Positions 1 to 24,844 of a stretch of 24,844 nt of DNA are shown in pieces. Each line of letters begins with the position of its first letter. The first letter of the stretch is position 1. The notes below the pieces were generated by a model. It had not been told where the DNA came from, did no database searches, and saw nothing but the letters and a program-made list of their open reading frames with translations. Made by a program: the position numbers and the translations under genes. The DNA lies in IMG/VR virus record IMGVR_UViG_3300025133_000566, positions 1 through 24,844 of that record. One strand, given 5' to 3'. This stretch comes from a virus.

Positions 1-155
1 TCGGCATCTTCAATAGCGTCGTTATGATCTTTGACATCAAGGTCATCAGGACCAGCGCAACACTTAGCATCACCATCACAAGCGTAGTGCTTCTCTTCGA
101 TTAAACATCCGAACGTTAACGCAGTTATTAACATGCATAATATTACTTTTTTCAT
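1..155 (-). CDS. Putative phage lipoprotein (outer-spanin-like), 3' end outside window
   Basis: The gene starts at ATG 155-153, preceded by AGAGGA six bases upstream, and stays open to the window edge (51 codons seen). It begins MKKVILCMLITALTFGC: a charged start, a hydrophobic stretch and a Cys at residue 17, which reads as a lipoprotein signal peptide with an atypical lipobox (T-F-G before the Cys). The mature part is acidic and Cys-containing (Cys 26, 32, 33). Small lipoproteins near phage lysis genes are often outer-membrane spanins (Rz1-like), and an M15 peptidase and a membrane/coiled-coil protein lie about 1 kb upstream, so that role is possible. The spanin role is inference; it could be another secreted lipoprotein. 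The ribosome-binding site overlaps the stop codon of the preceding gene, which suggests translational coupling. Confidence 0.65.
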   Translation of the reverse strand, partial: MKKVILCMLITALTFGCLIEEKHYACDGDAKCCAGPDDLDVKDHNDAIEDA

Positions 156-165
156 ATGGTTTCCT

Positions 166-423
166 CTAGTTCCATGCACGGCAGGACCAGTATCCTGCTG
201 TGGTCTTATCTTTCTTTTGGTCACACTTGTGCCTAGCACGGAAGGATCTGCGTCTTGCTGGGTTAGACTTCTTAATCTTCATATTAGGATCACCAAACCT
301 AACGGTTTTGATATTCCCAGTCTTCGGATCTCTAACATAAACTACAAACTTCTTTGGTCCTTCAGATGTTCTCTGAGGACTATTCAGTTTCTTAGCAGCA
401 TCCTTCCGTGCAGACTTGCTCAT
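166..423 (-). CDS. Small basic conserved phage protein (TAGYWSC motif), function unknown
   Basis: An 85-residue, strongly basic protein. The C-terminal half (about residues 55-85) has a Cys/Trp-containing block reading RARHKCDQKKDKTTAGYWSC, preceded by a short beta-like segment around FVVYVRDPKTGNIKTVRFGD. From memory, the combination of a RDPKTG..K.V.FGD strand and a CDQKKDKTTAGYWSC tail recurs in small proteins of marine phages and large DNA viruses, usually annotated as hypothetical or structural. I cannot name the family with certainty or assign a function. The start at 423 lies one base from the stop of the 118-aa gene at 425, so the two are probably translated from one mRNA. It ends in TAG just before the lipoprotein gene. 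Confidence 0.75.
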   Translation of the reverse strand: MSKSARKDAAKKLNSPQRTSEGPKKFVVYVRDPKTGNIKTVRFGDPNMKIKKSNPARRRSFRARHKCDQKKDKTTAGYWSCRAWN

Positions 424-424
424 C

Positions 425-781
425 TTATGTGCGTTTTAGTGTAACTTGAAACTCAGACTGATTGGTGTCCCATGCAGAACCACAAGCAGAAGCGATAACA
501 TCACCAGCACTTACGTTAGCATGGTCATCATCGATAGCACTTGCGTAAAAGCAAGACTTATCAGAAAAGTTGTTTGCGATTGGTCCACCACCAACTGCAT
601 CAAAGAATCCTGAAACACAAGTAGAACCACCAACGGTGATTGTGCAAGTAGCAGTTCCAGCACCAGCACCGGCTGCTGTAGCGATACCTGTTGCTGAAAT
701 AACTTTCCAGTTACCTTCTGGGATTGTTGCTGTTCCGTTTGCTTGAACCTGAACGGTGCAGGTATTTGTCATAATAGCCAT
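425..781 (-). CDS. Small Gly/Ala-rich beta protein, possible virion decoration or fibre protein
   Basis: A 118-residue protein with alternating Thr/Val/Ile and Gly/Ala, a pattern typical of beta-sandwich structure. It has five cysteines (8, 46, 55, 77, 100) and no signal peptide or membrane segment. The start at 781 has AGGAG five bases upstream; the later Met at residue 4 lacks a site of this quality. I do not recognise the family. Size, composition and its place downstream of the structural genes would suit a capsid decoration or minor structural protein, but this is inference. It is the only gene here preceded by a non-coding leader of over 100 bases (782-890), which carries several hairpins and follows a promoter-like motif. 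That suggests separate or high expression. Confidence 0.75.
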   Translation of the reverse strand: MAIMTNTCTVQVQANGTATIPEGNWKVISATGIATAAGAGAGTATCTITVGGSTCVSGFFDAVGGGPIANNFSDKSCFYASAIDDDHANVSAGDVIASACGSAWDTNQSEFQVTLKRT

Positions 782-890
782 GATTTCTCCTATCGCCTAT
801 TGGCGTTATTTTACAAGTAAAAAAGATACTTGTTGCAGCCAGTTGGCGGTAGGCTGCTGTTTTGTGCAGAAGTGTTTAACACTGCTGCTA
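782..890 (-). promoter_or_regulatory. Structured leader with three strong hairpins upstream of the 118-aa gene
   Basis: This is the longest non-coding gap in the window. Read on the minus strand it holds a stem at 888-866 (GCAG, one mismatch, AGTGT; three-base loop; ACACT, CTGC), a stem at 857-835 (GCAGCC/GGCTGC, 11-base loop) and a stem at 833-813 (ACAAGTA/TACTTGT, 7-base T-rich loop). A weak 4-bp stem (CGCC/GGCG) at 794-805 lies just before the ribosome-binding site. Six T residues occur, but inside the loop of the third stem and eight bases after the second, so this is not a textbook intrinsic terminator. A structured 5' leader, an RNase processing site or an attenuator are all possible. 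Confidence 0.5.
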
Positions 891-1091
891 TTATTTACCA
901 CACTGCTTTGTCTTCTCAAGAACCTCAATACGAGTTTCAAGCTTATCAAGACGTTCCCACTTTCCATCAGCTTTAACAATAAGCTTTTCAACCATAAGAC
1001 GGATAGCGGATAACTCTGCGTTTAGTTTGTAACCAAGTCCCCCGACTAAAACAATAGAGCTAAGTAAGGGAAGGAGTAGTTCAATAGTCAT
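891..1091 (-). CDS. Small membrane-anchored coiled-coil protein, lysis-associated
   Basis: A 66-residue protein with one N-terminal hydrophobic segment (about residues 3-20, LLLPLLSSIVLVGGLGY) followed by a charged, heptad-like helix (about 24-60, with ...VEKLIVKADGKWERLDKLETRIEVLEK). One membrane helix plus a coiled coil is the layout of inner spanins and of XhlA-like haemolysin/holin accessory proteins. It lies directly downstream of the M15 peptidase gene, with AAGGAG ten bases before the ATG and inside the last codons of that gene. A role in lysis is inferred from layout and context; the protein is short for a classical Rz. Its 3' end overlaps a promoter-like motif. Confidence 0.75.
   Translation of the reverse strand: MTIELLLPLLSSIVLVGGLGYKLNAELSAIRLMVEKLIVKADGKWERLDKLETRIEVLEKTKQCGK
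894..928 (-). promoter_or_regulatory. Promoter-like motif copy 1 (shared 13-mer plus upstream 10-mer)
   Basis: On the minus strand the element reads TTGAGGTTCT (928-919), twelve bases, then GCAGTGTGGTAAA (906-894) and TAATA. The same 10-mer and 13-mer occur in the same order at 23361-23333, with a six-base spacer. TGG followed by TAAATA resembles an extended -10 box, and a TTGAGA lies 16 bases upstream of TAAATA. If it is a promoter, transcription would begin at or near the first hairpin of the leader of the 118-aa gene. It lies inside the last codons of the upstream gene. This is seen in sequence only; no start site is known. Confidence 0.35.
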
Positions 1092-1096
1092 AGCTA

Positions 1097-1582
1097 TTAT
1101 TCTCCTTTTTGGCCTTCTTCTTTTTTGCTAGGTCTTTTGCGGCTTGTCGTCTTGGGTTTGGCTGCTGACTTTGCGGCTGGCTTCCGGCGAACTTTTCTTT
1201 TAACGCTGGGTTTAGGGTCTGTCTTGTTGCTGACATCAGATATCTCCTCAGTTGGTTTGTCTTTCTTTATCATAAAGTCAACGTGAACGTAGCCAGGACC
1301 GACTCTAACGTTCTTAAAGAAAGCTTTGGCAGCCTTGGCTAGCCGTCCTTCAGAAACACCGTCTATGCGGATGTCAGCGCCTTTACAGATATGATGTGAG
1401 TTGTTCTTTCCTTTGTCGCAGCGATAGCCACCAACAATATGAATAGGTCTGCCGAACTTAGTTCTAAGCATCTCTAATCGTGTAACCAGTTGCTGAAGGT
1501 TCTTTTTGTTTCCAACCTCACCACAACAGCCACACATAAACTCATCTACATAAAAGCAGGCACTTAGTTTCTTTCTTCTCAT
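1097..1582 (-). CDS. M15-type peptidase (probable endolysin) with basic C-terminal tail
   Basis: A 161-residue protein matching Peptidase_M15_3-type D-Ala-D-Ala/L-Ala-D-Glu peptidases that cut peptidoglycan cross-links. The N-terminus has the family's F.VDEF.C motif (residues 10-17). Next come LQQLVTRLEMLRTKFGRPI and GGYRC (51-55). Putative zinc ligands are His63 and Asp70 in SHHICKGADI and His100 in VHVD; His63 to Asp70 keeps the usual seven-residue spacing, although the Gly normally between them is replaced by Cys66. Cys is abundant near the N-terminus (9, 17, 19, 20). Residues 105-161 form a Lys/Arg/Pro/Ala-rich tail, not part of the catalytic fold, which may bind cell wall or nucleic acid. 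It sits between a holin-like gene and a membrane/coiled-coil gene, which supports a lysis role. The best Shine-Dalgarno (AAGGA) is rather far, 14 bases upstream. Confidence 0.85.
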   Translation of the reverse strand: MRRKKLSACFYVDEFMCGCCGEVGNKKNLQQLVTRLEMLRTKFGRPIHIVGGYRCDKGKNNSHHICKGADIRIDGVSEGRLAKAAKAFFKNVRVGPGYVHVDFMIKKDKPTEEISDVSNKTDPKPSVKRKVRRKPAAKSAAKPKTTSRKRPSKKEEGQKGE

Positions 1583-1583
1583 A

Positions 1584-1763
1584 TTAGTTTTTTAGTTCCT
1601 TAGCCATATCAACTGCACCCTGTGCGCCTAACCATACCATAGTTACTGAGACAGCTTCGTCCCATGTAACTACACCTGAAAAGGCACCAACGATTGCGCC
1701 GATTGTAACTAAGAACTTACGGGAGACAACTTTGCCTTTTACCCAACTCCATACTTTACTCAT
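1584..1763 (-). CDS. Small holin-like membrane protein, 59 aa
   Basis: A short gene: ATG 1763-1761 to TAA 1586-1584, 59 codons. The start overlaps the stop of the upstream 80-aa gene (ATGA), and GGAG lies six bases before the ATG. The product starts MSKVWSWVKGKVVSRKFLV, continues with a hydrophobic stretch (about residues 17-33, rich in I, G, A and V) and a second moderately hydrophobic helix (about 38-51), and ends with a charged tail. Two short helices after a basic SRKF segment resemble small phage holin-like proteins that I recall next to endolysins. It stands directly before the M15 peptidase gene, as a holin would. The lysis role is inferred from layout and context, without sequence proof. 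Confidence 0.75.
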   Translation of the reverse strand: MSKVWSWVKGKVVSRKFLVTIGAIVGAFSGVVTWDEAVSVTMVWLGAQGAVDMAKELKN

Positions 1764-2002
1764 GATTTACTCCGTGAGCGTTTTGCCGCTCTGTATTTTT
1801 GTATTGCTTTCCACTCTTTGGCATCAACGCCACGAGCTTTACCACCTTTCAACACTGACTTTACTCTTGCCATAGCCCAGGCGTGTTGTGAAACTCCTGG
1901 TCGGTGACTTGTTTGCCATGCTGCTAAACCTTTACGGTAGATAGCAGCTATTGGCCCATACGGCAGTTCTTTTTCTTTTGCGAACTTGCGTAGATTTTTC
2001 AT
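1760..2002 (-). CDS. Small basic conserved phage protein (DUF5824-like)
   Basis: An 80-residue protein with a characteristic block from about residue 15 to 65: YGPIAAIYRKGLAAWQTSHR, then PGVSQHAWAMARV.S.L.GGKA and D..EW. From memory this G.AAW.T.HRPG...W..ARV.S.L.GGK pattern is a conserved small family of marine phages and other large viruses (I believe DUF5824); no function is known to me. It is helical and basic (pI clearly high), without membrane segments. GGGAGA lies 11 bases before the start, within the last codons of the CUB-domain gene, and its stop overlaps the holin-like start. Operon position between structural and lysis genes does not reveal its job. Confidence 0.75.
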   Translation of the reverse strand: MKNLRKFAKEKELPYGPIAAIYRKGLAAWQTSHRPGVSQHAWAMARVKSVLKGGKARGVDAKEWKAIQKYRAAKRSRSKS

Positions 2003-2005
2003 ATA

Positions 2006-2494
2006 CTAGATGGTCTCCCAACTGAGTGCAAAGCCTGCATCATCTGTTCCGAAGTAGCCTCCCAGACCATATTTGCCGGCGTTGTCCATGACGATTCGCA
2101 AGGAGCCACCGACAAAGCTTGTTGTCTGTTCCCCCAATAATACATCGCCTGTAGTTCCGCTACCAAAATACACACGCACACCTTCTTGCCCATCAAAGAT
2201 ACGAAGTTTCTCATAACCGGATCTTCCTCCAGGGCCAGCACTATCTCCCATCTCAAAGACGGTTAGTGTAACTCTTACTTGTGTGCCAGCCGCAGCTTGA
2301 ATAGTTGTTTGATAATAGTCAGTGCCATAAGGGTCGTTGGGTCCACCGTCATCGTATAGGGTTCCTTCTGGATCTGTAATAACACCGTTTGCAACGTCGT
2401 TAATATTATATGAGATACCACCACCTCCACCAGCAGAAGCTCGTGGGGAAGCACCAGTTAAAGAACTTTGTAATACGCCTAGTCGATTAAACAT
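2006..2494 (-). CDS. CUB-domain-like phage protein
   Basis: A 162-residue protein. Residues 1-40 are a phage-specific head ending in a Gly5 linker (residues 22-26). From about 42 to 162 the pattern fits a CUB beta-sandwich: GTLYDDGGPNDPYG, then a strand (TQVRVTLTVFEM), YEKLRIFDGQ, LLGEQ..SF.GGSLRIVMD and a terminal GFALSWE. These match CUB landmarks (DDGG..Y, F.F, D.L.I.DG, S.G..L.I.F.SD, GF...W). The usual disulphide cysteines are absent; there is no Cys in the domain. CUB domains bind proteins or glycans in extracellular proteins, so a virion surface role in host binding is a reasonable inference. It has no signal peptide. It follows the 115-aa gene, with AGGA seven bases before the ATG. 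Confidence 0.75.
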   Translation of the reverse strand: MFNRLGVLQSSLTGASPRASAGGGGGISYNINDVANGVITDPEGTLYDDGGPNDPYGTDYYQTTIQAAAGTQVRVTLTVFEMGDSAGPGGRSGYEKLRIFDGQEGVRVYFGSGTTGDVLLGEQTTSFVGGSLRIVMDNAGKYGLGGYFGTDDAGFALSWETI

Positions 2495-2503
2495 ATTGTT
2501 ATC

Positions 2504-2851
2504 CTAGTAGAACATAGCAACGTAGCACTCTGCGGAACTTTCAGCACCCCAACCATCTGTTGGTTTAGGGATGTAAAGGCTCTGCCCTGCTGCGATTGTG
2601 ATTCCTTTTCCAGTATTGCCTGCGGCTACGCCAATAAAGTCGCCTCTAACGACGACTGCGGCTGTTGCAGCGCAGATAAGGATACCTACTACCTCTGCCG
2701 TAGGAACGCTGTGTGTAGTCCTTATGTAAGGTAGAATAGGTCTTGCCTCTCCACCAGCAGAAGCTGCGATTGGATAAACATCTCCTTGTGAACCAACTAC
2801 TGGCGCTGATGAAATACGGTAGTTAGTTGTTTTTTGTTTCTGTTCGGTCAT
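2504..2851 (-). CDS. Small beta-rich protein, possible virion decoration protein
   Basis: A 115-residue protein with an unstructured polar N-terminus (residues 1-15, Lys/Gln/Thr-rich) followed by Ala/Val/Ile/Gly-rich segments (VVVRGDFIGVAAGNTGKG, ITIAAGQSLYIPKP) that look like beta strands and turns. An aromatic, acidic end (ECYVAMFY) closes it. It has no signal peptide. I do not recognise the family. Lying directly after the giant ejection protein and before the CUB protein, it could be a minor head or tail component. GGAG lies eight bases before the ATG, downstream of copy 2 of the recurring GTGGTAAA motif. An RGD occurs in VVVRGDF, but this tripeptide is common and I give it no weight. Confidence 0.7.
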   Translation of the reverse strand: MTEQKQKTTNYRISSAPVVGSQGDVYPIAASAGGEARPILPYIRTTHSVPTAEVVGILICAATAAVVVRGDFIGVAAGNTGKGITIAAGQSLYIPKPTDGWGAESSAECYVAMFY

Positions 2852-2865
2852 AGTGTGATCTCCAT

Positions 2866-2879
2866 ATATTATTTACCAC
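2866..2879 (-). promoter_or_regulatory. GTGGTAAATAATA motif, copy 2
   Basis: On the minus strand GTGGTAAATAATA spans the stop codon of the 1784-aa gene and ends about 15 bases before the start of the 115-aa gene, just ahead of its GGAG site. It shares GTGGTAAATAATA with copy 1, but lacks the upstream TTGAGGTTCT element, and no convincing -35 box is seen. It could be a weak member of a promoter family or simply an AT-rich gene end. Confidence 0.2.
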
Positions 2880-5800
2880 TCTTATCAAGCCCTTGGTAAT
2901 ATTTTTGTTGCTTTAAAGAGTTGATTAATCTCAGTTTAAAAGCGTTAGTTTGCGTGTCTACTGCGGATTTTAATACAGCATAACGGTCAGCTAGTTCTCT
3001 TGTTGCGTCTTGATCGCCGGCAGCAGCCATAGCGTCTAACCGTCGCTTTTGTTCTGTAAGTAAGGATGCTTTTAGCTTTTTGCCAAATCTATCAACCCAT
3101 CTTTGCACAGTTCCCATATCTCTATTGCCAATAGTTTTATGGGCAAAGGACATACGATATCCTGTTCCTAGTGCCATATCAACTGCGCTTCTTGCTGCTG
3201 AAGAGTAAGCATCAGCAGCATCGATCTTATCTCTTTGTCTTGATCGGAAAGCAGATGACAACGATTTCTTGTAGCGATCTCTAAAAAAAGTTTTATCTAA
3301 AAAGTTTGGGTCTCTTAAAACGTCTTGGTGTGTGCGCTGCGTCCCGTAAGCAGATTCTAATAAAGCTCTTGTTGTTGCACCCATAGTCATGTTTTTTAAC
3401 CACGCAACTGTATAAGCAGCTAAGTCAACGTTAGGGTTTTTCTCAGATTCAATAGCCATATCTACTAAATCAAACAAAGGAGTGCCGCCTACACCAGCTA
3501 TTGCTAAAGCATCTTTGGCACTTACTACCTCGCCTGACCTCCACTTCATCCAAAGCTTACGAGCTTCTTTACCGGCAGTAGTAGTTATACGTGGATTCTC
3601 ACCTTTTTGTAGAGTAAGATCTCTAACACTTCCAGCTAAAGTATCAGCGTTATCAAACCAAGCATCAGCAGCAGCTATCCCGGTGCCTAATAAAAGTCTT
3701 GCTACTGCTTCTGAAGGAGCAAAGAAGTTTGTTGCTGTCTCGTCTCTGTAAACAAAAGACCATGGGTCTAACTGTGATACTGAAGCAATAATAGGAACCA
3801 TGCCCTTCTTATTCCAGGCCAACATACGTCTAATATTAGGGTCTTGTTCAGAATCTATCTGTGATTTAGCTAGTGCAACTGCTGCTGCTCTACTTGCTCC
3901 ACGATTTACTTTCTGAGTCTTCAACATACTTGCCACGCCAGGGTCAGTTGTTTTAGAGATAACTGTTTCGCCAGCTAAGAAGTGACCTGCAATACCGCGC
4001 TTACCTGGAAGATCCATCATCTTATAAGCCCAGGTAGTAAATAACGAAACCAAACCAGTTGTTGGTTGAGCGCGTAGAAAGCCAAGATAACCAGGGATTC
4101 TTTCGTAATCAACAAACTTTTGAAAAGATAGTCTAGCAGCACCCTTACTGAGATATCTATTAAGTTGTCTATCAGTTAAAGGCTTTCTTGAGAGTCTTCG
4201 TCTAAGGCTCTGAGGTCCTCTGTCTCCGGGTAATAGTCTGTATATCTTACCATCTGAACCTTTTACTATATCAATATAAATATTATTGTCTAGCCTTAAG
4301 GTCATCATAGGATTACCTTTTTCCCACAACGTTACGTTAGTTCCGAAAACAGAGCCTTCTGCAATCGGTGTAAGCTTTTCGATTGCAGCCTTGCCTGTAA
4401 ATATTTCTTGATAAGCAGCTAAGAACTTGAAGTAGTTATCACCAAAAGTATAAGCTGTATCTTGGACTGCGTTAGTTCTTTTAATAAATCGACTTACAGC
4501 TTTACCAACTACGGGTATTTTCCCTGCTACGTCACTCATCAAAGAACTTTTATTTAGTAGTGAAACTTCGTTAGAAATATTAGTATTGTCAACCAAGCCT
4601 GATTCACGCATAGATTTAAAAAGATCAGCTTCAAACACATCTTTAGGTTTTTTATTTGCGAATCTTTCATAAGCACTTCCAGCTTCGTTAAGCATCTTAG
4701 AAGGTTTAAAGTTTTTTCCAAATACTTCTGAACCAATAGCCTTGTAAAGTGCAGAAGGGATACCACTGGCTGCTATTGCTCCTTCGTTAAGACCATAATA
4801 TAGGGTATAAAGAAGAACGTTTGATTTCAGGTTGTTTCTTGCAGAAGCAATATTTCTTGAAGTATATCCAACTTTAGTTTCACGAATAAAATCAAACCCA
4901 AAAAAACCATCGTTAACTTTGTTTACTGCATCTAAGGCTCTGAGAATATTTCCAAAAGATGCGTTAAAGCTCGGAGCAACATAAATATCTGAACCAATAA
5001 CTTTTGCTAACACCGGGTCAGGCTTTATATAACCTCTGATTGTCTCACCAACTAAAGGTTTTTGTTTTGCTACACCGTCAGCAATAGCATCAAGGCTTGC
5101 TCCTTTTGGAACTACTACCCCAGCAGGGGCCATGTTATCTGTGCCTGCCCTATCTAAAACATCTTGAATAACTTCTAAAGGATTAGATGTAGTTGTAAGA
5201 CGAGCAGGGTCACGAGCAGCAAACGGGTCACCAGGGACATCAACCTTAATACCAGCAGTTTCATATTTAATATTTTGGCTTAGTGATTCTTTAAAAGCAG
5301 CTTGTTTAACTTTAAATATAACAGAATCTTTAATAGCTGTATGTAACTTGCCTGCTTCAGTTTTTGGTTGTTCGTCTAAAAACTCAGATAGTTTTGATTT
5401 AAGTTTTTCTGGACCGATAAACTCACTACCAACTTGTATTGAAATATCTGAAAGATCACCAGCTTTAACAAGTTCGCGCAAACGATTACCAATAATCTTA
5501 ATATTACTAGTGCGTGCCCCGTATTGTGCTCTTGGAATATATTCTTTAACTAAACTTTTAGCAAAACTTGACCTAGTTTTTGGATCAACCAACAAGGTAA
5601 TAATATTTTTATCAACAATATCAGCTACACCTTTAGCAATAATCTCTCTTATTTTTGGTGAGGCTTGATGCCTATTAGCGATACCTGATGCTGTATCAGG
5701 TAAACTAGGTTCAAAAGATTCAACTAATCTTTGAGGTTCTTTAACTTCAACAACTCTTTGTCTGGTAGAAGCTGTTGTTTCAATCCCTTCTAAAGTTCCG

Positions 5801-8223
5801 TTCTCAAGTATTTCGTTTTTGACTACCTGATATAACTTTGGATGTTCAGTCCTTATTTCTCTTAAAGCCTTACTTTCAAGAGTAGGCTCTAACGGATTAT
5901 CTAAGATTTCAAAAACTCTTTCGTTAGTATTACCTTTCTTAGAAAGTTCTTTAACCCTTTTACTGATTTCTTCAACTTGTAAGACTTCTAAACGAGTAAT
6001 ATCATAGGATTCACCAGTTTTGTCTACTAGTGGTCTGTTTGATTGAGGGTCGATAAGAACTTCTTTGGCTTCAGGAAAGGCTACTCTTTCAAAACTAGGG
6101 TCTAAAACAGCAGTCGTTTTTGTTTTTTGCTCCGCTTTTATCTTTTTTAAAAGCGCGTTTTCTGCTTCAACATATGTATTTTCTTTTAACTTGTTTAACT
6201 TATCTACAAACTTACCTTCTTGAACTTCAACAACGTTGCGTTCAATAGCCTCATATGCTTCTTTAGCTTTTTTATCAACAGCTTTAATACTTTTTTCGTA
6301 GTCTTGATTGATTCGATCCTGAAGTTCTTTTAAAGCTTTTCTAGCCTTTTGTCCTTCAGGTGTATCAAAATATTCTCGTCGGACTTTTCCTTTTTGGGCG
6401 CTCAATCTTCTCTCAGCTATGAGTTTTTTATTAAGTTGACCTTCTCCTGATACTGTTTCCGTGATTTCCTCAAGTTTCATCTTTGCATCGATGACACCTG
6501 TATCCTCTGCAACATATTCCTCTGCAAGAAGATCAGCTTCTCTTGTAGCCTTTCTAAGTTTATCTGACGTTTCGGAGGTAAGTCGTTCTTTTTCGATCTG
6601 TGTTTCAACGTCGATTTTTGCACGCTCAATATTTTGTGCTTTAGGTGAAGCGTCATCTATCTTTTTTTCGATTTCGGCAGTTGTATATTCATCAAAGGTT
6701 TTTGGTTTTTCAACTATTTCATATTCAGGTGAAACGTCCATCTCTGGGCCGAGTTTACGTTCAGACTCAATACTAGAGTCACGCTCAAATAAAGCTTGTT
6801 CTTGTTCTGCAAGGACTTCATCAACTTTTGGTTTATCGACAAACCCTTCTTCAGTTAGGTAACCCTCTTTAGGTTCTGCTTTTTCTTCTGAGATTTCCCT
6901 AACAGCCTCGGCAGCTTTTTCACGAGTAGAGCGAGCTTCTTCGTAGATTCTTTCTGTTATTGCTGTTTCTTCTACAGTAGGCTGAGATAAAGGATCTGAT
7001 ACTACTCTTTTAGTTTTTGCTCGTCCTTCGGGACTTACTACTTTTCTAGCTAATCGAGCGGCAACTCCAGGCACAAATCTTGCTGCTCTATCAACAAAAG
7101 CTTTTCCTCTTGCTGGAAGCTTATGATAGAACGGCGCTAAAGTCAAAGCTAGTGTAGCTGGCTTTTCAGCTAAAACTCTGGCAGCACCAGCAAAATCACC
7201 GTTACCAGCGCGGTTTGCGGCTTCTACACCAATAGAACCAAACGCTGCTAAAACTGCGGGCATCTCTCGACCACGTTCATAAGCAGCTTCAAATACTTCA
7301 CCAGTAGTTTTAGATGGATCTTGTTCGGGTAAAATAGGGATGATGTCTGTAAATAAACCAGTTCCAAGACCTACAAGAACTTCTGATGCGTCATCTTGCA
7401 TCGCAGTGTAAACATCTTTTGAAGCTTGCCTTCTTAAAGTTGCTTCTGCTGCTGAAAGATCTTCAGAAATAGAAGGTGCATATTGAGCAAGTGCTGCTCT
7501 ACCTTTTGGTCTAAACTCTTTTGCAGGAATACCAGTGGCTTGTTCAAGTGCTTTGGCTCTTTGTTTTTCAAAAGTTCCAGGGTCAGGGACTGCTCTTGCA
7601 GCTTCTTTAAAAGTTTTACCAGCAGCCATCTGTCCTGCAACACCAGCAAGAGACTCAACAGCAGCAGGTAAGGTTACACCAGCTTGTGTTACAGCTTCGG
7701 CAGCAACACCAGCAGCTAGACCAACTGGTCTAACAAGTTGTTTTGTAGATAAAGAATACTCATCAGGTCCAATAGTTTTGTATTTGGCGATATCTGCTTG
7801 AGTTTGCTGTTTGTCATAGATAAGAGGCTTCGGACCTAAGATAGCTTCTTCGATTCCAAAAGCATCTGGGATTACTCCACGAAGACCGGCCTTAACAAAA
7901 CCTTCACCTTCAATCTTTCTGCCCTGTGATAAAGTAGGTCTGGCGCGCTCTACAACGGGCGCTGACGGCCTTTCTACTGGTGTGACAGGGGCAGGTGCCT
8001 CTGCGGGTATTTGCGAGGCTTCAAGAGGCTCTGAGCCTATAAAGGGTAAACCTTCCTTAATAGACTTTTCTGTTAGTCTACTTTGGCCTTTAATCTTTGC
8101 TTCATCATAATCTAGATCTACGTCTTCTTTGCGTAGACCAAGTTCTCTCATCCTCGCCTTGATATCTTCACCAGCAATACCGGCTTTTCTCGCAGCGTTG
8201 ATCTTTTGTCTAACTGTTGCCAT
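2869..8223 (-). CDS. Giant internal virion / DNA-ejection protein, 1784 aa
   Basis: The largest gene here. The N-terminus (about residues 5-35, INAARKAGIAGEDIKARMRE) resembles short helical motifs I recall at the start of large phage ejection proteins. A Pro-rich linker follows (about 65-100). Residues about 160-200 are Ala/Gly/Val-rich amphipathic helix, and about 420-765 are Lys/Glu-rich and probably coiled coil. The rest is helical, with GYTSRNIASARNN near 1115-1130, which is like the N.R.N..SN pattern of large phage polyvalent and internal proteins. I see no lytic transglycosylase signature, unlike T7 gp16. Size, composition and place after the nozzle and two similar proteins make it the likely main component of the internal core ejected with the DNA. 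AGGA lies nine bases before the ATG. The role is inference; the gene call is firm. Confidence 0.8.
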   Translation of the reverse strand: MATVRQKINAARKAGIAGEDIKARMRELGLRKEDVDLDYDEAKIKGQSRLTEKSIKEGLPFIGSEPLEASQIPAEAPAPVTPVERPSAPVVERARPTLSQGRKIEGEGFVKAGLRGVIPDAFGIEEAILGPKPLIYDKQQTQADIAKYKTIGPDEYSLSTKQLVRPVGLAAGVAAEAVTQAGVTLPAAVESLAGVAGQMAAGKTFKEAARAVPDPGTFEKQRAKALEQATGIPAKEFRPKGRAALAQYAPSISEDLSAAEATLRRQASKDVYTAMQDDASEVLVGLGTGLFTDIIPILPEQDPSKTTGEVFEAAYERGREMPAVLAAFGSIGVEAANRAGNGDFAGAARVLAEKPATLALTLAPFYHKLPARGKAFVDRAARFVPGVAARLARKVVSPEGRAKTKRVVSDPLSQPTVEETAITERIYEEARSTREKAAEAVREISEEKAEPKEGYLTEEGFVDKPKVDEVLAEQEQALFERDSSIESERKLGPEMDVSPEYEIVEKPKTFDEYTTAEIEKKIDDASPKAQNIERAKIDVETQIEKERLTSETSDKLRKATREADLLAEEYVAEDTGVIDAKMKLEEITETVSGEGQLNKKLIAERRLSAQKGKVRREYFDTPEGQKARKALKELQDRINQDYEKSIKAVDKKAKEAYEAIERNVVEVQEGKFVDKLNKLKENTYVEAENALLKKIKAEQKTKTTAVLDPSFERVAFPEAKEVLIDPQSNRPLVDKTGESYDITRLEVLQVEEISKRVKELSKKGNTNERVFEILDNPLEPTLESKALREIRTEHPKLYQVVKNEILENGTLEGIETTASTRQRVVEVKEPQRLVESFEPSLPDTASGIANRHQASPKIREIIAKGVADIVDKNIITLLVDPKTRSSFAKSLVKEYIPRAQYGARTSNIKIIGNRLRELVKAGDLSDISIQVGSEFIGPEKLKSKLSEFLDEQPKTEAGKLHTAIKDSVIFKVKQAAFKESLSQNIKYETAGIKVDVPGDPFAARDPARLTTTSNPLEVIQDVLDRAGTDNMAPAGVVVPKGASLDAIADGVAKQKPLVGETIRGYIKPDPVLAKVIGSDIYVAPSFNASFGNILRALDAVNKVNDGFFGFDFIRETKVGYTSRNIASARNNLKSNVLLYTLYYGLNEGAIAASGIPSALYKAIGSEVFGKNFKPSKMLNEAGSAYERFANKKPKDVFEADLFKSMRESGLVDNTNISNEVSLLNKSSLMSDVAGKIPVVGKAVSRFIKRTNAVQDTAYTFGDNYFKFLAAYQEIFTGKAAIEKLTPIAEGSVFGTNVTLWEKGNPMMTLRLDNNIYIDIVKGSDGKIYRLLPGDRGPQSLRRRLSRKPLTDRQLNRYLSKGAARLSFQKFVDYERIPGYLGFLRAQPTTGLVSLFTTWAYKMMDLPGKRGIAGHFLAGETVISKTTDPGVASMLKTQKVNRGASRAAAVALAKSQIDSEQDPNIRRMLAWNKKGMVPIIASVSQLDPWSFVYRDETATNFFAPSEAVARLLLGTGIAAADAWFDNADTLAGSVRDLTLQKGENPRITTTAGKEARKLWMKWRSGEVVSAKDALAIAGVGGTPLFDLVDMAIESEKNPNVDLAAYTVAWLKNMTMGATTRALLESAYGTQRTHQDVLRDPNFLDKTFFRDRYKKSLSSAFRSRQRDKIDAADAYSSAARSAVDMALGTGYRMSFAHKTIGNRDMGTVQRWVDRFGKKLKASLLTEQKRRLDAMAAAGDQDATRELADRYAVLKSAVDTQTNAFKLRLINSLKQQKYYQGLDKSGK

Positions 8224-8234
8224 GTAAAAATATC

Positions 8235-10280
8235 CTAATCTGGTAAGAAGTCTCTTGCTGTTTTCTTCTTGGGTTTGCTAGTTGGTTTTTTTCCAGCGGG
8301 TCTTCTACGGTCTGAACGCTGATATCTTCCGTCTGGCCCTGCAATAGCTGATCTTGCGTCAAGAACTTGTTGCTGAGTTAAACCAAAAGCCTTAAGTTCT
8401 TCTTCAGTAGGCTGTCTATTCTGTAATAAAGTTCTACCAGCAAAAGCACTGAAAGCTCCACGTTTTCTTGCTAGATCGTTTAATAAACCTCTTTGATTCC
8501 TGATTTGGTTTGCAATATCAGTTAACTGCCCTCGGGCTGCGTTAGCTTCTCTGATTGCTTTGCTTTTTGCAGCAGCGGCTGTCTTGTTTAAAACTCTTTC
8601 TGAAGTAGTAACCTTAGCTCCTGCTCTAGCTTGACCAGCTTTAAGTTTTAGTTTACGTTGAATATCTAAAAGATCATCAAGTCTTTTCTGTCCAGCACCT
8701 TGTTCCTTAGAGAAAGTTCCTTCATAAAGCTTAACGAAATCTTTTACTAAAGGTTTAGCACGACGGCGACCTCTACCACGACGTTTTTTTGCTTTGATAG
8801 CCTTGATTGCTGAATCAAAGATTTTACTTGAAGCTTGAGCAGCTAATAGATTAACACGACCTGGGCGGGTTTCTCTTTCAGTTACGGCTTGTTCAGCGGA
8901 TCTTTGTGCTCCTGCTGCTAACTTAGCTGTGCCTGCACGAGTTTTAGCAACGCCTGCTTCTGCTGCACCGGCTGAAATATCTCTTGCTCTACGTCGGCCA
9001 AGTTGTTCGGAAGCGTAAGCTTTACCAACTGTTCCAATAGCGTCGATAAGGTTTGGTGCCTTTTGTTGTTTAGGAAATAAAGCTACAACGTTTTTTAAGT
9101 AACGCTGGCGATATGCTCCACTTAACCTATCAGCTATAGTAGAAAAGCCCATGCCTGTAACACGGTTATTAGCCAAAGCATCAAGCACTAGTTTTTGATT
9201 TTGAGGGGTCTGAGCGTTTTTAGCATAACCATAAAGTTGATCAATAGATACTGTGTAAGGAATATCTAAAGGCTCTTGTGAGATATTAGGCATACCAATA
9301 CCGCGTGCTCCAAGCTCGCCTGCTAGTTCCCTAAAAAAGTCAATAGAACCTCTGGCTTGTCCTGTTGGAGATTCAAATCTTGTAATATCTATTTCAGCAG
9401 CGGGTGCTGGGGTTTTTCTTTTTGCCTCTTGACGAACGTTAGCAGCTACTTGTTTAGCTGCGGCTTGACCAGCTTGTGCCATAGTCTGACGACGAGGAAC
9501 CTTTGCACCACCGTAAGAAGGTGGCGTCATACCACTAACAGGAACTGGTGCTACACGAGCCATAGGAGGAGCAGCTATTTGACCGGGACTTGCTTGTTGT
9601 GGTCCACCGGCTCTGATTAAAGTTGGAGCAACGTTAATAGGTTGGACTGGTGCTGGTCTGGATTGATCCATGATTCTTTGTAGTCTTGGATCTGCGGCTG
9701 GAATAGGTGAAGGTTGAGGTGCTGCGCCTAAACGTAAACGTGCAGCTTCTTCTAAAGATGGAGCTTGCCCTCTTATCTTCTGCATATCCTCTCTAATACG
9801 ACGCTCGCGGTCTTCTCTTTCAGTCTCACGACCCATCTCCTCGCCAGCTTCATCTAACTCACGAATAGCTTTTAGTTGTTCTGGAGTAAAACGTTGTGTC
9901 TGTTCAGGTCTTCCAGGCTGACGTAGAAGAGGACCTCTTTCTTCATCTGAGGACTCTGTGCGTATTTCTGTGCTTGGCTTTTGAGCTTGGGCAGGTGCAA
10001 TAGCTTTTGTTCCTACACGAGCCTTAGCAGCTTGTGTAAGGGCATCTGCTGGCTTATCCTCTGTAGGACGCTTTACATCACCTCTAATAGCATCATAACC
10101 TTTCTCAGCTATGTTAGCGAGAGCACCTACGCCTTTTGATTCAGCTACTTGATCTAATAACTTAACTGTTTCACTAAAATCAAAAGCACCTTTATTGCCC
10201 ATACTGAGCTTTTTAGGGTCTTTTGTTAAAGGTTCTGCTCTAAAAACCCGACCGCTTGGTAGTTTAATAACTCTTGCCAT
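8235..10280 (-). CDS. Internal virion / ejection protein, 681 aa
   Basis: An Ala/Gln/Arg/Pro-rich, basic protein. The N-terminus carries LPSGRVF at residues 7-13, a signature also present in the 151-aa protein beside the portal. Residues about 70-290 are Pro/Gln-rich and probably disordered. A helical region follows (about 305-430, with IDFFRELAGELGARGIGMP). A strongly basic patch (KAKKRRGRGRRRAKP) lies near residues 492-506, and the end is a Lys-rich tail (KKPTSKPKKKTARDFLPD). Such proteins between the nozzle and a giant terminal protein are typical of podovirus ejection cores (T7 gp14-gp15-gp16 position). The basic patch could bind DNA. AAAGGA lies eight bases before the start. I recognise no enzyme motif. 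Confidence 0.75.
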   Translation of the reverse strand: MARVIKLPSGRVFRAEPLTKDPKKLSMGNKGAFDFSETVKLLDQVAESKGVGALANIAEKGYDAIRGDVKRPTEDKPADALTQAAKARVGTKAIAPAQAQKPSTEIRTESSDEERGPLLRQPGRPEQTQRFTPEQLKAIRELDEAGEEMGRETEREDRERRIREDMQKIRGQAPSLEEAARLRLGAAPQPSPIPAADPRLQRIMDQSRPAPVQPINVAPTLIRAGGPQQASPGQIAAPPMARVAPVPVSGMTPPSYGGAKVPRRQTMAQAGQAAAKQVAANVRQEAKRKTPAPAAEIDITRFESPTGQARGSIDFFRELAGELGARGIGMPNISQEPLDIPYTVSIDQLYGYAKNAQTPQNQKLVLDALANNRVTGMGFSTIADRLSGAYRQRYLKNVVALFPKQQKAPNLIDAIGTVGKAYASEQLGRRRARDISAGAAEAGVAKTRAGTAKLAAGAQRSAEQAVTERETRPGRVNLLAAQASSKIFDSAIKAIKAKKRRGRGRRRAKPLVKDFVKLYEGTFSKEQGAGQKRLDDLLDIQRKLKLKAGQARAGAKVTTSERVLNKTAAAAKSKAIREANAARGQLTDIANQIRNQRGLLNDLARKRGAFSAFAGRTLLQNRQPTEEELKAFGLTQQQVLDARSAIAGPDGRYQRSDRRRPAGKKPTSKPKKKTARDFLPD

Positions 10281-10295
10281 AATATTATTCCTTTC

Positions 10296-10988
10296 TTAAA
10301 AAGCGGAGTCGCCCTCTTTTAAGATACGTTTTGCTTCATCTTGGTATTTCTTCTTAATAACTGGGTCTGTTTCAGCATCAGCCAAAGCTTGAATCCCAGC
10401 AGCAGCAGCTTCTTCGTTATCTGAGTTATACCAAGATTCGCCCTTATTATCTTTCTTAAGTTGCGCTATGTTTTCTGCGGCTTCTACCATCTTGCGTTGT
10501 CTGTCTTCAAGTTCTGATTGTGCCTCAGCAGCAAACTTCTCAGCTTCAACACCTTGGACAGAAGCAACTGCACCATACTCACCAGCTTTTTCGGCAAGGC
10601 CAGCAGCTTTTGTAGTCTCATCAGATTTAAACTTCTCTTGTAAAAGACTCTGTTGAGCACCAAACTCTGCTTGTTTTTGGCCCATCTCAGCAGCAGCTTG
10701 GCGTAAAGACGCACCTGTGCCACCACCACCGAACGATCCACCAGCTTGACCAGCAGCTAAACCAGCAGCAGCTTGTCTCCGCATACCTCTTGAGCCAACT
10801 TGTTCTGCACCTTTAAGTGCTTTTAGACCAGTTTCACGGCCTTCTAGTTGTTCTCCTCTGCGTTTTTCAAAGTCTTGAAAGCCTGCTTCTTGACGAGCAG
10901 CAGCTTGGCGAGCAAGAGCTTTACCTTTTTCTCTTCGACCCTCGCGTTTATCTCGGATTGTCTTCATCTCTTCGGGACTAAGTGCCAT
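10296..10988 (-). CDS. Small internal virion protein (T7 gp14 position)
   Basis: A 230-residue, almost wholly helical protein. Residues 1-62 are Lys/Arg/Glu-rich. A Gly-rich hinge follows (residues 75-93, GLAAGQAGGSFGGGGTGAS), then Ala/Gln/Glu helices (95-175) and an acidic C-terminus with IKKKYQDEAKRILKEGD. Small Ala/Gln-rich proteins with a Gly-rich segment, just upstream of larger core proteins, match the size and place of T7 gp14, which forms the outer-membrane channel during ejection. Identity here is inferred from position and composition, not from recognised homology. AGAGGT lies seven bases before the ATG, and 18 bases separate it from the 588-aa gene. Confidence 0.7.
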   Translation of the reverse strand: MALSPEEMKTIRDKREGRREKGKALARQAAARQEAGFQDFEKRRGEQLEGRETGLKALKGAEQVGSRGMRRQAAAGLAAGQAGGSFGGGGTGASLRQAAAEMGQKQAEFGAQQSLLQEKFKSDETTKAAGLAEKAGEYGAVASVQGVEAEKFAAEAQSELEDRQRKMVEAAENIAQLKKDNKGESWYNSDNEEAAAAGIQALADAETDPVIKKKYQDEAKRILKEGDSAF

Positions 10989-11006
10989 GTGTATTACCTC
11001 TATTGA

Positions 11007-12773
11007 TTACCACTCGCTTCTAACAAGTGATTTTTTTCCTATGATTAACAAGTGTGCTCCACCGTTTGCTAATAAGTCTCTTCCATAATATTCACCAGGG
11101 CCGTCTGTAGCTGTATTATAAGGCAAACCATACCAGCCCATCAAAATATGTAAGAACTTTTCTTGACCTTTGGTATGAGCTATAGTTGGTGCAACACCTC
11201 TTGTTCTAACGTGCTCTGTTCTATCGTTTGAGTTATAACCAACACCTCTTCCCACAAAAGCAGGAATACCGTTTCTGTAATAACCAAAACCTTCACTGTT
11301 AGTTGCAGCAGCTTGATAGTTTAGTGGAATCTGAATAATCCTTGTTCTTGTTTCGCCTTCTTGTTGAGCTATAGTTTGAACTAAAGGATCTACACCAGCA
11401 TCAACTATGTTTGTATCGTTCCAGTTAGTCTCTTCCCAATAAGCGAGTGATTCAGTTCCATACCAATCAGAACCCCAGCCTGAACCCATAAACAGTTCCA
11501 GTTCAAGTGTCCCGGTATTTACTAAAGGAGTGCCACCAGGAGTAGCATGGGAGCTAATAGTTGGGCTAGGACCCGACGTATCTCTACCTTCATAGCATAA
11601 AAAAACATGATGAATCTCAAAAGGTTCTGTAATAGGAATAACCCTGCGGTCATAAACTTTACTTAATACAACGTCTCCACCTGGGGGTGTTGGTTTTTGG
11701 TCTGGTGTAGCTGTAGGATCTGGTCTGGTGTAAGGCATCGTTAATAAATCCATCCCTTCAGTTTTATAGTTGTAGTTGTTATTAAACAACGGAACTACAA
11801 AAGCGTCATAAGCTTGGATGTCTAACTGCTCTTGGAACTGTGGTTTAGACCACTTAGAAGAATAACCACCACTCATCTTGCGTTGAACTTTTTTGTCTAG
11901 TTGTTCAATATTAGTTTGTAGTGGATCTGCTTGGATTGTATCACCTGGGGTGATTGGTCCTAAGCTTATAGTATCAGGAGAATCAGAACCATCACCATAA
12001 AGAACTGGATTATTCGCCATCCCAGTTGGGTTATCATCCGTGCCTCCTTGTTGATCTCTTGCTCTTAAAGGTGTTGAAAACTCTAAGCTAATCTGCAAGT
12101 TTTTAATCATCGCGTTCTTATTACCGTCAGCATCTTCGGCTGGCTCATCACCAACAAACTGAAGTGACATGCAGTAAGCAGAATCAGATGAAAATAGTTT
12201 GTTTATATTTTCAAGAACATAAGGGTTTTGTCCCATATTATTAAAGTTAAAAACAGTTCCTGGGATTGTATAAGAAACTAACTCTGTTTCCCAAGTTTTT
12301 ATTTGGCTTGCAATAATAGATGGAGTCTTCTTAAAGATGTTAAGTTCAAAAGTGATACCACTCATACCACCTTTAACTGTGCCCATAGTATGATCTTGAC
12401 CAGCACTAACGTGAGTATGCTTTTGATAAGGAAACCAAACAATAGGCTCATCACCTTGGTCTATACTAAAGACAATACGTCGTAAAGTGTATGGTGTAGA
12501 TGATGAACCCAACTGAAACGTTCGTGGAAAGGTATCTTGTGGTTCAGGTAAAATAAAAGGAAAGGTCCAAGCTTGTTGTTGTGTTTCCGTATCACCAGTC
12601 CAACCAATAGAATCAACAGAATAGTTTAGTTCAAAACCACTTTCATAAGGTAGATTATCCCTATCTAACTCTCCGTTCTGTATAGCAGAAGCTACAGAAG
12701 TAAAGAAATCATCAACTGGTTGTGCTTGAAGCTTTGTTCCTTTGGCAAGTTTTTTGCGTGTAATATCACTCAT
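11007..12773 (-). CDS. Tail appendage or head-fibre structural protein, 588 aa
   Basis: A Trp/Tyr/Asn/Thr/Gly-rich protein of beta character, typical of phage appendages. It starts with a helical, polar N-terminus (residues 1-45, containing DDFFTSVASAIQNGELDRDN), which may attach to the virion. The body has many aromatic residues and Pro/Gly loops, and the C-terminus ends LLIIGKKSLVRSEW. I do not recognise the family, and I see no collagen repeat, chaperone domain or enzymatic motif. It overlaps the end of the 328-aa gene by eight bases, and the two N-termini show weak similarity (see that entry). With its neighbours it probably forms the receptor-facing or peripheral part of the particle. 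The ribosome-binding site (TTGGAGA) lies inside the upstream gene. Confidence 0.7.
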   Translation of the reverse strand: MSDITRKKLAKGTKLQAQPVDDFFTSVASAIQNGELDRDNLPYESGFELNYSVDSIGWTGDTETQQQAWTFPFILPEPQDTFPRTFQLGSSSTPYTLRRIVFSIDQGDEPIVWFPYQKHTHVSAGQDHTMGTVKGGMSGITFELNIFKKTPSIIASQIKTWETELVSYTIPGTVFNFNNMGQNPYVLENINKLFSSDSAYCMSLQFVGDEPAEDADGNKNAMIKNLQISLEFSTPLRARDQQGGTDDNPTGMANNPVLYGDGSDSPDTISLGPITPGDTIQADPLQTNIEQLDKKVQRKMSGGYSSKWSKPQFQEQLDIQAYDAFVVPLFNNNYNYKTEGMDLLTMPYTRPDPTATPDQKPTPPGGDVVLSKVYDRRVIPITEPFEIHHVFLCYEGRDTSGPSPTISSHATPGGTPLVNTGTLELELFMGSGWGSDWYGTESLAYWEETNWNDTNIVDAGVDPLVQTIAQQEGETRTRIIQIPLNYQAAATNSEGFGYYRNGIPAFVGRGVGYNSNDRTEHVRTRGVAPTIAHTKGQEKFLHILMGWYGLPYNTATDGPGEYYGRDLLANGGAHLLIIGKKSLVRSEW

Positions 12774-13752
12774 GTGTTTTCTCCAAGGGCTGGAATACTG
12801 AAATATTCACAGTCCAAATATTACCACCAAAAGTAGCCGGTGGGTCATCAGACCAGTTTGTTGTTTCGTTCCATAACTGACCATCACCTACACCAGAACT
12901 GTTTGGAACAGGCGTTTCATCGTTTGTATCTTCACTAAAAGCTGGGACTCCTACAACAAAACGAACTCTTGAACCTGCAAAAACAGGGATATTTAAATCA
13001 GACATACGCCAAGCACCACCGTTTACTCTTCTTATTGAAGCATCTGGAAACCATGTTAGAATATTTTCACCTGTATTATATGCCAGCGGTGGGTTTTGTA
13101 AGTCGCCTGACATAATAAAAGATCCTGCGCTAGATCCCCAAAGATGGACTTCACTATTGCGAACAAAAGTATCACCTGTGTTTAGTGGGTTATCTACAAT
13201 AATCCACATCTGCAAATCGTTTGCCCACTCTTCTGATGGTGTGTAATAAAACTGGTTGTTAAACCATGCTTGTGGTCCACCATCCTCAGTAAAATCTGAA
13301 TCAAATAAACCAAAAACAGTAAAGTCGTTTATTATTGTTGGCTTAGAAAAATACTTTGATGTTGTCCAAAACCATCCCATATCATATTCAGCACCAGATG
13401 GGAATCCACTACCTTGTTGTGAGTTGGTATTGGGTGAGAACCTTGATGCACCTTTAAATCTAAAAGGGTTATTTGGATTAGTTTCGTCTAAATCATGTGG
13501 CATCTCTGAACGAATAGCTAAGATCCATGGGTTGTGCCAAACAAAAGTGTTTGTTAGATAACCTGATGAACCAGCAGATAATAAAGCTGGCGTATTGGCA
13601 AAGTGAAAACGGTTTTCATACCAACCATCTATATCTTTAAAGTCCAAAGAGTTAAAGCGCTCTTGAACATCTTGTAAAGCGTCTTCTATTCTGTTGCCAT
13701 CGATAGTAGTCTGATTACTAAACTGATGTTTTGTAAGAGTTCTATTTGTCAT
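12766..13752 (-). CDS. Tail appendage-like structural protein, 328 aa
   Basis: A Trp/Phe/Asn-rich beta-type protein. Residues 1-40 (MTNRTLTKHQFSNQTTIDGN, then RIEDALQDVQERFNSLDFKD) form a polar, helical attachment-like start. The rest has Trp-rich strands such as GWFWTTSKYF and AEWAND-like loops. Its N-terminus and that of the downstream 588-aa protein share a loose layout (T..L.K, a stretch rich in T/Q, then D..+..V...+N..LD..D), so they may share an attachment module; the similarity is weak by eye. The start overlaps the stop of the beta-helix gene (ATGA), and AGGAAA lies upstream. It is not recognised; a receptor-binding or appendage role is inferred from composition and position after the nozzle. 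Confidence 0.7.
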   Translation of the reverse strand: MTNRTLTKHQFSNQTTIDGNRIEDALQDVQERFNSLDFKDIDGWYENRFHFANTPALLSAGSSGYLTNTFVWHNPWILAIRSEMPHDLDETNPNNPFRFKGASRFSPNTNSQQGSGFPSGAEYDMGWFWTTSKYFSKPTIINDFTVFGLFDSDFTEDGGPQAWFNNQFYYTPSEEWANDLQMWIIVDNPLNTGDTFVRNSEVHLWGSSAGSFIMSGDLQNPPLAYNTGENILTWFPDASIRRVNGGAWRMSDLNIPVFAGSRVRFVVGVPAFSEDTNDETPVPNSSGVGDGQLWNETTNWSDDPPATFGGNIWTVNISVFQPLEKTHE

Positions 13753-14384
13753 AGTATTAAGTTTCCTGTTATAGCAGCGACGCCAAACAACTTAGTAGTT
13801 GCGTTTAAGCTTGTAACTATAAAGAAGTCGCCGTTGCCTGTGCCTTTATTATCAATAACTGACACTGCGTTAGAGTCTGATTCCTCAAACCAAATACATC
13901 CTGTTGCTGAACCTAGCGTTTCACCGTTGATAGTCGTATTTAAAGCAATATAGCATGAGGTATTACTAACTTGCCCAAGTCTTTCAGTATCACCTTTAGG
14001 AAATCTTTTAAAAACGCAGTTCTGAAATATAGCTCTTCCACCTTCGTTTATAGTAACTAACGTTTCAGCAGTAGCTTTTGTTTGCTCAAAAAAACAGTTA
14101 GTAAAAATAGCATAACCACCTGACTTAATAATAACTGGCGCTGTAAACTTAGCTCCCGGTTGTCCTACTAAGACTGTGTTTTTTTTGACGATAGTTATAC
14201 CTTTGTGATCACCCTGTTCTAGCCAAACAAAGTTTTCACTCTTTTGACCTTCTTCTGGAGGGGTTCCTGCTCTTGCAAAGTTTTCACCTCGACTGGATAC
14301 AAAATCATCTAGTGTAAACTTATCAAACCTTTCACTAGTATCTAAGTCTTTGCCAAACAAAAGCGCAGTGTTTTTACTAGTCAT
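13749..14384 (-). CDS. Small beta-helix-type appendage protein, 211 aa
   Basis: The first 60 residues are polar (GKDLDTSERFDKFTLDDFVS). From about residue 62 there are repeating beta-helix-like rungs: GITIVKKNTVLVGQPGAKF, VIIKSGGYAIFTNCFFEQT, then LVTINEGGRAIFQNCVFKR. The paired G-G-x-A-I-F-x-N-C-x-F turns are typical of right-handed parallel beta-helices found in phage spikes and pectate-lyase-like folds. It is much shorter than a full tailspike (usually over 400 aa) and shows no catalytic motif, so it may be a truncated spike, an adaptor for one, or a head/tail decoration. It overlaps the nozzle stop (ATGA). Its ribosome-binding site (GGAGG) is encoded in the Arg-rich tail of the nozzle protein. 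Confidence 0.75.
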   Translation of the reverse strand: MTSKNTALLFGKDLDTSERFDKFTLDDFVSSRGENFARAGTPPEEGQKSENFVWLEQGDHKGITIVKKNTVLVGQPGAKFTAPVIIKSGGYAIFTNCFFEQTKATAETLVTINEGGRAIFQNCVFKRFPKGDTERLGQVSNTSCYIALNTTINGETLGSATGCIWFEESDSNAVSVIDNKGTGNGDFFIVTSLNATTKLFGVAAITGNLIL

Positions 14385-17158
14385 CGACCACGCCTCCGTC
14401 GTCCTGCTACAGCTTGTAAGGCTACTTTGATTGATTTAATATTAAGTTTACTTGCTTTGTCTAAAAGAAAGCCAAAGAACGTGTAGTTAACAGATTCACC
14501 TCTAACTGAATCAGAAGTAGCTATTGTGTCTACCTCTTCTACATCAACAAGGTAGTTACCTTCCAAAGCGTTAGTATTGTCGCCATATAGCGCACTTGTG
14601 CCTAACAGTCTATCTTCTAAACCAGCAGGTTTAAATCTGGTTCTAATAGAGTTTTTATTTGCAACCTGCTCAAGAGCAGCTCTATTGATATTATCATCAG
14701 TTACATCAACCAGTTGTGTTACATAATCTTTGTAATCTGAACCTGCTACTGTGTTCCAAGGTCCAAACAACCATGGCTTAATAGGCTCACCAGTTCCTCT
14801 GCTGCTTATTGATGAATAAGAACCTCTTGCCTTTATTTGCTCTTGACCCTCAATACCGATTTGTGATGACTTATAAATCCAATCAACACCTGTTGTTCTT
14901 GTATCCGCAGTTTCTAAGTAGTAATAACCTGGATTCCAAACAATAGTATTCATAGGAGTAGCTAGTGTTCCAGGTGGTGTAGAACCGTAATAATATTCTG
15001 CTGTTGTGATTCCACCTATCAAAGATGACTGAGCATCACCTGTGCCAGTTCTATTTCTTTTTTGAAAGGGAATCCAGATAACAGGATTTTTATTATATCG
15101 ATTTAGATTAGAATAAGGATAAGACGTATTACCAGCGGCATAAGGGATACTAGCATCAAACTTGATATTAATATTTCCAGCAGTGTCTGAAACTTGCGCT
15201 GTTCCTGCAATAGTCCCTGGTGAATATCCGCTATAGTTGACTGCTCGTTCGGTGGGCAACATAAAGACGATTGAGTCGTCTCCTGCTCCTGCGAAGGGAA
15301 CAGTTTGATATTTGGTTGTGTCATAGGAAAACTCTAAGTTAAAACCAAGGACTTGATGATGGCCTGCTTGATTTGTTGTAAAGTAGATGGGCAAATACCA
15401 TAGCTCATCTTCTTCTGTATATGTGGTAGCTTGTGTTACATCTGCTGATAGTTTGTTGCCCCAGCGTTCTAGTGGGTCAAACCAAACTGTGTTGTTGGTA
15501 GAATCTTCTGAACCATCATAAAAACCAATAGTTCTTTTACCTTCGTCAAAATCCCTTGTAGAACCATCAAGTGTGCCGCCTCTACCCCACTGAAATAATC
15601 TCCAAGACTTATTGATACCAATATTTTGTGTAGTTGGTAAACCTTCACGGCTAACAGTTTTATTAATAATCTGTTTAGTTTCACTTCCACCTACGGCAAA
15701 AGTTTTTGTTTGTGTGCTTGTAAGCCAAGGCGATGATATGTTTGGATTACCGCTTACTTTATAAGTATATCCACCAGCACCATCTGGTTCTGACTCTACA
15801 ATCGAAGTAAAAGACCATAGATACCAACCGTTTTTATAAATCCAAACTAAGTTTAGTTCTGGAACAACAAGCATAAGTTGCTCATATACTTCATCATAGG
15901 TTAGATGCACTTGGCTAGTATTATCTCTAAAGCGATAAACAAAGTCTGGGGAGTTTAAGTCTGTTCCTACAAAACCGTTAGCTGCAAAGTAGTGAACAAA
16001 AGGGTTTACTGTGCTATCTGTGAAGAAACGCTTGATTGGAAGCGAAACTTGCTCTGCGGAAAAGCCTGTTCCAGTAGAATACACTCCGTTATCATCAACC
16101 CAAAAGATTCTATTTTGACGGAATAGAACAGCGTTTGGACCTAAACAACCTATTTCGCTATGAACCTCAGTCATACGGCCAGCGGTTAAGAGAACACCTT
16201 GTGATGGTTGGTAAATAAAAGTTTGATCTTTGGACCAAACGATTACCATCTCGTTAAACGTTTTTATTGCTGTAATATCAGAACGTAGTTCGTGAAAGGT
16301 AAAAGTGTTATCACCGATGATAGCGTTTGAAACACCTATATCTGAAAAGTAAATAGATCTTCCAGAGGCATAAACAATACGTCCGTCGTTAGCATCTAAA
16401 TCTACGATACCACCTAGTTCATCATCTGTAATATAACCATACGCATCAATAAACAGACCATCTTTAAAACTTATTGGAGTTATTAGTGATGTTTCACTGT
16501 ATTGGTTTGTTAGTGAAGACCATACATGGTCTCTTGAGTTTAAGTTATTAACCCGTTTATCTCTATTCGTTATAAAAGCTGCTGGATTGTAGATAAAGAC
16601 ACCTGATTCTTTTGAACCAAAATAGACTTTACCTAGATAATCACTAAAAAAGAAATCATCACTTTTAGCTTCTTTTATGCTTGAATAGTTTAGCAAAGGT
16701 GGTCTTGCTTCAAGAAAACCTCTGTAATAACCAGTAGTTTGGTTAGTCTTCTCTTGTTCGGCAGTGTGATCGTAGAGAACTTCCTGCCAAAAGTTATTTG
16801 TAGTTACGTCATAGATGTTAACACAGTAGTAATCAAGGTAATCTGTGCCTGCTTCTGCCTTATATCCAGTCCATCCTCGTGCTAAAAACACAGAAAGGAT
16901 CTGTTCATGACCAAAATCTGTTACAAAAGTATAAGAACCTAAGTGTTTCCTTAGACCAAACTCCTCGTTATTTGCAGCATCACCAGTTATGCGCGCAGAT
17001 AAGGGAGCGTTAAACTCCATAAGAGTGCCAAAACCATCACGAGTTTCGTAAAGTCCACGGTTTTTATAAAGGTTTTGGATAAACGTTTGGTTATTGTAGG
17101 GGTCGCTAAGAGCCATACCGTCTGTTATTATATCTATTTCTTTTTTAGGACTGGCCAT
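14381..17158 (-). CDS. Tail nozzle / tail tubular protein B-like, 925 aa
   Basis: A beta-rich protein of the nozzle class (T7 gp12, P22 gp10). The N-terminal half has propeller-like strands: GRIVYASGRSIYFSDIG, DITAIKTFNEMVIVWSKDQT, GCLGPNAVLFRQNRIFWVDD and NGVYSTGTGFSAEQVS, which match the conserved 'identity of first value, FWxSxxGVY' pattern of these proteins. The C-terminus is Arg-rich (GRRRRGR). The ORF is open up to an ATG at 17182, but GGAG at 17167-17164 lies five bases before the ATG at 17158 and only two before the one at 17161, so MASPKKE at 17158 is my chosen start. It lies downstream of the adaptor, from which it is separated by the homing endonuclease gene, and it overlaps that gene by 14 bases. 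In the virion it would close the DNA channel below the adaptor. Confidence 0.8.
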   Translation of the reverse strand: MASPKKEIDIITDGMALSDPYNNQTFIQNLYKNRGLYETRDGFGTLMEFNAPLSARITGDAANNEEFGLRKHLGSYTFVTDFGHEQILSVFLARGWTGYKAEAGTDYLDYYCVNIYDVTTNNFWQEVLYDHTAEQEKTNQTTGYYRGFLEARPPLLNYSSIKEAKSDDFFFSDYLGKVYFGSKESGVFIYNPAAFITNRDKRVNNLNSRDHVWSSLTNQYSETSLITPISFKDGLFIDAYGYITDDELGGIVDLDANDGRIVYASGRSIYFSDIGVSNAIIGDNTFTFHELRSDITAIKTFNEMVIVWSKDQTFIYQPSQGVLLTAGRMTEVHSEIGCLGPNAVLFRQNRIFWVDDNGVYSTGTGFSAEQVSLPIKRFFTDSTVNPFVHYFAANGFVGTDLNSPDFVYRFRDNTSQVHLTYDEVYEQLMLVVPELNLVWIYKNGWYLWSFTSIVESEPDGAGGYTYKVSGNPNISSPWLTSTQTKTFAVGGSETKQIINKTVSREGLPTTQNIGINKSWRLFQWGRGGTLDGSTRDFDEGKRTIGFYDGSEDSTNNTVWFDPLERWGNKLSADVTQATTYTEEDELWYLPIYFTTNQAGHHQVLGFNLEFSYDTTKYQTVPFAGAGDDSIVFMLPTERAVNYSGYSPGTIAGTAQVSDTAGNINIKFDASIPYAAGNTSYPYSNLNRYNKNPVIWIPFQKRNRTGTGDAQSSLIGGITTAEYYYGSTPPGTLATPMNTIVWNPGYYYLETADTRTTGVDWIYKSSQIGIEGQEQIKARGSYSSISSRGTGEPIKPWLFGPWNTVAGSDYKDYVTQLVDVTDDNINRAALEQVANKNSIRTRFKPAGLEDRLLGTSALYGDNTNALEGNYLVDVEEVDTIATSDSVRGESVNYTFFGFLLDKASKLNIKSIKVALQAVAGRRRRGR

Positions 17159-17699
17159 CATATCTCCACTTAAACCCACCACAGGTTGCTTGTTTGTTGC
17201 GGCAAACTCTTGAGATACCGTTTCGATTAGCTTTGGTTAAGTCTTCTGCTTCCTTAGCGCTATTAAAGGTAGCGATTAACTTTCCGCTTTTATTAAGTTG
17301 GATTACTTTCTTAGACCTGTATTGATTTCCACGCAGAAACTCTGTGTGCTGCTTAATAAGTTCTGGCGACCTTGGTATCCCTTTATTCCAAGAAACCTGT
17401 CCAGTGCGATCTGGTGGTCTTCCTGCGGTCATACAGATATTTAACTGAGGCTGATATATATCGATATAGAGTTGTTCCATCTTTACAAGATTTGTTTCTT
17501 CACAGTTGATGAGAACACTGAACTTGTGATTATCAGGACCATATTTTTTTAGAGAGTTATAAATCGCTTGCTGTCCCTTACAACGAAGCTTTTTGTAGTC
17601 TCTCCATCTTTCTGAACAACTAACGGAGCTTCCAATATAAGTCTTTCCGTTTGGTGAAACTATTCTATAAATACCTATTTCTCGTTTATGGTAAGCCAT
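17145..17699 (-). CDS. GIY-YIG homing endonuclease with NUMOD3 and NUMOD1-like regions
   Basis: A complete 184-residue free-standing homing endonuclease. The catalytic GIY-YIG domain spans about residues 7-90: GIY at 9-11, YIG at 21-23, catalytic Arg31, catalytic Glu75 and Asn87 are all present. Residues 100-124 match NUMOD3 (GQVSWNKGIPRSPELIKQ) and 131-179 match a NUMOD1/IENR1 helix-turn-helix (KVIQLNKSGKLIATFNSAKE through GISRVCRNK to GGFKWRY). All active-site residues look intact, so it is probably active. Such enzymes nick or cut a cognate site near their insertion point and copy themselves into phages that lack them. It sits between adaptor and nozzle genes, not inside an intron or intein. 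AAAGGA lies eight bases before the start. Its last codons carry the ribosome-binding site and start codon of the nozzle gene. Confidence 0.93.
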   Translation of the reverse strand: MAYHKREIGIYRIVSPNGKTYIGSSVSCSERWRDYKKLRCKGQQAIYNSLKKYGPDNHKFSVLINCEETNLVKMEQLYIDIYQPQLNICMTAGRPPDRTGQVSWNKGIPRSPELIKQHTEFLRGNQYRSKKVIQLNKSGKLIATFNSAKEAEDLTKANRNGISRVCRNKQATCGGFKWRYDGQS

Positions 17700-17723
17700 A
17701 TTTTAGTTCCTTTCACAGTGATT

Positions 17724-17737
17724 CATATATTTACCAC
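17724..17737 (-). promoter_or_regulatory. GTGGTAAATATATG motif, copy 3
   Basis: GTGGTAAATATATG follows the adaptor stop on the minus strand, about 25 bases before the homing endonuclease start. It shares GTGGTAAATA with copies 1 and 2. No -35-like box was identified. An ATG at its end opens only a seven-codon reading frame, which I do not call a gene. Confidence 0.2.
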
Positions 17738-17738
17738 C

Positions 17739-18428
17739 TTAGTAATATGTTGCTTCGTCTGTTCCTACGACGTTATTGTTTTGATTCCATGACCTACCAG
17801 TCATAAGGTAAGAATCTAACTCGTTTTTCCTCATAGTAAGTTGAGCCATCAAGATTGGATTAGCAGCAAAGTCTTTGATTTGGTAGTGTTTACAAGCCAT
17901 AAGTGCGATAAGGTCACCATAATATGCAGCTATTTCGTTTAGATAAACACCAGCACCTGTTGCTGTATTAATAACTGTGAACGGTTCTGTGGGAAAACCA
18001 ACATATTCTACAAGGCAACTATCAGCTTGTTCGCTAAATAAAAGTTGTGTGCCTCTTAACATATAGCGGTTTACACCGTTTCGCATCTCTACGAGTGAGT
18101 TTGCAGCCTGTAAGTAATAGCGTGCTAGCCCTGTGCCAGCATCTGAGCGCGCTACTCTCATCAGACGATACAGCCTATCAGCAACAGGAGCACTGCCCAT
18201 AATAGCGTTTCCTGAAGCTCCTGGGAGAGCTAAGTCTAAAGTATCAGCGTTGATATTGATGTAGTTCTGAGAAGTTCCAAACAAGTTACTATCTGATTCA
18301 GCAGCTTTAAAAGTTAACTCTCTCCATCCTAAGTTTAAAAAGTTTACTTTTGTATCATCATCCATAAAAGTAAGATCGGAATCGTCTACATATTGTTTAA
18401 ACAGTTCTGCGATTTGTGCTGTATTCAT
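17739..18428 (-). CDS. Head-tail adaptor (tail tubular protein A-like)
   Basis: A 229-residue protein at the position and size of podovirus adaptors (T7 gp11 is 196 aa). The N-terminus is helical (residues 1-45, IAELFKQYVDDSDLTFMDD, then NFLNLGWRELTFKAAE), typical of the helical bundle that packs under the portal. A central beta region includes DTLDLALPG and ALPGASGNAIM, with VADRLYRLMRVA, LLFSEQADSCLVEYVGFP. A C-terminal helix (ALMACKHYQIKDFAANPILM) and an Asn/Tyr-rich tail follow. Portal, adaptor and nozzle are in the usual order, apart from the inserted endonuclease. CGGAG lies nine bases before the ATG, seven bases after the portal stop. Identity rests on position and fold pattern more than on a diagnostic motif. 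Confidence 0.75.
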   Translation of the reverse strand: MNTAQIAELFKQYVDDSDLTFMDDDTKVNFLNLGWRELTFKAAESDSNLFGTSQNYININADTLDLALPGASGNAIMGSAPVADRLYRLMRVARSDAGTGLARYYLQAANSLVEMRNGVNRYMLRGTQLLFSEQADSCLVEYVGFPTEPFTVINTATGAGVYLNEIAAYYGDLIALMACKHYQIKDFAANPILMAQLTMRKNELDSYLMTGRSWNQNNNVVGTDEATYY

Positions 18429-18434
18429 GTGTTA

Positions 18435-20393
18435 TTACTCCGTTGGCCTTCTATTAATAACTGCTAAGTCGTTACTTTGTGCCTGTTGTCGAACTTGACC
18501 ACGTTGTGTAGTCATAGCGTTTACCAACATAGCGTCTTCAGCAGAACCTTCTATCTGTTGTTCAGCAGCTTGTGGACTTTGAGTTACAAGTCCTTCTAAC
18601 ATCTTATCTTGATCGTTCGTAGGTAAGTGTGTTGGGAATACTCTGTATTTAACTCTATTCTCACCAGGGTTTTTAGGATCAGGTGGAGTGTAAGTAGCCA
18701 AGGCAATAAGAATATCTCTCATGTAATCCTGAACAAACTGAGCTAACTCATAATATTCAGGTGTTTTCATGTAATCACCAAAGATTGAAGTGAACTTTGG
18801 AATATCATCAGTAGCAAAGATTTCAATCTGTGCGCCTGCTTTAACAGCATCAAGCATGTCTTGGACGTGATTGCGGGATTGGATTTCTTCAAGAACCATG
18901 GCGTTGCCTGTCTTAAAGGAGATTTCACGCATAGCCTGCTTTTTATCGATAAGGCCAAGTTCAAGTAAGTTAAGAATCTTAGCATCTCTATCTTGGGCTT
19001 CATCACGGAATAGTGAACCAGCTTCGATAAATACTTCTGGCTTATTAACAATATTTGTTTGTGATAGTGAACGCCAAACTAACTTGCCTGTTGTATCCAT
19101 CATGTTAATAAAACGTTCTTCGGTGTAATATTCTTTCATCAACTGAAGAACAGATTCAGACATCTTCTTAACAGCGCTTTCGATGTTTTCCTGAGTCATA
19201 ACTAACTGACTAACATCTTGCTTGCCAAGGGCCTCAATAGCCTTGCCAGAGGTCACACCTACTGCTCGCTTGCCGAGTGTAGTTGAGTGAACACCAGCAA
19301 CGTCCAGCATCTCGCTCTGTAAGCGCGATACATGGTCGAGAACATAGCTAGGCATACCTTTCATCGCTATTTGTTGAGGAGCGCCACCAGCGGCGTTGTA
19401 GTAGATCTTTTCACCGGGGGTTCCACGGATTGATGAGCCGTTTACACCAGACGTTTTTGGAATCAACCACTTTGGGTTTGACATCATCTCAACGTTCTGA
19501 ACGATTTGGTTTCTAACTTTATTGTAGAGGTTCTGAAGATCTAAGATGTTTGACACCATGCCGATGCCCCACAACTTATCAGGCAAGTTTGTGTAACGAA
19601 TAAACTGAACAGGAATACCCTTGATTGGGCTTTTTCCTTTGTAAAGCCAAGTGTTACCCATAACGATGCCGTAGTTACCATCTTTAAAATATACTGAGTA
19701 GATCTCTACACGAGGATAGTAAAAGGATTCACCTTGATATGATTTAGTATGTGGGTAAGAGTTGTCTTCTGATTGGTCAGATGATAAAGCTTGAGCGTCG
19801 TTGATTGCTTCCATATGTTGTGGATATGCAGCTTCAAGGTCTTTTTTACGAACAATCTTACGACAAGCGATAAAAGAAGATTCATCTGGGTTAGAACATC
19901 CAGCTTCAAAGAAAAGATCGTAAGGTGAGATAACTTCTAGTTTGATACAATCCTCTTCAGCATCGTAGTATTCTTTTAAAGCACAGTTACCGCAGGAGAC
20001 TAACCACTCAATAGCAGTAGTTAGTTCGCGTTTTACACTTTGACTATGATAAAAATATTTAAGTGCTTCCTCAGAAGACTTCGCTTTGATGATATCTTCG
20101 TTAGAAGGTGAAGCAGGCATAACTGAAACGCCTGGATAGTTAGTTGCTAAACGCGATGTTACAGCCCGATACATATTCAGAATCAGGTTTACGATCAACT
20201 GATTACGTCCAGGCTGATTCCGAAGGGTTACATACTGTTGAAGAGACTTATCATAACGAACGTTCTGTTGTCCGTTAAGATACATGAGAGATAAATCCCA
20301 TACTCTAGTTTGATTAAGTTTAGCGTTTCTAGCTGAATCCAACATAGATTTGATTTGTGTAGGAAAGCCATCATGTTCTAGATTGTTTTGCAT
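18435..20393 (-). CDS. Portal protein
   Basis: A 652-residue protein with typical portal features: an N-terminal helix with ARNAKLNQTRVWDLSLMYLNG, and a clip/wing region with NLILNMYRAVTSRLATNYPG, VSPYDLFFEAG-like and VQFIRYTNLPDKLWGIGM. A stem follows with DLQNLYNKVRNQIVQNVEMM, then the crown helix region (LDVAGVHSTTLGKRAVGVTS, then SGKAIEAL). Those stretches resemble P22- and SPP1-type portals and the family to which large podovirus portals belong. The portal forms the dodecameric DNA entry ring at one capsid vertex and binds terminase and adaptor. It is followed by the adaptor. Its ATG overlaps the stop of the 151-aa gene by one base (TGATG), indicating coupling. It lies downstream of the capsid gene instead of upstream, which is unusual. 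Confidence 0.9.
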   Translation of the reverse strand: MQNNLEHDGFPTQIKSMLDSARNAKLNQTRVWDLSLMYLNGQQNVRYDKSLQQYVTLRNQPGRNQLIVNLILNMYRAVTSRLATNYPGVSVMPASPSNEDIIKAKSSEEALKYFYHSQSVKRELTTAIEWLVSCGNCALKEYYDAEEDCIKLEVISPYDLFFEAGCSNPDESSFIACRKIVRKKDLEAAYPQHMEAINDAQALSSDQSEDNSYPHTKSYQGESFYYPRVEIYSVYFKDGNYGIVMGNTWLYKGKSPIKGIPVQFIRYTNLPDKLWGIGMVSNILDLQNLYNKVRNQIVQNVEMMSNPKWLIPKTSGVNGSSIRGTPGEKIYYNAAGGAPQQIAMKGMPSYVLDHVSRLQSEMLDVAGVHSTTLGKRAVGVTSGKAIEALGKQDVSQLVMTQENIESAVKKMSESVLQLMKEYYTEERFINMMDTTGKLVWRSLSQTNIVNKPEVFIEAGSLFRDEAQDRDAKILNLLELGLIDKKQAMREISFKTGNAMVLEEIQSRNHVQDMLDAVKAGAQIEIFATDDIPKFTSIFGDYMKTPEYYELAQFVQDYMRDILIALATYTPPDPKNPGENRVKYRVFPTHLPTNDQDKMLEGLVTQSPQAAEQQIEGSAEDAMLVNAMTTQRGQVRQQAQSNDLAVINRRPTE

Positions 20394-20848
20394 CAGTTGC
20401 TTATCCCCTTATCACCATCTTTTTTGCTAAACTTGTTGTATAAAGCTAAAGCTTGTGTAAAAGCATCACCTTCAGTTTCTTTCTTTTTCTTCTTCTTCTT
20501 GTCGTCTTTTCCTGGCTGTTTAGCTAAAGCGCTGGGTTGTTCTAACTCTTGCTCTGCTTCTGAAGCTTCTTGAAAGACTTCTTCTCTTTGCTCTTTATCA
20601 GAAACTACGCCACCAATAGCTTTACCACCTTGGTAACCAGCTTGTATAGCTGCTGGGTTTCCTGATCCAAAGTATGCACCGACCGCAGCACCAACGATTG
20701 GAGCTATACTACCAATAACATCGCCAGCCGACGTTTCCATAGACATATTTGTAGCGGCAGTTTTGCGTATTTTTGCTGCTTTTCGTTCGTCTTCTTTCTT
20801 TGTGTCAAAGACTTTACCGCTTGGTAAGCTTCCTTTGTATTTAGTCAT
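20393..20848 (-). CDS. Small portal-adjacent protein with LPSGKVF signature, 151 aa
   Basis: The N-terminus reads MTKYKGSLPSGKVFDTKKED; LPSGKVF at residues 8-14 is nearly the same as LPSGRVF in the 681-aa ejection protein. A glycine/alanine-rich hydrophobic segment follows (about residues 43-80, with SIAPIVGAAVGAYFGSGNP and GGKAIGG), resembling a glycine zipper. Then come acidic coiled-coil-like residues and seven consecutive Lys (encoded near 20477-20500 by an AAG-rich tract). It has no signal peptide. Its place beside the portal and the shared signature suggest a core or portal-associated virion protein, but this is inference. Its start overlaps the end of the 66-aa gene by eight bases, and AGGA lies eight bases before the ATG. 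Confidence 0.75.
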   Translation of the reverse strand: MTKYKGSLPSGKVFDTKKEDERKAAKIRKTAATNMSMETSAGDVIGSIAPIVGAAVGAYFGSGNPAAIQAGYQGGKAIGGVVSDKEQREEVFQEASEAEQELEQPSALAKQPGKDDKKKKKKKETEGDAFTQALALYNKFSKKDGDKGISN

Positions 20849-21041
20849 GATATACGTCCTGTAAAGTTGAACTACCTTGCAGTTCTTCTTGCTTATCCCA
20901 CATCTGGTTTTGGCTTAGTTCCCAGTTAATCTTACTGGTCATAGCACTTAATAAGCAAGACAAATCATACCCTATTTTCGATAACGCTGTAATAGCAGCA
21001 AGATAGAAGATGATTTGTAATACTGAAAAGATAGTTATCAT
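20841..21041 (-). CDS. Small single-pass membrane protein, 66 aa
   Basis: The protein begins with a hydrophobic helix (about residues 3-20, TIFSVLQIIFYLAAITALS), followed by a shorter amphipathic region and a polar C-terminus (ELSQNQMWDKQEELQGSS). It has no lipobox and no recognised family. It is the first gene after the capsid hairpin, and its ribosome-binding site (TGGAG) lies nine bases before the ATG, just outside the stem. Membrane proteins in structural operons may be holin-like or may act in host-membrane remodelling; I cannot choose. It overlaps the next gene by eight bases, a sign of coupled translation. Confidence 0.65.
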   Translation of the reverse strand: MITIFSVLQIIFYLAAITALSKIGYDLSCLLSAMTSKINWELSQNQMWDKQEELQGSSTLQDVYHD

Positions 21042-21055
21042 AAATATAAACTCCA

Positions 21056-21088
21056 GAAGAGGGGCAGCCCAAGCGACTGCCCCCCTTC
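21056..21088 (-). terminator. 12-bp GC-rich hairpin after the capsid gene, possible terminator
   Basis: GAAGGGGGGCAG (21088-21077) pairs with CTGCCCCTCTTC (21067-21056) over 12 bp with one G-T wobble, around a nine-base loop. It begins about 13 bases after the major capsid stop on the minus strand. The downstream bases (TGGAGTTTATATTT) are T-rich but do not form a solid U-tract, so termination may be partial, as after T7 gene 10. It may also protect the capsid mRNA 3' end. The ribosome-binding site of the next gene follows directly. Confidence 0.65.
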
Positions 21089-21101
21089 CAAAAATAATCT
21101 C

Positions 21102-22451
21102 TTAGAGAGAAACGCCGATTAGAGCACCGTTTGCGTTAGGACGCTCACAGTATTCGTCACAATACATCCTAAAGTAACCCTCATAAGCGTCGATGCCTCC
21201 AGTTCCAACACCAGCACGAGCTAGGATGTTTCCGTCTAGGTCAGCGAATCCAGCCTTTTCAAGCTCTGCTAGTTTCCATGCTTTCGTGTGAAGGAAGTAT
21301 AACATGTTCTTACCGGCATCTACTGATACACGAATAGGGATGTTATTAAATCCTAGACCACTGAAACCACCGTCGCCCTTACCAGCACTACCAGTGTCTT
21401 TGTAAAGGTTACCGGGAACACCAGCAGCAGTAACACCAACCAAGAGGGCAGTGTAAGAAGCGCGCTGTGATGGGTTCATCATGATCATGTCTGGCTCTAA
21501 ACCTGACTCTGAGAAGATGCTATCAGTAAGAGTTTGCATACGCTCAAGAGCTAAGTTCTGGAACGTATCGTAGTCAGCAATAACGCCACTGTCTTCGACT
21601 GAGCGGATAGAATCAGACTGTAGTGCAGGAACACCAGTTGCATCAGTTCGGTCAACACCGAAGTGGCTACCAGAAGCGAGGTTAGTCGCAATACCAGTGA
21701 TTTCAAGGTTAGCGTTAGCTAGTGCAGCAGCATCACCAGTGATTTCAACAGCGTAGCAATCATCATCACGAAGCGCGGTGAGCACGGCGTAAGCAGCACC
21801 AGAAGTAAGAACAACTGTGTTAGCAGCAGTATTTACTGAAGTAACAGTAACGAGCACACCAGCGTTCTGGATTGCGTAATCGCTCATGCGACGCATCTTG
21901 ACCTGAAGTGATCCACCAGCGGCAACAGCAGCAGCGCGCTTACGCTCTAGCTCAGAAGCATCACCAGAGAAGGGGATGTCCGTGCCACCAGCAGAGTTAG
22001 CTAGGGCACCAGCAGCACCGTTGCCTACGCGGGTGTGAATCCAACCAGTAGTTGTCTGACCTGAGAAGGTAGCAACGTTGGCTCTCTTACGAACGTCTTC
22101 AACAAGCTTACGAAGCTCTAGGTCGATGTAGTTACCGAAAGAGTAAGCGCCTTTAGCACTTGAGATAGCTGGACCACTTAGTTGAAAGCGACCGTAAAGG
22201 AACTTCGCAGTGATTTGAAGCTCTTCGTAAGTCTGGTTACCAGCAGTTGGTAGAGCAGCGCCTTCAGCAGCGAAGCCTACACCGTTGTTACGGGCGACGT
22301 GAACAGGAACGACAACGCGCTTACCTGACCAGTCAAGTTTGGCCTTTTCGAATAACTCAAGCATGAGAACTTCTTGGTTGAGCTGTTCCGCGATTGCCTT
22401 CGCGTAAAAGTTTTTTAGAACACTATCGAGTGTTGCGATTGATGCTGACAT
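21102..22451 (-). CDS. Major capsid protein
   Basis: A 449-residue protein with the layout of HK97-fold capsid proteins: an N-terminal helix (LDSVLKNFYAKAIAEQLNQE), and an E-loop and spine helix region (VVVPVHVARNNGVGFAAEG, then FQLSGPAISSAKGAYSFGNY, LRKLVEDVRKRANVATF). The A/P-domain has LEPDMIMMNPSQRASYTALL, which is a typical capsid-protein signature, and the C-terminal part ends with GIDAYEGYFRMYCDEYCERP. It has no N-terminal delta domain; scaffolding comes from the separate gene upstream. AAGGAG eight bases before the ATG is the strongest ribosome-binding site in the window. The gene looks more G+C-rich than its neighbours: one 60-base line inside it (21901-21960) has 35 G/C, against 18 in a line of the 1784-aa gene (6661-6720). 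This fits strong codon selection in a highly expressed gene. Confidence 0.92.
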   Translation of the reverse strand: MSASIATLDSVLKNFYAKAIAEQLNQEVLMLELFEKAKLDWSGKRVVVPVHVARNNGVGFAAEGAALPTAGNQTYEELQITAKFLYGRFQLSGPAISSAKGAYSFGNYIDLELRKLVEDVRKRANVATFSGQTTTGWIHTRVGNGAAGALANSAGGTDIPFSGDASELERKRAAAVAAGGSLQVKMRRMSDYAIQNAGVLVTVTSVNTAANTVVLTSGAAYAVLTALRDDDCYAVEITGDAAALANANLEITGIATNLASGSHFGVDRTDATGVPALQSDSIRSVEDSGVIADYDTFQNLALERMQTLTDSIFSESGLEPDMIMMNPSQRASYTALLVGVTAAGVPGNLYKDTGSAGKGDGGFSGLGFNNIPIRVSVDAGKNMLYFLHTKAWKLAELEKAGFADLDGNILARAGVGTGGIDAYEGYFRMYCDEYCERPNANGALIGVSL

Positions 22452-22484
22452 AATAAAATCTCCTTATAGTTGTTTATGTCCGGT

Positions 22485-23276
22485 CTAGTTAGACCAGTTA
22501 GCTTTTAAATAATCAAATAGAGAGTTACGAGCCTGATCCATGTTTTGTGGACGTGATGTCCGACTTGAACCAGGAAGTCTCCCTTGTAGCGAGCTACCAG
22601 CAGAACTTACAACAGGTGGCGCGTCTGGTCTTACGACGGGTGGCGCAGCCTGTGGGTTAGTCTGCAAGTATTCAGCGATTGCTTGCTCACGAAGTCCGTT
22701 GACGAAAGTAGAGTAGCGCTCTGCTACATCCATAACATCCACATCTGGGTCGTTAATAACGGCCTGAAGAATAACATCCTTTGAAACGTCAGGAAATCGT
22801 TGTGTTGCCACGTTGATTTCCGAAGACAACTTCTGTTGTTCGTGTGTTACTTCCATCTGATAGATACGATCCTCATATGTTTGTAACTTGTTATCCATAG
22901 GATCTGAGTAATCATCATAATCTGAAAGATCATCATAATCGATTACTGATTCGTAGGACTGCTGAACAGCAGGTTGTGTATTCTTACTATCAAGTTGACT
23001 TCTCAGATCAGATAACTGAGATTCTAGAGCAGAAGTTTTACTTCTTAACTCGTTGCGCGCTTCGATTACACTCTTAAAGCGACTATAGGGAACAGCATGT
23101 CCACTGTCCTCGTTCTGTCCAAAGGTGGATGACTCCTCTGTATTTGCATCCGTTAGTGTCTCTACAGCAGGCGCTGCTTCGACTTCTGATTCAATAGGAC
23201 TTTCATCCTCTACAACTTGATTTCCTTGAAAGAGGTTTGCGACTTCCTCGTTTTGCTCATCTGTTAAAAAGCTCAT
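22485..23276 (-). CDS. Capsid scaffolding protein
   Basis: A 263-residue acidic, mostly helical and disordered protein between terminase and major capsid genes. The N-terminal quarter is Glu/Asp/Ser/Thr-rich. Residues about 60-77 contain VPYSRFKSVIEARNELR, a motif common in tailed-phage scaffolding proteins. A helix with SALESQLSDLRSQLDSKN (about 81-98) and an acidic YDDLSDYDDYSDP segment follow. The C-terminus is Pro/Ser/Arg-rich, then ends with a short amphipathic helix (SLFDYLKANW), as expected for the capsid-binding end of scaffolds. It would guide procapsid assembly and then exit or be degraded; I see no protease gene in this window. GGAG lies 11 bases before the ATG, a rather long spacing. 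Confidence 0.85.
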   Translation of the reverse strand: MSFLTDEQNEEVANLFQGNQVVEDESPIESEVEAAPAVETLTDANTEESSTFGQNEDSGHAVPYSRFKSVIEARNELRSKTSALESQLSDLRSQLDSKNTQPAVQQSYESVIDYDDLSDYDDYSDPMDNKLQTYEDRIYQMEVTHEQQKLSSEINVATQRFPDVSKDVILQAVINDPDVDVMDVAERYSTFVNGLREQAIAEYLQTNPQAAPPVVRPDAPPVVSSAGSSLQGRLPGSSRTSRPQNMDQARNSLFDYLKANWSN

Positions 23277-23332
23277 ATACGCTATTTCTCCGTCGCCCGC
23301 TTGTTATCGGGGTTGCGTCCCCTGGCTCATAT

Positions 23333-23361
23333 TTTACCACACTGCCGTCACAGAACCTCAA
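23333..23361 (-). promoter_or_regulatory. Promoter-like motif copy 4, upstream of scaffold and capsid genes
   Basis: On the minus strand TTGAGGTTCT (23361-23352), six bases, then GCAGTGTGGTAAA (23345-23333) and ATATG. Both blocks recur at 928-894. TGG-TAAAAT is a fair extended -10 box (TATAAT with one mismatch). After it lies a small GC stem (GGGG/CCCC around ACGCAA, about 23307-23321) and then the scaffold start. A promoter here would drive scaffold and capsid genes with the hairpin at 21056-21088 as their end. It overlaps the terminase stop codon. Confidence 0.4.
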
Positions 23362-24844
23362 AGTTAGATAGCAGATTATCTAGTGGAGACTCATCTGCCC
23401 AATAGTCTTGAGGAACTTTACTTAGCGGTTGACCTGTAGCGTGCTCAAAAGCAATCATCTCAGAGACGTTGCGTGGTCTGTGTAGTCTTTTCTTTTCCTC
23501 TTCTACGAAGAAAGCTTGATCCATACCCATAAGAGCAAAGCCAAGACTCATAATAAGGTCATCATGGAATCCTGTCTCAGCAGTTGCCTTACCTTTCTCG
23601 TTGTATATGAAGTTCATAAACTCATATTGTAGTCTTTTATCTTTAATAGGAAGAATATTAGAGGTAATAGTGCTAACAAGCTTTGCTATTAATATAGGAC
23701 GGGTAGCAGTAGAAGTATAAAACCCAAGCTTATCTGTAAAAGCTCCTGTAAGTTTGTCATATTTTGTCTCAGTAAATAGATAAGGATACTCTGCTGCGCG
23801 TAAATCCTCGATAATAGCTTGACCATAAGAGTTGCGCTCACAGACGATTAGCGGCTGGTATTTGCTGCACACCTTCTGTATTTCCTTTGAGTATTCTTTC
23901 AAGCTTAGACGGTCATAGAACGTGGCTACAAGGTCCATCTTATCTCTATTGGTGATGTCAATAAGAGCAGCAGCACTAAAGTCTCCTGTTGGACTACCTG
24001 AAGCGGTGTCAACACCTAGAATATAAGTCTTATATTTGTTAGGTGGACTAAAGAACTTCCAACCAAACTCAGTTGGAGGCTTGATAAGGTTAGTTGAGAA
24101 CTGAGGAAATACAAAGGTGCCTGAAGCAATAAAGGCGTCTTCATCGCGGGCTGGATACTCTTGCTTGAAGGTATGTATGTTATTGCCGCAGCGTGTGCGT
24201 AGTGTGTATACAAACCAGTTTATTTGTGTTTTTGATAAAGAGTTATCTTTGATGTAGGCTTTTTCAACGTCAGTTAGCTTCCAACCTTTAGGAAACTTCT
24301 TTCTGTTATACTCCTTGTGCTCTTTCCAAGTAAGGAATAGCTTAGTGTATGCGTTCTCATCAGACCAAAATAGATAAAAATCGTTAAGACCCTTGGGTGT
24401 TGTTTCTAATATAATAGTTGGATCGTTAGATGCAGTCTGGAATAGCGATTGAATCGTGGTATTCATGTCAGCCCAGAAGGCAACTTCGGAGGCATGGATA
24501 CAACTGAACGTAGAACCACGGAAGTTTTGACTATTTGCTGTGCCAATCTTAATAGATGAGCCTGTAACAAACGCTAGTTCGTTAGCTGAGGCAGCAGTTG
24601 TCTCAATCTTTAGGAAAGACGGAAGGTTATGATAGAACCTTTGATAGATTTGATAGATGTTTTTAACAGCAGCGTGAGTATGGGCTACTACAGCAATACG
24701 AGTATTGGTATTAAAAAGCGTTTCGTGGAAGAACTTAGCAGCAATATAGGTTGATGAACCCATCTGACGTGATTTAAGGATAGCAATAAAAGAGTTATCT
24801 TTCAGTTCATCTTCGATTCGTTGCTGAATATGATTTAGTCTGAG
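23348..24844 (-). CDS. Terminase large subunit, 5' end outside window
   Basis: The reading frame continues open to the window edge (498 residues seen), so the ATG at 24763 is internal, not the start: 27 codons before it encode ILKSRQMGSST, a terminase-type Walker A (R-Q-M-G-S-S-T, visible residues 26-32). Walker B with the catalytic Glu is IHASEVAFW (near 116-124), and the coupling motif is ETTPKG (147-152). The nuclease domain has GVDTASG (Asp 279), VCERNS (Glu 336) and DDLIMSLGF (Asp 428/429), the three acidic positions of the RNaseH-like nuclease. The protein packages DNA into the procapsid through the portal and cuts it. No small terminase gene is visible in this window. It ends by TGA at 23350-23348 just before the scaffold gene. 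Confidence 0.93.
   Translation of the reverse strand, partial: LRLNHIQQRIEDELKDNSFIAILKSRQMGSSTYIAAKFFHETLFNTNTRIAVVAHTHAAVKNIYQIYQRFYHNLPSFLKIETTAASANELAFVTGSSIKIGTANSQNFRGSTFSCIHASEVAFWADMNTTIQSLFQTASNDPTIILETTPKGLNDFYLFWSDENAYTKLFLTWKEHKEYNRKKFPKGWKLTDVEKAYIKDNSLSKTQINWFVYTLRTRCGNNIHTFKQEYPARDEDAFIASGTFVFPQFSTNLIKPPTEFGWKFFSPPNKYKTYILGVDTASGSPTGDFSAAALIDITNRDKMDLVATFYDRLSLKEYSKEIQKVCSKYQPLIVCERNSYGQAIIEDLRAAEYPYLFTETKYDKLTGAFTDKLGFYTSTATRPILIAKLVSTITSNILPIKDKRLQYEFMNFIYNEKGKATAETGFHDDLIMSLGFALMGMDQAFFVEEEKKRLHRPRNVSEMIAFEHATGQPLSKVPQDYWADESPLDNLLSNFEVL

Follow-up and report, generated by a model that had tools for sequence, protein, structure and literature searches.

A free-standing homing endonuclease gene on the start of a phage nozzle gene and the start signal probably re-supplied by its conserved end

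Introduction

How can a homing endonuclease gene (HEG) be tolerated at the very start of a gene which the phage probably cannot do without? This question is raised by the virus record IMGVR_UViG_3300025133_000566, of which positions 1 to 24,844 (the window, 24,844 nucleotides) were analysed. It is considered highly probable that a free-standing GIY-YIG HEG sits exactly on the nozzle start, takes the native Shine-Dalgarno (SD) sequence and ATG for itself and re-supplies both from the codons of its GGFKWRY end. According to this proposal the HEG would insert precisely where translation of the nozzle gene, which is probably essential, begins. Its 5' end would take over the native SD and ATG of the nozzle, probably with the first codons too, and its 3' end, through the conserved GGFKWRY codons, would give back a replacement SD, an ATG and the first five codons. 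Such an element could be tolerated on a probably essential gene with neither an intron nor an intein because the ribosome-binding site at its exit would repay the start that was taken, and this would explain how a phage survives although an intronless selfish gene occupies the first codons of one of its structural genes. The anatomy of the junction, the empty site, the recoded start and the recurrence in other phages can be read directly in the sequences.

Organization of the locus

All features discussed here lie on the minus strand; the names "adaptor" and "nozzle" are those of an earlier, sequence-only reading.

18435..20393, minus strand: portal protein gene (P22_portal, E 2e-28; phrog_156, E 1.8e-37), which fixes the identity of the module
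17739..18428, minus strand: gene named adaptor, 229 aa, upstream of the HEG
17700..17738, minus strand: native nozzle leader, now the HEG leader, with SD AAGGA at 17712-17708; identical in the relative L002, where it stands directly before the nozzle ATGGCTGCACCT
17145..17699, minus strand: GIY-YIG HEG, 184 aa, with a NUMOD1-like C-terminal region and the end GGFKWRYDGQS-stop
17164..17167, minus strand: GGAG, SD core within the W-R codons of the HEG
17156..17161, minus strand: ATGATG, two candidate nozzle starts, of which the second (17158-17156), 5 nt from GGAG, agrees with the start in HEG-free relatives
17144..17153, minus strand: nozzle nt 6-15, where 7/10 positions differ between the HEG-plus (MASPK) and HEG-free (MAAPR) states
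14381..17158, minus strand: gene named nozzle, 925 aa, kept beside the portal and adaptor genes in relatives

The nozzle and adaptor proteins gave no match in Pfam or PHROGs; the adjoining portal does match. The HEG carries a GIY-YIG catalytic domain (PF01541, E 5.6e-6, 27 bits against a cut-off of 22.6) and matches the homing endonuclease family phrog_314 (E 4.9e-22). Its C-terminus resembles PF07453 NUMOD1 below the cut-off (E 5.5e-4, 20.5 of the 22.8 bits needed) and, more faintly, PF22083 (E 0.092); a search of solved structures returned weak matches alone, for example the I-TevI domain 1mk0 (E 0.23). The HEG and the nozzle gene are separate, overlapping reading frames, as is proper to a free-standing HEG. 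An intein-borne HEG was rejected, since the HEG has its own stop and the nozzle lies in a different frame, and mobility by an intron was rejected too, as an Rfam search for a self-splicing element gave no match up to E 1 within window positions 16500-18500, around the HEG.

The end of the endonuclease gene as a start signal

The sequence-only reading placed GGAG, an ATG pair and the first nozzle codons inside the F-K-W-R-Y-D-G end of the HEG, with an overlap of 14 bases, and these coordinates are confirmed. The W-R-Y-D-G codons TGG AGA TAT GAT GGC (17168-17154) hold GGAG (17167-17164) and ATGATG, so that the C-terminal codons K-W-R-Y-D-G-Q-S-stop enclose both the SD core and the nozzle ATG. 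The two in-frame ATGs, 17161-17159 and 17158-17156, lie 2 and 5 nt past GGAG, and the overlap amounts to 17 bases with the first and 14 (17158-17145) with the second. The mechanical call of the nozzle reading frame opens further upstream, at GTG 17182. That the true start is this GTG, or else the ATG at 17161, is very improbable: both codons are in frame, and the latter would yield MMASPKK, but homology with the HEG-free relatives, whose N-termini begin at MA.., starts at the second ATG, and ATG 17161 is just 2 nt from GGAG.

The duplex with the anti-SD is predicted at -6.4 kcal/mol when the nozzle starts at 17158, and at -5.6 with the native leader of L002. Every one of the 21 window junctions scanned has an SD-like match of at least 4 nt; for the nozzle the junction script prints TAAG and not GGAG, as it retains the first of equally long matches. 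The GGAG at the nozzle start is in itself a short SD.

Ribosomes would initiate at 17158 through this SD, by re-initiating once they have reached the HEG stop 14 nt further on, or by both routes, and translational coupling of the nozzle to the HEG is plausible because the nozzle start sits 14 nt ahead of that stop. A stricter alternative holds that nozzle translation is wholly coupled, with ribosomes finishing the HEG re-initiating and no new initiation at GGAG. The position of the start before the HEG stop is in its favour, and SD-less overlaps are known in Bacteroides-type phages (cr85_1, BS-TP2); against it, the SD stands at usable spacing in a phage in which every scanned junction has an SD-like match, and we give it roughly one chance in four.

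Empty site in relatives

A search with the nozzle protein led to 12 fetched loci, 11 of them with a readable gene start (L008 has none). The HEG is missing in 9/11, which makes the HEG-free state the commoner one; the two HEG-plus relatives are L001, 99.9% identical to the window, and L003. That the HEG occurs sporadically, and that its cognate site can be empty in a close relative, is evident from L002 on the one side and L003 and the window on the other. Between HEG-free L002 and HEG-plus L003 the identity is 99.55% in the upstream flank (3347 nt) and 99.73% in the downstream flank (2179 nt), and a search of the whole 14,782-base record of L002 detected no such HEG anywhere in it. In L002 a 39-nt leader GGTGGTAAATATATGAATCACTGTGAAAGGAACTAAAAT comes after the upstream stop, and next ATGGCTGCACCTCGTAAAGAAATAG, the nozzle start MAAPRKEI. 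In L003 and the window the same leader is followed by ATGGCTTACCATAAACGAGAAATAG, the HEG start MAYHKREI, and the nozzle begins 541 nt later as GGAGATATGATGGCCAGTCCTAAAAAAGAAATAG, MASPKKEI. Between window and L002 the leader agrees at 39/39 nt, and it precedes ATG-GCT in both arrangements. When L002 and L003 are compared over 300 nt on each side, the differences other than the HEG itself are confined to 7/10 positions at nozzle nt 6-15, a change which would fit protection of the occupied site from cleavage. From the comparison of the L002, L003 and window junctions it follows that the HEG took the native leader and ATG and that the SD, ATG and start codons now serving in their stead came with it.

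These junctions bear on what the sequence-only reading had proposed. Its view that the nozzle owes its SD and start to the conserved end of the HEG is supported by the relatives, since the HEG-free ones lack this end sequence. Its claim that insertion replaced the native leader has to be amended: the nozzle does have a HEG-derived start, but the leader was kept intact and now heads the HEG. The idea that clean loss of the element is costly is not supported as worded, for exact loss would lead back to the arrangement found in L002; the nozzle start would suffer only from deletions that remove the HEG 3' end while sparing the HEG start.

It may be argued that all this is ordinary gene overlap in a compact genome, with nothing specific to homing elements. 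The SD lies inside the upstream gene at 9/21 scanned window junctions, and in four HEG-free relatives (L004, L005, L006, L009) just 3 nt separate the upstream stop from the nozzle ATG, the nozzle SD apparently falling, for example in L004, in the last codons of the upstream gene. SDs inside upstream genes are thus ordinary in this phage, and it is a mobile gene carrying one that is unusual. Against ordinary overlap, the nozzle SD of the window lineage arrived with the mobile gene, as the pair L002 and L003 indicates, and codon choice at HEG ends (below) also speaks against it; we give this alternative somewhat less than one chance in three.

The HEG start and the empty-site start agree at 18/33 nt after the ATG. 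Of 1928 unrelated gene starts, 3 match the empty site equally well and 7 match the HEG equally well, and an unrelated window gene (start 2851) likewise reaches 18 against the HEG, so that a HEG 5' end copied from the target start, with the junction duplicated, is suggestive only in the window. No phage isolate related to the nozzle protein was found in 50,697 GenBank phage records, and among the homologues of the HEG P0001 in GenBank phages (38 records) the others are less than 60% identical.

Gain or loss of the element

Between the window and L003 only 2/541 HEG nucleotides differ, against 69/2500 upstream and 88/~2200 downstream (sums of printed counts). Because HEG divergence is far below flank divergence, the pattern is the one expected if the HEG recently spread between two lineages. 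According to the proposal the endonuclease would be active and the block would move by homing. The reverse course, in which L002 descends from a HEG-plus ancestor by precise loss, might be suggested by the near identity of L002 and L003, when these two contigs alone are compared. It is hardly probable, as 9/11 assessable relatives are without the HEG, the recoded nozzle start is absent from L002, so that exact loss must also undo 7 nt changes, and the HEG diverges far less than its flanks.

Cultured lactococcal phages and other pairs

Capture of the leader and its re-supply recur in cultured lactococcal phages with and without HEGs. In Lactococcus phages P087 and P596, with no HEG ahead of the helicase gene, the junction reads TTAAGGAGGTAATATGACATTTCAATTAAGACC. 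LW31 and phiQ1 have a HEG in this place, each ending TGGAGGTATRTGAATGAGTAAGTTTAATCTTAGACC, although these HEGs are only about half identical to one another (91/180 columns). The helicase start is recoded from MTFQLRP (HEG-free) to MSKFNLRP, the SD and ATG also come with the HEG, and the third-party annotation of phiQ1 already puts a ribosome-binding site inside the endonuclease gene.

In the Skunavirus phages P680 and PhiA.16, both HEG-free here, the Sak start is AGAGGAGAAAATGAGCGTATTTGA and overlaps by 14 nt the upstream gene, which ends in ..GENERI-stop. In 66901 and Phi4.2 a HEG begins at that same Sak SD and ATG. Its end restores the Sak junction as TGGAGGAGAAAATGAGCGTATTTGA (KWRRK-stop) in 66901 and as TGGAGAAAAGAAAATGAGCGTATTTGA in Phi4.2, where the HEG has the same C-terminus, ENERI-stop, as the upstream gene of P680. 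The junction is therefore present twice, the original SD and start leading into the HEG and GGAGAAAATGAGCGTATTTGA, or a sequence very like it, closing the gene. Similarly, the HEG of RMP5 ends GERGVNGNN-stop, and in jm3, without that HEG, the upstream gene ends ERGENGNN-stop. The HEG-plus and HEG-free leaders of CHPC958 (28457) and P680 (26538), ACTAAAGGAGAAATAAATG, are identical, as in the window. Altogether 15 HNH sites were located in 7/8 Skunavirus records. Ten of them directly precede a co-directional gene, and in 10/10 the SD lies in HEG codons (junctions read by eye); four precede a terminator-like feature, a promoter-like feature or no nearby start, and one could not be framed.

One more case is a gene without a Pfam match which we take to be VRR-NUC-like. 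In HEG-free relatives it starts at the upstream stop or within a few nt of it, and with a HEG it starts at -11 or -8, in the HEG end KWRYQNAE-stop or KWRYVYD-stop.

Codon spelling at endonuclease ends

Three scans of IMG/VR contigs for ends of the form GG[FY]KW-x-Y gave 88 stretches with AGR-coded Arg, 27 with CGN-coded Arg and at least 120 with Lys, the Lys class being a sample whose figures hold among the matches listed. G-G-F-K-W-R-Y had been called the usual end of such endonucleases, and GG[FY]KW[RK]Y is indeed a common HEG end, present in more than 200 contig stretches. From 222 motif places (Lys among the matches listed), 57 were removed because the motif lay more than 25 codons from the stop, the frame had fewer than 80 aa without lying at a contig edge, or the frame was open at the contig end; the 165 kept formed 132 clusters, 127 with more than 250 nt downstream. 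Overlap was scored when an ATG out of the HEG frame, lying at +1..+5 from the motif, opened a reading frame of at least 60 aa extending past the HEG stop; this filter and the +1..+5 window were picked after the first examples had been seen.

The next gene starts 1-5 nt past the motif in 22/42 AGR, 0/9 CGN and 7/76 Lys clusters (Lys among the matches listed), most often at +4, i.e. GGAGR, 7 nt, ATG; 20/42 AGR-type ends have no overlap. The AGR and Lys classes differ at p 6e-7, or p 9e-7 with GC in the model (Lys among the matches listed). After related downstream proteins or HEGs (at least 50% identity) were merged, the figures were 21/40, 0/8 and, among the matches listed, 5/61. When Arg ends are taken alone, with the same motif residues and the codon alone differing, AGR against CGN gives p 0.0065, and this dependence on a synonymous codon argues against ordinary overlap. 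As a control, 29 upstream 5-nt windows in the same 42 AGR HEGs average 0.34 such ATGs, against 22. The start falls instead at +9..+25 in 27/76 Lys-type ends (among the matches listed), against 2/42 AGR ends. The downstream frames are taken as real genes, because 8/10 products submitted carry known domains (gyrase B, helicases, YqaJ recombinase, DUF3799, RlaP, prophage tail), and HNH as well as GIY-YIG HEGs with this end overlap the next gene. Among GenBank HEGs (18 fetched, 17 annotated), those with AGR after K-W overlap the next gene in 5/5 cases and the rest in 4/12, in a small set read by eye and linked to the search query.

In 17 mixed HEGs the similarity of the starts at both HEG ends gave a permutation p of 0.024, or 0.055 without two near-duplicates; general start duplication at both ends of all HEGs was dropped after this weak pooled test and is claimed for Skunavirus alone. 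Lys-type ends with overlap yet without an SD exist, e.g. in crAss-like phages. The annotated overlap of crAss001 gp18 was rejected as an example, for no SD lies in its KWKY end and the start of the terminase is most likely past the HEG stop. Gyrase B (2068 GenBank records matched, all below 60% identity) and the DUF3799 exonuclease (best relative 56%) were set aside as extra empty-site targets, being too distant for junctions to be compared.

Capture of a start junction may, tentatively and at somewhat less than even confidence, be a general means for HEGs to live on essential genes, the third after introns and inteins. The element would land on the SD and start, use the native SD and ATG itself and end in a copy or mimic of the junction, its C-terminal codons, often G-G-F/Y-K-W-R, serving as the SD of the displaced gene. 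Since compact phage genomes routinely put the SD in the upstream gene, a HEG inserting at such a junction would have to end this way or be lost. If true, selection acts on the conserved protein end in two capacities, the tail that binds DNA and the site that binds ribosomes, which offers a reason for the frequent TGG AGG/AGA spelling of G-G-F/Y-K-W-R.

Relation to known systems

We judge that this anatomy adds a new form to the known life-style of free-standing HEGs and does not make the gene a new kind of element; its function we infer. The free-standing HEGs of T4-like phages (seg, mob) are likewise intronless and placed in compact operons (PMC2988022). In the parts of that review available to us, they embed a transcription signal of the downstream gene, and downstream promoters inside HEGs are said to act as a brake on loss, whereas the window HEG embeds a translation signal and first codons; the overlaps described there are with upstream genes, whereas the window HEG overlaps the downstream gene and uses its leader (PMC2988022).

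Some lactococcal Skunavirus HNH endonucleases are reported to have marker exclusion activity, and 89 genomes to carry 212 intact HNH genes; the main text, as far as it was accessible, holds no discussion of junctions between HEGs and gene starts (PMC12724721). By sequence, these HNH/NUMOD4/NUMOD1 proteins have the same kind of junction anatomy, with HNH rather than GIY-YIG as catalytic domain. The ShiLan domain is an HNH element hidden out of frame within a phage methylase; it too is a non-splicing HEG tolerated by means of an unusual frame arrangement, and its authors found no detectable RBS; according to the sections at hand it is an in-frame insertion within a gene and, unlike the window HEG, has no start capture and no re-supplied SD (PMC11855218). 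The GG[FY]KW end lies in or just past the I-HmuI/NUMOD C-terminal DNA-binding module (PF22083, PF07453), whose family description, in the portion available, mentions no nucleic-acid signal in its codons. The accessible part of a paper on nuclease boundaries (PMC10448857) has nothing on overlaps, start codons or ribosomes. No title or abstract opening that was searched, mostly outside subscription papers, reports that codons of a HEG form the ribosome-binding site for the gene that follows it.

The cultured dairy phages with and without an element at the same start site offer an available bench system. Annotation errors are predicted where HEGs overlap the next gene, and the annotated starts in cr56_1, crAss001 and 66901 look over-extended.

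Leader and 3' end of the nozzle gene

The native leader of the nozzle gene (17738-17700, minus strand), which in the window precedes the homing endonuclease gene (HEG), holds a mini-ORF of seven codons (MNHCERN, then a stop), and the Shine-Dalgarno sequence of the leader lies in its final codons. At three loci of nozzle relatives (L007, L010 and L011) the leader opens with a ATGAAGCACTGG-like sequence resembling the native leader of the window, and at four others (L004, L005, L006 and L009) only 3 nt separate the upstream stop from the nozzle ATG. At the opposite end of the nozzle gene, the GGAGG of the following gene is encoded within the Arg-rich terminus GRRRRGR, and the two genes overlap by 4 nt, ATGA (window 14384-14381, minus strand).

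HEGs in other phages

A promoter-like TTGACA...TATAAT stretch is located 5' of the HEG in Lactococcus phage LW31 (L274, 920-984); since it is missing in P087 and P596, Lactococcus phages without this HEG, the LW31 element may have brought along its own promoter.

At the HNH site of Skunavirus phage Phi4.2 (L318, record 26407-26535) the end of the upstream gene is repeated as the HEG C-terminus, FLDLAKEQGKVTENE before the stop, and the upstream gene itself now ends in a diverged copy, FLELAKLQGKVIEIE; about 45 nt are thus duplicated at both ends of the element.

Annotated starts downstream of HEGs appear over-extended into the HEG in three cases.

Annotated and more plausible starts downstream of HEGs
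cr56_1 (L310): annotated 1104; more plausible 1128
66901 (L307): annotated 1183; more plausible 1195
crAss001 (L027): annotated 3554; more plausible 3584
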